Below are positions 1-64,000 of a DNA stretch of 64,000 nt, one piece after another. The DNA is taken from contig JAHEJT010000006.1 in NCBI GenBank assembly GCA_024638765.1, positions 1-64,000 on the forward strand, given 5' to 3'. The notes below the pieces were generated by a model, which saw only the letters and a program-made list of their open reading frames with translations, made no database searches and had not been told where the DNA came from. The stretch's first letter is position 1. The number at the start of each line of letters is the position of its first letter. The stretch is from Verrucomicrobiales bacterium (lineage in GTDB: Bacteria; Verrucomicrobiota; Verrucomicrobiia; Verrucomicrobiales; DEV007). The translations under genes and the position numbers were made by a program.

Positions 1-861
1 GCCGATGCCGCCGCCGCGCGCGGGTGGGATAAGATTGCGCTGGTCGATCGCCGCACTACGATGGCGGATTGGAAGCACTGGGTCGCGGCTTGCGGCGAGG
101 AACGGCTGGTGCTGGTGAGTGATATCGTCCTGGCGCGTCGCGCCGTGAAAGACGCCGAGGAGATCGCATTGATCCGCGAGGCCGTGGAGATCGCAGAGGA
201 AGCGTTCGAAGATCTCGTTGGCAGGGAGGTTGGGGATTTTATCGGGGAGACCGAGAAAGACCTGGCGCTGCACGTGGAAATGCTGATGCAGAGTTCCGGA
301 GCCGATGACCAGGCTTTTCCCAACGGGGTGATCCTGGCATCCGGTCCCAACAGCTTCGTGTGTCATCATGTGCCCAAGGATCGCAGGATCGAGAAGGGGG
401 ACGTGGTGCTCATCGATTGGGGCGCGGTGGTGGAAGGATATCGCAGCGATTTGACGCGGATGGTTTGCGTGGGGCCGCCGCCCGAAAAAATGCGGGACAT
501 GCACCTGGTGGTGAAACGGGCCGTAGAAGCGGCGATGGCGGCGATTCGTCCCGGAGTGATGACGCAGGAGATCGATACGGTGGCGCGCCAGGTGATTGCG
601 GAGGCGGGATATGGGGACGACGACTTCCGGCACGGGACCGGGCACGGGATCGGGCTGGAGATTCATGAGAGCCCGCGTTTCATGAAAGACCCCAAGAGCG
701 AGTTCAACCGGGCCCTGGAGCCGGGCATGGTGATGACGGTGGAGCCCGGGATTTATCTGAAGGGGCTCGGCGGGGTGCGCCTGGAGACGGATGTGCTGGT
801 GACGGAAGACGGGTGCGAGGATTTGTGTGCGCTGGATTTTGACTGGATCGTCATCGAGTAA
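1..861 (+). CDS. M24-family metallopeptidase (Xaa-Pro aminopeptidase-like), 5' end cut by window edge
   Basis: The reading frame is open from base 1, so the N-terminal part lies outside the window and 286 residues are visible. The C-terminal part is a pita-bread (M24) fold that removes N-terminal residues from peptides, typically before proline, using two metal ions. Counting from the ATG at base 61, the five metal ligands are visible: Asp119 (VLIDWG), Asp130 (YRSDLT), His195 (HGTGHGIG), Glu228 (TVEPGIYL) and Glu242 (VRLETDVL). All ligands are present, so the enzyme should be active. The ATG at 61 falls inside the domain preceding the catalytic fold and is unlikely to be the true start. The gene converges on the FHA-like gene at 1135, with two hairpin repeats between them that could act as terminators. 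The exact substrate cannot be told from the sequence. Confidence 0.9.
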   Translation, partial: ADAAAARGWDKIALVDRRTTMADWKHWVAACGEERLVLVSDIVLARRAVKDAEEIALIREAVEIAEEAFEDLVGREVGDFIGETEKDLALHVEMLMQSSGADDQAFPNGVILASGPNSFVCHHVPKDRRIEKGDVVLIDWGAVVEGYRSDLTRMVCVGPPPEKMRDMHLVVKRAVEAAMAAIRPGVMTQEIDTVARQVIAEAGYGDDDFRHGTGHGIGLEIHESPRFMKDPKSEFNRALEPGMVMTVEPGIYLKGLGGVRLETDVLVTEDGCEDLCALDFDWIVIE

Positions 862-995
862 AACTCGAGTAAAAAGTGGGAAGGTGAAAGGTGGGAAGGT
901 TTGGGCAATGTGATGCAGGCATCTTGCCTTCGAATTGAGATGGGGTGGCGGCGATGCCGCCGGATTTGGCGACCCGGAGGCCCGTATCCACTCTT

Positions 996-1025
996 GATCG
1001 CAGGCGGGACGTCTGCGTCACATTG
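996..1025. repeat. 30-bp hairpin repeat, copy A
   Basis: First of four related elements in this region. The stem CGCAGGCG (999-1006) pairs with CGTCTGCG (1010-1017) across a GGA triloop, with one G-T wobble; the downstream arm is followed by TCACATTG. It lies between the convergent M24 and FHA-like genes. Confidence 0.75.
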
Positions 1026-1101
1026 AGGTGGATAGCAGACAAGCTAAAGCTTGAACTCCGAACGCGCTCGGTGACGGTTTGGGCCGGGCCGCGTGTGGGC
1101 G

Positions 1102-1131
1102 GATCACAGGCGGGACGCCTGTGTCACATTG
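1102..1131. repeat. 30-bp hairpin repeat, copy B
   Basis: The perfect 8-bp stem CACAGGCG (1105-1112) pairs with CGCCTGTG (1116-1123) across a GGA loop. It ends four bases before the stop codon of the FHA-like gene, so it may also serve as a transcription stop for either converging gene, although it lacks a clear T-tract. Confidence 0.75.
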
Positions 1132-1134
1132 GCG

Positions 1135-1812
1135 TCACTCGTCTTCGGGTTCGTCTTCCTTCATCGGCTCCGGTGGCGCCGGCTTCGGGAGAGGGACAGC
1201 AGTGGGAGCGGAACCGGGGAGGCGGGGGACCGGCTTCATGGAGCCGGCGGAGGCGCCCCCCGTGAGCATCGGTTCGAGGATGCGGGGGTTGTGCGAGGAC
1301 TGTTCTTTGAGTCGTTCGAAGGTGGCGACAAGACCAGTGTCATCGGCACGTCGCTTTTTTAAGCCCGTGAGTTCGCACACCTGGATGGTGGCGTAAGCGA
1401 GGACGGGACCAATGATGAGGACCGCAGCGATGCCCCAGTAAAGCGGCATCGGAAGGTGTCTTGGTTTCCTGGAGCGCCTTTCATGGTGCTGCCGGGCCGC
1501 GGCGGCCTTGGCATCGACCGGGGGCGGCGTGTCCCGGTAAACCAGTTCCAGCTTGCCGGCGCGGATTTTGTCGCCGTCCTTAAGCGGCGCGGCTTTGACG
1601 GGTTTGCCATTGAGAAAGAGCGGGTGCGCCTCCGGATCGGTGGCGGAAAGGGTGAAGCTGTCGTCGACGCGAATCAACGTGAAATGGCGTTCGGCGAGCT
1701 TGAACTTTTTCCTGGTGGGAAAGGTGTTCTTTCGGGAAGCGCCGAAATGAATGTCGCGCGGCGGCAGCTTGTAGATGGTGCCGTTACTGGCGATGAGACG
1801 CGACGGGGTCAT
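1135..1812 (-). CDS. FHA-like domain protein with one transmembrane segment
   Basis: The protein has 225 residues. Residues about 1-95 resemble a divergent forkhead-associated domain: FGASRKN near 23-29, ERHFTLI near 41-47, LFLNGKPV near 65-72 and LKDGDKIRAGKLELVY near 77-92. FHA domains bind phosphothreonine peptides, but the canonical Arg, Ser and His contacts are only partly kept, so binding is uncertain. A basic linker leads to one transmembrane helix at about 122-145 (PLYWGIAAVLIIGPVLAYA). The tail is rich in Pro, Glu and Asp and ends in a very acidic stretch. The topology suggests the FHA part is cytoplasmic. It is flanked on both sides by hairpin repeats and is not obviously in an operon with the fatty-acid genes upstream. 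Its role is unknown. Confidence 0.75.
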   Translation of the reverse strand: MTPSRLIASNGTIYKLPPRDIHFGASRKNTFPTRKKFKLAERHFTLIRVDDSFTLSATDPEAHPLFLNGKPVKAAPLKDGDKIRAGKLELVYRDTPPPVDAKAAAARQHHERRSRKPRHLPMPLYWGIAAVLIIGPVLAYATIQVCELTGLKKRRADDTGLVATFERLKEQSSHNPRILEPMLTGGASAGSMKPVPRLPGSAPTAVPLPKPAPPEPMKEDEPEDE

Positions 1813-1843
1813 GGGTTTGCTCGCTTCGCTCGGATTCTCTTTA

Positions 1844-1873
1844 GATCACAGGCGAGACGCCTGTGTCACAATC
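1844..1873. repeat. 30-bp hairpin repeat, copy C
   Basis: Stem CACAGGCG and CGCCTGTG with an AGA loop instead of GGA. It is preceded by a 20-bp segment (1813-1832, starting GGGTTTGCTCGC) that recurs exactly at 1882-1901 before copy D, so copies C and D look like a tandem duplication of a larger unit. Confidence 0.75.
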
Positions 1874-1911
1874 GTATTCGCGGGTTTGCTCGCTTCGCTC
1901 GAGAGGTCTGG

Positions 1912-1941
1912 GGTCACCGGCGGGACGCCGGCGTCACATTG
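1912..1941. repeat. 30-bp hairpin repeat, copy D
   Basis: The stem core is CCGGCG/CGCCGG with a GGA loop, followed by CGTCACATTG. Compared with copy B, an A-T pair in the stem has become C-G on both arms, so pairing is preserved. Confidence 0.75.
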
Positions 1942-1958
1942 GTTATCGCGGCGGGGGA

Positions 1959-1980
1959 GTGCTCGCTCACGCTCGCACCT
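1959..1980. repeat. Dispersed GTGCTCGCTCACGCTCGCAC repeat, copy 1
   Basis: A 20-22 bp element next to the stop codon of the acyl-CoA dehydrogenase gene. Related copies occur at 54215-54234 (shorter) and 57508-57529. Confidence 0.7.
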
Positions 1981-3871
1981 ACTTTTTGAATAGAAGGGTT
2001 TTGGCGAGGCGATAGCTGCGGCTGTCCTGGTTCTTCTTGATGTCGCGGAAGAGATGGTCGATGCGATCCTTGGAGGAGGCGCAGAAGAATCCGGCGAGTT
2101 GATAGAGCTCTTTCTTTTCGTCGTCGGTGTGGCAGGCGCCGACGAGGAAGTTGGCGCGGGCGGCGGTCATACTGATGGCGAAGAGTTCTTTCCCGATGTC
2201 CACGAAGCGGCCGAGCAACAGCTGTTGTTTTTCCAGCTTGGGACCGTGTTTGACCATGGCGTGGAAGAGGGTGCGTGCGAGGCGTTTGCTGGTGGCGCGG
2301 ACATAGCGAAGTTCCTTGGCGAAGGCCGGGCGCACGCCCCTGGCGCCGCAGGTGAAGACCGGAAGCCATTGCACCGGATACCAGCGGGCGTAAAAGAAGC
2401 CTGATTTGACCGCAGCTTGAAGCCGCTTCTTCATGGGTAGCGTGGTGTTGAGCACCGCCGCGCCGACTTTCAAATGCGGATCCAAGGCTTCGCGCGCGAT
2501 GAAGAGTCGCATGATTTCCGAGGATCCCTCGAAGATGGTGTTGATGCGGATGTCGCGCTGGAAGCGTTCCACGGCAATCGGTTCTTCGCCGCGGTTTGCG
2601 AGCGATTGTGCGGTTTCGTATCCGCGTCCGCCGCGGATTTGCATGGTGTCATCGACGATCTTGCAGGCGGCTTCACTTCCGAAGAGCTTGCCCATGGCGG
2701 CCTCGATGCGGATATCGGCTTTCTTATCGCGGTCGACGAGCGCGGAGGTGTAAAGGACCATGGCTTCGGTGGCAAAGGTGTCGGCGGCCATGTGCGATAT
2801 CTTGTCTGCGATGGCGGCGTGTTTGCCGATGGGCGCGCCCCACTGGACGCGGCTGGCGGCCCACTCACTTGAGATCTCGAGGCAGCGCTTGGCGGCGCCG
2901 GCACAGGCGGCGGGGAGCGTGAGGCGGCCGGTATTGAGCGTGGTAAGCGCGACCTTGAGGCCTTTGCCCTCGGCGAGGATGATGTTTTCCTTCGGCACGC
3001 AGACGTCGTCGAAAGTGACGACGCCGTTATAGAGCGCGCGCAGCCCCATGAAACGGCAGCGGTGCGTGAACTTCAGTCCCGGGGTATCGACATCGACGAC
3101 GAAAGCGGTGGTCTTGACGCGCTTCTCCTCGGGCGGCGAGGTGCGGGCCATGACGACGAGGACACCGGCCTTGAGGCCGTTGGTACACCAGAGTTTTTCG
3201 CCGTTGAGAATCCATGATTCGCCGTCCTCCGCAAGGACGGCGGTGGTGGTCATCTTGGCGGGATCGGAGCCGACATCCTTTTCCGTGAGCGCGAAGGCCG
3301 AGATTTCGCCCTGGGCACAGCGCGGCAGGAATCGCTCCTTCTGCTCGTCCGTGCCGAAGAGTATCAGCGGCTGCGGGACGCCGATGGACTGGTGGGCGGA
3401 GACGAGGGCTGCGAGGTTGGCGCAGGTGCCGCCGAGCACCATGGCGGAGCGGGAGTAATTGGTCTGGCTGAGGCCGAGCCCCTTATACTGGGTGGGGATC
3501 TTGATGCCGAAGGCGCCGAGCTCGGCGAGGCCTTCGATCACTTCATCGGGGATTTCGCCGGTGGCATCGATTTCATCGGCATCGACGTGTTCTTCAAGGA
3601 AGGTTTCCAGTCGCTTAATAAAAGCGTCGCCCTGGTCGCGATCCTCGATGCTCTGGGTGGGGAAGGGCGTGATCAGAGAAAAATCGGGTTTTCCCAGGAA
3701 AAGATTCGCAGCAAAGGATTTCCTGCCGTCCTGGCTCTGGTCGCGGGCGGCCTCAGTCATTTCGAGGGCGGCGCGCTCTTCAGCCGACATCTTGGAGGTG
3801 TCGATGAGCATTTCCGGATCCTTACCGGCGGAGTCAGGTTTCGGGTTTGGGTTCTTGTCGGTGGTTTTCAT
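1979..3871 (-). CDS. Acyl-CoA dehydrogenase, long/very-long-chain type
   Basis: FAD-dependent enzyme of 630 residues catalysing the first step of beta-oxidation (acyl-CoA to trans-2-enoyl-CoA). It has the N-terminal helical domain, the beta domain with FALTEKDVGSDPAKM and EKLWCTNG, and the C-terminal helical domain. The presumed catalytic Glu lies in the FEGSSEIMRLF motif, the position used in the VLCAD/ACAD9 group, rather than mid-domain as in short-chain enzymes. The C-terminal extension after that motif also fits VLCAD-like bacterial proteins. The first 45 or so residues are polar and low in complexity. It is the last gene of the fatty-acid gene group, 312 bp downstream of the FadJ-type gene, so it may have its own promoter or be co-transcribed. 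Confidence 0.92.
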   Translation of the reverse strand: MKTTDKNPNPKPDSAGKDPEMLIDTSKMSAEERAALEMTEAARDQSQDGRKSFAANLFLGKPDFSLITPFPTQSIEDRDQGDAFIKRLETFLEEHVDADEIDATGEIPDEVIEGLAELGAFGIKIPTQYKGLGLSQTNYSRSAMVLGGTCANLAALVSAHQSIGVPQPLILFGTDEQKERFLPRCAQGEISAFALTEKDVGSDPAKMTTTAVLAEDGESWILNGEKLWCTNGLKAGVLVVMARTSPPEEKRVKTTAFVVDVDTPGLKFTHRCRFMGLRALYNGVVTFDDVCVPKENIILAEGKGLKVALTTLNTGRLTLPAACAGAAKRCLEISSEWAASRVQWGAPIGKHAAIADKISHMAADTFATEAMVLYTSALVDRDKKADIRIEAAMGKLFGSEAACKIVDDTMQIRGGRGYETAQSLANRGEEPIAVERFQRDIRINTIFEGSSEIMRLFIAREALDPHLKVGAAVLNTTLPMKKRLQAAVKSGFFYARWYPVQWLPVFTCGARGVRPAFAKELRYVRATSKRLARTLFHAMVKHGPKLEKQQLLLGRFVDIGKELFAISMTAARANFLVGACHTDDEKKELYQLAGFFCASSKDRIDHLFRDIKKNQDSRSYRLAKTLLFKK

Positions 3872-4183
3872 TGGAAAGATATTCTTGAACCGCGAAATAT
3901 GCGAAATACACGAAATTCTTTTGACCGGAGAGGACGCGGAGAGCGCAGAGTAGTTTTTCCTATTAGAGCGCGGATGGCGCGGATTGCGCGGATTACGCGG
4001 ATGGCGCGGATGGTAGAGTTGGTGGAAAGCCTTGGTTGTTTCGATTGGTTACGGGCGAAGCGTGGTCCTTGGGCGTTTAGCGGGATCCCTCGACTGCGCT
4101 CGGGATGACACCAAAACGGTGGGTTGAAAGAAGGATGACTACTTACTACTTACTATTCGCTGATCACTGATCACTGAATTGCT
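3872..4183. other. 312-bp intergenic region with tandem and simple repeats
   Basis: No gene is visible. It contains a 5 x 9-bp tandem repeat (3968-4012), a stretch beginning ATCCCTCGACTGCGCTCGGG near 4085, and near-repeats such as ACTTACTACTTACT and TGATCACTGATCACTGA near 4140-4175. The last part is immediately downstream of the FadJ-type stop codon. Confidence 0.6.
3968..4012. repeat. Tandem repeat, five 9-bp units
   Basis: Five units of GCGCGGATG or GCGCGGATT (one starts with A), directly readable from the sequence. Noncoding, upstream of the acyl-CoA dehydrogenase start. Confidence 0.85.
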
Positions 4184-6415
4184 TTACTCCTCGCTGTAAA
4201 AGGTTTCATTTTTCTCCGTCATGGCGAGGAGGCGGTCGCAGGGGTGGAAGCGGTTGACGGCGGCAGTGGCGTCTTCACAGTCGCGGAGGAAAGGGACGAT
4301 TTCCGGGATACCGACGTGATCGGCATAGCGAAGCGGTCCGCCGCGGAAGGGCGCGAACCCCGTGCCCATGATCATGGCGAAATCGACGTCCTCGGGCGCG
4401 GCGGCGACGGCTTCATCGAGGCAGCGCGCGGCTTCGTTGATCATGAGAAAGGCCATGCGTTTCTGGAGATCACTGGAGGAGAATGTGACGGTGTCCTGGG
4501 AGGTGGTTGGGGTGGGATCTTTCGATTTGCCGTTTTCGTATTCGTAGAAGCCGCGGCCGGACTTCTTGCCGAGGTGTTTTTGTTCGACCATTTCCTCGAG
4601 GATTTTCGGAATGTCCATGCGATCGGGAAAAGCGGCGCTCAGGGTCTGGGCGACGTCGAGGGCCACGTCGAGTCCGATCTCGTCGAGGAGCCGAATCGGG
4701 CCCATAGGCATCCCGAAATCGAGCATGGCTTTGTCGATCGTCTTGGCGTCGACGCCCTGGGCGTAAAGATGTCCGGCCTCGATGAGGTAAGGCATGAGGA
4801 CGCGATTGACAAGGAAACCGGGCGTGTCCGAAACGACGACAGGAAGTTTTCCGATGCCCTTGACGAAGGCGAGCGTCGAGGCCACGGCCTCGGGCGCGGT
4901 TTTTTCCGGGACCACCACTTCCACCAGTTGCATGCGGTGGACGGGATTGAAGAAGTGGATGCCGATGATTCTCTCGGGGTGTTTCAGTTCGGTCGTGATT
5001 TCCTCAATGGGAAGTGCGGAGGTGTTGGTCGCAAGAACGGTATCTTTACCGGCGCGCGCCTCGAGTTTACGGAAGATGGCTTTTTTGATTTCCATGTTCT
5101 CGGTGGCGGCCTCGATGACGAGGTCGATGCCTGCGAGCGGGACGGGCTGGGCAGTGGGCGCGATATTGTCCTGGAGACGGAGGGCCTCGTTCTTGGTGAA
5201 GATGCGGCGTTTGACGGCTTCGGCATACCGTTTGGAAACGAGGCTGAGGCCGTTGGCGATTTGCTCAGGGCCGATGTCCTCGAGAATGACGTTGAGTTTG
5301 CGGCTGCTGAGCCAATGGGCGATGCCTGCGCCCATGACCCCGGCGCCGATGACCGCGCTGGTGGTGACAGGCTTGGGCACAAAGCCGTTAGCGGGGGCGT
5401 GCTTGAGTTTGCGGGCGCGCTGTTGGAGCAGGAAAGTGCGGATGAGATTGGCACAGGCGGGATCCCTTGCGAGTTTGAGGACGCCGCGGCGCTCCAGATC
5501 CAGGGAGTGATCACGCGAACTGTGGGCGGCTTCCGTGACGACCTCGAGAATCTTGAGCGGGGCCGGGTAATTGCCGCGGGTTTTCTTGAGAAGCTGCGGG
5601 CGCAGGTAAGTTTGCAGAACTTTTCCGGTGAGGCGGTTGTTGAGAAGCCAATGCGATTTCTTATCGGGCTTGCCGTGCTGCAGGAGATCGCGCGCGCTGT
5701 TGTGCAGGTATTCGCGCGGCGCGATCGCATCGATGACGCCGAGCTTTTTTGCGGCGGACGCGGTAAGTTTTTTGCCGGTCAGGATTAGATTGAGCGCTTT
5801 GGGGAGACCGATAAGGCGTGGCATCCGGGTAGAACCGCCCCAGGCGGGGAGGATGCCGAGCAAGACTTCCGGGAGACCGATCTTGGTGGATTTATCCGCG
5901 GTGGCGACGCGATAATCGCAGGCCAACGCCAGCTCGAGGCCGCCACCCATGCAGGCGCCGTGGATCACGGCGACGGTGGGGATGCTGATATCGGCGAGGC
6001 GATTAAAGACGCGCTGGCCGAGCTGGAGGAGGCGATCAAGGTGTTCGGGGGAGAGTTCGTAGAGCGCCTGGACATCGGCGCCGGCGATGAAAATAGAATC
6101 CTTGGCGCTCTCAATGACGAGGGCGCGCAGCTTGTGATGGTTTTGTTTCTCGATCCAGTCGAGGTGCTCCGAGAGTTCGTTGAGGACGGATTCGCGAAGG
6201 ACGTTGGCAGAAGATGCGGGGTCGTCAAACGTGAGCACACAGACGCCATCCGGCGCGACTTCGCGGCGGAGGCAAGAGACGGTATTGGGATCCTCTTTCA
6301 TGGAGGGTTTCTGGGTCGATTCTTTCAGAGCCGCGTCCTTGCTGGCCACGGATTTTTTCGAGGCCGGCTTCTTGGCGGGAGGGGATCCTTTGGTGGATTT
6401 AGTGTTGGAAGGCAT
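4184..6415 (-). CDS. fadJ: Bifunctional enoyl-CoA hydratase / 3-hydroxyacyl-CoA dehydrogenase
   Basis: The protein has 743 residues and catalyses steps two and three of beta-oxidation. After a Lys/Ser-rich N-terminal tail of about 40 residues comes a crotonase domain with the oxyanion-hole region and two catalytic glutamates (GACMGGGLELALACD and LPEVLLGILPAWGG). This is followed by an NAD-binding 3-hydroxyacyl-CoA dehydrogenase domain (VIGAGVMGAGIAHWL, then HPERIIGIHFFNPVHRMQL with the catalytic His) and the C-terminal dimerisation domain (LGKKSGRGFYEYENG). The order and length match FadJ/FadB and the mitochondrial trifunctional alpha subunit. Its start lies only 8 bp after the thiolase stop, so the two are surely co-transcribed and probably form a complex. 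The N-terminal tail is unusual and could be a linker. Confidence 0.93.
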   Translation of the reverse strand: MPSNTKSTKGSPPAKKPASKKSVASKDAALKESTQKPSMKEDPNTVSCLRREVAPDGVCVLTFDDPASSANVLRESVLNELSEHLDWIEKQNHHKLRALVIESAKDSIFIAGADVQALYELSPEHLDRLLQLGQRVFNRLADISIPTVAVIHGACMGGGLELALACDYRVATADKSTKIGLPEVLLGILPAWGGSTRMPRLIGLPKALNLILTGKKLTASAAKKLGVIDAIAPREYLHNSARDLLQHGKPDKKSHWLLNNRLTGKVLQTYLRPQLLKKTRGNYPAPLKILEVVTEAAHSSRDHSLDLERRGVLKLARDPACANLIRTFLLQQRARKLKHAPANGFVPKPVTTSAVIGAGVMGAGIAHWLSSRKLNVILEDIGPEQIANGLSLVSKRYAEAVKRRIFTKNEALRLQDNIAPTAQPVPLAGIDLVIEAATENMEIKKAIFRKLEARAGKDTVLATNTSALPIEEITTELKHPERIIGIHFFNPVHRMQLVEVVVPEKTAPEAVASTLAFVKGIGKLPVVVSDTPGFLVNRVLMPYLIEAGHLYAQGVDAKTIDKAMLDFGMPMGPIRLLDEIGLDVALDVAQTLSAAFPDRMDIPKILEEMVEQKHLGKKSGRGFYEYENGKSKDPTPTTSQDTVTFSSSDLQKRMAFLMINEAARCLDEAVAAAPEDVDFAMIMGTGFAPFRGGPLRYADHVGIPEIVPFLRDCEDATAAVNRFHPCDRLLAMTEKNETFYSEE

Positions 6416-6423
6416 CGTGGTGA

Positions 6424-7611
6424 TTACATGGTTTCGAGCCAGACGGCTCCGCCCTGTCCCCCTCCTATACAGAGGGAGACGAGGGCTTTGGTGCCACCTG
6501 AGCGGCGCAAATGTTTCAAGCTGGTAAGGATGAGGCGGGCGCCGGTGGCGCCGACGGGGTGTCCCAGCGCGATGGCGCCGCCGTTGGGATTGATCTTTTC
6601 CCGCGGAATTTCACCGATGGCTTCGTCGAGTGCGAGGGCGCCGGTGCAGTATTCCTTCGATTCCAGGCTCTTGAGGACGGCGAGCACCTGGGCTGCGAAC
6701 GCCTCATTGATTTCGACGACGTCGGCGTCCCTGGGATGAAGGCCGTCGCGATTCAGGGCTGCGGCGATGGCGTGCGCCGGGCCCATGCCCATACGGGCGG
6801 GGTCGCATCCGGCGTAAGCGTAAGAGATCATCCGGCCCAGCGGTTTGAGGCCGAGTGCTTTGGCGCGGGATTCGGTCATGACGAGAAGTGCGACGGCGCC
6901 GTCTGTAATCTGAGAGGCGTTTCCGGCGGTGACGGTCCCATGGGTTTTATCGAAGACCGGGCGCAGTTTCTGGAGCGCCTCCATGGTTTGTTGTTCGCGG
7001 GGTCCGTTATCGGCGATCACTGCGCGCTTCTTCTTGTCCCCGGCGTAGACAGGACAAATTTCTTCGGCGAGGAAATCCTGCGCGGCGACGGCGCGCTGGT
7101 GAGAGACGAGAGAGAACTCATCCTGGTCGCCGCGGGTGATGTGCCATTCGCGGGCGAGGATCTCGGCGGTTTGTCCCATGTTGAGATCCGAGACGGGATC
7201 GGTGAGACCGAACTTGAGTCCGATGAGAGGAGCGAAATCCGCGGGACGAAACGCCGCCAGGGCGGCGACCTTCTGGCCGGTGGACCTGGCGCGGCTCAGG
7301 GCCGTGAATTTTGCCGCAGCCATGGCGTTAAAGAAGAGCGGGATCTGCGACATGTTTTCGGTGCCGCCGACAATGAAGACTTCTCCCTGGCCGGCGGTCA
7401 TGCGTGCATGGGCGGTGGTGATGGCTTCCATGCCCGAGGCGCAGTTGCGGTGTACGGTCATGGCGGGTTTACTCTCGGGAACACCGGCGCGCAGGGCGAT
7501 GACGCGGGCGATGTTGACGGCGCCGGTCCGGCCCAGATCCGTGTTCATCTTGCAGAACGGCGTGCGGACACCGTCGACGATGACCAGAGACTTGTTGTTG
7601 GTGGAAGGCAT
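6424..7611 (-). CDS. Acetyl-CoA acyltransferase (thiolase) with an apparent internal deletion
   Basis: Beta-oxidation thiolase, 395 residues, cleaving 3-ketoacyl-CoA with CoA. The nucleophile Cys (HRNCASGMEA), the NEAFAAQ motif, the His loop (GGAIALGHPVGATG) and the second Cys (CIGGGQGGA) are all present. However, only about 11 residues separate the first strand (VIVDGVRTPFCK) from NIARVIALRAGVP, where family members such as E. coli FadA have about 50. Roughly 40 residues, covering a helix and strand of the N-terminal thiolase half-domain, are therefore missing, and the reading frame is kept. The gene lies between the acyl-CoA ligase gene and the FadJ-type gene, 8 bp before the latter. Whether the protein folds is open; a sequence or assembly error is also possible. 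Confidence 0.9.
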   Translation of the reverse strand: MPSTNNKSLVIVDGVRTPFCKMNTDLGRTGAVNIARVIALRAGVPESKPAMTVHRNCASGMEAITTAHARMTAGQGEVFIVGGTENMSQIPLFFNAMAAAKFTALSRARSTGQKVAALAAFRPADFAPLIGLKFGLTDPVSDLNMGQTAEILAREWHITRGDQDEFSLVSHQRAVAAQDFLAEEICPVYAGDKKKRAVIADNGPREQQTMEALQKLRPVFDKTHGTVTAGNASQITDGAVALLVMTESRAKALGLKPLGRMISYAYAGCDPARMGMGPAHAIAAALNRDGLHPRDADVVEINEAFAAQVLAVLKSLESKEYCTGALALDEAIGEIPREKINPNGGAIALGHPVGATGARLILTSLKHLRRSGGTKALVSLCIGGGQGGAVWLETM

Positions 7612-7674
7612 GGTGGAGCGGGGGAGGGCTGAGTTCTTAGTTATTAGAGGAGGTCGGAGTGCTTTGAAACTTGT

Positions 7675-9210
7675 TCAGGAGACGGTTTCTTCGACAGCGG
7701 TTTCGGGTTTTTCTGCGGGGGGCTCGGGTGAAGCGGCTTGCGGGCGATTATCGAAGAAGCGTTTTTCTTTGAGTTCTTCGCCGACGCCTTGGCGGTCGCG
7801 CATTTCGGCAGCGCTGTGAAAGCGGATCTCGTTGGGGCGGATTTCGGTGGCGGAATGGAACCGGGTCTGGATGGCGCGGGCCAATTGTTCTTTGGAAGTG
7901 TTCCCGGTTTCGTGGACGTGGACGACGATTTCGTCGCACTCGAGGGGGTCGTCGTTGATCTTTCGGAGTTCGATCTGCCAGGCGCCGACATGATCCATGT
8001 CGTCGAGGATGTGTTCGAGCTCATTGAAGTTGACGAGGGTGCCCTTGATTTTATCAATGTGAAGGCGGCGGATGTCGGAGACACGGGAGATCTTTCCAAG
8101 CAGGCGAGGGACGGTGCGGCCGCAGCTGGGGCAGGGGGCGTGAGTCAGACCGCCGTCGATGCAGTCGCCGGTGCGATAGCGGAGGATGACGCTGCCGCGG
8201 CTGTCGATGGGAGTGATCACGATTTCACCGGGGTGGTTTTCGGGGACCGGTGCGCCGGTCTCGGGATCGACGACTTCCACGATGACGAGATCGGGAAAGA
8301 GATGATATCCGGTGGGTTCGCCGTCGGGATCGCCGGGGCACTCCGGCCAGGCCATCTTGGCTTCGGTGAGTCCGTAAGTCGGCATGATGTCGACTTTTTC
8401 CGAGCCCAGCGCGGCGCAGAGGATGCGCAGTTTGCGGCGCATCCCGGTGGGGACTTTTTCGCCTCCGAGGACGATCTTGCAGAGGTTGGGCACCTCGACT
8501 CCTTCCTCGGTGGCGCGCTGGAGGAGATGGTAAATAAAGGTCGGCATCCCGATGAGGGCGTCCGGCTTGATTTTCTTCATGAGGCCGACATTGGCGTCGG
8601 TGCCCATGGCTTTGCCGCCGCCGGTGCTCAGGGTGAAAGTATTGAAGCCGATGCCGGCATAGTGCGCCTGCCAGAACGCGAGGTGCGGGGCGAATGGAAA
8701 GAGATTCATGTGCCGGAAGTCCTGCTGTGAATTGCAGATTTCCATGAGGCGTGTGCCGGCGATAGCGAGGTTGTCGAGATCCTGCTGCGTGTAGAGGAAG
8801 GGAATCGGTTCCGTGGAACGCCCCGTGGTGCTGGTCATGAGGAGAGGCCGGAATTCCTCTCCCAGTTCCCGTTTGACACGGGCTTTGCCGTGCAGAAGTG
8901 CGCGCAGAATGACCGAGGGGCGCCGTCCAAGTTCCTTTTCATCCGGGATGAGGACGAAGTCGCGCGCACGGTTGGGATGTTCCTCCGAGCTGACGAGATT
9001 GCGCTTCGATGTGAAGGGGATCTTCTTGAGATCATCGAACGTGCGGATGTCGTCGGCGGAGATCCCGGCATCGTTAAAGAGATCGCGATAAAAGCGGGAG
9101 AAGGGCAGGACGGTGTGCTTCAGGTAACGGTGCAGGACTTTGGCCTGGAGTTTCCTGAGATCACCGGCTCCGAGCCGGTCCCAGTTTTTTCTGAGGCGGG
9201 TTGAGGACAT
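7675..9210 (-). CDS. Phenylacetate-CoA ligase (PaaK)-like adenylate-forming enzyme
   Basis: An ANL-superfamily protein of 511 residues. The N-terminus has the PaaK-like pattern (HTVLPFSRFYRDLF, then DLKKIPFTSKRNL). The nucleotide-binding loop is MTSTTGRSTEPIPF, and the later motifs PTYGLTEAKMAWPEC and RYRTGDC are recognisable. A pair of cysteines in HAPCPSCGRTVPR resembles the small C-x2-C element found in PaaK-like proteins. These enzymes activate a carboxylic acid with ATP to an acyl-CoA. Its place in an operon with thiolase and FadJ-type genes suggests it activates fatty or aryl-fatty acids for beta-oxidation, but the substrate is inferred only from context. The C-terminus ends in a Pro/Glu-rich tail of about 30 residues. 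The start lies 14 bp after the patatin stop. Confidence 0.82.
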   Translation of the reverse strand: MSSTRLRKNWDRLGAGDLRKLQAKVLHRYLKHTVLPFSRFYRDLFNDAGISADDIRTFDDLKKIPFTSKRNLVSSEEHPNRARDFVLIPDEKELGRRPSVILRALLHGKARVKRELGEEFRPLLMTSTTGRSTEPIPFLYTQQDLDNLAIAGTRLMEICNSQQDFRHMNLFPFAPHLAFWQAHYAGIGFNTFTLSTGGGKAMGTDANVGLMKKIKPDALIGMPTFIYHLLQRATEEGVEVPNLCKIVLGGEKVPTGMRRKLRILCAALGSEKVDIMPTYGLTEAKMAWPECPGDPDGEPTGYHLFPDLVIVEVVDPETGAPVPENHPGEIVITPIDSRGSVILRYRTGDCIDGGLTHAPCPSCGRTVPRLLGKISRVSDIRRLHIDKIKGTLVNFNELEHILDDMDHVGAWQIELRKINDDPLECDEIVVHVHETGNTSKEQLARAIQTRFHSATEIRPNEIRFHSAAEMRDRQGVGEELKEKRFFDNRPQAASPEPPAEKPETAVEETVS

Positions 9211-9224
9211 GGTAGAGGGGTATT

Positions 9225-10253
9225 CTAAGCGACGACCTTGGCGGCGGTGAGCTCCTTGATGGCGGGAAGCTGCTCTTCGGCGATGGCCCGGCCAAGCTGG
9301 ATGTATTTTTCGTAGCCGGCGTAATCATGCCAGCGTCCTTCGCAGAGGACTGCGCGCAGGAGGACATCGGCTTGTTTGCCGACGTGATGTGCGAGACGGG
9401 TCTGGGAGCCGTAGGCGGCGCTGCGCAGGATATCGATCATATTGCCCTTGGCGAAAAAGTTGAGTTCGCGATTGAGGATGCGGCCGAGACGGTGCAAGCC
9501 GTGTTTCGGTGGGTCTTCTTTGAAGTAGTCGACCCGGCAATTCACGAGGTCTTCCGGCGTGGGAAGCGTGCTGACTCCGATGACGTGATCGACTTTTGCT
9601 TCGTTGCGCAGCACCCCGATGGGCAGGGGGTCGCTGATGCCTCCGTCGGAATAGTGTTCGCCGTCGATTTCCACAGGGACGCAGACGCCGGGAATGGCGG
9701 CGCTGGCGTGGACCGCGGTGGCGACGCAACCTTCGTGAAAGATTTTGCGTTCCAGGGTAATGAGGTTGGTAGCGACGACCCAGAGGGGTTTGGGGAGGTC
9801 CGCGAAGGTGACATTGCCGAGTGAGCGCGCGAGATGGGCTTTTACCTTGTATCCGCGGAGGAACCCCTGGCGCGGGGGAAAGACGGGATCGGCGAGACGG
9901 AGCAGGTCCTTGCGGTCCTTCATTTCGGTCGCGAGTTCCTCGAGTTGTTTGCCGGTGTATCCGGCGGCCCACAGTGAACCGATGTATGCGCCCATGCTGG
10001 CGCCGGCGATGGCGTCAATTTCGATGCCATTTTCTTCAAGGACCTGGATGACGCCGATGTGGGCAAGACCCTTGGCGCCTCCCGAAGAAAAGGCGATCCC
10101 GATGCGGGGCCGGTCTTCGGGGGATTCCGGTCTTTCTTCGGAAGCGCGGCCGTTGAGGGGCCGCCCGGTGGGCGCTTTGCGCAGCAACCGGTTCCTGAAG
10201 CTCTGGAAGAGTGCGATCATGAGAGATAGCTGCCGGTATTCGGCGGATCGCAT
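9225..10253 (-). CDS. Patatin-like phospholipase (RssA/NTE type)
   Basis: The protein has 342 residues. The patatin domain starts near residue 50 with the oxyanion loop SSGGAKGLAHIG. The nucleophile is Ser86 in GASMG, and the catalytic-dyad Asp203 sits in YSDGGISDPLP. Such enzymes hydrolyse acyl esters of phospholipids or lysophospholipids. There is no signal peptide; the first 48 residues are basic and polar, so it is cytosolic or peripheral to the inner membrane. The ATG at 10253 is favoured because AGAGGAAGAGAGG lies directly upstream; a second Met 11 codons later is possible. It is the first gene of the fatty-acid group, which suggests that it supplies free fatty acids to the ligase and beta-oxidation enzymes encoded downstream. 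Confidence 0.9.
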   Translation of the reverse strand: MRSAEYRQLSLMIALFQSFRNRLLRKAPTGRPLNGRASEERPESPEDRPRIGIAFSSGGAKGLAHIGVIQVLEENGIEIDAIAGASMGAYIGSLWAAGYTGKQLEELATEMKDRKDLLRLADPVFPPRQGFLRGYKVKAHLARSLGNVTFADLPKPLWVVATNLITLERKIFHEGCVATAVHASAAIPGVCVPVEIDGEHYSDGGISDPLPIGVLRNEAKVDHVIGVSTLPTPEDLVNCRVDYFKEDPPKHGLHRLGRILNRELNFFAKGNMIDILRSAAYGSQTRLAHHVGKQADVLLRAVLCEGRWHDYAGYEKYIQLGRAIAEEQLPAIKELTAAKVVA

Positions 10254-10790
10254 CCTCTCTTCCTCTGAATATGTCTTCCGCGGGGTGTCTTAGCGGTATT
10301 TCAGGTTGGTTAGAACTTCGTTCAAGGATGAGCTAGTGAGATCCGCCATTGACCGGGGTAAAATTGGTAATCCTGGATCAACGTATGCCTGGTTTTCAGT
10401 ATATGAGACGTCAGGCGTGGGCTGTATGTTCGACAGAAACGAGATTTGTTATGGTAATTTAAATTTTTGGGCCAGTTAGGTTTGGAAATATACAATAATT
10501 ATTGAAATTTGTCAAAATGGGCTCAGTGACCAATTTCCCGATGGCGTCAGGGCGGCCCCTTGAATTCGACGAATCGGGCTGGGGTTCTATGCGGAAGGCA
10601 CGGGCTGGGACCAGGCACGGGCTGGGACCTGTCCCTATCGGGGCACCGGGCTGGGACCCGTCCCTATCGGGGTTTCTGTCCCTATCGGGGCACGGGCTGG
10701 GGCCTGTCCCTATCGGGTTTCGGGGCCGGAGGGCGAGGCCCCCCGGTTCGTTCAGAATCCCGATGGAAACCGGAGAGACGCGTGCTCCGT
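10254..10790. other. 537-bp intergenic region: AT-rich part and repeat cluster
   Basis: No coding sequence is supported. Bases 10300-10530 are AT-rich compared with the surroundings and probably hold the promoter of the patatin/fatty-acid operon, though no clear -35/-10 pair could be assigned. Bases 10598-10718 carry a tandem repeat described separately. Confidence 0.6.
10598..10718. repeat. About 29-bp tandem repeat with GGGACCTGTCCC core
   Basis: Two almost full units (10615-10643 and 10644-10672), a truncated unit before them (10598-10614), a short unit (10673-10690) and a further unit (10691-10718). Most units carry the near-palindrome GGGAC-CT-GTCCC followed by TATCGGGG. The 10-mer GACCTGTCCC (10626-10635) also occurs, in either orientation, in the arrays flanking the RAYT transposase at 46-48 kb. 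Confidence 0.85.
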
Positions 10791-11735
10791 TCAGACGACG
10801 ATATGGAGGGCGCGGGGGAGGACTTCAATGGTCTGGGGGGTGCGCGCGGCGGTGAGGTCGCCGTCGGCCTGGATGTCCTGGACGGGATCCGATTCGATGC
10901 ATACCTTTTGCGCCTGCCAGTGGCTGACCAGGTCCGAGGCATCGAGGTTGGGCTCCACTTCGGTCTCGGCCTGTTGCATGTTCTCTCCCTCCACGCCCAT
11001 GATCATGCGTGCGAGTTCGAGGATCCCATCGATATGAGCGGTGCGCAGCAAGATGACGTCGAGCTTGCCGTCATCGAGGTCAATGGAGCGGGAGAGCGTC
11101 AGTTTGCCAATCCCGAGAATTCCCGCGTTGGCGACCGCGCAGGCGACGCCCCGGCCCTTCATGGTTTCCTTATCGTCGAGAGTGATGGTGTACTCGGCAA
11201 CGGGAATTTCCTGGAGAGCTTTGACAGACGCGAAGACGTAAGCCCATTTTCCAAACTGTTTCTTAAGATCGCGGGAGGCATCCTGGAGGACGCCGGTTTC
11301 GAATCCGCACCCGGCCCGGAGCAGGAAGTACTGGTCGCCCATTTTGCCGACATCGACGGCTTTCGTCTGAAATGATTTGGCGGTGATTTTGCGGGCGGCT
11401 CTTCCGATGGCTCCGAGTCCCCCGGGGATATCGAGCGCAGTGGCGACGAGGTTTCCGGTTCCGGCGGGGAGGATGAGGAGAGGGATATCGGTCCCGACGA
11501 GGGCCCCGGCGACATCCTTGATGGTGCCGTCTCCTCCGTATGCGGCGATGAGATCGGCGCCGTTTTCGATGGCTTGACGGGCGAGTGAGGTGCCTTCGCC
11601 GGCGGCGTGGGTGACGGAGATTTGCCAGTAAATTCCCGCCGGCCGCAGGGTATCGTTGAGGGTCTTCAGGATCGGCTCCCGTCGTGCGGAGGCGGGGTTG
11701 GCGATGACGTGGACCTTCTGCGGAGGCGAGTGCAT
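10791..11735 (-). CDS. Diacylglycerol kinase family lipid kinase (YegS/BmrU type)
   Basis: The protein has 314 residues. The catalytic domain starts with HVIANPASARRE, followed by the ATP-binding YGGDGTIKDVAGAL and LPAGTGNLVATALDIP motifs typical of DAGK_cat. The C-terminal beta-sandwich half includes SRSIDLDDGKLDVILLR and the QADGD-like motif (DIQADGDLTA). Family members phosphorylate diacylglycerol, sphingoid bases or similar lipids; the substrate cannot be told here. It lies 103 bp downstream of the MacB-type permease on the same strand, so it could be the last gene of that exporter operon. The gap is filled with a G-rich, simple-sequence stretch resembling other noncoding repeats in the window. 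Confidence 0.9.
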   Translation of the reverse strand: MHSPPQKVHVIANPASARREPILKTLNDTLRPAGIYWQISVTHAAGEGTSLARQAIENGADLIAAYGGDGTIKDVAGALVGTDIPLLILPAGTGNLVATALDIPGGLGAIGRAARKITAKSFQTKAVDVGKMGDQYFLLRAGCGFETGVLQDASRDLKKQFGKWAYVFASVKALQEIPVAEYTITLDDKETMKGRGVACAVANAGILGIGKLTLSRSIDLDDGKLDVILLRTAHIDGILELARMIMGVEGENMQQAETEVEPNLDASDLVSHWQAQKVCIESDPVQDIQADGDLTAARTPQTIEVLPRALHIVV

Positions 11736-11838
11736 GGAAGCAGAAGTAAAAGGGAGAAAGGGGAAGGTTGGAAGGCTGGAGGGCCAGAGGGCTGGATAAT
11801 TGGAGTATGGGAGTGGTGGAGTATTGGGACTGCCTGTC

Positions 11839-13170
11839 CTATTCGTGGCGGAGGGCTTCGACGGGGTTCATTTCCGAGGCCTTGAGGGCCGGATAAATCC
11901 CGAAGAGGATGCCGACGAGGACGGAAATGGTAAACGCCAGGGCGGGGGCTTCAAAACTGACGATGGTGAGCATGCCGGCGGCCTTGGATACGACCCAGGG
12001 AATGGTGATTCCGAGGAGCACGCCGATGACGCCGCCGGCGCCGGAGAGAAGGACGGTTTCGATCAGGAACTGGAAGACGATGTCCGCGCGCTTGGCCCCG
12101 AGGGCACGCCGGATCCCGATCTCGCGGGTGCGTTCGGTGACATTGGCAAGCATGATGTTCATGATGCCGATGCCGCCGACGAGGAGAGAAATTGCCGCGA
12201 TGGATCCGAGCACGATGTTGAAGATCTGCTTGGTGCGCTCGGCGTTGCGAAGCAGTTCGACAGGGACGGTCACGGTGTAATCGGTCTTTTCGTGGTTGCG
12301 CTCCAGGATGTGTCGAATGGCGTTTGCTGAGCCCACGACGCGCTCGGCATCATCGACTTTGACGGTGACTTCACTAAGTTCGACCTTCTCCGCGTTGTAA
12401 CCGCCGGCGCTGCGTTCGTAGACCACGTCACCGAATCGTTCCAGCATGGTATTGAGCGGGACGAACATGCGCGGCGCGCTCGAGCCGTTGTCTTCGTCAG
12501 CGGCCTGGGAATCGGCGTTGCCCGCCTCTCCATTAGCCTGGTCGCGGGAGGAAGTCTCGCTGACGCCGACCACACGGAAATATGTGCCGCGCACGCGCAC
12601 GGATTTTCCCAGTGGAGTGCTGAGGGGAAAGAGACTCCGGGCGGCGGACTCATCGAGGACGCAGACGTTGACGCGCTTCTGCATTTCGACCTCTCCAAAA
12701 AAGCGTCCGCTCTTAAGGCGCAGATTCTTCATGGAGGGGAACCAGGGGACCGTGCCGTGGACTTCGCACTCGGCGCTGCGCGTGAGGTTCCAGAGCCGCT
12801 CGCGAAAGGTCCGGGTGGGGACGATGACGGAGACGCCGGGGATGGTTTCCTTGATTTGTTTGATATCCCGGTAAGTGAGGCCGAACTGATTGAGATAGAT
12901 GGTTTCCGATTCGGTGCGATCCTCGGCTTCCGGCGGCTCGACACTTTTCAGAATGACGTTCTGGCTGCCGAGATTCTTAATTTGTTCCTGGGCTTCGAAG
13001 CTGGCGCCTTCCCCGATAGCGAGCATGGCGATGACGGAGCAGACTCCGAAGACGATGCCGAGGGCGGTGAGCAGGGAGCGCAGTTTACGCATCCACAGGC
13101 TCCTGAGTCCGAGCGCGAGGGAGCGCCGCAAGTGGCGGGCATGGGCAACGCTGCGAAGACTGGAGAGCAT
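11839..13170 (-). CDS. MacB-type ABC transporter permease (FtsX family)
   Basis: The protein has 443 residues. It has an N-terminal transmembrane helix (LLTALGIVFGVCSVIAMLAI), a large periplasmic domain (MacB_PCD) of about 230 residues, and three C-terminal helices forming the FtsX domain (IFNIVLGSIAAISLLVGG, then GIMNIMLANVTERTREIG, RALGAKRADI and the last two helices). The motif NVTERTREIGIRRALGA is characteristic. These permeases do not carry substrate across the inner membrane; they use ATP to drive periplasmic substrates through a TolC duct (mechanotransmission). The ATPase is encoded separately, 131 bp upstream, rather than fused as in E. coli MacB. Confidence 0.92.
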   Translation of the reverse strand: MLSSLRSVAHARHLRRSLALGLRSLWMRKLRSLLTALGIVFGVCSVIAMLAIGEGASFEAQEQIKNLGSQNVILKSVEPPEAEDRTESETIYLNQFGLTYRDIKQIKETIPGVSVIVPTRTFRERLWNLTRSAECEVHGTVPWFPSMKNLRLKSGRFFGEVEMQKRVNVCVLDESAARSLFPLSTPLGKSVRVRGTYFRVVGVSETSSRDQANGEAGNADSQAADEDNGSSAPRMFVPLNTMLERFGDVVYERSAGGYNAEKVELSEVTVKVDDAERVVGSANAIRHILERNHEKTDYTVTVPVELLRNAERTKQIFNIVLGSIAAISLLVGGIGIMNIMLANVTERTREIGIRRALGAKRADIVFQFLIETVLLSGAGGVIGVLLGITIPWVVSKAAGMLTIVSFEAPALAFTISVLVGILFGIYPALKASEMNPVEALRHE

Positions 13171-13301
13171 TCTTGGTTATTGGTTATCAGTTATTAGGCA
13201 GCGATTGGGGCACGTTCGGAATCTTTTGCGCGCGATTGGCCGGTTTGGGTGCCGAGCAGGAGAGCCCTATTAGCCATTGACTAACAACTATTAACTCGAA
13301 T

Positions 13302-14072
13302 TCACCGGACGCTGCCTTCCGTCGCTGCGGTCAATCCGGGTTTTTCGGTGTCGGACTCGATGCGGCCGTCTTTAAGACGGATGATGCGCCGGGTACGTTG
13401 CGCCATCGCGTCGTCGTGCGTAACAAAAATGAGCGTCTTCCCAGCCGCGTTGAGATCGTCGAAAATTTTCAGAATCTCTTCCCCGGAAGCGGAATCGAGA
13501 TTGCCGGTGGCTTCGTCCGCCAGAATCACGAGGGGATCGTTGGCCAGTGAGCGCGCGATAGCGACGCGCTGCTGCTGGCCGCCGGAGAGTTCGTTGGGAC
13601 GGTGGCTGAGTCGCGTTTCGAGGCCGACCTGGACGGCGAGATCCCGGGCAATGCGCCGGCCGCGCGATTCCGGGACTCCCTGGTAATAGAGCGGGACTTC
13701 GATATTTTCCAGGACCGTGAGTTGCTGAATGAGGTTGTAGGATTGAAAGATGAAGCCGAGTTTTTTCCCGCGGACCTGCGAGAGGGCATCATCTTCGAGC
13801 TGGGACACGTCTTCGCCGCCGAGCAGATATCTGCCGGTACTTGGTTGATCCAGGCAGCCGAGGACGTTGAGCAGGGTGGATTTCCCGCAGCCCGAAGGCC
13901 CCATGATGCTGACGTATTCGCCCTCATGGATATCGAGATCCAGGCCCTGCAAAGCGTCCACCATGACTTCTCCCATCCGATAACGTTTGCGAACGCCTTC
14001 GAGATGAATGATGGGAGTATCGGTTTGGGCGGGCTCGCTGCGTGCGGGGTTTTCCGTTTTCAGTTCCGGCAT
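13302..14072 (-). CDS. ABC transporter ATP-binding protein (MacB/LolD type)
   Basis: The protein has 256 residues from the chosen ATG. Walker A is GPSGCGKST, the Q-loop is FIFQSYNLI, the signature is LSGGQQQR and Walker B is VILADEAT, with the switch His in FVTHDDAM. It energises the MacB-type permease encoded next. The frame continues upstream to a GTG at 14156, but those 28 codons have no family resemblance and the ATG at 14072 gives a normal length. A 30-residue polar N-terminal stretch precedes the conserved IIHLEGVRKRY. The gene belongs to the exporter operon running from about 17.7 to 11.8 kb. Confidence 0.92.
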   Translation of the reverse strand: MPELKTENPARSEPAQTDTPIIHLEGVRKRYRMGEVMVDALQGLDLDIHEGEYVSIMGPSGCGKSTLLNVLGCLDQPSTGRYLLGGEDVSQLEDDALSQVRGKKLGFIFQSYNLIQQLTVLENIEVPLYYQGVPESRGRRIARDLAVQVGLETRLSHRPNELSGGQQQRVAIARSLANDPLVILADEATGNLDSASGEEILKIFDDLNAAGKTLIFVTHDDAMAQRTRRIIRLKDGRIESDTEKPGLTAATEGSVR

Positions 14073-14174
14073 ATGAGCGTCGGGTTCTGAGTTCCCTGAA
14101 AGCTGGAAGCCAGGGAGCCGGGGAGCGGGGTGGGCGCGTTTCCTGCAAACGTGCACCGCCCCTGCGCTGCGGCA

Positions 14175-15944
14175 TCAGGTTCCGGCCAGGGTTTTGCCTT
14201 TGTCCCGGGCCGGCACTTCCATGGCGTCGATACCTTCCGGCGTGCTGAGAAAGACGTTATCTCCTTCTTTCAATCCGTCGATGATCTGAATGAATTCGTC
14301 ATTGAATTGCCCGGTGTCGACGAGGCGTTTTTCAGCCCGGCTGCCGCGGGCCACATAACAATAGTGCTGGTCATCCTCCACGAAGATCGCCTGGACGGGG
14401 ACATAGAGTGTCTCCGGGATTTCTTCGATAATGATTTCGACTTTGGCGCTCATACCCGGTTTCAGCCATTCGTTGTTCCCTGAAATGTGAATGCTGGCGG
14501 GATAAACTTTCAGGTTGGGATTGTAGCGCAGGTTCGCGGAATCGGGCAGGACCGCGAGTTCTGCGACGCTGCCTTCGAGCGTGATGCCGGGCTCGGCGTC
14601 GAGGTTGATGCGCGCGGGCTGTCCAATGGCGACCTTCTTGATGTAGGATTCGTGGACGTTTACGCTGACGGCCATCTTTGACATGTTGGGGATGGTGATG
14701 ATGGGCTGGCCAAAGCGCACCTCGGCGCCCTCGGCGATCGCGTCGTAATAGCGCGACTTGTAGTAATTGGTTTCGCTTCCCCCGTAAGCCACCAGGCCGG
14801 GGACCTCGGCGCGAATGACACAGCCTTCGAGTTGGTATTCGAGGTCTTCCTTTTCCTTCAACTCCAGCTGATAGCGGCGTTCGGCCGTGCGGAAACGCGC
14901 TTCCGCCTGGGCCATGCGCGCCTTGGCGGCGCGTTTGGTGCGCTTCAGTCTCTCGAGAGATTCTTCATAACTGGAAAGCGCTTCTTCAGCGGTCTTCGGG
15001 AAAACGTATTTTCTGAACAATTCGAGTTCGGTCTCCGCGGTCTGCGCCGCGAGTTGGATTTTCTCCAGGTTGACCAGCTCGTTTTCCAGGGTGGTTTGCG
15101 TGATGAAGTTTTTCTGCGCGAGACGCCGGGACCCCTCGATATTTTCCTGGGTGAGCGCTGTTTCATTCTGGGCGACGAGCAGCTTGTCCCGAAGACCGCG
15201 TATAATCTGCTGCGCTTCGCCGTCTCCAAGGTCGTCGCCCTCGATGTATTTCAAGAAGTCGACGGTGGCGGCGGAATCGGCAATCGTTTCTTCTTGAGCC
15301 TTCGGAGCTTCACCTGTCTCGTCGTCCCCGTTGGCCATCTCGCGTTCGTAATCCTGCTCAAAGGCGGCGAGGGTCTCGACGTCGTAAGGGAGTTCGCGTT
15401 CCTTAAGCAGTTCACTCGCGGCGGAGGTCCCGAGGTATTTTTCGAAATCGAGCAGCGAAAAACGGACCTGCTGACGGATATCCTTGATGCTGCTCTGGTT
15501 TTCGCTGGCCTGAATCGCGAGGTTCTCCTGCGTCTCGGCGTAAGCGGCGAGATCGCTCTGGAATTCGACTTCCTGGGAGAAAATGCGTTCCTTGATTTTG
15601 CCGGAGTCGAGTTCGACGAGAATCTTACCGTCTTTGACGTCCTCCTCGGTGATTTCATATCCTTCCTCGATGATGCTGAGGATCTTGGTGCCGGACATGC
15701 TGCTGGAGGTTTTGATCACCGAGCGATGTTCGTGCGATTCGAGCGCATGAATGTTTCCGCCCTCGAGCACGCTGATGGAGAGGGGACCGCGCCGGACTTC
15801 GAAGGTGGCGGCATCATCACCGGAGAGAGGCGAATTTCCCGAGCGGAGGAGCCACGCCACCATGAGCACCGCGGCAATGCCGGCGGCAAGGAGCGGCTTG
15901 CGCTTCAGGAATTTCAGAGTTCCGGATTTATCTGCCTTCGGCAT
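14175..15944 (-). CDS. HlyD/MacA-type periplasmic adaptor with long coiled coil
   Basis: Membrane-fusion protein of 589 residues. A short cytoplasmic N-terminus is followed by one membrane anchor (KPLLAAGIAAVLMVAWLL, about residues 17-34). The lipoyl-like half-motifs lie near residues 60-120 (ISVLEGGNIHALESHEH) and 370-390 (GCVIRAEVPGLVAYGG). Between them is a helical hairpin of more than 200 residues, interrupted by an acidic insertion (residues about 205-245). The beta-barrel and membrane-proximal domains follow. MacA proteins are usually about 370-400 residues, so the hairpin is unusually long. It bridges the MacB-type pump and the TolC-like protein. Its first 17 bases overlap the end of the TolC-like gene, indicating translational coupling. 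Confidence 0.88.
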   Translation of the reverse strand: MPKADKSGTLKFLKRKPLLAAGIAAVLMVAWLLRSGNSPLSGDDAATFEVRRGPLSISVLEGGNIHALESHEHRSVIKTSSSMSGTKILSIIEEGYEITEEDVKDGKILVELDSGKIKERIFSQEVEFQSDLAAYAETQENLAIQASENQSSIKDIRQQVRFSLLDFEKYLGTSAASELLKERELPYDVETLAAFEQDYEREMANGDDETGEAPKAQEETIADSAATVDFLKYIEGDDLGDGEAQQIIRGLRDKLLVAQNETALTQENIEGSRRLAQKNFITQTTLENELVNLEKIQLAAQTAETELELFRKYVFPKTAEEALSSYEESLERLKRTKRAAKARMAQAEARFRTAERRYQLELKEKEDLEYQLEGCVIRAEVPGLVAYGGSETNYYKSRYYDAIAEGAEVRFGQPIITIPNMSKMAVSVNVHESYIKKVAIGQPARINLDAEPGITLEGSVAELAVLPDSANLRYNPNLKVYPASIHISGNNEWLKPGMSAKVEIIIEEIPETLYVPVQAIFVEDDQHYCYVARGSRAEKRLVDTGQFNDEFIQIIDGLKEGDNVFLSTPEGIDAMEVPARDKGKTLAGT

Positions 15945-17709
15945 AGAGCTTCTTTTCCCACTTCCCGTCTTTGGTGATGAACAATATACCCATGTCGCGC
16001 CAGAAGTTAAGGCGGGAAGTGGTATGGTTTATAATGGCGCCGGTGTAGTCGTTCTGCGAGTTGGTAAGGTCGTTTCGGGCATCGACGAGATCGCGGGCCG
16101 TCCCCCGGCCCAATTCCATGAGCAAATTTTGTTCTTCGAGGCGCTTCTGCGCCAGTTCCACCCCGAGTTGACTGATTTCAAACTGCTTGCGGGCCGTCTC
16201 CAGGTTTCGCGAAGCGTCGTAAACTTCGAGCCGAATCCGGTCTTCCGCAAGCTCGAGTTCGCGGGCGGTGCGTTGGTGCGAGATGAGCGCAGAACGGTAA
16301 GCGTTGCGTTCTTCCTTGTTGTCGAGCGGCAAATCGACATCGAGACCGACGCTCCAGTCATTGAGCCGGGAATCGATCCCCAACACCTGCGTGGAGGGCG
16401 GGCTCCCGACGTCGACGGCTCCCACGAGATCCGCCCCGGGAAGAAGATCCTGGGCGGTGACGAGAATTCTACGCGCGGTATCCTCGTGTTGCTCACGGGA
16501 GTTCGACAGGTCGAGGCGGGTCGCTACTGCCACCTCGGCGGCTTTATCCCGAGAGAATACGGGGTCAATGATTTCCAATTTACCAAGTTCGGAATCGTCG
16601 AGAACGATGTTTTCGGTAACCGGGATGCCGAGATCGATTTTGAATTGATCCAGGAGCTGGCTGTAATTTCGCAGCGCGTTGATCCATTGAAGTTCGTTGT
16701 TAAGTTCCGCCTGCCGCAACTGGCCGAGTTCCGCCTGAGTGGTCCGATCCTCGTCGGCAAGGGCTTCCTCACGTTCCACGCTGATTTTGAAGCCCTGGTA
16801 TCCGAGGTAGTTGTTCTTGACGGCATCGCGGGCCTGCAGGATGCGGAAATATTCGGATGCGATGCGGACCGTGAACTCCTTGCGGAAGCGCGCAAAATCC
16901 CGGAGCGCATAGAAGAGATCGCGCTCCGCCTGGGTCAGCCCTTCCGTGGTGGCCCGGTATCCGGCGCCGCGCAGCAGGGGCTGGCTGAAAGTGGTGACGA
17001 CCGAGGAATTGTTTATCGTCCGGAGGTCCCCGTTGACGAACTTCAAGAAATCGGCCGTCACGGAGGAACTGATGCGGGCGCCGGTTTTCAGCAGGAGATC
17101 GATCCCGAAGCTTGCGCGGCGTGTGAAGGTGCTGTCACGCACGAGGTTGTCGAGGTTCTCCTCGATGGCGCGGGTCGTTTCCTGGAACTCGAGGTTTCCG
17201 GTCCCGGTAAGCAGGGGACTGAACTGGTGCCGGACGAGGGTCAGGTCGAGGGCCTGAAGGTAGAGCAGTTCCTTGCGGTTGCGGTATTCCCGGTTATGGG
17301 TGACGGCAACGGCGAGCGCGTCGGCCAGAGAGAGGATCCGGGCGTCTCTTTCACTGGAAGCGTATTCGCCGAGGAATTCCGCGTTGCCGCCGGTCTGGCC
17401 GAATTCCTTGAGGGACACGGGCCCCGGGGGCTCAATGCTGAAATCCCGCTCCATGTTGGGGACATAGGCTCCCTTGTGCTGGAGAATGCGGAAAGTCTCG
17501 CGATCGGCGGAGTTCCGGTAGAATTTGCCGCTGCAGGCGGAGGTGAAAAGGGTGCCCAGGAGGGCCAGGAGAGAGAGCCCGAGGCGGCAGGGCGGGAGAC
17601 GGGGGAAGATCCCGCAGCGGGGGCGGGCGGGCGCCCCGGTGGTCATCGGGGCTCGCAAGTGGCTGGATGTGAGATTGTTAAGAAAAATGAAATATCTCAC
17701 GGTCGCCAT
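15928..17709 (-). CDS. TolC-like outer-membrane factor, predicted lipoprotein
   Basis: The protein has 593 residues. The N-terminus has a hydrophobic stretch ending in a lipobox (GTLFTSAC, Cys59 if the first ATG is used), so it is probably a lipid-anchored outer-membrane channel. Repeated helical sections such as LYLQALDLTLVRHQFSPLL and RLEEQNLLMELGRGTARD are typical of the two halves of the OEP/TolC fold. It would form the exit duct for the adaptor and MacB-type pump encoded downstream. The ATG at 17646 (22 codons in) would give a more normal signal peptide and is an alternative start. The gene is first in the exporter operon and diverges from the sigma-factor gene, with about 120-190 bp between them. 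Confidence 0.88.
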   Translation of the reverse strand: MATVRYFIFLNNLTSSHLRAPMTTGAPARPRCGIFPRLPPCRLGLSLLALLGTLFTSACSGKFYRNSADRETFRILQHKGAYVPNMERDFSIEPPGPVSLKEFGQTGGNAEFLGEYASSERDARILSLADALAVAVTHNREYRNRKELLYLQALDLTLVRHQFSPLLTGTGNLEFQETTRAIEENLDNLVRDSTFTRRASFGIDLLLKTGARISSSVTADFLKFVNGDLRTINNSSVVTTFSQPLLRGAGYRATTEGLTQAERDLFYALRDFARFRKEFTVRIASEYFRILQARDAVKNNYLGYQGFKISVEREEALADEDRTTQAELGQLRQAELNNELQWINALRNYSQLLDQFKIDLGIPVTENIVLDDSELGKLEIIDPVFSRDKAAEVAVATRLDLSNSREQHEDTARRILVTAQDLLPGADLVGAVDVGSPPSTQVLGIDSRLNDWSVGLDVDLPLDNKEERNAYRSALISHQRTARELELAEDRIRLEVYDASRNLETARKQFEISQLGVELAQKRLEEQNLLMELGRGTARDLVDARNDLTNSQNDYTGAIINHTTSRLNFWRDMGILFITKDGKWEKKLYAEGR

Positions 17710-17831
17710 TCGCCCTTACGCCCTGCCCCAGTGAAACGAACGAGAAAAGGCCTTTCTTTCAGGATTATTGCCGGGAGGGGCTGGCAGGAAAATGTGCTGA
17801 TTTTTCCGGATGCATGGTATCTTTCGGGGAA

Positions 17832-18491
17832 ATGGCCACGGCCCAGAAATCGAGTGAGACCCCCGAACCTAGGTTCCTGGAGACTCGCAAATCCCTGATC
17901 GAGCGCCTGGACAACTGGGAGGATACCCAGGGTTGGAACGAGTTTTACCGGATTTACTCGCAGTTTCTCTTCCGGGTCGCCCGCAAGGCCGGTCTCACGG
18001 AGCAGGAGGCCAACGAGGCGGTCCAGGAGACCTTCATCGGTGTGGCTAAGAATCTGCGGAAGAAGAAGTTCGACACCAGCATCGGTTCCTTCAAGGCCTG
18101 GCTCATGAACCAGACGCGCTGGCGGATCGTGGACCAGTTTCGCGCCCGCAAGCCGGACAGTTCGTTTGCCCGTCCCCGTGATTACGGCGAGGCCGGGGAG
18201 CGTCGCACCGCGACTCTGGATCGGTTTGCAGATCCGGCGGGAGACGAATTGACAAAGATTTGGGAGCGGGAGTGGAAGGAAAATCTGACGGACATGGCTT
18301 TGCGGACGGTGAAGACCAAGGTCTCACCGGAGCAGTACCAGATCTTTTATTGTTACGTAATCAAGGACTGGTCGACGCAAAAGGTTCGCGATCACCTGGG
18401 AGTGAGCGCGGCGCAGGTTTACCTCGCGAAACATCGCGTGGGACGCCTCATCAAGAAAGAGATCAGTAAGCTTGAGAAGCAGCCCATCTAG
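17832..18491 (+). CDS. ECF-type RNA polymerase sigma factor
   Basis: The protein has 219 residues from the ATG preceded by GGGGAA; an in-frame ATG at 17814 lacks such a site. Region 2 spans about residues 25-110 (FYRIYSQFLFRVARKAGL, then NEAVQETFIGVAKNL and SFKAWLMNQTRWRIVDQFR). Region 4 is near the C-terminus (VSPEQYQIFYCYVIKDWS, then LGVSAAQVYLAKHRV), with the helix-turn-helix clear. The acidic DAED segment of region 2.2 is altered to EANE. The linker between regions 2 and 4 is long and carries several Ser, Thr and Arg. The end overlaps by 20 bp the gene for a Ser/Thr kinase, so the two are translationally coupled and probably act together. No anti-sigma factor gene is present nearby. Confidence 0.9.
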   Translation: MATAQKSSETPEPRFLETRKSLIERLDNWEDTQGWNEFYRIYSQFLFRVARKAGLTEQEANEAVQETFIGVAKNLRKKKFDTSIGSFKAWLMNQTRWRIVDQFRARKPDSSFARPRDYGEAGERRTATLDRFADPAGDELTKIWEREWKENLTDMALRTVKTKVSPEQYQIFYCYVIKDWSTQKVRDHLGVSAAQVYLAKHRVGRLIKKEISKLEKQPI

Positions 18492-21018
18492 CGAACGCGG
18501 CGCGCCGCGGATACGGGATCACGAAGTGATCCGATGTATTGGAAGAGGAGCCTACGGCGAAGTCTGGATGGCGCGCGGGGTCACGGGAGTATTGCGCGCG
18601 GTCAAGGTGGTCTGGAGGGAGGATTACGATCTGGCCAGCGTGTTCGAGCGGGAGCTCGAGGGGATCAAGAGGTTCGAGCCGATCTCGCGCCGGCATACCG
18701 GCCTGGTGGACATCCTCCAGGTGGGGGTCCACGAGGACGAAGGTTTTTACTATTACGTCATGGAGCTGGCAGATGACGTGGAAAAGGGTCGCGACATCGA
18801 TCCGGAGACTTATGTGCCCCACACGTTTGCATCGGAGATGGCGCGCCGCGAGTCGATCGATCTGGAGGGCTGTCTGCGTGACGGCACGGCCCTGGCGGAG
18901 GCGCTCCACCACATGCACGAACACGGGTTGATCCATCGAGACGTCAAGCCTTCGAATGTCATTTACGTGGAGGGCGAGTGCAAACTTGCGGACATCGGGC
19001 TGGTGGCTTTGTCAGGGCAACGGAGTTTTGTCGGCACCGAGGGATTCGTGCCCAACGAAGGTCCGGGGACCCCGGCTGCGGATATATACAGCCTGGGGAT
19101 GGTGCTTTACGAGATGGGGACCGGGAAAGATCGCCTGGATTTTCCGGATGTCCCCACCAATCTCAGGGAGGGCACGGACCGGGAACTTTGGACCCGGCTT
19201 AACAAGGCGATTTGCCGGGCCTGCGCGGCCCGTGCCACGGATCGGTTTTCATCGGCACACGACATGGCGCTGGCTCTCCAGGGGCAGGGCATTCCCGAGG
19301 TGCGCCGCCGCCGCGCCGCCTGGGGTGTGGCCGCGGTTCTCGGCCTGGCGATCGGCGGGCTTCTTTACGGGAACTGGATCAATAAGCGGGACGTGGGCGC
19401 GCTTTTCGCGGAGGAAGACGCATTTGCGGCGGATGACTTCGGAGTGGGGATCGATGTGGAAATCGAGACTTTGCCCGCGGGAGCCGAAGTTTACGAAGGC
19501 GACAGCTTTCTGGGGACGACGCCTCTGATCGTCGAAAAAACCTCAGGCTCGAGAATGAGTCTGACGCTCCGCCTCGAGGGATACCGCAATGAAACGGTCG
19601 AGCTTTTCGTCGGAGAAGAGCGTGCCAAGTTCGTGGAATTGGAGCGATGGATTCAGCCACAGCGAGGGGAACGCTGGCGCAACAGCCTGGGTATGGAATT
19701 TCAGCCACGCACCGGCGGACACGTTTCCGTGCGGCCGGTGGAGGCGAACGAGTTTTACGAGTTCGTCGACACGACCGGGCGCGCTTTCGAGGGGGAAGTG
19801 GTGGCGCATCGCTTCGAAAACGAGAATGAGGATCGCTTCATCGTGGTGGTGCCCTATTACGATTCGGAAGCTTTTCGATTCTGGCTTACGGAGAAGGACA
19901 AAGCGGAGGGCTATCTGAGCGCGGAGCATTCTTACCGCGTAGAGCCTTATTACTTCGGAGAGGAAGAAACCGAGGCGGGGGCGCCGGCATTCGGAGAGGA
20001 AAGCGAGGGCGAGATGGCGTTTCTGGCCGTCGTGGCAAAGCAGACCTACGGAAGTGTTTTCGTGAATTCGAATCCTCCCGATGCGGCGGTCATTTTCAAA
20101 GGGGTCGAGATCGGACGGACTCCAGTGGAAATTCCGCGAGTCAAGACGGGCACTGTGGTCTACGAGCTGCGCGCCGAAGGTTATGAGCATGTCATTGTGG
20201 AGGGTGAGGCGCTGCCCGACGAGTTACTCGAATTTCAAATCGATTTGGAACAGACTCGCGCGGTGGTATTCGGGCGCGATTGGAAGAACAACCTGGGAAT
20301 GGAATTTGTGCCCGTGGGCGACGTCCTTTTTTCCGCGTGGGAGACGCGCCTGAGGGACTACCAGTTTTTCTGTAAACAGACGGGCACTAAATGGAAGAGC
20401 TCCACGGGCTGGGAACAGAAACAGAATCAACCCGTGATGGAAGTCAACCGAGACGAGGCGCGCGCATTCTGCAAGTGGCTTACGGATTGGGAACGGAAAC
20501 GCGACTTCATTGGTGAAGACCATCACTACCGGTTACCGACCGATCTGGAGTGGAGCCGGGCGGTGGGATTGCCGGCGGAGCGTGGCATGGATCCCGCCTC
20601 ACGCAGCGGTCGCGTGCGGGGCGTCTATCCCTGGGGATTCGGATGGCCGCCCCCAAAGGGAAGCGGAAATTATGCGGATGCGGCCAGTGCCTATCCCCTC
20701 GGAAAAGACAAAGTCATTCCCGATTACGAGGACGGGATTCGGTTCACGGCTGCCTCGACGGATCTGCTTCCCGACAGCAAGGGAATCCACCACCTGGGGG
20801 GGAATGTCTGGGAATGGATCGAGGACGCTTACGGTGGCAGCGATCGCAAGACATCCCAAATGGGAGTGATCCGGGGGGGGAGTTGGCAGACCGCCATTCC
20901 CGAGGAGATCCTGGCCTCCCACCGCCAGCCGATGAACCCGAAATCCCGGCTGGATTCGCTGGGCTTCCGCTGTGTGCTGGCGCGGGTTGAGGGGGAGGCC
21001 GAACTGGAGCGGGATTAG
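18472..21018 (+). CDS. Ser/Thr protein kinase with transmembrane segment, PEGA and FGE-sulfatase domains
   Basis: The protein has 848 residues, starting at TTG inside the sigma-factor gene. The kinase domain (about 15-275) has the Gly-rich loop GRGAYG (24-29), Lys45 (AVKVVW), HRDVKPSN (155-162) and DIG (174-176) in place of DFG, then DIYSLGMVLYEM. One transmembrane helix is at about 282-303. Outside lie a PEGA domain (328-392), a degraded first FGE-like half (about 400-500), a second PEGA domain (527-592) and a full FGE-sulfatase-like domain (600-842) with HLGGNVWEWIED and VIRGGSW. Formylglycine-type modification is not implied; such domains are often only structural or ligand-binding. The kinase probably senses an extracytoplasmic signal and acts on the sigma factor encoded just upstream, but this is inferred. 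Confidence 0.88.
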   Translation: MRSSPSSERGAPRIRDHEVIRCIGRGAYGEVWMARGVTGVLRAVKVVWREDYDLASVFERELEGIKRFEPISRRHTGLVDILQVGVHEDEGFYYYVMELADDVEKGRDIDPETYVPHTFASEMARRESIDLEGCLRDGTALAEALHHMHEHGLIHRDVKPSNVIYVEGECKLADIGLVALSGQRSFVGTEGFVPNEGPGTPAADIYSLGMVLYEMGTGKDRLDFPDVPTNLREGTDRELWTRLNKAICRACAARATDRFSSAHDMALALQGQGIPEVRRRRAAWGVAAVLGLAIGGLLYGNWINKRDVGALFAEEDAFAADDFGVGIDVEIETLPAGAEVYEGDSFLGTTPLIVEKTSGSRMSLTLRLEGYRNETVELFVGEERAKFVELERWIQPQRGERWRNSLGMEFQPRTGGHVSVRPVEANEFYEFVDTTGRAFEGEVVAHRFENENEDRFIVVVPYYDSEAFRFWLTEKDKAEGYLSAEHSYRVEPYYFGEEETEAGAPAFGEESEGEMAFLAVVAKQTYGSVFVNSNPPDAAVIFKGVEIGRTPVEIPRVKTGTVVYELRAEGYEHVIVEGEALPDELLEFQIDLEQTRAVVFGRDWKNNLGMEFVPVGDVLFSAWETRLRDYQFFCKQTGTKWKSSTGWEQKQNQPVMEVNRDEARAFCKWLTDWERKRDFIGEDHHYRLPTDLEWSRAVGLPAERGMDPASRSGRVRGVYPWGFGWPPPKGSGNYADAASAYPLGKDKVIPDYEDGIRFTAASTDLLPDSKGIHHLGGNVWEWIEDAYGGSDRKTSQMGVIRGGSWQTAIPEEILASHRQPMNPKSRLDSLGFRCVLARVEGEAELERD

Positions 21019-21055
21019 TTCCGGGGCCCCGGCTTCAGGTGCCCTCGAAAGGGTG

Positions 21056-21082
21056 AAAGAAAACCGCTCCGGCGGGCGTTTA
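21056..21082 (+). terminator. Possible weak rho-independent terminator
   Basis: GAAAACCGC-TCCG-GCGGGCGTTT forms a short GC stem flanked by A and T runs, about 40 bases after the kinase stop codon. The stem is short and interrupted, so this is tentative. Confidence 0.3.
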
Positions 21083-21164
21083 ATCAGGGTATTGCATTAC
21101 GTCCGAGAGAGGGGATGAAAATCCTGAAGTTTAAGGTATCTTAACTTTCGTATTTTCAGTAATT

Positions 21165-23339
21165 ATGAGAACAATTCGTGTTGGTTTTGTTGTAATTGCC
21201 ACGCTTTGGGCCTTCCAGGGGCCCGGCATACTCTCCGCGGCCACGCCTCCCGCGAGCGCGGAAATCGATCGTATCCTCGACCGGAGTTACCGGGAACTGG
21301 GCATCCAGCCGGCCGCGCCCATTCCCGACGAGGTCTTCCTGCGCCGCATTTATCTCGATGTCGCGGGCCGGATTCCCACGGTGGAAGAAGCACGGACATT
21401 TCTGGATTCGACCGAACCGGGCAAGCGCGCCCAACTCATCGACGAACTTTTGGAGTCGGAGGGATACGTCAGTCACTTTTTCAATTACTGGGCGGACATC
21501 CTGCGCATCAACGACCAGGTCAACAACAACCGCCTGCCCTCCACCGCCTGGGCGCTCTGGGTCAAGCAGGCGCTTCGCGGGAACATGCCCTACGATCAAT
21601 TTGTGCGCGAGATGGTCTCCGCCGAGGGTGTGATCTGGGAGAACGGCGCGGTGGGTTATTACCAACGCGATCGCGGCATGCCGCTCGACAACATGTCGAA
21701 CACGGTGCGGATTTTCCTGGGCACCCGCCTGGAGTGTGCGCAGTGCCACAATCACCCCTTCGACACGTGGAAGCAGATCGACTACTACCACATGGCCGCG
21801 TTCAGTTACGGGATGAACGCGCGGAATTACGATTCACCGAACCGCAAGGCCGTCACAGATTACCAGAGAGAGATGGCCAGGAATGCCAGTGCCAAAGACA
21901 AAAAAAACAGAAACAGCAAGAATGCGGTTAAATATCGTGCCGCGCGCCGGGTGGTGACCGATCTCTACAACCCGATTCGCTATATTGCGTCGACGCAGAC
22001 GGAACGCAAAGTGCAGCTGCCGCACGATTACCAGTATGACGATTTCAAGCCGAAAGCGGTGGTGGGACCGGCGGCGATGTTCGGGGAGGAAATCGACCCA
22101 GATAATTTCGACAGCCTGATCGACGCTTATGCGGATTGGATGACATCGCCCGACAACCCTCGTTTCACGCTGGTGATCGCGAACCGGCTATGGAAGAGGG
22201 TGATGGGCCGGGGGCTGATCGAGCCGGTCGACGAATTGATGGAAGGCACGGAGGCTGCCAATCCGGCGCTGATGGAGTTCCTGGTGCGGCGGATGACCGA
22301 GGTGGATTACGACATGAAGGCGTTCCTGCGCGAACTCTACAACACGCAGATTTACCAGCGCGAGGCCAGCACGGAAGAACTGCTCCCTGGTGTCGTCTAT
22401 CACTTTCCGGGGCCGGTGCTGCGCCGCATGAGCGCGGAACAGATCTGGGATTCCCTGATGACGCTGACTATTCCCGAGCCGGATTACTTCATGCCCACCT
22501 TGAGAAATCGCCTCGCCCAGGTCGATCAGGCGAAGAAGATTTACGAGAATCTCGAGGGCCGCAGCCGGGAAGACTTCCTGGATCTCGTGAAAAAGGGCAC
22601 GCAGATTTACTCGTCCAACTATCTGAAAACCGAAGAGCTTTCGAGGCAGTATACCAAGGCCAGGGAGAACGACGAAGCCGATAAGGTCAAGCAGATCGGC
22701 AAGGAGTTGAACGGGCTGCGCAACAACGCCCGCAGGAAGCTGACGCAGCTTGCCGGGACCGACAATCGAGATGTCCGGGGCGATCCCGAGGCGCTCCTTT
22801 CGGTGTTCGGCATGGACGGCTCACAGCAAATTTCCATGGACGAGATTACGACTGCACTGCCGAAGCCGGAAAAGGTTCAGGCGGATCGCTCGTTGAGCAA
22901 GGAGCAGCAAAAGCGGTTTTACGCGGAGCTCGGCAGAGACATGGCGGAATGGAGGAAATACGCCTCCCAGTTGATGCGCGCTTCCGAATTGTCGTCACCG
23001 GCGCCGCGCGGTCATTTCGTGCGTGAATTCGGCCAATCCGACCGCGAGGTGATTGAGAACGCCGCTTACAGCGCGTCGGTGCCGCAGGCCTTGACCTTGC
23101 TGAATGGGCCGGTGGCAGAGGCGCTTTCCAACCGGAACTCGGTGCTTTCGAAGCACCTGGCCGACTGCGGCACCGCGGAAGAAAAGGCGCAGACCCTTTA
23201 CTTGGCTATGTTATCGCGGGATCCGGACCGCGAGGAGATGGAACTCCTCACGAGTGAAATCGAAGCACACGGCGAGAAGGCTTACGAGAACATCGTGTGG
23301 GCTCTCGTCAACAGCCAGAACTTTCGGTTCATCCAATAA
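21165..23339 (+). CDS. DUF1549 / DUF1553 secreted protein
   Basis: The protein has 724 residues. A signal peptide (VVIATLWAFQGPGILSAA) leads into DUF1549 (FLRRIYLDVAGRIPTVEEA near 50-70, then LRINDQVNNN). The CxxCH motif RLECAQCHNHPFDTW is near residue 190. DUF1553 follows (FTLVIANRLWKRVMGRGLIEPVDE) and ends in NIVWALVNSQNFRFIQ. The CxxCH is a standard part of DUF1549 and could bind heme or metal, which is not proven. These proteins are abundant in Planctomycetes and Verrucomicrobia, almost always beside DUF1501 genes, as here. The biochemical function is unknown; a role in extracellular polymer metabolism is often guessed. No N-terminal cytochrome domain is present, unlike the paralogue at 54-57 kb. 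Confidence 0.9.
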   Translation: MRTIRVGFVVIATLWAFQGPGILSAATPPASAEIDRILDRSYRELGIQPAAPIPDEVFLRRIYLDVAGRIPTVEEARTFLDSTEPGKRAQLIDELLESEGYVSHFFNYWADILRINDQVNNNRLPSTAWALWVKQALRGNMPYDQFVREMVSAEGVIWENGAVGYYQRDRGMPLDNMSNTVRIFLGTRLECAQCHNHPFDTWKQIDYYHMAAFSYGMNARNYDSPNRKAVTDYQREMARNASAKDKKNRNSKNAVKYRAARRVVTDLYNPIRYIASTQTERKVQLPHDYQYDDFKPKAVVGPAAMFGEEIDPDNFDSLIDAYADWMTSPDNPRFTLVIANRLWKRVMGRGLIEPVDELMEGTEAANPALMEFLVRRMTEVDYDMKAFLRELYNTQIYQREASTEELLPGVVYHFPGPVLRRMSAEQIWDSLMTLTIPEPDYFMPTLRNRLAQVDQAKKIYENLEGRSREDFLDLVKKGTQIYSSNYLKTEELSRQYTKARENDEADKVKQIGKELNGLRNNARRKLTQLAGTDNRDVRGDPEALLSVFGMDGSQQISMDEITTALPKPEKVQADRSLSKEQQKRFYAELGRDMAEWRKYASQLMRASELSSPAPRGHFVREFGQSDREVIENAAYSASVPQALTLLNGPVAEALSNRNSVLSKHLADCGTAEEKAQTLYLAMLSRDPDREEMELLTSEIEAHGEKAYENIVWALVNSQNFRFIQ

Positions 23340-23379
23340 AAATTCCCAGACCCAAACCGTTTCACACCAAGATACCGTC

Positions 23380-24684
23380 ATGAAAGAGATACTGCAGAAC
23401 GCCGATGAACTGAGCCGCCGGAGATTCATCTCCAATGCCGCGATGACTTTCCTGGGGGTGGGCGCGATGCCCGCTTTCACAGGCACCAAAGCCAAGGCCG
23501 CGCTCGGACCCAACCTGGGGCTGCCGCCGAAAGTCGGCGCTGCCAAGAACGTCATCTATCTTTATATGGGCGGCGGCATGACCCATCTCGACACATTGGA
23601 CACCAAGCCCGGTCACGAGAACCAGGGACCGACGCAGTCTATCAAGACTTCGGCGGACGGGGTGCAGATCAGCGAATACTTCCCGATGCTCGCAAATCAC
23701 ATGCACCGGGCCGCGGTCATCAACTCGATGACTTCCACGGCCGGCGCCCACGAGCAGGGTAATTACCTGATGCACACGAGTTACGAGAAGCGCGGGACCA
23801 TCCGCCACCCGGGGATGGGCGCGTGGCTTCTGAAATATCGTGGCCGGCTCAACAGCAATCTGCCGGGGAGCGTCTTCATCGGGCGCAACAGCCGCATCAA
23901 TGGCGGCGCGGGATTCTTCGAGTCCGAATTCGAACCCCTGGCCATCAACGATCCCAATGCGGGACTCAAGAACAGCAAGCGCCGCGGTGTTACCGAGGAA
24001 GAGTTTGAGCATCGGCTCGATCTGTCCCGTAACCTGGACGCCGCGTTCCAGAACAAGTACGACCTCAAACAGGTGCGCGCCTACAATTCCATGTACGACG
24101 ATGCGGTGCGCATCATGTCCAGCCGGGATCTGCAGGCGTTCGATCTGAAGCAGGAGCCCGAAGGGGTCCGCGAGATGTATGGAGATGATCCCTTCGCGCA
24201 GGGCTGTCTGCTGGCGCGCCGCCTCGTGGAACACGATGTCCGCTTCGTGGAGGTCACCCTCGGCGGATGGGACACCCACAACAGCAACTTCGTGCGCGTG
24301 CCCGAGAACGCCGCCAAGCTCGACCAGGCGATTGGGGCGCTGCTCACCGACCTCGAATTGCGCGGGCTCATCGACGAAACCATGGTCGTGCTCGCCACTG
24401 AATTCGGACGGACGCCGAACATCAACCAGAACGCGGGTCGCGATCACTATCCCAAGGCATTCAGCACGATGATCGCGGGCGGCGGTGTCAAGGGCGGCCT
24501 CAAGTACGGAAAAACCTCCGAAGGCGGTGAGGAAGTCGTCGAGAACCCGGTGAGCCCGGAAGACTTCAACGCCACGATCGCCTACGGCCTGGGCCTGCCT
24601 TTGGACAACATCATTTATTCGCCTTCGAAGCGACCCTTCACCGTTGCGCATAAAGGCCGGCCGGTGTTGGAAATCTTCTCGTAA
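23380..24684 (+). CDS. DUF1501 protein with twin-arginine signal
   Basis: The protein has 434 residues from the ATG at 23380. The frame is open further upstream, but that part overlaps the preceding gene in another frame and has no family resemblance. The N-terminus has a twin-arginine motif (SRRRFISNAAMTFLGVG), so it is probably exported folded. DUF1501 belongs to the alkaline-phosphatase/sulfatase-like superfamily. Visible blocks are NVIYLYMGGGMTHLDTLD, GGWDTHNSNF, LATEFGRTPNIN and GRDHYPKAFS, the last two being the usual C-terminal metal-site-like motifs. It is 40 bp downstream of the DUF1549/1553 gene and forms a two-gene operon that ends in a strong terminator. Function unknown. Confidence 0.92.
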   Translation: MKEILQNADELSRRRFISNAAMTFLGVGAMPAFTGTKAKAALGPNLGLPPKVGAAKNVIYLYMGGGMTHLDTLDTKPGHENQGPTQSIKTSADGVQISEYFPMLANHMHRAAVINSMTSTAGAHEQGNYLMHTSYEKRGTIRHPGMGAWLLKYRGRLNSNLPGSVFIGRNSRINGGAGFFESEFEPLAINDPNAGLKNSKRRGVTEEEFEHRLDLSRNLDAAFQNKYDLKQVRAYNSMYDDAVRIMSSRDLQAFDLKQEPEGVREMYGDDPFAQGCLLARRLVEHDVRFVEVTLGGWDTHNSNFVRVPENAAKLDQAIGALLTDLELRGLIDETMVVLATEFGRTPNINQNAGRDHYPKAFSTMIAGGGVKGGLKYGKTSEGGEEVVENPVSPEDFNATIAYGLGLPLDNIIYSPSKRPFTVAHKGRPVLEIFS

Positions 24685-24700
24685 GCAATACGACCAACAC

Positions 24701-24757
24701 GGGGAACCTCGACCGCCATTTTCTGGGGGGGCGGCGAGGTTCCCCTCTTTCTTTCTT
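24701..24757 (+). terminator. Rho-independent terminator after the DUF1501 gene
   Basis: GGGGAACCTCG (24701-24711) plus CCGCC pairs with GGCGG plus CGAGGTTCCCC (ending 24745), followed by TCTTTCTTTCTT. One unpaired base interrupts an otherwise long GC-rich stem. Confidence 0.85.
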
Positions 24758-25016
24758 GGAGGCAGCCGCCTCCGCCCGGAGACCCGTTGCGGTGGGGATG
24801 CCGGCCCTACGCGCGACGCGCCCATGCCGATGGAGCAACGGAGGAGTGGAGTGCTGGAGTGTTGATTTCGGGATGGGTGGGTGGATCACCGTTGAGCCAA
24901 TGATCCACCACTCCAATACTCCGATTTCCCACAAATAAGTTGCAGAGACTTTTGAGCTGGATTTATATTCAGCTTCTATTTTGCGATGGAATCCTTTCGG
25001 TTCCGTCGGTGGGCAC
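24758..25016. other. Noncoding stretch with simple repeats
   Basis: Between the terminator and the tRNA. It contains GGAGTGGAGTGCTGGAGTG near 24842 and the loosely complementary ATGATCCACCACTCCAAT near 24900, an imperfect inverted repeat. Related TGGAGTATTGGA wording occurs at 11800-11830. Frames through it are low-complexity and not genes. Confidence 0.5.
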
Positions 25017-25088
25017 GCGCGGTTAGCTCAGGGGTAGAGCACCACCTTGACACGGTGGGGGTCACTGGTTCAAATCCAGTATCGCGCA
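25017..25088 (+). tRNA. tRNA-Val (anticodon GAC)
   Basis: A complete cloverleaf of 72 nt. Acceptor GCGCGGT pairs with ATCGCGC (one G-U). The D-arm is GCTC...GAGC, the anticodon stem is CCACC/GGTGG with loop TTGACAC, and the T-arm is ACTGG-TTCAAAT-CCAGT with discriminator A. Anticodon GAC reads Val codons. The 3' CCA is not encoded. Confidence 0.95.
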
Positions 25089-25272
25089 GCCGGCGGCCCT
25101 GTAATCCGCTTGGTCTTCGGCCTTCTATTCCCCCCATCTGCTCCCTGACCTGAATCCTCGACGGAAGGTGATAATTTGCGGCGCGGCGTATCCTCGCTGC
25201 AACCCTTTTTCGATTTACATATCACCTTCGATCGGGGATAAACCGTAACCAAGGAAGTGTGTCCCCGTTCCC

Positions 25273-26112
25273 ATGTCCACGACCGAGGTTGTTACCACTG
25301 ATTTGCCGCACCTGATTACCCTCCTCGATGACGAGTCGGGGACGGTGCGCACCGCAGTGGGGGAGCGGCTCTTCGCATACGGAGAGGAACTCGACTCTGC
25401 ACTTGCGCGCCACCAGATCTGCCTGGGGGAGCGACAGGCCCGCATCGTGCGTGCAATATTCCGCGAACGCGGGCGCGAGTGGCTCAAGGAAGAATGGCTC
25501 CAGTGGAGAGACCTGGAAGATGAGTGCGCACGTTTGGAATCAGGTCTCGCGAGCCTCTCCTGGTTCCTCAACGGATTTCGACGCAGTCCGAAAAGAATTG
25601 AAGACCTGCTAAACGACCTGGCGACGCGCTGCCGCGAACGAGGAGCCGACGCAGGATTCGAAAACCTGATCGATTATCTCTTTTCGAGCGGCCGGTTTCG
25701 CGGCAACCGAAGCGATTATTACAATCCGCAAAACAGCGACCTGGCATGGGTGCTGGAATCGGGTCGGGGCAATCCCATCAGTCTTACCTGTTTGCTTATT
25801 CTCGTGGGAAACCGTTGCGGACTGCGTGTCGACGGCTGTAATTATCCGGGCCATTTTCTTGCGCGGTATACTTTCGAGAATGAGACCCTTCTGGTGGATT
25901 GTTTTAATCGTGGCATGGTCATTCGGGCCGAAGACTTAATCGAGCACCAGCCCTTCTCCTCGCATGAAGTCGGTGAAGCCGTGGGAAAATCAGCTTCCAC
26001 CGATGCCATCCTGATGCGGGTTCTGCGCAATCTCGAGACCGCCTTCTCACGGCTGGGAAGTCCCGAGGATCAAAGCCTGGTCCGCAAATTGTTGCGGCAG
26101 ATGCTTCCTTGA
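25273..26112 (+). CDS. SirB1/transglutaminase-like family protein
   Basis: The protein has 279 residues. The central part matches the transglutaminase-like core-2 (SirB1 N-terminal) family: SRGRFRGN-like sequence near 136, then NPISLTCLLILVGNRCGL near 165-182, NYPGHFLARYTFENETLLVDC near 192-212 and NRGMVIRAEDL. The PGHFL and D-C/F-N-G-type blocks are the family hallmarks, but no biochemical activity is established for most members. The N-terminal 100 residues are charged and helical (LGERQARIVRAIFRERGREW). There is no signal peptide. The start 11 codons before ITLLDDES is the first ATG after the tRNA region. The alpha/beta hydrolase gene follows after 21 bp, so the pair is likely co-transcribed. 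Confidence 0.8.
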   Translation: MSTTEVVTTDLPHLITLLDDESGTVRTAVGERLFAYGEELDSALARHQICLGERQARIVRAIFRERGREWLKEEWLQWRDLEDECARLESGLASLSWFLNGFRRSPKRIEDLLNDLATRCRERGADAGFENLIDYLFSSGRFRGNRSDYYNPQNSDLAWVLESGRGNPISLTCLLILVGNRCGLRVDGCNYPGHFLARYTFENETLLVDCFNRGMVIRAEDLIEHQPFSSHEVGEAVGKSASTDAILMRVLRNLETAFSRLGSPEDQSLVRKLLRQMLP

Positions 26113-26133
26113 GGATACTATCGAGATTACTCG

Positions 26134-27066
26134 ATGACCACTAACGCATCCGCACCCGAACGCCCGGGCGATTCCCAGAGGTATCCGTCCGTGGTCGGTA
26201 TGGAGCTTCACCGGCTTGAATTCAAACCGGAGCAGGCGCCACGCGGCGCTGTCCTGCTGGTCCACGGCCTGGGAGATCACATTGGCCGTTACCGGGAAAT
26301 CGGCGGCATGCTCTCGGGCAGAGGACTCCATGCCGCCGGAGTCGATCTTCCCGGCCACGGATTGTCCCCCGGTATTCGAGGGCACCTACGTGACTGGGAG
26401 ACCGTCGAATCGATCTTTCGGGAATCGGTAGATTTGCTGCGCGATCGTGTGGGACCCGATGTGCCCCTGGGCGTCATCGGACATTCCATGGGCGGATTTG
26501 CAGTCCTGCGCTTCATGCAGTGCGAGCCCGACTTCTTCCGATTCGCCTGGCTCAGTTCGCCTCTTATTCGTCCCCGGCAACGGCGGGGTCCGCTGATTAA
26601 TTCCCTGGCCCGGGTCGTGGCCCGAGTGCTTCCCACCCTGACCTTGGATACCGGTGTGCGTCCGGAAATGGGCCGGCCGGTAGTGAGGGAGGAAGATCGC
26701 GATCCACTGAGTCATCATCGCGTCAGCAGTGCTTTCGGTGTCGCGTTGCTGGACATGGAAGAGGAACTTCATCGCGATGTCGGACGATTTCATACCGATC
26801 TCTCTCTGCTGGTGACACATGGTGACGCGGATGTCGTCTGTCCCGCCGTCTATTCCCGGGAGTTCTACGATTCGGTGGGTGTCTCGGACAAGGAATACCG
26901 ATTGTTCCCCGGTGTCATGCACGAGCCGTTCCGGTATGAAGCCGGTGACAAGGTTCTCGCCGCGGCGGGCAGTTGGCTGGATCGTCTCGGATACGAATCG
27001 CGCGAGGAAGACACGGATCTGCGGGAGAATGCGGAGAAAACTTCCGCGGCCGGTCGCGCCGTTTGA
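26134..27066 (+). CDS. Alpha/beta hydrolase, monoacylglycerol-lipase-like (serine hydrolase)
   Basis: The protein has 310 residues. The N-terminal oxyanion/strand motif is VLLVHGLGDHIGRYREI. The nucleophile elbow is GHSMGGFA (Ser near residue 118), the acid is in THGDADVVCP and the His is in GVMHEPFR, giving a complete triad. The pattern LPGHGLSPGIRGHLRDW is typical of the Hydrolase_4/lysophospholipase group, so the substrate is probably a monoacylglycerol or lysophospholipid. There is no signal peptide, so it is cytosolic. It lies 21 bp after the SirB1-like gene. It converges on the sulfite reductase gene with only 24 bp between stop codons. Confidence 0.88.
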   Translation: MTTNASAPERPGDSQRYPSVVGMELHRLEFKPEQAPRGAVLLVHGLGDHIGRYREIGGMLSGRGLHAAGVDLPGHGLSPGIRGHLRDWETVESIFRESVDLLRDRVGPDVPLGVIGHSMGGFAVLRFMQCEPDFFRFAWLSSPLIRPRQRRGPLINSLARVVARVLPTLTLDTGVRPEMGRPVVREEDRDPLSHHRVSSAFGVALLDMEEELHRDVGRFHTDLSLLVTHGDADVVCPAVYSREFYDSVGVSDKEYRLFPGVMHEPFRYEAGDKVLAAAGSWLDRLGYESREEDTDLRENAEKTSAAGRAV

Positions 27067-27090
27067 AGCGTTTCCTGGAAGCGTTGGCGA

Positions 27091-28833
27091 TTAGATTCCG
27101 CCGGCAGCGCCGAGAATGCTCTGTTGACGTTCCTCGATCTCGAGGTGGAATTGCTCGGGATCGACGGCGGTTTCGCGCGTCCGGCCCCAGAAATCGGAGA
27201 AGCGCTCTCCCTCCTGGCGATTGGCGGCAAACTCTTCGAGGAGAGGACGGACTTCACCCGGGATTTCCTCAAACGTGACGACTTTCTTTTCAAGCGCAGC
27301 CAGGCGGTTGCCCCGGATGGAGCCACCGACGAACATGGCGTACTTGCCGGGGGCGCGGCCGACGAATCCTATATCCGCATTGTAAGGCCGGGCACAGCCG
27401 TTGGGACAACCCGTCATGCGAATGAGAAGCGGTTCATTTTGCAGCCCCAGTTCCCTTAGAATGGCGTCGATCTTGTCGAGGACATCGTCAAAAACGCGTT
27501 CGCTTTCCGAGAGCGCAAGACCGCAGGTCGGCAAAGCCACGCAGGCGTGCGCTGTCTTGCGCATCTCTGTGAACTCACCGGTGTGAGACACCCCATGCTC
27601 CGAAAGGATGGCGTCGATGGCGTCTTTTTGTCCGGGATCGATATCATGAAACATGAAATTAGTGTTCGGCGTCAGCCGCACCGGGAATTCAAATTCGGCC
27701 GCGATTTTCTTGAAGAGGCTCTTGAACTTCACGGAGCCGGTATCCTGGATGCGGCCCTGGGGGACATAGATCGAGCAGAAGAGCTTGCCGTCGCCCTGTT
27801 CATGCCAGCCCAGCAAGTCTGCGACGCTGTCGAATTCGACGTCTCGGGGCGGGTGCAGCGGGCAAGAAACGCGCTGGTGCATGGCATTCAAGAACCAGCG
27901 AATGCCGGCTGATTCCACCAGGTATTTGAGCCGGGCCTGCTTGCGGTCCTTGCGATTGCCGTATTCGCGCTGGATCTTGACGATGGCTTCGGCCACTTCC
28001 ACCGCGTCCTTTCGTTCGACATAAGCCAGGGGCTTCGCCAGGACCGGCCTGGTCTTGATCATGCCATGCGTCATCCCGAAGCCGCCTCCGACGAGCACGG
28101 TGTATCCGGTCACGCCCCCGTCCTCAAGGTGCGGGACGAATCCGATATCCTGTGAAAACACGTCGACGTCATTGCAGGGAGGAATAGCGATCCCGATCTT
28201 GAACTTGCGGGGAAGATAAACGCTTCCGTAAACGGGTTCTTCGTCCGCTTCGCCGTTGCCCGCGATCTTGGCTTGTGTTTCCAATTTTTCGCCGTTGAGC
28301 CAGATCTGATTATAAGAAGAACTCCGGGCGAGAAACCGATCGTTTAATTCTTCGGCCAACTTATGGGCATCTTGATGCGCCGCGTCGGCGATGGGGGCCG
28401 CGGGTCCCATCGTGTTGCGGACGACATCGCCGCACGCTCCCCACGTGGTTAGACCGGTGTCGTGGATCCGGGCGACGACGTCCTTGAGTCCGCCCTTGAG
28501 AATGCCGTGGAACTGAATGCCTTGACGCGAAGTGATCCGGAGAGTGTGATTTGCCAGCTCGTCGCTGATGCGATCGTGATCCAGGTATTGTGCCGCCGTC
28601 ATGGCGCCTCCCGGCATTTTGTTCCGCACCATGAAGGACCATGCCTTGTCGAGCTTCTGCTTGCGCAGTTCAGACCGTTGGTCACGGTCGTCCTGCTGGT
28701 AACTGCCATGAAACTTGAGAAGCTGATACTCGGCTTCTTCAAAGTGAGTGGCGGTGGACTCGAGCGTTTCCACGATCCGTCCCCGGAGCCCCTGGCTCTC
28801 TCTCTTGATGTCTTCTACGCTCTGTTTGGCCAT
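27091..28833 (-). CDS. cysI: Sulfite reductase hemoprotein beta subunit
   Basis: The protein has 580 residues and catalyses six-electron reduction of sulfite to sulfide in assimilatory sulfur metabolism. The two ferredoxin-like domains and two siroheme-binding halves are recognisable. The 4Fe-4S/siroheme cysteines occur as CVALPTC (Cys-x5-Cys) and GCPNGC (Cys-x3-Cys), the same spacing as E. coli CysI. Siroheme/sulfite contacts such as GACGDVVRNTMGPAAP and KMPGGAMTAAQYL near the N-terminus are conserved. Length and motifs favour sulfite over nitrite reductase. No CysJ flavoprotein or other cys gene is adjacent, so the electron donor (NADPH-flavoprotein or ferredoxin) is not indicated. It is a single-gene unit on the minus strand. 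Confidence 0.93.
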   Translation of the reverse strand: MAKQSVEDIKRESQGLRGRIVETLESTATHFEEAEYQLLKFHGSYQQDDRDQRSELRKQKLDKAWSFMVRNKMPGGAMTAAQYLDHDRISDELANHTLRITSRQGIQFHGILKGGLKDVVARIHDTGLTTWGACGDVVRNTMGPAAPIADAAHQDAHKLAEELNDRFLARSSSYNQIWLNGEKLETQAKIAGNGEADEEPVYGSVYLPRKFKIGIAIPPCNDVDVFSQDIGFVPHLEDGGVTGYTVLVGGGFGMTHGMIKTRPVLAKPLAYVERKDAVEVAEAIVKIQREYGNRKDRKQARLKYLVESAGIRWFLNAMHQRVSCPLHPPRDVEFDSVADLLGWHEQGDGKLFCSIYVPQGRIQDTGSVKFKSLFKKIAAEFEFPVRLTPNTNFMFHDIDPGQKDAIDAILSEHGVSHTGEFTEMRKTAHACVALPTCGLALSESERVFDDVLDKIDAILRELGLQNEPLLIRMTGCPNGCARPYNADIGFVGRAPGKYAMFVGGSIRGNRLAALEKKVVTFEEIPGEVRPLLEEFAANRQEGERFSDFWGRTRETAVDPEQFHLEIEERQQSILGAAGGI

Positions 28834-29062
28834 GGCCGGGAAATTGCGGATACTAGTTGAGAATCGATGCGATCAGGTGCTAGCGGACGCCGAATCGTCC
28901 GACGCGGAAACAGCCCGCCGTGGCCGTGGCGGTTCCACGAGCCTCCGGGAGGGCTGGGAAAGGTAGAAGAAAGGAAAAGGGATTGCAACCGCCAATGCCC
29001 GACGTGAAAAGGGAGCGGGGAGGGGCCGGGGGGCGACTTGACGCGCGGGACTCCGAGAAGTG

Positions 29063-29428
29063 TCAGGAGGAACTCCCCTTCCACCAATCGTCTGGTTTCT
29101 CCCAGGGAGCCCGCGGGGGTTGTTGCTCCTGCGGTTGATGGGATTCCTGCGAGCTCGAGCGGGGATTCGGCTCTTCCAGATCGAGTTTTTCCAGTTGGCT
29201 CTGAAGATCCTCGATGCCGAGATCGGTTCGGTGACGCTGGGCCTTGCGGAAATGAAGGTAGATGAAAAATGCCGCCACCGCCGCCACAATCCCGGCCACG
29301 AGACCGAGAAGAAAGACCGCCAGGCCGTTGCTTGCCGGGGTGGGATCCGCGTTTCCGATTCCGAAAGTGCTGTGAAGGATCTCCGCAATGGGAACGGCAC
29401 TCAGAGCATCACTGGCTGGGCTCGGCAT
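29063..29428 (-). CDS. Small single-pass membrane protein, function unknown
   Basis: The protein has 121 residues. A short N-terminal segment is followed by one transmembrane helix (NGLAVFLLGLVAGIVAAVAAFFIYLHF, shown in part; about residues 35-60). Then come a basic stretch (RKAQRHRTD), a short acidic helix (LEDLQSQLEKLDLEE-like) and a Pro/Gln-rich tail ending in a Trp cluster (KPDDWWKG). The composition fits a real small protein, not an antisense frame. No family is recognised. It lies between the sulfite reductase and GNAT genes on the same strand, 229 bp upstream of the former. Confidence 0.6.
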   Translation of the reverse strand: MPSPASDALSAVPIAEILHSTFGIGNADPTPASNGLAVFLLGLVAGIVAAVAAFFIYLHFRKAQRHRTDLGIEDLQSQLEKLDLEEPNPRSSSQESHQPQEQQPPRAPWEKPDDWWKGSSS

Positions 29429-29611
29429 CGTTTCGAGGGCAGGGTTTACGGTTGGGAGGGTCGAAAGGGTCCGGAAAGCGCGTCCCTAAGAAACCGGCCG
29501 CGGACCACCATTCCCCGGCGGGTCTTCCCGACGCAGCTTCACATCAAAGCATAAGCTTTTGGCCGGAGATGAAAAGATCTTCCGTCGAAAAAATAGGCGA
29601 AAATTCCGGCG

Positions 29612-30082
29612 TCACTGATCCAGCATCAGGCGCATTGGAATCATGTGGGAAAACTGGAATCCATGGTTCTGGAAGAATCGCTGCGATTCCTCACTGATCT
29701 TGTCCGTCAAAAGCGTGATGCGAAGGAAATCCTTTTGCCGGGCGTATTCGATAGCGTATTCGATCAACTTGGCGCCGTACCCCTGCCCGCGGTGAGCCGG
29801 GTGGACGATCATGTCTTCCAATATAATGACAAACCCACCCGCAGCCGTGCTGAGCGTGAAGAGCAGATTCATCATGCCTATAATCTGGTGATCGGTCCGG
29901 ATCACGAATATCCGCCCGCGGCTGGGCTCCTCGAGGACCAGCCGAAGGCCGCGTTCCTGACGCTCACGATCGGGCTCGAAATCTTCCTCCTCCTGGAACA
30001 ACTCGAGAAGCAAGTCTGCAAGTTCCGGAAGATCGTCGATCGTGGATTGTTCGACCCTGGTCTCTGTCTGTGGCATCGCCAT
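29612..30082 (-). CDS. GNAT-family N-acetyltransferase
   Basis: The protein has 156 residues from the chosen ATG. The acetyl-CoA-binding motif A is VHPAHRGQGYGAKLIEYA, with R/Q-x-x-G-x-G clear, and motif B follows (YARQKDFLRITLLTD...FFQNHGFQFSH). It transfers an acetyl group from acetyl-CoA to an amine; the substrate is unknown. The frame continues 27 codons further upstream (to 30163), but that extension is Cys- and basic-rich with no GNAT resemblance, and the ATG pair at 30082/30076 fits the fold. It diverges from the AddB-like gene, whose frame spuriously extends across this gene in antisense. Confidence 0.87.
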   Translation of the reverse strand: MAMPQTETRVEQSTIDDLPELADLLLELFQEEEDFEPDRERQERGLRLVLEEPSRGRIFVIRTDHQIIGMMNLLFTLSTAAGGFVIILEDMIVHPAHRGQGYGAKLIEYAIEYARQKDFLRITLLTDKISEESQRFFQNHGFQFSHMIPMRLMLDQ

Positions 30083-30286
30083 GGAAAGATTGAGAATAGC
30101 AAAAAATCTGCCAACACAACATTTAATTGCCTTGGCGCCATATTCTCTGGAATTGAACGGCAATATCTATACTTACTCACAAACCGAAAGCGTACGAATC
30201 AGGTCTCCCGATTTTTCTTTCAGCAGCACACTCGGCTTGGTTTTACTGCTCGCGGGACCTTGGGGGCACCGGGTCGCACTCCGCAG

Positions 30287-33241
30287 ATGACAGCAGTCGC
30301 CAGAGATTTCCTCGGGTGGGACCACCCGTTGCCGGAAACGGCTGCGGCGTATCTCATTGGGTCAGTCGCCGAACCCGGCGTCTTTCTCGATCTCAGCAAC
30401 GCTCTCGTCGTGGTGCCGACCCGGAATTCCGGACGCAGGCTTCGCGAGGTGCTGGCCCAACTCGCGCATCGTAAGGGAAAAAAGGCTCTCCTTCCGCCCC
30501 AGGTCGTGCCCCCGGAATTCCTCCTTAGCCTCATCTCCCGGCCGGCGGAAGGCCGTGTCGCCGCCCCTCTCGAAGCCACGCTCGCCTGGGTGGGATTGCT
30601 GCGCGAAATCGACCTGGAGCAATACCGCACCCTCTTCCCCGTCGATCCGGCCCGCCAGGATTTCGGGTGGGCGCTGGCCACCGCCGAGGGCCTCGTCGAG
30701 CTCCGGCGGCAGCTCGGGGAATCCGGACTCGAGATTTCTGACATCGCCCGCGCGCTGGCGCCCGATTTCGAGGAAAAAGCCCGCTGGCAGGAATTGCGCG
30801 AACTGGAGAGGCAGTTCAAGGAGCGCCTGCACGCCGGTGGTCTGCGTGACTTGGAATCGACCCGCAAAGCGAATGCGCAAAGCCCGGCGGCTCCCGACGG
30901 CATCCGGGAGATCGTCCTGCTGGCGGCGCCCGACCCGGTGCCGCTGGCGATTGCAGTGGCCGGGAAATTGCGCGAGACCATGCCGGTCAGGGTGGCGGTC
31001 TATGCGCCGGAATCCCTGCAGGATCATTTCGACGCGTGGGGCCGTCCCATCGTGGAGCGATGGATGGCGCGCCGGACATCGATTCCGGATTTCGAGCGGA
31101 CCGTGCATCTGGCCGCCGATCCCGAGGCACAGGCGGGCCTGGCGGCGGCGATTGCGGCGCGGCAATCGGAAATCCACAATGCCGTCGCCATCGGTGTCCT
31201 CGATTCCGAGGTAACGCCCGTGCTCGAGCGGAGGCTGTTGGAAAAAGAGATCCGACCTTTCAATCCGCAGGGCACTTCTCTCGAAGGCGAGGGTGTCATT
31301 CACCTGCTGGACACGCTCAAGAGGTTGATGCGCGAGGGCGCGCTTCGCGATTGCACGAGCCTGCTGCGCTGCCCCGACTATTCCGATTACATGGCGGCGA
31401 AGACAGGGACGTGGGAACTTTTCGCGGTCCTCGAGGCCCTGGATGTGCTGGGGCAGAAGCGCTTCCCCGCATCGCTGAAGGACGCGCGCCATTTTCTGAA
31501 AGAGGATAACGAGTGGAGGCGGGAAACGGAGGGAGTCCACCGGAGTCCGGGCGCGGAACAGGCGGAGGCGGCGCTCGACAAGACCGTGGAGATGCTGCAG
31601 CACCTGGAAGAAACGCCCCTGGGCGATGGTCTCGCGGAGTTGTTGAGCGCGATTTTTGCGAACCGGGTGGAGGACCCCGAATCGAGGACCGCGAAACTCT
31701 TGTCCACCGTGGGGGCGGTGACCTTGCAGCTGCTCGCACAGCTCGAGGACGCCGGGGCGGACGCGAAAACGCTGGCCAAGCCGGATCAAATGGAGTTGTT
31801 ACTGCAGTTTCTCAAGCGGGAGACATGGTTTGAAGACCGGCTGGCCGATGCCGTGGATTTGCAGGGCTGGCTGGAACTGTTCTGGGAGGACGCTCCGCAC
31901 CTGGTGATCACCGGGTTCAACGACGGACTCGTGCCCGAGGCGGTCGTGGGCGACATCTACCTGCCCGAATCCCTCGCGGAAATCCTCATTCAACGGCGCG
32001 AGATCGCTTTAAAAACCAACCGGCAGCGGCTGGCGCGGGACGCTTACCTGCTCGAATCGATGTGCGCGTGGCGCGACGCGGAAGGCGGCCGGATCGATTT
32101 GCTCTTTGGAAAAGCAACCAACGCCGGGGATCCCCTGCATCCATCGCGGTTGTTGCTCCGCTGTCCCGACGATGAACTGCCGGAGAAATGTCTGCGTGTC
32201 TTTGCGGAAGCGACGCCCACGGGCACCAACTTATCGTGGACTCCGGGATTCCAGCTCTTGCCCAACGCCCCGCGCACTCCTGCGGCGAAGGGGGACGGCG
32301 CGGGCGCGGACAAAAAAATTTCCGTGACCGCATTCAAGACCTATCTGCAGTCGCCCTTTCATTTCTATCTCAGGCACGTGGAAGAAATGGGCGTGATCGA
32401 TCCGGAAAAAGTCGAGATGGACCCATTGGATTTCGGCAATCTCTGTCACCGGGTGCTGCAGGATTTCGGGGAAGACGTATCGCTGCGTGATTCGCGTGAA
32501 GCCGCGGAGATCGCGGCTTTCCTGCGCGAAAAACTAAAGAGCCGCGCCGGCGCCCTCTTCGGCAACTCACCCACTCTCCCGGTGCAGATCCAGCTCGACA
32601 CGCTCCGGAAGCGGCTCGAGAAAGCGGCGGAGATTCAGGCGCAGGAGAGGGAGGCGGGCTGGGTCATCTTGGACGTGGAATACAAGCTGCACGATCGTCC
32701 TGACGGAAAAAAATTCGAAATGGGCGGCTATCACATCCGCGGCATGATCGACCGCATCGAGCGCCACGAGGAAAGCGGCGAGATCCGCATTCTCGATTAC
32801 AAGACGGGGGACACCGCGAAGTCGCCCGCGGGCGAGCATATAAAGCAGGTGACCGCGGCCACGCGCATGGACCTGGTCAAGGAATACGCGGTGTTTGAGA
32901 TCGAGGGAAAGACATGGCGCTGGATCGATCTGCAGCTGGCGCTTTACCGGCTGGGATTGCGGGAGGATTACCCGGATGCAAAGATCCGGTGCGGATACTT
33001 CAACCTGCCGCGCGCCCTGCTGGAGGTGGGCGTGCAGGAATGGGAGCCGATGGATGACGCCCTGGACCCCGCGGCCGGACGTTGCGCCGCCGGCGTGATC
33101 GGAGCGGTGGAGGCCGGCATTTTCTGGCCGTCGGAATCCGTGTATCAGAACGATGATTTCGTGGACATCCATCTCAACGTCCCGGAAAGCACGGTCGATT
33201 CAAAATACTTAACAGGTTCCGGAAGGGGCGCGCGCCGATGA
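30287..33241 (+). CDS. AddB-like PD-(D/E)XK exonuclease / inactive helicase subunit
   Basis: The protein has 984 residues from the ATG at 30287. The frame runs open from 29645, but the first 214 codons overlap the GNAT gene in antisense and are not part of the protein. The N-terminal section (ALVVVPTRNSGRRLREVL) matches AddB-type proteins, which have a helicase-like body without an intact Walker A. Near the C-terminus, SVTAFKTYLQSPFHFYL and then IRGMIDRIE and ILDYKTGD form the PD-(D/E)XK nuclease. Together with the gene that follows it should process DNA double-strand ends for recombination. The overlap of ATGA with the next start shows tight coupling. Chi recognition cannot be inferred. Confidence 0.85.
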   Translation: MTAVARDFLGWDHPLPETAAAYLIGSVAEPGVFLDLSNALVVVPTRNSGRRLREVLAQLAHRKGKKALLPPQVVPPEFLLSLISRPAEGRVAAPLEATLAWVGLLREIDLEQYRTLFPVDPARQDFGWALATAEGLVELRRQLGESGLEISDIARALAPDFEEKARWQELRELERQFKERLHAGGLRDLESTRKANAQSPAAPDGIREIVLLAAPDPVPLAIAVAGKLRETMPVRVAVYAPESLQDHFDAWGRPIVERWMARRTSIPDFERTVHLAADPEAQAGLAAAIAARQSEIHNAVAIGVLDSEVTPVLERRLLEKEIRPFNPQGTSLEGEGVIHLLDTLKRLMREGALRDCTSLLRCPDYSDYMAAKTGTWELFAVLEALDVLGQKRFPASLKDARHFLKEDNEWRRETEGVHRSPGAEQAEAALDKTVEMLQHLEETPLGDGLAELLSAIFANRVEDPESRTAKLLSTVGAVTLQLLAQLEDAGADAKTLAKPDQMELLLQFLKRETWFEDRLADAVDLQGWLELFWEDAPHLVITGFNDGLVPEAVVGDIYLPESLAEILIQRREIALKTNRQRLARDAYLLESMCAWRDAEGGRIDLLFGKATNAGDPLHPSRLLLRCPDDELPEKCLRVFAEATPTGTNLSWTPGFQLLPNAPRTPAAKGDGAGADKKISVTAFKTYLQSPFHFYLRHVEEMGVIDPEKVEMDPLDFGNLCHRVLQDFGEDVSLRDSREAAEIAAFLREKLKSRAGALFGNSPTLPVQIQLDTLRKRLEKAAEIQAQEREAGWVILDVEYKLHDRPDGKKFEMGGYHIRGMIDRIERHEESGEIRILDYKTGDTAKSPAGEHIKQVTAATRMDLVKEYAVFEIEGKTWRWIDLQLALYRLGLREDYPDAKIRCGYFNLPRALLEVGVQEWEPMDDALDPAAGRCAAGVIGAVEAGIFWPSESVYQNDDFVDIHLNVPESTVDSKYLTGSGRGARR

Positions 33242-36200
33242 CGAAGACGCTTCCAGTCGTCAAAAACGAGATGATCCGCGCGTCCGCGGGCTCAGGAAAG
33301 ACCTACCGATTGACCAACCGGTTCATTCGGCTGATGGCGCTGGGCGTCGAGCCGGAGCATCTCATCGCGCTGACCTTTACCCGGAAGGCGGCAGGGGAAT
33401 TCTTTGACGAGATCTTGAACAAGCTGGCGGCCGCGGCGCGCGATCCGGCGCACGCGGCCGCGCTGGCGGGGAGCGAGGATTTCGAGATGCCGGACTTCGA
33501 CTCCGGGCAGGCCCGCGTGCTGCTTCGCAAACTCGTCGAGCGCATGCACCTGCTGAGCCTGGGAACCCTGGACAGTTTTTTTAACCGGATTCTGCGCAGT
33601 TTTCCGGCGGAATTCGGACTCAGTAAGCAGTTTGAAATTCTGCAGGAATTTGAAAAAGCCGCGGCGCGGCAGGAAGTCTTCGCGGGTCTCTTCCGCGAGA
33701 TTGATAACCGGGAAGAATTCATCGAGGAATTCCGGCTGGCGACGTTCGGGGGTGAGGAGCGTTCGCTGAAGAAGAAACTGGACGACTTCGTGCAGCAGTA
33801 TCACCTGCTCTACTTGCGCGCGCCGGACGAGGAATTGTGGGGAGACCAGGAAAAGATCTGGGACGGAGGCTGTCCTTACCTGGACGCGGTAGAAATCGAC
33901 ATTGAAAAGGAATGCGAGGCGCTGGAGCCGTTCCTGGAGTATTCCGGCACCCTGCACAAGAGCGCGGTCAAATCCTGGAAAGCGTTCTTCGACCTGGTGC
34001 GCCGCTATTACCCGGGATACGTGCGCGGGGGCCAGTGCAAGACACTCGTGCAGAATCTGCTGACGGTTTACCCGGAAATGCGCGCGGGAGAGACCGTGAT
34101 CGTAAAGAACCATAAAGATCACGAGATCATGCCGGATGCCGGCCGTCACCTTGCGCGATTGCTCGACTGGTTCATGTATTGCGAATTGAAGCCGCATTTT
34201 GAAAAAACGCGCGGGCTTTACCGGGTGATGCGCCGGTTTGAGAACTCCTATCACGCGCGGGTGCGCCGCGCGGGCCGCCTTGGATTCGACGACGTGCAGA
34301 GAATCCTGGCGGGTTCCGGGCCCGAGCCCGGCCCGGCGCTTTCGCAGTTCGAGCGCGAGGAAAGACATTTGCGGATCGATTACCGCTTGGACGGAAGATA
34401 CGGGCACTGGTTGCTGGATGAGTTTCAGGACACCAGCCCGCTGCAGTGGAGAGTGATTGAAAACCTGGTGGACGAGGTCGTACAGGACGCGTCCGGGCAG
34501 CGCAGTTTTTTCTGCGTGGGCGACATCAAGCAGGCCATCTTCGCCTGGCGCGGCGGCGATTCGCGGCTCTTCGAGCAGGTGCATCGGCGATACAACAACG
34601 AGGGTGCGGGGCCGTTACACGAGGAGCACATGGAGGAGTCGTGGCGTTCCAGCCCCGTGATTCTCGACGTGGTGAATCGCGTCTTCGGGGACCGGGAACT
34701 GCTGGCAGGCTTTTTCCCCGGGCACAAGACCTTCGTGCAGCGCTGGTCGGAATCGTTTGACGAGCACACCACGCATTACGGCGACCGAGTCGGGTGGGTC
34801 CAACTGATCAACGCGGTCAAGCCCGAGGGGGAGAAGAGCACTCCTGGAGAATGCCGTTACGAAATCGTGCGGGCATTGCTCGATGATCTGCGTCCGCATG
34901 AGCGCGGGCTCAGTTGCGCGGTCCTGGTGCGGACCAACCCGGACGGCGCGCAAGTAACCGATTATTTGCGCCGTAAATCCAGGGTCCCGGTGGTGTTCGA
35001 GTCGGATACCGAAATCGGAAACGATCATCCGCTGGGGGCCACGTTTATTTCGCTCCTGCATTTTTCCGCTCACCCGGCGGACACGTTCGCGTGGAAACAC
35101 GTCAGCATGACGCCGCCTTTTGCACGATTGGGCGCGCACGCCCTCCCGCGGGCGCGGGAGGAGCTGGCGGTTGAAACGCTCTCTACCGTTTACGACCTCG
35201 GATTTGCCGCGGTGCTGGAGCGCTGGGTACGGCGGCTGGAAGAAGCCGGGGTCACGCTGGATTCCTATGGCGCCAACCGGCTTCAGTCTCTAACCAGGGC
35301 CGCCCGGGAATTCGATTTCACCGGAAATCGCCGCGTCGAGGATTTTCTTGCTTACCTGCGCGCGTTCACTTCGCGCGAAGTTCCCGCCGCGGGCGTCGTG
35401 CAGGTAATGACGATTCACAAGGCCAAGGGTTTAACATTCGATCTGGTACTTGTCGCTGACATTGAAGGAAACGACATTACCAGCATCGGATCCATGGGCC
35501 TGACCGCCCATGTCAACGAGGAGCGGGAGGCCGAATGGGTGCTTTCTTTTCCACGCAAAGACGTCTGCGACGCCGATCCGGTGTTGCGCGAGGCCCGCCG
35601 TAAGATCGAGAATGAGGATGCATTCGAAGAATTGTGCACGCTGTATGTGGCCCTGACGCGCGCGAAGTTTGCGAATTACATCATCACGAGCCCGGAGAAC
35701 GGAAAAGCCAATCTCCGCAGTATCGTCGCTGCGGCCCTGGCGGACGGGGAGGCCGTGGAACGCAAATTCGGCGCGCAAGCGGCGTGCGTCCTGCACGAAA
35801 GCGGCAACGCCGACTGGTTCGAAGACGAGGAAGTGCATGCGGCGGGCAAAGCGGCGAGTGAGAAGCGGGAGGAGCAGGCTGCGGATCTTCAGACGCCCGT
35901 GACGGCCACAAGGCAGTTCGCGCCCTTGCGGCGGAGATTTCCTTCCAGACTCCTGAAACGGCATGATTTTACGGACTCGGGCCGGTGGTTTCACCGCCGG
36001 GGGGGACGGGCGGCCGCTTATGGCACGTTGGTGCATTCTCTCCTCGAGCAAATCGAATGGCTGGAGGAGACCGGGGAAAAAGAATTACGGGAGCTCTGGA
36101 CTCGGACAGTCGACTTGGATGCCGATGAGGCCGGCGCTGCACAGGACGAAGCCCTCCAGGCCCTCGCTGCACCCGCTATCCGCGCTTTCTTCACACAAAC

Positions 36201-36534
36201 CGGCGCCGCCGCGGAATCCGGCCGATTGGTGACGGCGTGGCGCGAAAAGCGGTTCGAAATTGTCCGGGACGACGAATGGATCTCCGGCACTTTCGATCGC
36301 GTCCTCGTAACGTGGGGGGCTTCGGATCACGGGCGTCATCCCGTTTCCGCTGAGATCGTCGATTTCAAAACCAACCGGGTCGAGTCGGAGGATGAGATCA
36401 CGGAATCCGCGGCGCATTACGGGGACCAAATGAGTCTCTATCGCGAGGCCCTCGCGCGCGTGTTGGGGATCGGAGAGGACGCGATTCGGTGTCACCTGGT
36501 CTTCACCTGGCCCTGCAGGGTCGTCGAGATCTGA
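33238..36534 (+). CDS. addA: AddA-like UvrD-family helicase-nuclease
   Basis: The protein has 1098 residues. Motif I is ASAGSGKT (about 15-22), followed by ALTFTRKAAGEF (motif Ia). Motif II is LLDEFQDTSPLQW, motif III is VGDIKQAIFAWRGGD, motif V is IHKAKGLTFD and motif VI is LYVALTRAKF. A C-terminal PD-(D/E)XK nuclease follows (GTFDRVLV, then EIVDFKTNRVE and YGDQMSLYREAL). It is the ATP-driven helicase and one of the two nucleases of an AddAB-like complex that resects broken DNA ends. It overlaps its AddB-like partner by 4 bp. Its last 43 bp overlap the end of the convergent EEP-phosphoesterase gene, leaving no room for a terminator. Confidence 0.9.
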   Translation: MTKTLPVVKNEMIRASAGSGKTYRLTNRFIRLMALGVEPEHLIALTFTRKAAGEFFDEILNKLAAAARDPAHAAALAGSEDFEMPDFDSGQARVLLRKLVERMHLLSLGTLDSFFNRILRSFPAEFGLSKQFEILQEFEKAAARQEVFAGLFREIDNREEFIEEFRLATFGGEERSLKKKLDDFVQQYHLLYLRAPDEELWGDQEKIWDGGCPYLDAVEIDIEKECEALEPFLEYSGTLHKSAVKSWKAFFDLVRRYYPGYVRGGQCKTLVQNLLTVYPEMRAGETVIVKNHKDHEIMPDAGRHLARLLDWFMYCELKPHFEKTRGLYRVMRRFENSYHARVRRAGRLGFDDVQRILAGSGPEPGPALSQFEREERHLRIDYRLDGRYGHWLLDEFQDTSPLQWRVIENLVDEVVQDASGQRSFFCVGDIKQAIFAWRGGDSRLFEQVHRRYNNEGAGPLHEEHMEESWRSSPVILDVVNRVFGDRELLAGFFPGHKTFVQRWSESFDEHTTHYGDRVGWVQLINAVKPEGEKSTPGECRYEIVRALLDDLRPHERGLSCAVLVRTNPDGAQVTDYLRRKSRVPVVFESDTEIGNDHPLGATFISLLHFSAHPADTFAWKHVSMTPPFARLGAHALPRAREELAVETLSTVYDLGFAAVLERWVRRLEEAGVTLDSYGANRLQSLTRAAREFDFTGNRRVEDFLAYLRAFTSREVPAAGVVQVMTIHKAKGLTFDLVLVADIEGNDITSIGSMGLTAHVNEEREAEWVLSFPRKDVCDADPVLREARRKIENEDAFEELCTLYVALTRAKFANYIITSPENGKANLRSIVAAALADGEAVERKFGAQAACVLHESGNADWFEDEEVHAAGKAASEKREEQAADLQTPVTATRQFAPLRRRFPSRLLKRHDFTDSGRWFHRRGGRAAAYGTLVHSLLEQIEWLEETGEKELRELWTRTVDLDADEAGAAQDEALQALAAPAIRAFFTQTGAAAESGRLVTAWREKRFEIVRDDEWISGTFDRVLVTWGASDHGRHPVSAEIVDFKTNRVESEDEITESAAHYGDQMSLYREALARVLGIGEDAIRCHLVFTWPCRVVEI

Positions 36535-37514
36535 TCTTCAGCGGTCTCTGACGGAGGAGCCTTGAACGTGACATCAATCACCAGGGCGCGATGTCCGCGA
36601 AAGGAAAGGCGCTTCGGGGTGCAGCGCAGCACTCGCACCGTGGGCCCGGTCCACACCTGGTCCAGTGAATGCACGGGAAAATAGGAAGGCCAGGTTTCCG
36701 CCCATCCGACTCCCGCCGCTTCGAACGCGGGGGTGAGGATTTCGCGAAAGGGGCGCAAATGCACCGAATCGACCGGCGTATTGAAGTCTCCCATTAAGAT
36801 GAAATTCTTGTCCCCGGGAAGGGTCCGGATGTAATCCGCCAGTTCTCCAAAGGATTGCTTGCGAGAGTAAGTCGGAGTGGAGCGTTGATCCAGAAGGGCC
36901 ACATGCAGCAGGAGATCGTCCTGCCGGAGTTCCACCTCCGTGAGCGCGGAGTTACGCTTATCGAAATAGCGGGCCACCCGGCGGTGCAATCTCCCCTGGT
37001 GAAGCATCAGCATTGAGTGTGGCAGCATTTGGATCTGGTGGTCCGGGAAAAGATCGCCGTAAACGCGAATCTGTCGACCCCAGTCGACGTTCCCTTCAAT
37101 CAGCGCAATTATGTCCGGCTCCAGCTTGCAGATGTCTTCGGCGGCCTCTTCCAAGGGCACGAATTCGTAGGTGTCCGCAGTCCAGAAGACGATCCGAAAC
37201 GGCGTGCTTTCTTGTGCCCTCAAGGCGGATTCGTGGGCGCCTGGGGGCTCCAGCGTGAGGCGGTAAGACTGGTGCATCCATACGAAGAGAAGCGCCAGCA
37301 TCAGCGTCAGCATTGCGAGAAATCCCGGCTGCTGACGGCGGAAGGCGCGCGTCACTGTTTCGGGAACGAGAAGCGCAATCAAGACCGGCCACGGTGTCAT
37401 ATAATACACCAGGGAGATGACAGGATAAGCGTCCCTCAGAGTGACGCGGACGAGGAGACCGAGCACGAAAATCGCGGCACAGGACCGGCGCAAAAATTTC
37501 CAGGCGCGCTGCAT
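36492..37514 (-). CDS. Membrane-anchored endonuclease/exonuclease/phosphatase (EEP) family protein
   Basis: The protein has 340 residues from the ATG at 37514. The open frame continues to 37640, but the upstream part reads like noncoding repeat sequence (SPLPGGGAGPGESP), so the later ATG is preferred. Two or three transmembrane helices span about residues 10-85 (FLRRSCAAIFVLGLLVRV, FLAMLTLMLALLFVWM). The EEP domain follows, with IALIEGN (metal Glu), ILMGDFNTP, HSLDQVW and the C-terminal GHRALVIDV (catalytic His). These are Mg-dependent phosphoesterases, often acting on phospholipids, nucleotides or DNA in the periplasm. The substrate is unknown. The gene overlaps the end of the AddA-like gene by 43 bp. 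Confidence 0.82.
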   Translation of the reverse strand: MQRAWKFLRRSCAAIFVLGLLVRVTLRDAYPVISLVYYMTPWPVLIALLVPETVTRAFRRQQPGFLAMLTLMLALLFVWMHQSYRLTLEPPGAHESALRAQESTPFRIVFWTADTYEFVPLEEAAEDICKLEPDIIALIEGNVDWGRQIRVYGDLFPDHQIQMLPHSMLMLHQGRLHRRVARYFDKRNSALTEVELRQDDLLLHVALLDQRSTPTYSRKQSFGELADYIRTLPGDKNFILMGDFNTPVDSVHLRPFREILTPAFEAAGVGWAETWPSYFPVHSLDQVWTGPTVRVLRCTPKRLSFRGHRALVIDVTFKAPPSETAEDQISTTLQGQVKTR

Positions 37515-37685
37515 CGTTACTCGTAGTCTCGAAAATGCGGGCAAGGGACTCTCGCCCGGACCGGCGCCTCCCCCCGGAAGGGGCGAGGTTAAGAGCGAAG
37601 ATCCCTTGAAAATCGGGTTTTTGCGAAACTTTTTGGTCAAAATTGTTTTTAACCAAATAGAAAGGAGCGTATCCTTTCTCGACTC

Positions 37686-38534
37686 ATGATTTTCCTAAAG
37701 GACAGAAGCGTTCTCCGGCAATCCCGATTAAATGCGCCGAGGCAGGTTGGCGCGCTGACGGTGTTTGCTGCGGCGGTTCTCGTCGTGGTTTTGGCTCCTT
37801 CTGGGGCCCTGGCGCAGGAGAATCCCGCGGGATCCGGCGCCCGGAACGCGGACCGGCCCGGGGATCGTGCGCCGCGCACCGCGCCCAAGATGCAGAAGAA
37901 GCGGCCCGGCTCGCTTGGTGGCGGGGGGGGGCGTGATGTCATGAGTGTTCTCACGGACGAACAACGCAAGCGTGTGCGCCAAGTCCTGGAACAAGTCTGG
38001 CAGACGCCCGAGGTCCTCGCCGCGAGGGAAAACGTGCAAACCGCGACCGAAGAGTATCGTGTGGCCCTGAAGACCGCGGTGGATCGCGTCGATCCCGAGG
38101 TCGGCAAACTCATGAGCAAGCTGCACGATTACAGCCGCTCCCAGGCACTCCGGAACCAATACGACGAATTCAAGAAACGTCGCGGGCCCATGGGACCCGG
38201 AGGCGGGCCCGGTGGTCCGCCCCGTCCTGGAATGAGGGATCGCGATATGGCGCCCAACGGAAACGGTCCCTTCGGAGGACTTCCGGACTTTTTTCGTAAT
38301 CTCACTGAAGAACAGAAGAAAATCTTTCTCGAGGCACGCCGGCGCGCCGAAGAAAGCGAAGAATTGCGTGTCCTGCGGGAGCAATTCCTGGGCACGACCG
38401 ACCGGGAAGCCCGGTTCCGTCTGCAAATCAAGCACCGGCGTCTGCTGCGGGATGAGATGCTCCGCATCGATCCCAGGATCGCGGACTTTACTCCGAAGGT
38501 GAATCCTTCTCCAGCCGGCCCCGCGAAACCTTAG
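37686..38534 (+). CDS. Secreted Spy/CpxP-like protein with two LTxxQ motifs (tentative)
   Basis: The protein has 282 residues. A cleavable signal peptide ends near ALAQ (residue 44). Then comes a disordered Gly/Arg/Pro-rich stretch with a run of five Gly, and two helical segments each starting with an LTxxQ motif: LTDEQRKRVRQVLEQ (about 89-103) and LTEEQKKIFLEARRRAEESE (about 207-226). LTxxQ motifs are the hallmark of Spy/CpxP periplasmic chaperones and stress sensors, so this may be a related protein, but spacing and length differ (Spy is about 160 residues). A second low-complexity PMGPGGGPGGPPRPGM linker separates the two helical halves. No partner kinase is adjacent; the identification is inference. 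Confidence 0.6.
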   Translation: MIFLKDRSVLRQSRLNAPRQVGALTVFAAAVLVVVLAPSGALAQENPAGSGARNADRPGDRAPRTAPKMQKKRPGSLGGGGGRDVMSVLTDEQRKRVRQVLEQVWQTPEVLAARENVQTATEEYRVALKTAVDRVDPEVGKLMSKLHDYSRSQALRNQYDEFKKRRGPMGPGGGPGGPPRPGMRDRDMAPNGNGPFGGLPDFFRNLTEEQKKIFLEARRRAEESEELRVLREQFLGTTDREARFRLQIKHRRLLRDEMLRIDPRIADFTPKVNPSPAGPAKP

Positions 38535-38576
38535 GGCCGCTCTCGAATCCCGCCGCCCTGGAGGCGTGCGCTGCCA

Positions 38577-39323
38577 TCAGGGCTGCGCGTCGTCTTTCTC
38601 GAGATCCAGCTTCTTCAGCTTCGGACGGATCACCGCCTGGCAATACCCGCCAAAGGGATTCTTCGCGAAGTAATCCTGGTGATATTCTTCCGCGGGATAA
38701 AAATCGGGCGCCGGGAGGATCTGGGTCACGACGGGATCTTCGGAAGTTTTCACCGACTCAATCACCGCCTTCGATTTTTCAGCTGCATTTTTCTGGGCGT
38801 CATTGTGATAGAAAATCGCTGACCGATACTGGGCGCCCACGTCTGCGCCCTGGCGGTTGAGAGTGGTCGGATCGTGCATCTGCCAGAACCAGTCGAGCAG
38901 CGCTTCATATTTGATCCTAGATGGATCGTATTCCACCTGGACCGCCTCCGCGTGATTATTCGGATCTTCTTTGCGCGCCGGATCGCAGACTTGTTCGTAT
39001 GTGGGATTCGCGTAGTTACCGCCGGTGTACCCGGACACCGCCCCGATCACGCCGTCGAGTTGTTCGAAGACCGCTTCCACACACCAGAAACATCCGCCCG
39101 CAAACGTTGCGATCTCCGTCTTGGCGACTGTGGGAGCTTCCTCTGGTGTGGCGGACTCGACAGGAGCGGCCTGCGCTTTCTTGGGCATGGGAAACGGATT
39201 ATCCAGATCGTCCATGGTGTTGGCAGATTCGTTATCCCGGGAGCACGCCGTCAGCAAAAGGAGCAGTGTGGTTCCCGTGACAAACAGTACAATGGACCGG
39301 CCGTGCGATTGAAGAATTTTCAT
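38577..39323 (-). CDS. msrA: Peptide-methionine (S)-S-oxide reductase, lipoprotein form
   Basis: The protein has 248 residues. It starts with a signal peptide ending in a lipobox (LLLLTAC, Cys27), so it is lipid-anchored in the cell envelope. A 40-residue Pro/Ala/Glu-rich linker leads to the MsrA domain. The catalytic Cys is Cys78 in GGCFWCVEAVFEQLDGV, followed by GYTGGNYANPTYEQVC, HAEAVQVEYDP, FWQMHDPT, YRSAIFY and EYHQDYFAKNP. It reduces S-sulfoxides of oxidised methionine in surface proteins. Only the A form is present; no MsrB domain is fused. It converges on the Spy-like gene, with 42 bp between stop codons. Confidence 0.92.
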   Translation of the reverse strand: MKILQSHGRSIVLFVTGTTLLLLLTACSRDNESANTMDDLDNPFPMPKKAQAAPVESATPEEAPTVAKTEIATFAGGCFWCVEAVFEQLDGVIGAVSGYTGGNYANPTYEQVCDPARKEDPNNHAEAVQVEYDPSRIKYEALLDWFWQMHDPTTLNRQGADVGAQYRSAIFYHNDAQKNAAEKSKAVIESVKTSEDPVVTQILPAPDFYPAEEYHQDYFAKNPFGGYCQAVIRPKLKKLDLEKDDAQP

Positions 39324-39561
39324 GCGTTAAGTCGGACTTCGGGTTCGGGATCTAAGGTCCGCATATTGCGCGACTCGTTCTCTGCGTGGGTCTCATGAAA
39401 GATCGCCCAGGCAACCGGCACCCACTCCCCAGGGTCCCTTCCCCGGTGTTTAGTACCATCACCGCGCCCCGATGTCAAAGACGCCCGGGAGGCCCCAGTG
39501 CGCGGGCGCCCGATCGTCCGACGACCCGCGTCTGCGGAGGCGCGCGTTGTCAGTCCCGGTC

Positions 39562-41184
39562 TTAGGCCACCTGCTGGGGAAGAAAGTCGAGGTTGGCGGC
39601 CGGGTCAAAGGGATCGGTGAAGTTCGGTAAATTGGGAAAGATCGAGTTGTTCAGTTCGGAAGTTCCCGCTCCGAACCAATTGGCCAGCCGGGCGGAAAAC
39701 TGTTCCGTCGAAGTCGAAGGAATCCAGCGCCCCCGGCTGTTGTTCGGCACCGCGTCCGGGCCGCCGACCTCGAGCGCGGGGAACGATCCGAAGAACCGGC
39801 CGCCATCGACTCCTCCATTGAGAAGGTTTTGCTGCGCCTGGACGGCGCCGCCGAAGACGAAGGTGTGCGTGCCCCAGGCGTGATCGGTTCCGGAACTGCC
39901 GAAGCTGTCGCCGTTGGGCGTCCAGGTGCGATCGAAATCAGACATTTCGAAGCCCACGACCTGGTCGTAGGAGAAAGAATCGTTGTTGGCGAATAAGGCG
40001 TAATCTTCCATCGTCTGGTTGAACGCGCCCACTGCGGCGTCGAGATCGCCAAGCAGGTTGGGCTGGTTCGAATTGATATTGTTGTGGTTGTCGTACCCGC
40101 CCTGGTCGCAGAAGAACATTTGCCGCTCGTTCCCCAGGCACTTGCGTCCGATAATGAGCCGGGCGATCACTTTGAGTTCATTGGCGATTCCGCTGGTGGC
40201 GCCGAGCGTGCTGAAGATAGCGTTGACATCGAACCCGATGTAATCGGGGCTGGACGGATTGGTCTGGGCGAGGGCCGTGCCAATGAGCTCCCGGCTGTCG
40301 ATGGAACGCTTGAGCACATTGTGATAACTGGCGTCGATCACATGCGTCACCGGGTAATTCATGAGATCGAGCGCCGCTTTGTAGCGGCGATTGTTGTCGT
40401 TGGTGGGGTTATCCGGATTGGGATTGCTGCCGACACCGGAGATCCCGACGACATTGCCGGAGGAATTCACGGTATACTGATTTAATTGGCTGCCGCCGGG
40501 CGTAACCAGGAAGTCGACGTTCCCGGAGGTCGTCATCAGCATGGAGGTTTGGCTGGATGTGTTAACGGAATTAAGCAGATCCGCGACACGGCCGCCCCAG
40601 CCGGAAATGAAGGGTTTATCGGAAATGCCGGACATCCATTCGTTGACTTGGTCGGAATGCGAGAAAAGCTGCATCGGGAGAGGCACGTCACGGTAATTGG
40701 CGGGCGTGGTCGGGACCGCGAGCGTGGAGACATTGTTGACCCAAGCAAGTTTGCCCTGGGAAAAGAGGCTGGTCATCTGCTGGCAACTGGGATGCATACC
40801 GAATTTGGCATCAGCCCCGCTGAGGTTGCGCGGAGAAATCTGGGTGCCGTTGCGTTCCACGGACGGCAAGGTGGAGGAATTAATTTCTTCCGAAATGAAC
40901 TCGGGCACTCCCACGATGCCGCGATCGTTCTTGTATCCCGCTGCATACGGATGATTGCCGATGGGAATCAGCATGTTGTTCATGTCGCATCCCCCACGGA
41001 GAAAGATACAAACCATCGCCTTGTAATTGGAAAGATTCATGCCGGAGGTGTCGGCCACCGCGGAATTGATGAGGCGCATGTTGATCAATGCTTGGGTCAT
41101 GCCCGCGAGGCCGAGGGATACGCCGGCGGAACGCTTGAGAAAGGCACGGCGGTTGAATCGGAAGATATCTTCGTGTTTGCTCAT
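39562..41184 (-). CDS. DUF1501 protein paired with the DUF1800 gene
   Basis: The protein has 540 residues from the ATG at 41184, preceded by AGAGAA. An ATG at 41214 has no plausible ribosome site. The twin-arginine-type leader is NRRAFLKRSAGVSLGLAGM. The protein has metal-superfamily blocks such as YDNHNNINSN (in the place where other members have WDTH), EMSDFDRTWTPNGD and DHAWGTHTFVFGG. It follows the DUF1800 gene after 41 bp and is surely co-transcribed with it; such DUF1800/DUF1501 pairs are common in several phyla. Function unknown. Confidence 0.9.
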   Translation of the reverse strand: MSKHEDIFRFNRRAFLKRSAGVSLGLAGMTQALINMRLINSAVADTSGMNLSNYKAMVCIFLRGGCDMNNMLIPIGNHPYAAGYKNDRGIVGVPEFISEEINSSTLPSVERNGTQISPRNLSGADAKFGMHPSCQQMTSLFSQGKLAWVNNVSTLAVPTTPANYRDVPLPMQLFSHSDQVNEWMSGISDKPFISGWGGRVADLLNSVNTSSQTSMLMTTSGNVDFLVTPGGSQLNQYTVNSSGNVVGISGVGSNPNPDNPTNDNNRRYKAALDLMNYPVTHVIDASYHNVLKRSIDSRELIGTALAQTNPSSPDYIGFDVNAIFSTLGATSGIANELKVIARLIIGRKCLGNERQMFFCDQGGYDNHNNINSNQPNLLGDLDAAVGAFNQTMEDYALFANNDSFSYDQVVGFEMSDFDRTWTPNGDSFGSSGTDHAWGTHTFVFGGAVQAQQNLLNGGVDGGRFFGSFPALEVGGPDAVPNNSRGRWIPSTSTEQFSARLANWFGAGTSELNNSIFPNLPNFTDPFDPAANLDFLPQQVA

Positions 41185-41225
41185 GGTTCTCTGCTTGTCT
41201 TTGATCGATCTCATTGCCGGTTAAA

Positions 41226-44200
41226 TTATTTGCGCACCACGAAATCGGAGCACTGTTGGATGAGCCATAACGCATCCTTCAATTTTTCGCGTGGGCGGCT
41301 GTCGGAACCCGGCGGATCTGCGGGGGTTGATTCATTGGCGACCACGAGATCGACGATGATCTCGAGGGGATTCGGGCCGGGGGCGTCGATGTCTGGATCG
41401 CCCGGGTCGGGATCGACGTCGTCGTCACTGTGGTCGTAGGTGTAATTGGAGTGCAGGCGCCCGGCCATCAACATCATGTCGAGCCTGCGAATGAGTTCCT
41501 TGTCCCGGTCGAGTTCGGATCCGAAACTTGAGTCGGGATAGAGCCCGCGCCCGCCGGAAGCGACGGGTGCGATCCAGTGTTCCATGGGGATTCGGACATT
41601 GTCGACGGTGCTGTTGTCGTATGGTCCTTCATTGGCGAAGACGCCGATCTCATCTTCCATGCCTTCAAGACTTTGTCCACTCGGGTAATTGCGCGCCAAG
41701 TTCTCCAGGTAATTGATGTTCTGGATCACTGTCAACTCGCTCACCAATTCCATTTCCGGCGCCACCAGTCCGGCCAGGGCCACATCGTTCGGCGCGTAAT
41801 GCGGCAGTTGGAAGCTGAATACGGTCGCTTCCTTGAAGGGCGATATCGTCAACGAATCGCTGCTGCTGCTGTCGGTTTCTCTAAATCGAAAGACACAATC
41901 CATTTCGAAATTATCCGCTTGAGTGGCCGGATATCCGTAAGACGCGAACTCGGCCGCGCCGGGATAATCGGGGGCCGGGGTCGTGACCGGCGGGAACCCT
42001 GGATCGGCGCGGTCTTCGATTTGCAAATGCGAATGCGCTTCCATCGTCCGGATGAGCTTGAATTCGGCTTCCAGCGCGGTGAGCTTTTTCCCGTGGCGAT
42101 CCAGCGACGCCGTCACCAGGTCGCGCGCTTCCGGATGAAGGAGAATGGTCTTGATAGCAGCGCCTAAATCGCCTTCGCCGCCCCCGGCCACATCGACGCC
42201 GCCGTCGAAGTCGCTGTCGAACCCGTCTCTAAACGCTTTGGCGACGTGATAAACGTAATCTGCGCTGGGATTGCTGGTGATAAACCTCTGGATGAGCCGG
42301 TAAGCGATGAAAGCGGGCGTGCTGGCGTGACTGGAAGCGGGATTATTGGGATCACCCGTGAAGTCGTTGAGCGTGTTTCCGTCCAGGACGCCTGCGAACC
42401 AGTCGAGCGAGTCCGAGACGTCTTTGACGCTGCGTTCTTGATCGCTTAAGCCAAGCCCGGTGTTGTTGATGCTCCTTCCGCCTGCAATGTCAAAGGGGTC
42501 CGCCGCCCCGGTAAAGTGATCGACGCCGTTGTCGTGCCTGTCCGGGAACATTCCCATGCGGCGATTATATGCCCAGTCAATGTACTTGTTTGCCGGATTA
42601 CGATTGAAGTTGTCGTTGACGAGAGGGGTGTGCCAGAGATCGTTTTCTTCAAGCTGGGTGTTGGCGGTGCCGTCCGGATCGTTGACATAATGACTGAAGC
42701 TCTGGCCCGTGAGAATGCGTGAGAGCTCGGTGATATGATCGATATTATAGGTCGGAGCCGGTAAACCGGTCGCGCCGGAGAGCTTGAGATCGCCGTTGAG
42801 ATGTAACTCAAAGAGGCCGATCGTAAACAGCTGCATCACCTCGCGGGCCAGGTTTTCATCCGGGGAAAAGAGAGCGAAATCGTCCGAGGTATCTCCCGGC
42901 GTATCGTTGTCGTCGTAAATGGCTCTTTGATTCTTCAGGCTGCTGAGATAGCTGCCCATCTGGGGGCTCCACACCACCCAATCGATGACGTCGCGGTATT
43001 TGCCGAAGGCGTGGTAATTCAGCTGATCCTGGTAATTGGCCGCGCCCAGGTGATAGTCCTCGATCTCATCCAATTCCTCGGAGACCACGTTGACCTGTTG
43101 CAATGCGTACCCCATCTTCTGGCGCAGCTGATCCCTCGCATTAAGCATGAGAGTGAAGAGCCCACGGCGGCGGTTGTCGTGATCGACATCCCCGAGGCCG
43201 TTGTAACTGCCGCTGCTTCCGACGGTTATCTCGTCGGGTCCGAGCGGATAAGGTCCCGTCGGTATCCACAGTTCGGGATCCGGGTTACTCCGGTCAATCA
43301 TCGGATAGACTCCGGGTTCAGGCGGAGTCCCGATGGTCCGCTGGTTGCTGCCCCCTGAGTTCAGAGTGAACGGCTGGAAATGCGTCGCACTGTAGAAGCC
43401 GCGCATTTTCCATTCCATGAAATCGGCTGCGATGGTGTAATCGAGGAGCCATGTCTGATCGAGGGTTGCCTGGGCGTCGATCCATTTCGCAAACTCGGTG
43501 ATGCGACTGTAATTGGGATCAAAGTCGGGATTTGCCGGATTGGTGCGCGCGTCCTCGATGGCGGCTTTGATCGCGGCAACCTCCCCCATTTTCGCGCCGA
43601 AGGTGGCTTGATCGAGAAACCGCCAGATGTCGCGCTCCAGATCGTTTCCGGACAGCAGTGGCAGGGGATAGCCGATGTCACCCTGGGTCGGCGGATCCGG
43701 CGGATCGATGGAGCCGCCGGCCGGCTCCAGGAACGCCCAGATTTCACCCGCCTGGTTGTCCCCGGTATGAATGTTGAGATACATCGGGCTTTCGCCGTTC
43801 TGCGCGAAAAGAGAATCAATCTGCCGCTGTGCCGTCAGTCCTCCGGAGAAAACGATATCCCAGGGATAGCCGCCCAGCTCCCCGATAAAGGGCTCCGAGA
43901 TGCTCTCGCCTGGGACATTGGTGATTTCATAGATGATGGGGCCGGCGCTGGGGCCCGCGTTGGACTTATGGACATGCGAATCGACCTGGATAGAGGTGAG
44001 GTTGTTGAACTGGTTCCAGATGCGCACTTGATTCTTCCCGCCGTTGACCCGGGCTGAGACGAAACCGTTTCCGACGCTGGGAACCACAGCTTTGTCATCC
44101 TGGCTGAAGCTTCCCACCAACAGCGTTTCTTGCTCAGGGATGTCCTGCGCGTCGTAAACGTGGCAATCGGCAAAATCGTTGGCTCCGACGTCGTACCCCG

Positions 44201-45698
44201 ATCCTGCCACCACGGCGCAGCGCAGCGTTTCCGGATACTCGTGGACTCCATCGTTCGTGGCTGCGATCACCACATCGGCGCCGGAATGTCCGAAAGGAAT
44301 CGTGACGGTGCCGTTAAGGGGATTACCTTCCCCGTCCATCGCGCTGTAATCGGACAGATCGGCGCTTTCATCCGGGAGAGGGACGCCGCCGAGGCTGAAA
44401 GCGACCACCACCGATCGCAGGGACCCGGTGCGCGCGATGCGGAATCGAGCGACGTCTCGCTCGACATCCTGGATTGGGGTGCCATTGCTGACGTCGGCCG
44501 AGCCACGGGGATCTTCAAACACGCTATCATCCGAGGCGATCACCTCGATGGATTCCGAGGCGGCTCCCAGGGCGGCGGTGACCGTCGCGCCATCGCTGGC
44601 GCCACTGGAGGTGGAAGTGGAATCGAAGGGACTGAATCCGCCGTCCCCGCCCATTTCTGTTTCCGCCCAGTCGCTGAGACCGTCCCCGTCCTGGTCTCGT
44701 TCTTTGACGGTTACCCGGGTAAAGATTTTGTTCCCGCCGTCGAAATCCGTCGCTGTCGCCGGGCTCTCAATCCAGGGGCAGAGATAGGCGGAATCGACGA
44801 CCGCAATGCCGCCGAAAATACTTCCGTTGTCGAGATCGGTGCCTTCCCAACCCACCGCGCAATGATCTTCCTGGTCGTCGTGTTTGTGTAGAACCTCGAT
44901 GTAATACTTCTGATCGGAATTCAGGAGCACCGGGCCATGCTGTTGGGTGCTGAAATGGTCCCACTCGCGGGGCTGCAAGATGTCGCTCTCGACCCAGGCG
45001 ACACGAGAACCTGCGTTGGCCGGGTTTTGATCCGTGCTCAGGTAAAGTTCACTGTGGCCGCGGCTGGCGATATAAAATGTGTAATGTCCCGTGACTTCGG
45101 GTTTGATGAAGCCACGGATGCGGCCTCCGTAATCGTCGTCGCGATTGCGTGGGAGTTCGAGCCCGGGGAGAGAGCGGATGCCGTCCGGGTTGGAAGGGTA
45201 AGCCCCGGCGCCGGTAAGGGCCGGGACATCGGAACCGCTGATGCCGACCCAGATCTCCTGGGTTACCGAGCCGTCGACGCCGGTCGCGGCGGAGCCGGAG
45301 AGGTTGATCGTGATCTCGTCGCCGGTGCCGTATATCTCGGTCCCCTCGAAATTCCAGGTGGAAAGGTTATCACTGACTTCGACTTGATAGCATTTGCCGC
45401 GTTTGGTGGGGATGGTGAGGGTGGCGGTGGTATCGGTGAGGGTGCGATCATCAATTTGAAAACAGTCGCCCCCGTCAAAGGGATCGGTTCCCGCGACGCA
45501 CTCCTCTTGATTGGTTTTTCCGTCGTTATCTTCATCTCCGTCTGGGAGGACGGATTGGGCTCCAAAGAATTCTTCCCAGACATCGTCGAGACCATCGGAA
45601 TCGAGGTCGATCATCGCCTGGCAATAGGGTGCCGCCGCGAGGACGATGAGGAGGATGACGAATTTGGCGGTGCGGGTACGTAAGAATTGCCTGTCCAT
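41226..45698 (-). CDS. DUF1800 multidomain secreted protein (PA14, Calx-beta-like, CHRD, DUF1800)
   Basis: The protein has 1490 residues. A signal peptide (FVILLIVLAAAPYCQA) is followed by a thrombospondin type-3/EF-hand-like calcium motif (DLDSDGLDDVWEEFFGA and DGDEDNDGKTNQEE, about 30-65). A PA14-like domain (residues about 140-310) shows GYIKP/FIKPEVTGHYTFYIAS. A Calx-beta-like region (about 400-530) has DVARFRIARTGSL and FGHSGADVVIAATNDG. A CHRD-like domain (about 545-680) ends in HTGDNQAGEIWAFLEP. DUF1800 fills the rest (ILRDIWRFLDQATFG-like start, then FALFSPDENLAREVMQLFTIGL). The DUF1800 function is unknown; the accessory domains suggest extracellular carbohydrate or calcium-dependent binding. 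It is the first gene of the DUF1800/DUF1501 operon. Confidence 0.88.
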   Translation of the reverse strand: MDRQFLRTRTAKFVILLIVLAAAPYCQAMIDLDSDGLDDVWEEFFGAQSVLPDGDEDNDGKTNQEECVAGTDPFDGGDCFQIDDRTLTDTTATLTIPTKRGKCYQVEVSDNLSTWNFEGTEIYGTGDEITINLSGSAATGVDGSVTQEIWVGISGSDVPALTGAGAYPSNPDGIRSLPGLELPRNRDDDYGGRIRGFIKPEVTGHYTFYIASRGHSELYLSTDQNPANAGSRVAWVESDILQPREWDHFSTQQHGPVLLNSDQKYYIEVLHKHDDQEDHCAVGWEGTDLDNGSIFGGIAVVDSAYLCPWIESPATATDFDGGNKIFTRVTVKERDQDGDGLSDWAETEMGGDGGFSPFDSTSTSSGASDGATVTAALGAASESIEVIASDDSVFEDPRGSADVSNGTPIQDVERDVARFRIARTGSLRSVVVAFSLGGVPLPDESADLSDYSAMDGEGNPLNGTVTIPFGHSGADVVIAATNDGVHEYPETLRCAVVAGSGYDVGANDFADCHVYDAQDIPEQETLLVGSFSQDDKAVVPSVGNGFVSARVNGGKNQVRIWNQFNNLTSIQVDSHVHKSNAGPSAGPIIYEITNVPGESISEPFIGELGGYPWDIVFSGGLTAQRQIDSLFAQNGESPMYLNIHTGDNQAGEIWAFLEPAGGSIDPPDPPTQGDIGYPLPLLSGNDLERDIWRFLDQATFGAKMGEVAAIKAAIEDARTNPANPDFDPNYSRITEFAKWIDAQATLDQTWLLDYTIAADFMEWKMRGFYSATHFQPFTLNSGGSNQRTIGTPPEPGVYPMIDRSNPDPELWIPTGPYPLGPDEITVGSSGSYNGLGDVDHDNRRRGLFTLMLNARDQLRQKMGYALQQVNVVSEELDEIEDYHLGAANYQDQLNYHAFGKYRDVIDWVVWSPQMGSYLSSLKNQRAIYDDNDTPGDTSDDFALFSPDENLAREVMQLFTIGLFELHLNGDLKLSGATGLPAPTYNIDHITELSRILTGQSFSHYVNDPDGTANTQLEENDLWHTPLVNDNFNRNPANKYIDWAYNRRMGMFPDRHDNGVDHFTGAADPFDIAGGRSINNTGLGLSDQERSVKDVSDSLDWFAGVLDGNTLNDFTGDPNNPASSHASTPAFIAYRLIQRFITSNPSADYVYHVAKAFRDGFDSDFDGGVDVAGGGEGDLGAAIKTILLHPEARDLVTASLDRHGKKLTALEAEFKLIRTMEAHSHLQIEDRADPGFPPVTTPAPDYPGAAEFASYGYPATQADNFEMDCVFRFRETDSSSSDSLTISPFKEATVFSFQLPHYAPNDVALAGLVAPEMELVSELTVIQNINYLENLARNYPSGQSLEGMEDEIGVFANEGPYDNSTVDNVRIPMEHWIAPVASGGRGLYPDSSFGSELDRDKELIRRLDMMLMAGRLHSNYTYDHSDDDVDPDPGDPDIDAPGPNPLEIIVDLVVANESTPADPPGSDSRPREKLKDALWLIQQCSDFVVRK

Positions 45699-46543
45699 GG
45701 AGGAGAAAACCGGGCCTGAAGGAACACGCGGAAGATTACTTCCGCGAATGAGACCGGACGGTGGAGAGATTAATCGCTGTTACCTGAAAAAGGGCAGAGG
45801 GTGATGAGCTCTTTTTCTATTCGATAAAGCGAGTTCCGATCGGGACTCTGGTTCACATGGAGGGACGTGCCGACAAGGGGGGTAGAGCGACAATAAGTTA
45901 GCCTCAATCTTGTGGAATGCAACGCCGGGCGCCGGAAGAAATAAAAAAACGGCACCTCACGCAAATGTTAGCCGGCGCCTTGTATTTCTGAGACAAGAAA
46001 GAGCTAAGATTCGCGAGAATGGAGGAGGGTTGTATGCACAAACGGCGCGCCGGGATTGCTGCCGGCCGGGATTGCTGCTTAGGGACGGAAGACTATCCTT
46101 CTAGCAGGGCCTCTTTCTGAAGCAGGACATGAAGCAGGGACAGACGACATGAAGCAGGGACAGGACAGAATGGCACTAAGATAAGAACATTGCTAAGGGA
46201 CAAACATCGCTAAGGGACAAAACATCGCTAAGGGACAAAACATCGCTAAGGGACAGGTCAGTTATAGGAAGAAGCGTTGAAAACATCGCTAAGGGACAAA
46301 AACATCGCTAAGGGACAGGTCAGTTATAGGAAGAAGCGTTGAGTGCGCAAAAGGTGATGTGATGAGATGCCCGGGAGTGTAGATTTCTACTAGAAATTCT
46401 AGCGCTTCAATCGCCTTTGCTCAAGACGGGGCACCGGCGGCCTTTTTTCTGGGCATCTGATAGTCCGGCGGCCGCAATCTCGCGACGGAAGATGCCGCGA
46501 TCCGCGGAACACGTTGGTTTTTACCTCGGGAATGTCTTTTCCG
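45699..46543. other. 845-bp gene-free region with repeat array
   Basis: No coding region is supported. It holds the upstream region of the DUF1800 gene, a duplicated CCGGGATTGCTGC motif near 46052-46078, a repeat array (46118-46342) and a 22-bp imperfect palindrome TAGATTTCTAC/TAGAAATTCTA at 46380-46401. The region ends at the stop codon of the RAYT gene. Confidence 0.6.
46118..46342. repeat. RAYT-side repeat array (AGGGACA units)
   Basis: Begins with three units of the type ATGAAGCAGGGACA, then six copies of CATCGCTAAGGGACA (one with T for C). Two of these continue into GGGACAGGTCAGTTATAGG and a further AAGAAGCGTTGA, so a 31-bp direct repeat lies at 46250-46280 and 46312-46342. The 10-mer GGGACAGGTC is the reverse complement of GACCTGTCCC in the array on the other side of the transposase gene. 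Confidence 0.85.
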
Positions 46544-47620
46544 CTAAACCAGGCGGGGCGCGCCGCGCGGGCCGTCCCTGGCATCGATCACGCGCACCCG
46601 CAGATCGCGCATCACGTGGAGTTCTCCCCAATCGGCACCACGCATAGCGTGCGCGCCTTTTCGGCGTTTTCGTCCGAAGCGCTCCCGGTTGGCCTCGAAG
46701 ATCTCGTCCACGTATTCTTTAGTGCCCAAGACTGCTCCGTCGCAGAGATAACGCACCCGACAACGCAATGCCTGCGGCACGGAGAGATGACCCTCGCGCT
46801 CTTGCGTGGCCTGCACCGCACCAGTCACAAATCCCCGTTTGGCTCCGCGCCCGTAATCATCCCCGTGGCGCTGCTCTCCCTGGTCAAAGAGCAGCAGGCG
46901 GTAGCGGGCCGCGGTCTGTCGCCAGTCGGCCCGGGCCGTCTCAGCCGGCGCCTCGTCGGCGGCTTCGAAGATCCGGCAGAAACCTTTTCGGGCGAGCGAT
47001 TTTCCAGCGACCGCTTCCCCATAGCCGCACCAGCGGTAATCCTTGGGATCTTTGACCATGCCCGCGCGCACCGGGTTCAGATCGATGTAAGCGGCCATGG
47101 TGAGAAGGGCGTCTTCGCTGCCTTCCACCAGCACGCTCTTGAAACGCTCTTCCCAGAGGGTGCCGCGTCGCTTGTTTTTGCGGTTATACCACTGGGTGAA
47201 GCGCTGCTTGAGTTCTTTGACGAACACCGATAAATCTCCGATGCGCGCCTCGTAGCGGGCCAGAATCTCGCGCTCCCAGGTCTTCGAGCCTGAGGCGGCG
47301 GCGCGCTCCAGTTCCTGGCGCACTTCCAGGACCTTGGGCGCGTCGTAAAGGAGCGGCAGCTTGCGCAAGAGTTCCTCCGGGGTCAGGCGTTGGCGTGAGT
47401 CGTCTACCGACGGTGGGGCAGGCACGTCGAGCAGGAGGTGGAAGTGATTGGACATGAGGCAGTAAGTCACGATCTGCACTTCGAGAAAGGCCTCGAGCCG
47501 CCGCATGGTCTTGCGGAAAAACTCTTTTTCCTCGCGATCGAATATGAACTGCCGGTCCACGACCCGGGACATGCAGTGGTAGAAGGAGCGGCCTTCGCCG
47601 AGGAGGCGGGGATTTCTCAT
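46544..47620 (-). CDS. REP-associated tyrosine transposase (RAYT, Y1 HUH family)
   Basis: The protein has 358 residues from the ATG at 47620. It shows the Y1 transposase pattern: FYHCMSRVVDRQFIFD, then the HUH motif NHFHLLLDVP (His59, His61) and the catalytic Tyr candidate in WYNRKNKRRGTLWEERFKS (Tyr145). DLNPVRAGMVKDPKDYRW is the usual C-terminal signature. The C-terminal 110 residues are basic. Such proteins process single-stranded DNA at short palindromic repeats and are usually stable single-copy genes, not classic insertion sequences. The open frame continues upstream for 77 codons through an array of 18-bp repeats, translating them as GQLGTC units; this is not taken as part of the protein. 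Arrays on both sides are candidate substrates. Confidence 0.9.
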   Translation of the reverse strand: MRNPRLLGEGRSFYHCMSRVVDRQFIFDREEKEFFRKTMRRLEAFLEVQIVTYCLMSNHFHLLLDVPAPPSVDDSRQRLTPEELLRKLPLLYDAPKVLEVRQELERAAASGSKTWEREILARYEARIGDLSVFVKELKQRFTQWYNRKNKRRGTLWEERFKSVLVEGSEDALLTMAAYIDLNPVRAGMVKDPKDYRWCGYGEAVAGKSLARKGFCRIFEAADEAPAETARADWRQTAARYRLLLFDQGEQRHGDDYGRGAKRGFVTGAVQATQEREGHLSVPQALRCRVRYLCDGAVLGTKEYVDEIFEANRERFGRKRRKGAHAMRGADWGELHVMRDLRVRVIDARDGPRGAPRLV

Positions 47621-47629
47621 GGCGGGGAT

Positions 47630-47658
47630 ATACTGTTCAAAAGAACAATATCTGTCAA
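47630..47658 (-). promoter_or_regulatory. Possible RAYT promoter overlapped by an inverted repeat
   Basis: On the minus strand, TTGACA (47653-47658) is followed after 17 bp by CAGTAT (47630-47635), a weak -10. A 9-bp inverted repeat (plus-strand ATACTGTTC 47630-47638 and GAACAATAT 47643-47651, one G-T pair) covers the -10 and spacer. Such an overlap could allow repression or a leader hairpin, but the -10 is poor and lies unusually close to the start codon. Confidence 0.3.
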
Positions 47659-47670
47659 CCCCTCTTTCAA

Positions 47671-47840
47671 ATAACTGACCTGTCCCCAATTGGCCGCATG
47701 TCCCCAATTGGCCGCATGTCCCCAATTGGCCGCATGTCCCCAATTGGCCGCATGTCCCCAATTGGCCGCAAAATAATTGACCTGTCCCCAATTCCGTCCG
47801 TCCCCAATTCCGTCCCCAATTGGCCCCCAATTGGCCGCGT
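47671..47840. repeat. Array of 18-bp repeats between divergent genes
   Basis: Five identical head-to-tail copies of TGTCCCCAATTGGCCGCA fill 47681-47770 exactly. They are flanked by ATAACTGACCTGTCCCC at 47671-47687 and AATTGACCTGTCCCC at 47775-47789, then degenerate GTCCCCAATTCC and CAATTGGCC pieces up to about 47838. The unit holds the palindrome CCAATTGG. The array sits between the RAYT gene (minus) and the PEP-CTERM gene (plus). Confidence 0.92.
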
Positions 47841-47862
47841 TCGATAACCACAAGAAAAGTTC

Positions 47863-48522
47863 ATGAAAACAACGCCCACACTTTGCATCACCATCATCGG
47901 GCTCTCGCTGCTTTTCGCGGCAGGAAACGCGAGGGCGACCATGATCATCGCCGACACCTTTGGAGTGGGGAATACGTTTGACGTTACTGCTGCGTACAAT
48001 GTTTCGGGACCCAGTGCCGTCTTGCCCGTATCCGGCATGTTCGAGAATGACGTTGCCTCCGAGTTCAAGTCTCCGACATCGGTCTTTCTTGAGGCAGTCG
48101 ATGTGGCAATCGCCAATTTTAGTGGCAATACTGCCGTTGACGTGAGGATCGCACCGGATGCGGGAGGGCTTCCGGGGACCACATGGCTTGAGCAGGTGCA
48201 GGTTTCCGCTCCTGCCTCTGTTTCAGTTGTGCACGTCGATTTTTCCGGGGCGCTTCTGCTGAATGCGGGTGTTTCCTACTGGCTTTGGCTTTCCGCTCCA
48301 GATGACGGCTCTAGCGGTTGGTTTCATAACTCCGAGGTGTTTTCTGATCTTGCCGCAGCCTTAGATCCCGGTATCGATGGCGGTGGAAGCTGGTCTGGGG
48401 TCAATCAGGATTCACCCGCTTTTCGCGTCCTCGGCAAGGCCGCGGTCCCCGAGTCCGGCTCCACGCTTCTCATGCTCGGCATGGTGGTGAGCGGGCTGGT
48501 GCTGCGGCGGCGCAGGAGCTAG
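47863..48522 (+). CDS. PEP-CTERM sorting domain protein
   Basis: The protein has 219 residues. A signal peptide (ITIIGLSLLFAAGNARA) leads to a single beta-rich domain of about 160 residues with no recognised enzyme motif. The C-terminus has a PEP-CTERM-type signal: VPESGSTLLMLGMVVSGL followed by LRRRR, that is, a VPE motif, a hydrophobic segment and an Arg cluster. It should be processed by an exosortase, cut off and anchored or released at the surface. No exosortase gene is in the window. The pattern of Ala/Val/Gly-rich sequence with DGSSGWFHNSEVF resembles choice-of-anchor-type exoproteins, but this is weak. Upstream of the start is AAGAAAAG. The gene diverges from the RAYT gene, with the 18-bp array in between, and ends in a strong terminator. 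Confidence 0.85.
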   Translation: MKTTPTLCITIIGLSLLFAAGNARATMIIADTFGVGNTFDVTAAYNVSGPSAVLPVSGMFENDVASEFKSPTSVFLEAVDVAIANFSGNTAVDVRIAPDAGGLPGTTWLEQVQVSAPASVSVVHVDFSGALLLNAGVSYWLWLSAPDDGSSGWFHNSEVFSDLAAALDPGIDGGGSWSGVNQDSPAFRVLGKAAVPESGSTLLMLGMVVSGLVLRRRRS

Positions 48523-48550
48523 AGCCAACCATATTAATCTTTTCACCAAG

Positions 48551-48582
48551 GGCCGTCCTCCTCGCGGGGGAGCGGCCTTTTT
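48551..48582 (+). terminator. Rho-independent terminator after the PEP-CTERM gene
   Basis: GGCCG-T-CCTCC-TCGC-GGGGGAG-CGGCC forms a strong stem (48551-48577), followed by TTTTT. Confidence 0.85.
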
Positions 48583-48769
48583 GCTTTTGGGGGGCTGCTA
48601 ATTCACCGCATTTTACTATCGCATCTAACTTGCGTTATGCGTAGGTTAGGCGCATGAGCACCGACGAATCGACGACAGGCCGCGGGGGCCGCGAGGAGAT
48701 GATGGTCGCCCTGGTGAAAGGCGACGGCGGCACCAGTCACGCGAAATTGATCCGGTTCGACGGCGGCAT

Positions 48770-49039
48770 CTACATGAGCCACCTCGATTTGCCCGTTGAC
48801 CTCGGCTGATCTGACTGCCGAAAACTGGGCCATTGAGAATGTGAGGTTCTGGGGCCGTCGCGGTCGGGATCGGCGGAGGGCGCCTGGTTGGGGAAGAGCG
48901 CGCCGTCGTCCGCGGTGCTGAAGCCGTGGTTTTGTTCCCAGACATCCGACATGCCGTCGCTATCGGTATCGACGATGGCGATACCGAGCGTCGCGGAGAC
49001 GGCGAGGATGAGGAGGACCGGGAAGAGATGGCGGGACAT
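48770..49039 (-). pseudogene. Truncated secreted calcium-motif protein (remnant)
   Basis: The frame has 89 codons. The first 20 residues are a good signal peptide (LFPVLLILAVSATLGIA) followed by DTDSDGMSDVWEQNHGF and DPDRDG. This matches the N-terminal thrombospondin type-3/EF-hand-like calcium motif of the DUF1800 protein at 41-45.7 kb. After DPDRDG, where such proteins continue with an N-x-EE-type sequence, the frame runs into unrelated PRTSHSQ-type sequence and stops. The remaining protein is absent, so this is most likely the 5' fragment of a larger exoprotein gene cut off by a rearrangement near 48855. Alternatively, it is a short secreted peptide; the abrupt change argues against that. 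Confidence 0.45.
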
Positions 49040-49354
49040 GGAGGCGTAGAGGGGTGAGCCGGGGTGTGCGATGGCTGAGGGGGGCGGTTATTTTGCGATG
49101 CGTCGAGCGAGAGGTGCAAGGGTGGAGTTGGGGGCGGCGGCTGGCCGAAGGGAAGCGAGGCAGGCTGGGCACCGGCGAAGGGTTTCGGATGGCAGGTTGC
49201 ATCCGCCGTCGCCCGTCGAGCTATGGCGGGACACGAACCTGCCCCACTTTTTATAGGCCGCAGGCTGAATCCTCCTTTGCTATATCTATTAAATCGATGT
49301 CTTTTATTATATTATCGATTTAGAAGATGTGTGGTGTGAGGGTAAGGTGGGGGC
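49040..49354. other. 315-bp intergenic region with candidate operator
   Basis: Noncoding. It holds an AT-rich segment near 49280-49325 with a perfect 9-bp inverted repeat, then a GTAAGGTGGGGG Shine-Dalgarno-like stretch before the sterol-desaturase-like start. Frames through 49054-49323 have no family resemblance. Confidence 0.55.
49290..49322. promoter_or_regulatory. Candidate operator palindrome, 9-15-9
   Basis: TAAATCGAT (49290-49298) and ATCGATTTA (49314-49322) are perfectly complementary with 15 bases between. The dyad is AT-rich and about 33 bp before the start of the sterol-desaturase-like gene. It could bind a dimeric regulator; no regulator gene lies beside it. Confidence 0.35.
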
Positions 49355-50176
49355 ATGATGATTCTACTTGTCGCCGCGATCGCGGCCGCAATGGTGCTGG
49401 TGGAACGGCTCTGGCCTGCAGCCGAGTTGCCTAAGGTGCGCAACTGGTGGGCGCGTGTCGTTTTCGTGAACGCTCTTCAGGTGGGCATCGTGGTGCTGGC
49501 CGGGTTTACCTGGGACCGCTGGATGCAAGGTATCTCACTTCTGCACTTCGGCCGCTGGTTCTCAATCCCGACCGGCGCGCTCCTGGGCTATGTGGTCGTC
49601 ACCTTCGTTTACTACTTCTGGCATCGCATCCGCCACGAGTCGCAGCTGTTCTGGAAACTCTGCCACCAATTGCATCACTCACCCCGCCGGCTGGAAGTGT
49701 TGACCTCGTTTTACAAACATCCCGTCGAGATCACACTCAACTCGCTGATCAGCGCGGCAATCGCTTATCCGCTGCTCGGGCTCTCGCCGGCGGCGGCGGG
49801 GCTGGTCACGCTGATCACCGGGGTCGCGGAGCTGATTTATCATTGGAACATCCGATCCCCGCGCTGGATGGGCTTTCTGTTCCAGCGTCCCGAGTCCCAT
49901 CGCGTCCATCACAAGCGCGATTATCACACGAACAATTACAGCGACCTGCCGATCTGGGACATGATCTTCGGAACCTTCGAGAATCCCCACGAAGATCCCA
50001 AGGCCTGCGGGTTCAAACCGGCACTCGAAGATCGTTTCGACGACATGCTCGCCTTGCGCGACGTCGCCGAGGCCGAGAGCGAAGGGAAGTCGCCGCTGCA
50101 ACTATTGCCGACCTGTATCGGCTGCTCGAAACGCTGGGCCTGTCAGTTCGCCCGCGAAATGCATCCCACACCGTAA
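49355..50176 (+). CDS. Sterol desaturase / fatty acid hydroxylase family membrane protein
   Basis: The protein has 273 residues. It has four or so transmembrane helices and the three di-iron His boxes: HRIRHE (about 89-94), HQLHHS (about 104-109) and HRVHHKRDYH near 187-196. These bind the iron centre that inserts oxygen or desaturates a lipid or sterol-like substrate, which cannot be named here. The C-terminal tail includes a Cys-x2-Cys (CIGCSKRWAC), an uncommon extra that might bind metal. The start is supported by AAGGTGGGGG upstream; MM gives two options one codon apart. It is first of a three-gene cluster with the next gene 18 bp downstream. Confidence 0.88.
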   Translation: MMILLVAAIAAAMVLVERLWPAAELPKVRNWWARVVFVNALQVGIVVLAGFTWDRWMQGISLLHFGRWFSIPTGALLGYVVVTFVYYFWHRIRHESQLFWKLCHQLHHSPRRLEVLTSFYKHPVEITLNSLISAAIAYPLLGLSPAAAGLVTLITGVAELIYHWNIRSPRWMGFLFQRPESHRVHHKRDYHTNNYSDLPIWDMIFGTFENPHEDPKACGFKPALEDRFDDMLALRDVAEAESEGKSPLQLLPTCIGCSKRWACQFAREMHPTP

Positions 50177-50194
50177 TCCAATGTCGCCTGCTTC

Positions 50195-50707
50195 ATGAGA
50201 CCTGAATCCCACTCCCGCCCACTGCGGCGGGCCAACCTGCTCGCGTTCCTGCTTCTCCTCGTAGGCACTTTCCAGATGGCCGGTTTTCTGATCAATTCGA
50301 AGGCGTTGCGGGGTATCGGGGCGGTCAGTATGGTGAGCCCGTTTCCGAAAGTCTTTTGCAGCGCGCCCGTGCACGGCGAGCCGGGCGTCGCCCTGGAGAC
50401 GTTTGCGTCCGAGTTCGTTCTGCAATACGACACGCAGGACGGCGCGGCGCGGCTCGCAATAACCCCGGAGGTGTATAGCCGCCTGCGCGGCCCCTACAAC
50501 CGCCGCAACGTTTACGGGGCGGCCTTGGCTTTCGGGCCCTGTCTTCCGCCCGAGCTCGCCGACGCGGTCTTGCGCTACGCTCTTGTCGAACCCGGGACCC
50601 TGTGCGCCGAGCTCGGCTTGCCCGAAGACGCCGACAATTTTCGTGTAAAGATCCGCGGCGAGGCCAACGGCATCGAGCGTCATTGGGAAATGCACGCTAA
50701 ACAATGA
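50195..50707 (+). CDS. Uncharacterised single-pass membrane protein
   Basis: The protein has 170 residues. An N-terminal transmembrane or signal-anchor helix (ANLLAFLLLLVGTFQMAGFL, about 13-32) precedes an extracytoplasmic domain with motifs RLRGPYNRRNVYGAALAFG and LRYALVEPGTLCAEL. No family is recognised with certainty. Position between a sterol-desaturase-like gene and an HTTM gene, with 18 and 13 bp gaps, suggests a joint function in a membrane lipid-modification or redox cluster. The composition looks genuinely coding; the antisense frames do not compete. Confidence 0.7.
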   Translation: MRPESHSRPLRRANLLAFLLLLVGTFQMAGFLINSKALRGIGAVSMVSPFPKVFCSAPVHGEPGVALETFASEFVLQYDTQDGAARLAITPEVYSRLRGPYNRRNVYGAALAFGPCLPPELADAVLRYALVEPGTLCAELGLPEDADNFRVKIRGEANGIERHWEMHAKQ

Positions 50708-50720
50708 TCGGACCCGTTCC

Positions 50721-51701
50721 ATGAACCTTCTAGATCGATCTCTTCCAGTTTCCGCCCGCCAGTTCGGGATCTTTCGCATCGTGCTGGGCGCGTATCTCGC
50801 GGTGCACTTTGCACAGCTGTTGCCGTATGCGAACGAACTGTTCGGTGCGACCGGTATTCTCGAAAACCCGGATCACAACCTGATTCCGAAGCTCTTGCCG
50901 AATCCGATGTGGGACGGCGCGGCTTGGGTGGCTCCTCTCTGCATCGGGATCGGGGTGTTATCGGGAATCGGTATCGCCATTGGTCAGGCACGCGCGTTGT
51001 GGTGTGTGCTCGCCTGGTTGGTCTGGGGCTGGCTGTTCGCTCGTAATAATCTGATTGCGAATCCCGGGCTGCCGTATGTCGGTTTGCTGATCCTGCTGAC
51101 CGCGATCATTCCGCGGGGGGAAGCCTTTGTCCCGGGGCGACGTCCCTCCGATCAGTGGCGATTCCCGGCGCTGGCGTGGCACGCCGTGTGGATCCTGCTG
51201 GCTGCGGGATACACGTTCAGCGGGGTGTTGAAACTCGGCAGTCCGAGTTGGATCGACGGCTCCGCGTTACGCGATGTGATGTCGAATCCGCTCGCCCGGC
51301 CCGGGACCTGCGATCTCTTTCTGGCGTTACCGGAGGTCGTTACGAATCTCATGACCTGGGGTGTGCTCGGGCTCGAGATTGCGTTCCTGCCGCTTGCGAT
51401 TTTCCGCAGGACGCGATTTCTCGCCTGGCTAGGGATGACGATGGCGCACCTGGGCATCATCGTCCTGATTGATTTCGCCGACCTGAGTCTGGGGATGCTG
51501 CTGGCGCATCTCTTCGCCTGGGATCCGCGGTGGGGGAATTTTGGCGCTGCGCGGCGGAATATGATTGAGGAGAACCCGCCGCGGAGCGTCGGGACTACTT
51601 TTCCAGCAAGGCGCGATGGTGCTGGGCGAGGGCGGCGACTTTCATCTGCTGGCGCTCAAGCGCGGCCTTTTCCGCGGCGGTGGGTTGCTCGGGATAATTG
51701 A
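50721..51701 (+). CDS. HTTM-domain membrane protein, C-terminus probably abnormal
   Basis: The frame encodes 326 residues. Six to eight transmembrane helices are visible, with the HTTM-like start SARQFGIFRIVLGAYLAVHF and an internal WHAVWILLAAGYTFSGVLK. HTTM proteins are related to vitamin-K-dependent gamma-carboxylases; the bacterial role is poorly known. The last credible membrane section ends near LLAHLFAWDPRWGNFG (residue about 275). The following 50 residues are Arg-, Pro- and Gly-rich, without helix pattern, and overlap the cytochrome c/WD40 gene on the other strand by 107 bp. The natural end of the gene has probably been lost at the junction near 51.57 kb, so this tail may be a read-through artefact. 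Confidence 0.75.
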   Translation: MNLLDRSLPVSARQFGIFRIVLGAYLAVHFAQLLPYANELFGATGILENPDHNLIPKLLPNPMWDGAAWVAPLCIGIGVLSGIGIAIGQARALWCVLAWLVWGWLFARNNLIANPGLPYVGLLILLTAIIPRGEAFVPGRRPSDQWRFPALAWHAVWILLAAGYTFSGVLKLGSPSWIDGSALRDVMSNPLARPGTCDLFLALPEVVTNLMTWGVLGLEIAFLPLAIFRRTRFLAWLGMTMAHLGIIVLIDFADLSLGMLLAHLFAWDPRWGNFGAARRNMIEENPPRSVGTTFPARRDGAGRGRRLSSAGAQARPFPRRWVARDN

Positions 51702-54291
51702 GCTGCATTTCGTCGAGGAGTTCTTGTTCATTGACGACTTCGACGTGAAAAAAGGCGGCCTTCCAATGTGCGATCTGTTTTGGAAGGGCGGCGGCTTCGG
51801 CGGTGAGCTTGTCGAGATTGGCTTTGGCGCCGGGAATGGCTTTCCCGGCTTCCGCGATGGGGGTTTCGAGGGCTTTGGTTTCCTCCTGCAGTTTCCCGGT
51901 GCGCGCGGCGAGATCTTTGGAGGCTTTTTCGGCGGCGGCCTGTTGGGCTTGCCGGTCCTTAAGTTCTTTTTCTTTGGTGGCGCGTTTCGCGGTTTCGGCG
52001 TCGAGCGCCTTCTTGGCTTCCGCTGCGGCGCCCTGGGCGGCTTGCATGTCGGCCTCGGCGGTTTTCACCTGGTCCGCGAGGGCATCCACCTTTTGTTTTG
52101 CCTGGGTGACCGCCGGGGAGGGTGCCGGGTCCGAAGCCGGCTTCGCCGGCGGTTGGGGTTTCGGCGGGGCGGCTGACGGCGGCCCCGACGGAGCGGGGCC
52201 CTCCGGCTTGGGTTTTGGAGCAGCGGGTTCTGCCGGGACAGGCTTCGCGGCGCCCTCCTCCTTCTTTTTCGGGGCGGGTTGTGGCTGCGGCGCTTTGGGC
52301 GCAGGTTTGGCCGGCGGCGGTTTTGCAGCGTCAGTGGCGGCAACGACAAAGCGTTGCCCTCCATTCGGGGAGCTATCGGCGACCTGGACAGTCCAGGCGG
52401 GTTTCGTGGAAAAAGCGGTCTTGGCCTTTTGCTCGGCGGTTAGACGCTGGCGCCAGGTATTAAGTTCGGTCTGGAGGGCGGCTAGATGCTGTTGCGCCTG
52501 CTGCATGTCGGCCACGGCCTTGGCGTGGGCCTTTTGCTTCGTGGCGACGGATGCTTGTAGTTGCGCGACCTCCTTTGCGAGGTTGGCGACGGCGCCCTTG
52601 TGGGCGTTGGCCTGCGCGTCCTGTGCTTTGCGTTGTTCCGTGAGCGTGGTGATGGTCGCGATTTGATCGGCTTTCTTTTTCTCGAGATCCGCTTTCTTCT
52701 TCACGAGATCGTCATGCGCTTTCTTCGCTGCGGCGAGTTTGGCATCGACCTCGGCTTTGCGTTTATCAAGCCATTCGAGACGGGAGACGATGGTGGGCGG
52801 ATTGCTGTCGAGCGCGCCGATGCGTTTGCTATCCTCCGCGCTCCAGGTGGTGACGGCGCCGGTCCAGTCGCCGAGGATGGCGCGCTTGCCGTCGTGCGTG
52901 AAGGCGGCGGCGAGGACGATGTCTTCGGGACCGGCGATGGTGTGCAAGAGTTTACCGTCTTGATTGTAGATTTTCGCTTTCTTGTCACGGCCGCCGACGA
53001 TGACGTTTCCGACGTGATCGAAATGGATGGATTGGGCGCCACCGCCTCCGTATGCCCATTTCTTAACCTGCTTGCCTTCCTTGGTCTCCCAGAGGATAAC
53101 CTGATCGTCTTCGGAGCAGGAGGCGAGGATCTTGGAGTCGTCGCGCCAGGTCAGGCCGGTGATGGCCTTGGTGTGTCCTTTGAGAGTAAAGAACTCGATG
53201 CCCTTGGGGGCGTCCCAGAGATAAAGGCCGCCGCTGCGGCCGCCGGAGGCGAGGAATTTTCCGTTGGGGCTGTAAGCGAGCTGAAGCAGCCAGTCGGGAT
53301 GTTTCTTGAGGTTATGGACCTCGTCGCCGGTCTTGGTGTCGAAGACCTTGATGTTTCGCTTGGGACCGCCGAGGGCGATCATGGATTGGTCGGGGCTGAT
53401 GTCGGCGGCGAGGACGGTATCGAATTCGCTGCCGGCTTCGAGGACGCGCTTACCCGTTTTCACGTCCCAGCCGATCACCTTGCCGGACTTGCCTCCGAGA
53501 CCCCCGCCCGCGATGACGAGGCTGCCGTTGCGTGAGAAGGTGACGACTTCGGGAAAGCCTTCGGGGAAAGGAAGGACACCGAGGAGGCCGTGGTTGTCGG
53601 TGTGATAAAGGAGCACCTGTTGCTGGCCGGTGAGGGCGGCCAAGGGTCCCCAGGGGCTGGTGGCGATGCTGCGCACGGCGGTGGGGCGCGGTGCGACGAC
53701 TTCCGGTTCCAGGAGCAGTCTTTCCGGCATCGCCGGCGGGCCGTCGGGTTTGCCGACGGGCGCCCCCGTGAGCGTCATGGCGAAATCGGGAACGGATTTC
53801 TTCTTCGGCTTGCTGTTGGGGTTGTCGAGGAGACCGCCATCGATCCACTTGGTGAGCGTCTCGATGGCCGCCTTTTCCAGCATCGGTTTTTTCGGCGGCA
53901 TGAAGGGTTCCTCGCGGTGGAGGATGGAGAGGAGGACGCGGCTGGACGCGGGATCGCCGGCGGCGGCGATATCGCCCCCGCTGCCGCCTGCCATGGCGGC
54001 GCCGTAAGTGGAGAGATCGAGCCCGCCCTTGGTCTCGTCGGGATTATGGCAGTTGAGGCAGGCGTCTTCGAAGATGGGGAAGACGTGGTCCTGGAAGGTG
54101 ATTTTCTCGGGGGCGGGTTCTTCGGCGGTGGCAGAGGAGAGTAACCGCGAATGGACGCTAATGGACGCGAATAGGAGGAGGATAAGAGTCGCCCGGCTTC
54201 CGGCGAAAGGGTAATCGCTCACGCTCGCACCTACCGGGATGCTGCGGCAACGACAAAGCGTTGCCCTCCATTTTTCAGAAAAGCGGTACAT
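51595..54291 (-). CDS. Planctomycete-type cytochrome c / WD40 / coiled-coil secreted protein
   Basis: The protein has 898 residues. The heme motif is CLNCH (near residue 80), in DACLNCHNPDETKGGLDLS, followed by EEPFMPPKKPM (PSCyt1-type). WD40-like blades cover about residues 190-500, for example VTTWSAEDSKR and LASGGRSGGLYLWD. A long coiled coil of Lys, Ala and Glu follows (about 505-640), then a Pro/Lys/Ala-rich low-complexity linker and a final coiled coil. The start is fixed by TGATG overlap with the upstream DUF1549 gene. The N-terminal 50 residues up to the signal-like ATLILLLFASISVHSRLL are encoded by repeat DNA (see findings). Role unknown; it acts outside the cytoplasm, perhaps as an electron-transfer or scaffold protein. 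Confidence 0.88.
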   Translation of the reverse strand: MYRFSEKWRATLCRCRSIPVGASVSDYPFAGSRATLILLLFASISVHSRLLSSATAEEPAPEKITFQDHVFPIFEDACLNCHNPDETKGGLDLSTYGAAMAGGSGGDIAAAGDPASSRVLLSILHREEPFMPPKKPMLEKAAIETLTKWIDGGLLDNPNSKPKKKSVPDFAMTLTGAPVGKPDGPPAMPERLLLEPEVVAPRPTAVRSIATSPWGPLAALTGQQQVLLYHTDNHGLLGVLPFPEGFPEVVTFSRNGSLVIAGGGLGGKSGKVIGWDVKTGKRVLEAGSEFDTVLAADISPDQSMIALGGPKRNIKVFDTKTGDEVHNLKKHPDWLLQLAYSPNGKFLASGGRSGGLYLWDAPKGIEFFTLKGHTKAITGLTWRDDSKILASCSEDDQVILWETKEGKQVKKWAYGGGGAQSIHFDHVGNVIVGGRDKKAKIYNQDGKLLHTIAGPEDIVLAAAFTHDGKRAILGDWTGAVTTWSAEDSKRIGALDSNPPTIVSRLEWLDKRKAEVDAKLAAAKKAHDDLVKKKADLEKKKADQIATITTLTEQRKAQDAQANAHKGAVANLAKEVAQLQASVATKQKAHAKAVADMQQAQQHLAALQTELNTWRQRLTAEQKAKTAFSTKPAWTVQVADSSPNGGQRFVVAATDAAKPPPAKPAPKAPQPQPAPKKKEEGAAKPVPAEPAAPKPKPEGPAPSGPPSAAPPKPQPPAKPASDPAPSPAVTQAKQKVDALADQVKTAEADMQAAQGAAAEAKKALDAETAKRATKEKELKDRQAQQAAAEKASKDLAARTGKLQEETKALETPIAEAGKAIPGAKANLDKLTAEAAALPKQIAHWKAAFFHVEVVNEQELLDEMQLNYPEQPTAAEKAALERQQMKVAALAQHHRALLEK
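52337..52365. repeat. 29-bp palindromic repeat inside a coding region, copy 1
   Basis: GCGGCAACGACAAAGCGTTG followed by CCCTCCATT, identical over 29 bases to 54244-54272. It contains the hairpin GGCAACG-ACAAAG-CGTTGCC. Read in frame it gives GGQRFVVAAT in the cytochrome/WD40 protein. Confidence 0.9.
54215..54234. repeat. Dispersed CTCGCTCACGCTCGCAC-type repeat, copy 2
   Basis: TCGCTCACGCTCGCACCTAC, matching parts of 1959-1980 and 57508-57529. It lies in the 5' coding region of the cytochrome/WD40 gene, between the 29-bp repeat and the signal-peptide codons. Confidence 0.7.
54244..54272. repeat. 29-bp palindromic repeat, copy 2 at the 5' end of the gene
   Basis: Identical to 52337-52365. It lies a few codons after the start of the cytochrome/WD40 gene and is translated as KWRATLCRC. 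Confidence 0.9.
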
Positions 54292-57200
54292 CAGTGGTTG
54301 AAGATGTATTCTTTGGAATTGAGAAGCGCCCAGAAGACGTCTTCGAGGACCTGTTGTTCCTGTTCGGGCGTGGCGTTGAGGGAGGCGATGACTTTCTTCA
54401 TTTCCTCGGGTTCGGGCTTGCGACTGAAGGCGCGGATATAAAGGTCCTCGATGATTTCGGGCGGTTTCTTGCCATCCTTGAGGGACTTCTCGATGATGCC
54501 GCCCTCGGTGATCTTCTCGTTGACGGTGTCGCCGTTGAGAAGGTGGAGCGCCTGGGAGAGATTCGGGTCCATGGCGACTTCGCAGGAGCAGACAGTATCG
54601 CGCCGGGCGCGGCCGAAGGTGGTGAGGAAATAAGTCGTCGTGTTGCCATCGGCAATCTGGGTGGCATGGGCGCCGAGGGGGAGACCGCGGAACTTGTTCT
54701 GGGTTTCAGTGACCTGGCTGATGGAGTCGAGGAGGACCTCGGCGCGGACGCGGCGGATGCGGCCGTGGGAGAAATTGGTGAGATCGGTCTCGTTGGTGGC
54801 ATTGGTGCGCGTCGAGAGCTGGTAAGTGCGGGAGTTGCAGATGTCCTTCACGAGGCGGCGGAAGTCGTAATTATATTCCGTGAACTTCGTGGAAAGGGCG
54901 TCGAGGAGTTCCGGATTGGAAGGGGGATTACTGACGCGGACATCGTCGACGGGCTCGATGATGCCGATGCCGAGAAAGTGCGCCCAGACGATGTTGGCGA
55001 GGTTGCGGGCGAAGTAGGGATTCTCCGGTGAAGCCAGCCACTCGGCGAGGACGACGCGGCGATCCTTGCCCTTGGTGTCGGGTGCATCGCCGCCGAGGAA
55101 TTTCGGGGGAAGGCCCTTCTTGGTCACGGGATGGGCTGCTTCACCGCTGCGGCGGTCGTAAATGACTTTGGCACGGGGATCGCGTCCCGCCTTGCGGCCG
55201 ACCTGGGAGAAGAAGGCGGCAAAGCTGTAGTAATCGTTCATGGTCCAGCGGTCGAAGGGGTGGTTGTGACACTGGGCGCACTGGAGTCGCATGCCCATGA
55301 ACACCTGGGCGGCGTTCTCCGCGGTCTTGAGAGTGTTCTGCTCGACGTGGTAATAATTGGTCGGCGGATTCCTCAGGGTGTCGCCGTTGGCGGTGAGCAA
55401 TTCCCGGACGATCTGATCGATGGGCACGTTGGCGCCGATGCGTTCCTTAAGCCAGTCGTGGTAAAGGAGGGCGGCCTTGTAACTGATGCCGCGGTTGACG
55501 TTGTTGTCGGAGCGGATCGTGAGCAACTCCGCCCATTTCATGACCCACATGTCGGTGAATTCCGGGCGCTCGAGGAGTGCATCGATGACGCGGGCGCGCT
55601 TGTCGGGAGCTTTATCGGCGAGAAACTTTTCGTAATCCTCGCGGCTCGGGAGCTGTCCGATGACGTCGATGTAAACTCGGCGAAGAAAGGCGCCGTCGGA
55701 ACAGAGATCGGACGGGGTGATTCGCAGCATGTGGAGTTTCTGCTGGACGAGTTCGTCGACGTAATTGACCTCGGGGACGTCGGCGCGCGTGTACTTGAGT
55801 TTTTCGGGGATGACGATGATCTGGCTGCCGACTGTATGGGTTTCAAAGCGCGCCATGACAAAGGCTTCGCCGCGCTGTCCGGCGGTGATGAGGCCTTCCG
55901 GGGTGACCGCGGCGGAGATTTCGTTACTGGTGATGAAGACGGCGAGGTCGGTGACATCGCGGTCGGTGCCGTCGGAGTAAGTGGCGACGGCGGACATCTG
56001 CTGGGTGACGCCTTCGCCTTCGAGGAGCAATTTCTTGGGATAGAGTTCCACGGAGACGGGATGGGCGATGTCCTCGGGATCGTTCTGGGCGCCGCGGGAG
56101 ACCCAATCGGTGAGGATTTTCACGAACTCGCTGTCGGGCTCGAGTTTCTTGCCGCCGGTGTGTGGGACGGCTTCGGTGGTTTTCGTGATGAGCATGCTTT
56201 GCCCGGGAAGGGCGAGGTTGATGCGGCGTCCGCTCATTTCGCGGGTGAGACGGTAGTGATCGCCGTTGGGATCGTATCCGAAAAGCGAGAGCATGAAGCC
56301 GTCCTGGCCGCGGGCGGAGCCGTGGCATTCGCCGGTGTTACAGCCTGCGCGCATGAAGATGGGCATGACGTCGTTGCGGAAGCTGACGGGGCGCGGTGCG
56401 CCGGCGCCTTTCACATTAAGAGCCAGCGTGACGCTGGACCCTGATCCTCCTCCTCCGGAGGAGGCCGGCAAAGAAACGGTCAGAGTGGTTTCACCGTCTT
56501 TGAGAGGTGTGAACTTGTTGAGCTCGCGTTTGACGAGGTCGGCCTGGGCGACTTCGTATTTCGCGTTTGCGGTGACGTCGACGGTGGTCTCGTCATCATA
56601 GGTGGCGACGACGACCAGTTTCTGGAAATCGTTGCCGTTGTCCAGGTTGACGGCGCCGGGGTAGACATCGAGGCTCGCCAGGTGCTTAGCAGCACCGGCT
56701 GATGCGGCCTTTGGCCGCGTATTTTCGGAACCCTCGCGCGCGACCAGGGTGACTTCTTTGGGAAAAGGCGCGCCGCCGGCGACCCATTTCTTGAGGGTAT
56801 CGATTTGCGCGGCCGAGAGGAACGGTTCCTTGGGCGGCATGACGTCGTCATCATCGTGGGCAAGGGAGATGCGCTCGATAAGGAGACTTTCGTCCGGTTT
56901 ACCTGGGACGACGGCTGGTCCGGAGTCGCCGCCCACGGCGAAGAGTTCCGCTTTATCCATGCGGAGTTCGCCTTTTTCTTTCTCCTCGTTATGGCATTTG
57001 ACGCAGCGGGTTTCGAAGAGGGGTTGGATGGACTTCTTGAAATCGACGGCGACGGCCGTTGGTTTCGAAGATGGAAGATTGGAGATGGAAGATGGGGCGG
57101 GGTCCGATGCCGGACTGGCTGATGCCGGCTTTGCCGGGTCCGTAGCCGGACTGGCGCTTGCCGGCTTCGCCGGCGCTGGTTTGGCGGGGTCCGTAGCCGG

Positions 57201-57494
57201 ACTGGCATTTGCCGGCTTTGCCGGGGTGGGTTTAGTGGGAGCCTTTGGTTGCGGCGCCGACGAAGCGGCGTCCTCCATTTTCGGTTTGGCGGGAGCGGGT
57301 TTGGCTTCCGGTTTCGCGTCCGCAGGTTTCGTGACTGCCGGTTTTACAGCGGCGGGTTTTTCTTCCGCCTGGGCGAGGGTAAAGGAGAGGAGGAGGGACG
57401 CGGCGGCTCCGGACCACGCTCTTATCCGCCTTCGCGCGAGGCTTCGGCGAGACAGGCTGAGCGCGGCTACTTTGTTTTTCACGGAAAGTTTCAT
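54291..57494 (-). CDS. DUF1549/DUF1553 protein with cytochrome c-like domain
   Basis: The protein has 1067 residues. A signal peptide (WSGAAASLLLSFTLAQA) is followed by a Pro/Ala/Lys-rich linker with repeated SPATDPAKPA-type units (about 45-140). A first heme-type motif is RCVKCHNEEKEKGELRM (near 165). Big-2-like and second cytochrome-like sections follow, with NTGECHGSARGQ near 385 and VELYPKKLLLEGEGV near 470-490. DUF1549 (LRRVYIDVIGQLPSREDYE, then QCAQCHNHPFDRW) and DUF1553 follow, ending in VFWALLNSKEYIFNH. The domain order is typical of Planctomycetes/Verrucomicrobia. Its stop codon overlaps the start of the next gene (TGATG). Function unknown; likely secreted or surface-bound. Confidence 0.9.
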   Translation of the reverse strand: MKLSVKNKVAALSLSRRSLARRRIRAWSGAAASLLLSFTLAQAEEKPAAVKPAVTKPADAKPEAKPAPAKPKMEDAASSAPQPKAPTKPTPAKPANASPATDPAKPAPAKPASASPATDPAKPASASPASDPAPSSISNLPSSKPTAVAVDFKKSIQPLFETRCVKCHNEEKEKGELRMDKAELFAVGGDSGPAVVPGKPDESLLIERISLAHDDDDVMPPKEPFLSAAQIDTLKKWVAGGAPFPKEVTLVAREGSENTRPKAASAGAAKHLASLDVYPGAVNLDNGNDFQKLVVVATYDDETTVDVTANAKYEVAQADLVKRELNKFTPLKDGETTLTVSLPASSGGGGSGSSVTLALNVKGAGAPRPVSFRNDVMPIFMRAGCNTGECHGSARGQDGFMLSLFGYDPNGDHYRLTREMSGRRINLALPGQSMLITKTTEAVPHTGGKKLEPDSEFVKILTDWVSRGAQNDPEDIAHPVSVELYPKKLLLEGEGVTQQMSAVATYSDGTDRDVTDLAVFITSNEISAAVTPEGLITAGQRGEAFVMARFETHTVGSQIIVIPEKLKYTRADVPEVNYVDELVQQKLHMLRITPSDLCSDGAFLRRVYIDVIGQLPSREDYEKFLADKAPDKRARVIDALLERPEFTDMWVMKWAELLTIRSDNNVNRGISYKAALLYHDWLKERIGANVPIDQIVRELLTANGDTLRNPPTNYYHVEQNTLKTAENAAQVFMGMRLQCAQCHNHPFDRWTMNDYYSFAAFFSQVGRKAGRDPRAKVIYDRRSGEAAHPVTKKGLPPKFLGGDAPDTKGKDRRVVLAEWLASPENPYFARNLANIVWAHFLGIGIIEPVDDVRVSNPPSNPELLDALSTKFTEYNYDFRRLVKDICNSRTYQLSTRTNATNETDLTNFSHGRIRRVRAEVLLDSISQVTETQNKFRGLPLGAHATQIADGNTTTYFLTTFGRARRDTVCSCEVAMDPNLSQALHLLNGDTVNEKITEGGIIEKSLKDGKKPPEIIEDLYIRAFSRKPEPEEMKKVIASLNATPEQEQQVLEDVFWALLNSKEYIFNH

Positions 57495-57507
57495 AGAAAA
57501 GCGGGGT

Positions 57508-57529
57508 AGTGCTCGCTCACGCTCGCACC
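57508..57529. repeat. Dispersed GTGCTCGCTCACGCTCGCAC repeat, copy 3
   Basis: In the 42-bp gap between the PPC-domain gene and the DUF1549 gene; almost the same as 1959-1980. Confidence 0.7.
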
Positions 57530-57536
57530 CACATAC

Positions 57537-59987
57537 TTACTTGGCGGCGACTTTTTCGGGGTCCGTAGCCGGACTGGCATTGGCAGGCTTCGCCCGCGAC
57601 TGTAGATTCGGCGCCGAGGGCTTGGCTGCCTGTTTCGGGGCGGCGGGGGGATCGACGCGGAGGATGCCTCCCTTGGCCAGCTGGTGGGTCATGGAAAGGT
57701 TCTCTTTCCCGGGCACCGTGAGCATGCAGTAAAGATTCTTGTGCTGGCCCTTTGGCGTGCCGGGATCGGTTTTGACTGCGAAGGTGATTTCCTCCTGGCC
57801 CTTAGTGATCTCAATCGGTTCGGCGGTGGCCTTGGCTGGGAGACCGAGGAGTTCCACCTTGGCTTTGCCCTCGAAGTCGCGGATTTGCTCGAGTTTGCAG
57901 GTGAGTTTCACTTCGGAACCCTGCTCGACGGTGGCTAGATCGATTTTTCCGCTGACGAAAGAATCGGCGACGGTGAGCGGCGTGAGGTCGGAGGCGACGT
58001 AGACGGTGCCCTTGGGAGTGGAGGCTTCGGCGCGCACGACGATCTTCCATTCGCGCAGTTCGGCGCTGCCGTTGGCGGTGAACACGTAATCGACCTCGGG
58101 CTGATCTTTCTTGAGTCGGACGTAGGAATTGCAGCTGATGCCGGGCGGACGCCAGAGGTTGCGGACGATGATATCGGACTCGAAACCTTCGTCGCGGGTG
58201 GTTTTGATTTTCAGCGCGAGCGTGCCGTTGCGGAGGATGGGCGTTTTCGGGATCTCGATCGCGACGGTGTAGGGCGCCTTCTCGGCGACGGCGACGGGGA
58301 TCTGGTCGTTATCGGAGGTGTAATAAAGGGTCTGGTTGGGGTTGCCGCGGACGAGGTCGACCTGTTGGGTGTAGAGGCCGTCGAGTTTCAGCTTTTCGTC
58401 GTTGACGACCTTGGCTTTGAGTTGGGTGAGCACGCCGCCGATGGGGGCGTCGGGCGCGGCCTCGAAGAGGACCGGGAAGTTGCTGACGCTGGCCGGGGCG
58501 ATGTCCGCCTTGAAAGTGATGCCGGGCGGAAGGTTGGGCACCTCGAAGGCGACGTCGCCGCGGAAATTCTGGCGGGAGATATTGACGACGGCGGCGAAGC
58601 GGCCGCCCTGGTGCGCGACCATGGCCTTGAGGAGTTGATTATTGCGCCGCGATTGTTCCGGCATGGTGAGCGCAAGTTTTGGATCGAAGGCGGTGGCTTC
58701 GACGCGGTAGACGAAATCGGGACCGCCGCGTTTCAGCATGTCGTAAACGCGGACGAGGTATTCGCCGTCGGCTGGGACGGTGAAATCGAGCCGGCTGTCG
58801 GAGCTGCCGTCGGCGTCGTCGCTGTAAGCGAGTTGTTTGCCCTTGGCGTCGAGGACGGCGAGGGTGGTATCGACGGGCGTGTAAATGCCGTGGCCCTTGG
58901 CGCGGAAGCGGAATTTCTGGCCCTTGGTGCCCTTGAAGCGGAAGTAATCGGTGTCGCCTTCTTTTTCGAGGATACCGTTGAAGGCGACTGGGAGCGGGAG
59001 ATCGGTGGAGGTGGCCTTGTCGAGCTCGTCATTCGGTTCGACTTCGAGGACGTTATCGAGCGCGGTGACGCGGATGCGGTTGGCTGAAGGGGCGGATTGT
59101 CCGTCCTGCGTGACGATGGCGGAATGGAATTCCGTGACGTCCGCCTTGGCGGGGAGCTTGATCTTTTGTTTCACGGGACCCTTGGGATCGCCAAGGAAAG
59201 TGAATTCGGTTTCGCTGCCGGCCTTGGCGCCCGCGGGGTAGACGGCGGTGGGCCGGGGGAAGGTGCCGATGTGGGTGCGGTAACGATAGGCGGTGCTGCC
59301 GCGGTAAGCGCTGTCGCGGATTTCGACGATGTAAGTGCCGTCTTTGGGGGCGAGGATGGAGAGCGCGGCATCCTGGCGATGGAGCGCCGTATCGTCGGAG
59401 ACGGCGAGTGTGGTCCCGTCCTCGAGCAGCAGGGCGATATAGGGATCGAAAGTGATATTCAGGGGTGCGCCGAGACGGAGGGCTTCGGTTTCGACACTGA
59501 TGCGCTGGCCTTTCTTCGCGTTGATCTTGAAGTAATCGACGTCCTCGTTGTTGGCGTATCCTTCGACGGTGACGTTGAGGCCGATTTCCTGGGCCTCGGA
59601 GAGTTCGGTGTTCGGCTCCACTTCGGCGACAGAGGGAAAGGGGCCGACCCAGAAGGTGCGGATGTAACTGACACCGGACGCGGTGCGGAGGCGGAGCATG
59701 TGTTCGCCGAACTTCGCGTCGGGCGCGATGGTGAGGACGGCCTCGACTTTTTTCTCGTCGACGGCTTTGAGGGACTTCGTAGCGAGGCCGGGCTGGTAAT
59801 AGAGGATTTCCTGGGCATCGCCGAGGAAGTTGCCGGTCAGGGTGACTTTTACCTCGGTGCTGCGCTGGCCGCCGCGGGGGAGGATGTCGCGGAGGTCGGG
59901 GGAGGCGGCGAAGGATGAAGGATGAAGGATGAAGGATGAAGTGAAAAGGAGGAGTGCGGAGAGGAGAATGGGGGTGCGCGTTTTCAT
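57537..59987 (-). CDS. Secreted PPC (pre-peptidase C-terminal) domain protein
   Basis: The protein has 816 residues. The signal peptide (ILLSALLLFTSSFILHPSSFAA) is partly encoded by a 7-bp tandem repeat. Two PPC-type beta-sandwich domains are visible, each starting with an EVEPN motif: VEPNTELSEAQEIGLN (about 122-137) with DVDYFKINAKKGQ, and VEPNDELDKATSTDLP (about 316-331) with DTDYFRFKGTKGQKF. IPT-like N-terminal sections (DLRDILPRGGQRSTEVKVTL) are typical of PVC paralogues. The tail carries a repeat-coded ending AKPANASPATDPEKVAAK. PPC domains usually aid secretion or bind substrates. No catalytic motif is seen. It is second in the operon after the DUF1501 gene. Confidence 0.88.
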   Translation of the reverse strand: MKTRTPILLSALLLFTSSFILHPSSFAASPDLRDILPRGGQRSTEVKVTLTGNFLGDAQEILYYQPGLATKSLKAVDEKKVEAVLTIAPDAKFGEHMLRLRTASGVSYIRTFWVGPFPSVAEVEPNTELSEAQEIGLNVTVEGYANNEDVDYFKINAKKGQRISVETEALRLGAPLNITFDPYIALLLEDGTTLAVSDDTALHRQDAALSILAPKDGTYIVEIRDSAYRGSTAYRYRTHIGTFPRPTAVYPAGAKAGSETEFTFLGDPKGPVKQKIKLPAKADVTEFHSAIVTQDGQSAPSANRIRVTALDNVLEVEPNDELDKATSTDLPLPVAFNGILEKEGDTDYFRFKGTKGQKFRFRAKGHGIYTPVDTTLAVLDAKGKQLAYSDDADGSSDSRLDFTVPADGEYLVRVYDMLKRGGPDFVYRVEATAFDPKLALTMPEQSRRNNQLLKAMVAHQGGRFAAVVNISRQNFRGDVAFEVPNLPPGITFKADIAPASVSNFPVLFEAAPDAPIGGVLTQLKAKVVNDEKLKLDGLYTQQVDLVRGNPNQTLYYTSDNDQIPVAVAEKAPYTVAIEIPKTPILRNGTLALKIKTTRDEGFESDIIVRNLWRPPGISCNSYVRLKKDQPEVDYVFTANGSAELREWKIVVRAEASTPKGTVYVASDLTPLTVADSFVSGKIDLATVEQGSEVKLTCKLEQIRDFEGKAKVELLGLPAKATAEPIEITKGQEEITFAVKTDPGTPKGQHKNLYCMLTVPGKENLSMTHQLAKGGILRVDPPAAPKQAAKPSAPNLQSRAKPANASPATDPEKVAAK
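59911..59941. repeat. 7-bp tandem repeat in signal-peptide codons
   Basis: AAGGATG repeated four times plus AAG. On the coding (minus) strand it encodes part of the signal peptide (FILHPSSF). The unit length is not a multiple of three, so gain or loss of one unit would shift the frame. Confidence 0.9.
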
Positions 59988-60089
59988 AATGGGTGCGGGT
60001 TAGCTGGCCAGGTTGACGTTACGCTTCGAGGGAACGGTCCACGCGCTTACGCGCGCGGCTACTTCGCAATCGATGCCCCGTGGGGGCTG

Positions 60090-61430
60090 TCAGCTGATGA
60101 TGTTCTTAAGTACGGAGCCGCCGTCGACGATTTCGACAGGGCGGGGCCCGGGGGCGACGAGTTCCTTGTCGCCGACGATGCCGAGTTGATGGTAAACCGT
60201 TTGGGCGAGGTCCGGGACGGTGACGGGATTTTCGTCCGGCTCGTTGCCGAGCGCGTCGGCGGTGCCGTAAGTGAGGCCGCGCTTGATGCCGCCGCCGGCG
60301 AGGGCGACGCTGAAGACCCGGGGCCAGTGATCCCGGCCGGCGGTCTTGTTGATTTTCGGGGTGCGACCGAATTCGGAAGTGACCATGACCAGGGTGCTGT
60401 CGAGCAGTCCGCGCTCGTCGAGGTCGTTGATGAGCGCAGCGAGGCCCTGGTCGAGGCGCACAGCGTTGGTCGACATGGCGCTGCGAATGTTGTTGTGCAT
60501 GTCCCAGCTGCCGCAGGTGAGCGAGACGAAGCGGACGCCGGCTTCGACGAGGCGGCGCGCGAGCAGCATGCGCTGACCCGCGTCATGCTGGCCGTATTTC
60601 TCTTTCATCTTGGCGTCTTCTTTCGAAAGGTCGAAAGCTTCGCGCGCTTCCTGTGAGCTGAGCAATCCGTAGGCGCGATCGTAGAACGTGTCCATCGCGG
60701 TGATGTCATCGGATTTTTCCAGGGTGCGGAAATGGTCATCGACCGCGTCGAGGAGATTGCGGCGGCGTTTGAAGCGCTCTTCATCGACGCCTTTGGGCAG
60801 GTTGAGATCGCGCACCGAGAAATCGCTCCTCGCCGGATCGCTGCCGAGACTGAAGGGACCGTAAGCGGTCGAGAGGTATCCGCTGCCGGCGTATTCGTTC
60901 GGCTGATTCGGGACGCAGATGTAAGGCGGAAGATTTTTGCGCGGGCCGAACTCATGTGAGACGACGCTGCCGAAGCTCGGGTAAGAAGTGGCCGGGCTGG
61001 GGCGATAACCCGTGAACATATTGTGAGTGCCGCGTTCGTGGGCCGCTTCGCCGTGGTGCATGGAGCGGATCACGGTCATCTTGTCGTTCACCTTGGCGAG
61101 GTTCTTGAAGACTTCGCCGAAGCGGACGCCGGTGAGCTTGGTGGGGATCGAGCCGTTGGGACCCCGGTATTCGGTGGGCGCGTAAAGTTTGGGGTCCCAG
61201 GTTTCCTGGGCCGCCATGCCGCCCGGGAGATAGATGTGGATCACTGACTTGGCGACGCCTTCCTTGGACTCGTAATACTTGGCGGCGGCGTTGGCCTTGG
61301 TCTTGAGGAATTCGGGGAGGGTGAGTCCGAGTCCGCCGATCATGCCGACATAAAGAAAATCGCGCCGGGAACCGCGGAAAAGCGGTGAGCCGGGGCAGTT
61401 GGATTTCGGGGTCGTGTTCCGCGTCTTCAT
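60090..61430 (-). CDS. DUF1501 protein with twin-arginine signal
   Basis: The protein has 446 residues. The leader contains SRRDFLYVGMIGGLGL, a twin-arginine motif, followed by NAAA near the predicted cleavage site. The DUF1501 blocks are SVIHIYLPGGMAAQETWDP, GSWDMHNNIRSAM, MVTSEFGRTPKINKTAGRDHW and GGGIKRGLTYG. The motif SEFGRTP and the RDHWP His are the C-terminal alkaline-phosphatase-like signature. It starts the four-gene operon that continues with PPC, DUF1549/1553 and cytochrome c/WD40 proteins. The start is the first ATG. The biochemical role is unknown. Confidence 0.92.
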   Translation of the reverse strand: MKTRNTTPKSNCPGSPLFRGSRRDFLYVGMIGGLGLTLPEFLKTKANAAAKYYESKEGVAKSVIHIYLPGGMAAQETWDPKLYAPTEYRGPNGSIPTKLTGVRFGEVFKNLAKVNDKMTVIRSMHHGEAAHERGTHNMFTGYRPSPATSYPSFGSVVSHEFGPRKNLPPYICVPNQPNEYAGSGYLSTAYGPFSLGSDPARSDFSVRDLNLPKGVDEERFKRRRNLLDAVDDHFRTLEKSDDITAMDTFYDRAYGLLSSQEAREAFDLSKEDAKMKEKYGQHDAGQRMLLARRLVEAGVRFVSLTCGSWDMHNNIRSAMSTNAVRLDQGLAALINDLDERGLLDSTLVMVTSEFGRTPKINKTAGRDHWPRVFSVALAGGGIKRGLTYGTADALGNEPDENPVTVPDLAQTVYHQLGIVGDKELVAPGPRPVEIVDGGSVLKNIIS

Positions 61431-61828
61431 AGCAATGGTTTGAATTGGGTAAAATCGTTGATTTTCAGCGACTTGTAAATGGGTCCACGGCCGGTGGGCA
61501 CATGTCTATCTATAGAACGATTTTAGAGTGCCGATCTTTCGATACCGCCCTAAAAAAGATCGGGTAAAACCGGCCCGAATCAAGGCTGGAGCCCTGGAAC
61601 TGTAAGCCTATCATAATCAATGGATTGCCGTCTAGAACACGGCCTCGTTCGAGGCGATAAGGCCCTGGCCGGCGGAAAATCGCTAGGTAGAGGCTGGGTC
61701 CGGGTCCTACACTTTGAGAACAAGGGGAACTTCCGGGAAAAGGCCGCTGGCCGTGGACATTTCCCCGGGTCGAGGGATCCGGCCTCGATGCTCCGGGATT
61801 TGGTCAACCGAAAGGGAGAGAGTCAGTC
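61431..61828. other. 398-bp divergent promoter region
   Basis: Between the DUF1501 operon (minus) and the tautomerase gene (plus). It contains a perfect 9-bp inverted repeat at 61531-61563 and no gene. Promoters of both units must lie here, but no certain -35/-10 could be read. Confidence 0.55.
61531..61563. promoter_or_regulatory. Candidate operator or hairpin, 9-15-9 palindrome
   Basis: CCGATCTTT (61531-61539) is perfectly complementary to AAAGATCGG (61555-61563) with 15 bases between. It could be a regulator site or an RNA hairpin. The geometry equals that of 49290-49322, though the arm sequences differ. Confidence 0.35.
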
Positions 61829-62173
61829 ATGCCTTACTTGAAGATACAGACGAATGCGCTCCTGGACGACGGGGTTGGAAAGGAGATCCTCCACGAGGCG
61901 TCCGGGCTGGTGTCCCAGGAACTGGGGAAGCCGGAAAAGTTTTTTATGGGCGCAGTCGAGCCCGGGGTGGAGATGGTGTTCGACGGGAGCGACGCGCCGC
62001 TCGCTTTTCTGGAATTGCGGGCGCTGGGATTACCGGGGCAGAAAACGAAAGACCTGTGCAAGTTGCTTTGTGAATTGGTCGAAGATAAGGCGGGGATTCC
62101 CAAGGAACGCGTCTACGTGAAGTTCCTCGATGTGAATCGCGGGATGTGGGGGTGGAATGGGGATATGTTCTAA
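61829..62173 (+). CDS. MIF / tautomerase-superfamily protein
   Basis: The protein has 114 residues. Pro2 follows the initiator Met, so after Met removal it gives the catalytic N-terminal proline of the tautomerase superfamily. LGKPEKFFMGAVEPGVEM corresponds to the MIF beta-strand/helix region, and the C-terminal RVYVKFLDVNRGMWGWNG is a strong match to the MIF-type ending. The length (114) equals that of MIF proteins. It probably catalyses keto-enol tautomerisation of aromatic pyruvates, or a related reaction, as a homotrimer. The ribosome site is AGGGAGAGAG upstream. It is a stand-alone gene. Confidence 0.85.
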   Translation: MPYLKIQTNALLDDGVGKEILHEASGLVSQELGKPEKFFMGAVEPGVEMVFDGSDAPLAFLELRALGLPGQKTKDLCKLLCELVEDKAGIPKERVYVKFLDVNRGMWGWNGDMF

Positions 62174-62403
62174 CCGATTCCGCCGCAGGCGGGTCGGTTA
62201 GAGTGTCGAGTGTTGAGTGTCGAGTGTCGAGGGGGCGCGGTTTCTCTTGACCCCGCTTGAGGCGGACTCAGTTTCGCGAGGGGGAACGAAAGGCGATGGG
62301 AGCGCGGGCTTCCAGCCCGCATCTGGAGAGGGCGGGCAGGATGCCCGCGGTCCCACTCTGATAATGGGATGGTAGCGTGAGGTGACGCGATGCGGCGTGC
62401 CCC
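62174..62403. repeat. Noncoding spacer with simple and palindromic repeats
   Basis: Starts with GAGTGTCGAGTGTTGAGTGTCGAG-type tandem units near 62200-62230. Hairpins are GCGGGC-TTCCA-GCCCGC (62304-62320) and GCGGGCA-GGA-TGCCCGC (62332-62348). The second has the same GGA triloop as the hairpins at 1-2 kb but a different stem. Confidence 0.65.
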
Positions 62404-64000
62404 CTAGGGAGTTGCGGGGGCCGGCGGCGTTTTGACTGGAGGCGGCGGCGTCTCTGCGGGCGCGGGTGGCGGTGGAGGGGCGGCCGGTTTTCCGCCGAGG
62501 ATGCCGGGGAGCCTTTTGAGCAGTTCGCCGGCGACGGCTTTGGGAAGTTGGTCGATGTCCTTGACCTGTCCCCCGGCGTTTTTCACGGCGCCGGTGATTT
62601 GCTCGATCTTTTCGGGAAGATTTTTGATGTCGCCGAGGGTGGGCACCAGGGTGGGCCGCCACTTTACGTCGCGGACGGGTCCGACGCCTTCCATTTCCGC
62701 GAGGCCGGTGATCTTGGAGGTGGCTGCGCCGACCAGGCCTCCGAATTTTGCCTTGGCTTTCAGTTGTGCAGCATCGGGAGTGGCGGTGTCGGCGAGATTG
62801 ATTCGTCCCTGGGCACCGATGACGACGCCTTCGCTGCTGATGACCAGGTCTTCGGTGCTTAAGACGCCATTGGTCACGGCGTAATTCGCGGTGAGTCCGC
62901 TGGGAGACTCCTTGTTGAAACGCAGGGTCAGAGTTTTGAAGATTTCCACGATACGCCCGAACATCGGGATGGTGATGAAGCGGGCATCCGCGACTTCGAT
63001 GGCGCCGGCGCCGTTCAACGCGGTCAGCGACTTGGCGCCGGAACCGTCGAAAGAGAGATTGAGGTGGCCGGAGCGTTCTTTTCCGGAACCGGTAAACGCG
63101 GCGATCGAAGCGAGCGGGATGCCACTCGCGGAGAGGGCGCCCTGGTAAGGCGCTCCCTCATCGAAGGGGCGGATGGAACCGGCGAAGGCGGCGGCGCCGT
63201 CGAGGACGGCGGCTTTGAGATCTTCGGTGGCGACAGTGCCTTCGCTGAGCGTGAGGGTGCCCTGGATGTTATTCAGAGAAAGTTCTCTTTCACCGATGGG
63301 GACGATGAGGGCGTTTTCCTCTGAGAACCGCGCGGTGAGCCGGCTTGCTTTGGGTGATTTCCAGATATAAGCGCCCTCGAGGTTGAGGCGGGGAGGAGTG
63401 GTGAAGCGCACGGGGATTTCCTTGCCGAGCAAGGCGCCGGTGAGGGCGAGAATATCAGCGCTGGAATCAAGTTTGGCGACGGTGACTTTTCCGGCTTTCA
63501 GATCCACGAGGCCGGCGGCGCTGAGATTCTTTCCCTGGTAAGTGAGATCGAAAGCGGGGAACTCGATGACCGGCGTCGGAGTATCGGCCCGCGACGCGAA
63601 TTGGAGATCGATGCGATCGGTGGGAACTCCTTTCCAGGAAAAATTCTCACCGGTGAACCGTCCCTCCACGGTCAGTCGCCCGGAGTTATTGCGTCCGAAG
63701 TGTGCTTCCAACTTGGGAAACGCGCTGCGGACGTCGAATTGGACCTCCTTGGCAAAACGAATCAGCGGCACCAGGTTCAATTCGGAGAGGCGTTTCTTCT
63801 GCGATTGTTCCCCGGGGGTCGAGGACGCGTTCTGGCCGGCGGAACGCTGGAGTGGGAGGTCGGCGGAGAGATCCACTTTAAGCGTTTCGAACAATCCGCG
63901 GAGGCGATGGATTTCCAGGAGATCACCGTGGAGATCGGCATCGAGATTGATTTGCGAGAAGGCGGCGGTTTCCTCTCCCTCGGTGGCGACGAGACTGGCG
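62404..64000 (-). CDS. AsmA-like family protein, 5' end cut by window edge
   Basis: The frame is open from the stop codon at 62404 to the window end, so the N-terminus lies beyond it and 531 residues are visible. It has the beta-rich pattern of AsmA/TamB-like inner-membrane proteins (LNLEGAYIWKSPKASRLTARF, LNGAGAIEVADARFITIPMFG, GLTANYAVTNGVLSTEDLVISS). The section GVVIGAQGRINLADTATPDAA is typical of the AsmA_2 C-terminal region. The tail is Pro-rich (APPPPPAPAETPPPPV). Such proteins span the periplasm and take part in lipid or outer-membrane assembly. A TTG at 63894 is not the likely start, because the frame continues upstream with family-like sequence (FSQINLDADLHGDLLEIHRL). Confidence 0.8.
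   Translation of the reverse strand, partial: ASLVATEGEETAAFSQINLDADLHGDLLEIHRLRGLFETLKVDLSADLPLQRSAGQNASSTPGEQSQKKRLSELNLVPLIRFAKEVQFDVRSAFPKLEAHFGRNNSGRLTVEGRFTGENFSWKGVPTDRIDLQFASRADTPTPVIEFPAFDLTYQGKNLSAAGLVDLKAGKVTVAKLDSSADILALTGALLGKEIPVRFTTPPRLNLEGAYIWKSPKASRLTARFSEENALIVPIGERELSLNNIQGTLTLSEGTVATEDLKAAVLDGAAAFAGSIRPFDEGAPYQGALSASGIPLASIAAFTGSGKERSGHLNLSFDGSGAKSLTALNGAGAIEVADARFITIPMFGRIVEIFKTLTLRFNKESPSGLTANYAVTNGVLSTEDLVISSEGVVIGAQGRINLADTATPDAAQLKAKAKFGGLVGAATSKITGLAEMEGVGPVRDVKWRPTLVPTLGDIKNLPEKIEQITGAVKNAGGQVKDIDQLPKAVAGELLKRLPGILGGKPAAPPPPPAPAETPPPPVKTPPAPATP

Follow-up and report, generated by a model that had tools for sequence, protein, structure and literature searches.

A probable TIRtron-like locus in a Verrucomicrobiales bacterium, with a RAYT transposase, its own weakly palindromic GGGACAG repeat family and a putative LexA box

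The window, which is the whole 64,000-nucleotide stretch of DNA analysed here, from the genome of an uncultured Verrucomicrobiales bacterium, contains what is probably a TIRtron-like locus, in which a Y1/HUH RAYT is accompanied by its own weakly palindromic family of GGGACAG repeats and would most likely be repressed by LexA. We assign this reading a probability of about 0.7. It is built on the amplification of a cognate repeat, a fixed position of the repeat core upstream of the gene, direct arrays of the repeat and a LexA-type box, all of which are present in the sequence.

The RAYT coding sequence occupies positions 46547-47620 of the minus strand, with its stop codon at 46544-46546, and encodes 358 amino acids. 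The initial annotation had placed a RAYT at 46544-47620, and a Pfam profile match confirms the product as a Y1_Tnp protein (PF01797, E 3e-12). At E 0.001, Y1_Tnp is the sole Pfam domain, and neither a C-terminal HTH nor a Bac_DnaA_C-like domain was returned by that search. The protein combines the Y1_Tnp domain and HUH motif with Y---NP, as class 2 Y1 transposases (TnpA_REP) do, and alignment reveals an insertion between HUH and Y. Inspection of the aligned rows shows that NHFH and AAYIDLNP are kept in 7/7, except for one with NS for NP. The score against NF047646 (REP_Tyr_transpos) is 67.6 bits, below a cut-off of 80 that is an annotation threshold and not a biological definition, and a PDB profile is matched only marginally (2xm3, E 0.0035). 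Homologues (E <= 1e-20) are found in 45/75 same-family genomes, some of which carry 27 or more, and a named scan places them chiefly in Verrucomicrobiales, with few in Kiritimatiellia, Opitutaceae and Acidobacteriota. The minus-strand reading frame 46544-47851 continues across the upstream array up to a GTG at 47851 (435 amino acids); the frame is open through the array, and automatic annotation may therefore add a false repetitive N-terminus (GQLGTCGQLGTC...). The features of the locus are as follows.

46126..46163, plus strand: outer downstream array, 20 bp x 1.9, GACATGAAGCAGGGACAGAC (tandem-repeat analysis)
46186..46255, plus strand: downstream array, 18 bp x 3.9, AACATCGCTAAGGGACAA (tandem-repeat analysis)
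46219..46342, plus strand: 62-bp direct duplication (62 bp x 2) with the array end and a full motif (tandem-repeat analysis)
46246..46265 and 46308..46327, plus strand: full downstream copies CTAAGGGACAGGTCAGTTAT, ending in GGGACAGGTCAGTTAT (46250-46265; 46312-46327) (motif search)
46469..47714, minus strand: unit common to the second RAYT copy (contig C272), 93% identity, 1249 bp, from GGCCAATT-GGGACAGGTC to 75 bp past the stop
46547..47620, minus strand: RAYT (Y1/HUH transposase) coding sequence, HUH = H59-F-H61, catalytic-type Y178 in AAYIDLNP
47634..47647, no strand assigned: LexA/SOS-type palindrome TGTTCTTTTGAACA, 13 bp upstream of the RAYT start codon, between core and start
47671..47690, minus strand: upstream end element ATTGGGGACAGGTCAGTTAT, GGGACAG core 66 nt from the ATG, position conserved in homologues
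47681..47770, minus strand: upstream array, 18 bp x 5.0, TGCGGCCAATTGGGGACA on the RAYT strand (tandem-repeat analysis)
47773..47792, minus strand: second upstream full copy, a variant, ATTGGGGACAGGTCAATTAT, variant motif at 47773-47788 (motif search)
47784..47836, minus strand: degenerate outer part of the upstream array, 16-, 12- and 11-bp units (tandem-repeat analysis)

Arrays thus stand on both sides of the RAYT with GGGACAGGTCAGTTAT in opposite orientations, just as the initial annotation had described: the plus-strand copies begin at 46250 and 46312, and the upstream copy at 47671-47687 reads ATAACTGACCTGTCCCC, which is GGGACAGGTCAGTTAT on the minus strand. The further description of the upstream copy as the same motif reversed holds for the GGGACA core and for the complete terminal motif, which the two sides have in common, but not for the rest of the 18-bp unit, whose other 12 nt are locus-specific (GCTAA-GGGACA-AAACATC on one side vs CAATTG-GGGACA-TGCGGC on the other). 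A separate small array of GGGACAG units, whose flank differs (CCCCGATAGGGACAGGTCCCAGCCCGTGCC), lies at 10626-10710 of the window on the minus strand, with no RAYT adjoining it.

A search of the 5.43 Mb genome, as had been proposed, reveals that the motif is a dispersed repeat family, far more frequent than chance would give. The 16-mer GGGACAGGTCADYTAT (<=1 mismatch) occurs 45 times against 0 for its reversed control, a 20-mer consensus (<=3 mismatches) 58 times against 7, and the decamer GGGACAGGTC 72 times against 10. The sequence around the decamer copies follows a consensus such as (A/C)TTAGGGACAGGTCATCTATC, CTAAGGGACAGGTCAGTTATT or ATTGGGGACAGGTCATTTATTTG. With a duplicated contig end removed first, 43 copies (<=2 mismatches) fall into 20 clusters. 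The copies are extragenic, with 3/30 testable copies in open reading frames vs 67% coverage of the same loci by such frames. Neighbouring copies within 300 bp of each other are direct in 21/22 cases and opposite in 1.

To relate this family to the RAYT, its sequence was compared with the repeats of relatives. For the decamer, relatives that have this RAYT and relatives that lack it show no clear difference in enrichment (p = 0.095; within one genus p = 0.54), and because the 10-mer is non-discriminating it was replaced by a swap test of the 16-mer against its variants. Exact copies of the 16-mer are almost absent from 74 relatives, with 3 among the matches listed. The genome G026 holds 21 near-matches, nearly all of them GGGACAGGTTAT[CT]TAT, which is the variant at its own RAYTs (L157 and L159), and G028 carries GGGACAGGTTAATTAT, the variant at its RAYT L137. 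Reciprocally, exact copies of GGGACAGACAATYTRT number 7 in G014, 6 in G015, 1 in G001, 1 in G060 and 0 in the window's own genome; the 13 copies in G014 and G015 all surround the RAYTs L153 and L129, which themselves carry GGGACAGACAATYTRT. The counterpart of GGGACAGGTCAGTTAT in these two genomes is the variant GGGACAGACAATCTAT. With the motif amplified in this genome, and in relatives the variant of their own RAYT, these comparisons identify the GGGACAG motif as the cognate element of this RAYT, which the enzyme would presumably cleave. The comparison of relatives with and without the RAYT that had been suggested as a check therefore fails with the 10-mer and succeeds with the extended 16-mer, and the earlier proposal of a repeat family matched to the RAYT is supported. 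The pattern GGGACA-N6-20-GGGACA was also considered as a RAYT-independent, family-wide marker and proved unhelpful, its reversed control being hugely repeated in some genomes. In G027, G021, G061 and G018 this reversed pattern (ACAGGG-N6-20-ACAGGG) reaches 187 to 774 copies per genome and represents an unrelated high-copy family.

The position of the motif relative to homologous RAYT genes was also analysed. In a first set of homologues, GGGACA is present within 150 bp upstream on the RAYT strand in 37/91 and on the reverse strand in 0; in a second set of 52 the corresponding counts are 22 vs 4. A GGGACAG-type core was located in 50 homologues, and in 30 of these it falls between -52 and -68 relative to the ATG. 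The nucleotides that follow GGGACA vary by lineage. A downstream inverted copy is present in about 9/85 homologues, and downstream copies at a score >=26 comprise 7 inverted vs 2 direct, the latter serving as the orientation control. The inverted flanking pair anticipated in the initial annotation is consequently a property of the window locus but not a general rule, and what the homologues conserve is the GGGACAG core, some 60 bp ahead of the start codon, rather than an inverted partner. Where upstream and downstream copies were compared (L129, L153, L157 and L159), the upstream copies read ..TTTGT or ..TTTAT and the downstream inverted copies ..TCTAT, a consistent difference between left and right.

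Copies of the RAYT itself delimit the unit that would move. The C272 RAYT and the window RAYT diverge outside 46469-47714, and because their homology ends before the downstream inverted array, that array falls outside what was copied; the C272 RAYT has no inverted partner. On this comparison and the direct-orientation control, the downstream inverted repeat was rejected as a defining part of the element. In G053, near-identical RAYTs lie in unrelated flanks and have their left end in common, at (TTTAAA)GGGACAGG, with right ends that vary. Truncated 5' parts of RAYTs are also seen at L210 (G000:C125, about 30297-30598) and L193 (G053); the two truncations fall within one codon of each other by protein alignment (after MRRL / LLRK), and both genes continue into GGGACAG repeats.

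An alternative explanation is that these are ordinary slippage-prone tandem arrays which the RAYT merely adjoins, with no enzyme action on GGGACAG. Tandem arrays can expand without a transposase, the 10-mer is equally enriched in some relatives that lack this RAYT, and the downstream array lies outside the copied unit, all of which slippage would accommodate. It would not lead one to expect a core whose strand and position are fixed upstream of RAYTs across Verrucomicrobiota, an amplified variant in each genome that is the variant of its own RAYT, or copies spread over ~20 extragenic clusters instead of one array, and we consider this explanation improbable.

Between core and start codon, the window RAYT carries a palindrome of the form TGTTC-N4-GAACA. 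This box occurs at 14 places in the genome vs 0 for the control, where the adjacent genes, all identified by sequence reading only, include ssb (two boxes), four Y1_Tnp genes (one truncated), two IS91-like transposases, a spl-like gene of the radical SAM type and a dnaE2-like gene. The IS91-like transposase frames L101 and L106 (G000 C90:1789, C164:2058) start 6 bp after an exact TGTTC-N4-GAACA, which parallels the LexA control of ISCR in Proteobacteria. Another exact LexA-type box stands at L109 (G000:C275:36443), a different, shorter Y1_Tnp-like protein missed by the Pfam search. Because the same box precedes lexA in 25/30 related loci of the family genomes, TGTTC-N4-GAACA is identified as the LexA site. 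A LexA motif of Verrucomicrobia was reportedly described by Erill in 2016, and agreement with that consensus was checked here on the lexA promoters.

The box recurs in front of other RAYTs. With <=1 mismatch allowed, it is found at -23 to -43 in 12/84 homologues, against 0.16 expected by shuffling and 0 in control windows, and is absent from the other 72/84; a second homologue set adds two more exact boxes. In Verrucomicrobium sp. BvORR034, the RAYT at L260 carries an exact box at -61. When the box is treated as a label on the tree, 6 changes are obtained, at least 4 of which are forced by well-supported branches, and by our reconstruction the box stands upstream of RAYTs in at least four separate lineages. 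A literature search for RAYT with LexA/SOS returned no paper linking the two, and the LexA-type box before RAYTs, at this locus and in several relatives, appears to be a new observation. It suggests that RAYTs can be switched on by DNA damage. No canonical sigma-70 promoter scored at the RAYT box.

Whether LexA is the protein that reads this box was considered with respect to the lexA gene itself, which is present in 68/75 family genomes and was not found with two models in the window's own assembly (93% complete). Because of this result, SOS control of the window RAYT rests on the box and on the relatives. Binding by a non-LexA repressor, or a box that survives as a relic, would be consistent with an assembly in which lexA was not found; we nevertheless regard either as unlikely, given that the same box precedes lexA in those 25/30 family loci and precedes ssb and the spl-like and dnaE2-like genes in the genome itself.

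Less probable still is that GGGACAG before RAYTs is itself a regulatory site, either an operator or a sigma or activator site, and not a transposition end. A position fixed ~60 bp upstream of the ATG, beside a second regulatory palindrome, is what such a site would display. The motif is, however, dispersed, arrayed and present on both sides of some RAYTs, and the near-identical RAYT copies of G053 meet their unrelated flanks exactly at the motif.

The secondary structure of the motif was assessed both within the genome and across species. In own-genome copies, complementarity of the flanks does not exceed that of shuffled sequence (z 1.1), and the folding energies of RAYT-upstream regions and of single copies are no better than those of control windows; a strong hairpin, tried as a candidate, was accordingly not found. 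Across species, the core flanks of 80 RAYT-upstream copies are complementary more than shuffled (z 5.3 combined), as in CTACAAA..TTTGTAG, with covariation of z 3.5 and 3.6 in two separate sets and 3.4 after thinning, values that relatedness may inflate. Because the flanks covary and own-copy folding is null, the motif is best described as a weak stem with GGGACAG towards the loop, and not as a REP hairpin. The initial annotation was right to set the motif apart from classic REP hairpins, since single copies fold at control level and neighbours are direct; given the covariation over the upstream set, however, the motif is not strictly linear. A GTAG (or GT[AG]G) tag was not found beside the copies, where TTAG, CTAA or ATTG precede GGGACAG. 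A classic REP/REPIN system with GTAG-tagged hairpins in inverted pairs would suit the HUH and Y---NP motifs of the Y1 protein, the dispersal of extragenic copies and the covarying upstream flanks (z 5.3), but is rejected as highly unlikely on tag and orientation, with no GTAG beside the copies and 21/22 neighbours direct; the stem in own copies is also not significant (z 1.1).

For the favoured reading of a TIRtron-like locus, the following mechanism is proposed. The end specific to this RAYT would be the GGGACAG core together with the next 6-9 nt, at which the enzyme most likely nicks and rejoins single-stranded DNA. Processing of such ends would seed the extragenic copies, and the direct tandem arrays would form when a rejoined end brings along about 12 nt of its 5' flank. 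LexA most likely represses RAYT transcription, and DNA damage would lift this repression and also expose single-stranded substrate for the enzyme. Cleavage, mobilization and SOS induction are the steps that we infer.

More tentatively, and with the odds somewhat against it, a branch of Verrucomicrobiota RAYTs may have joined the SOS regulon repeatedly, such that on DNA damage LexA would release the RAYT, which would process single-stranded DNA at its own GGGACAG ends; the RAYT unit would also move, its left end placed precisely at the tag. The recurrence of a LexA box ahead of RAYTs, seen in at least four lineages, bears on what these mostly immobile transposases do for the host and on why they are retained: it offers a testable answer, namely that they act in the DNA-damage response, a time of plentiful single-stranded DNA. 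An SOS-joined branch, if true, would account for the spread of the repeats as well as the retention of the RAYT genes. In addition, the locus points to a matched repeat family in a kind of RAYT without a previously found hairpin repeat partner, and the species-specific variants offer a natural swap test between species.

Among known systems, the window RAYT locus probably belongs with the TIRYT/TIRtron kind, whose repeats carry GGGGWSAS (Di Nocera et al. 2013, PMC3733652). Both comprise a RAYT-like Y1 transposase with inverted repeats unrelated to GTAG REPs, as seen at the window locus, and a moderately abundant repeat family with single, dimeric or grouped members; the upstream copies here (GGGGACAG) fit GGGGWSAS and the downstream copies (AGGGACAG) match it at 7/8. 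Unlike TIRYT/TIRtron, the window locus has large direct tandem arrays and a LexA-type box, and neither its near-identical second copy nor the majority of homologues have the inverted partner.

Subclass 2.1 of TnpA_REP, which equals RAYT group 1 of Bertels (PMC6006769), and subclass 2.3 are without an assigned repeat partner in that paper, in contrast to the cognate repeat family indicated here by sequence comparison. The window RAYT resembles them in its class 2 Y---NP, its long protein, the HUH-Y insertion, the long C-terminal part and the lack of a GTAG REP. The C-terminal HTH / Bac_DnaA_C-like domain of subclass 2.1 was not found in it by Pfam, and subclass 2.3 is characterized by inter-core insertions, a specific C-terminal domain and a long protein, to be compared with 358 amino acids and a HUH-Y insertion here. 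With the REP/REPIN systems of E. coli and Pseudomonas the locus has in common short, dispersed extragenic elements matched to one Y1 enzyme, and differs in having no GTAG tag, weak hairpins, and copies arrayed directly rather than in inverted pairs.

A link to the TAACTGA repeats of Beggiatoaceae via a common heptamer was dropped as probably coincidental, the paper on those repeats mentioning neither GGGACA nor transposases (PMC4679880). The IS200/IS605 elements IS608 and ISDra2 offer Y1/HUH chemistry and subterminal ends, and the RAYT unit is likewise multi-copy in some relatives; unlike in those elements, the right end of the RAYT unit is imprecise, and the 2xm3 profile match is marginal. 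For the LexA box, the comparison is with ISCR transposases, which belong to an IS91-like element of Proteobacteria and are under LexA control as tested at the bench (PMC13393415). The box of the Verrucomicrobiota RAYTs differs in being known from sequence only. The two systems share an HUH transposase gene with a LexA box in its promoter region, and ISCR is the nearest parallel that the literature search returned.
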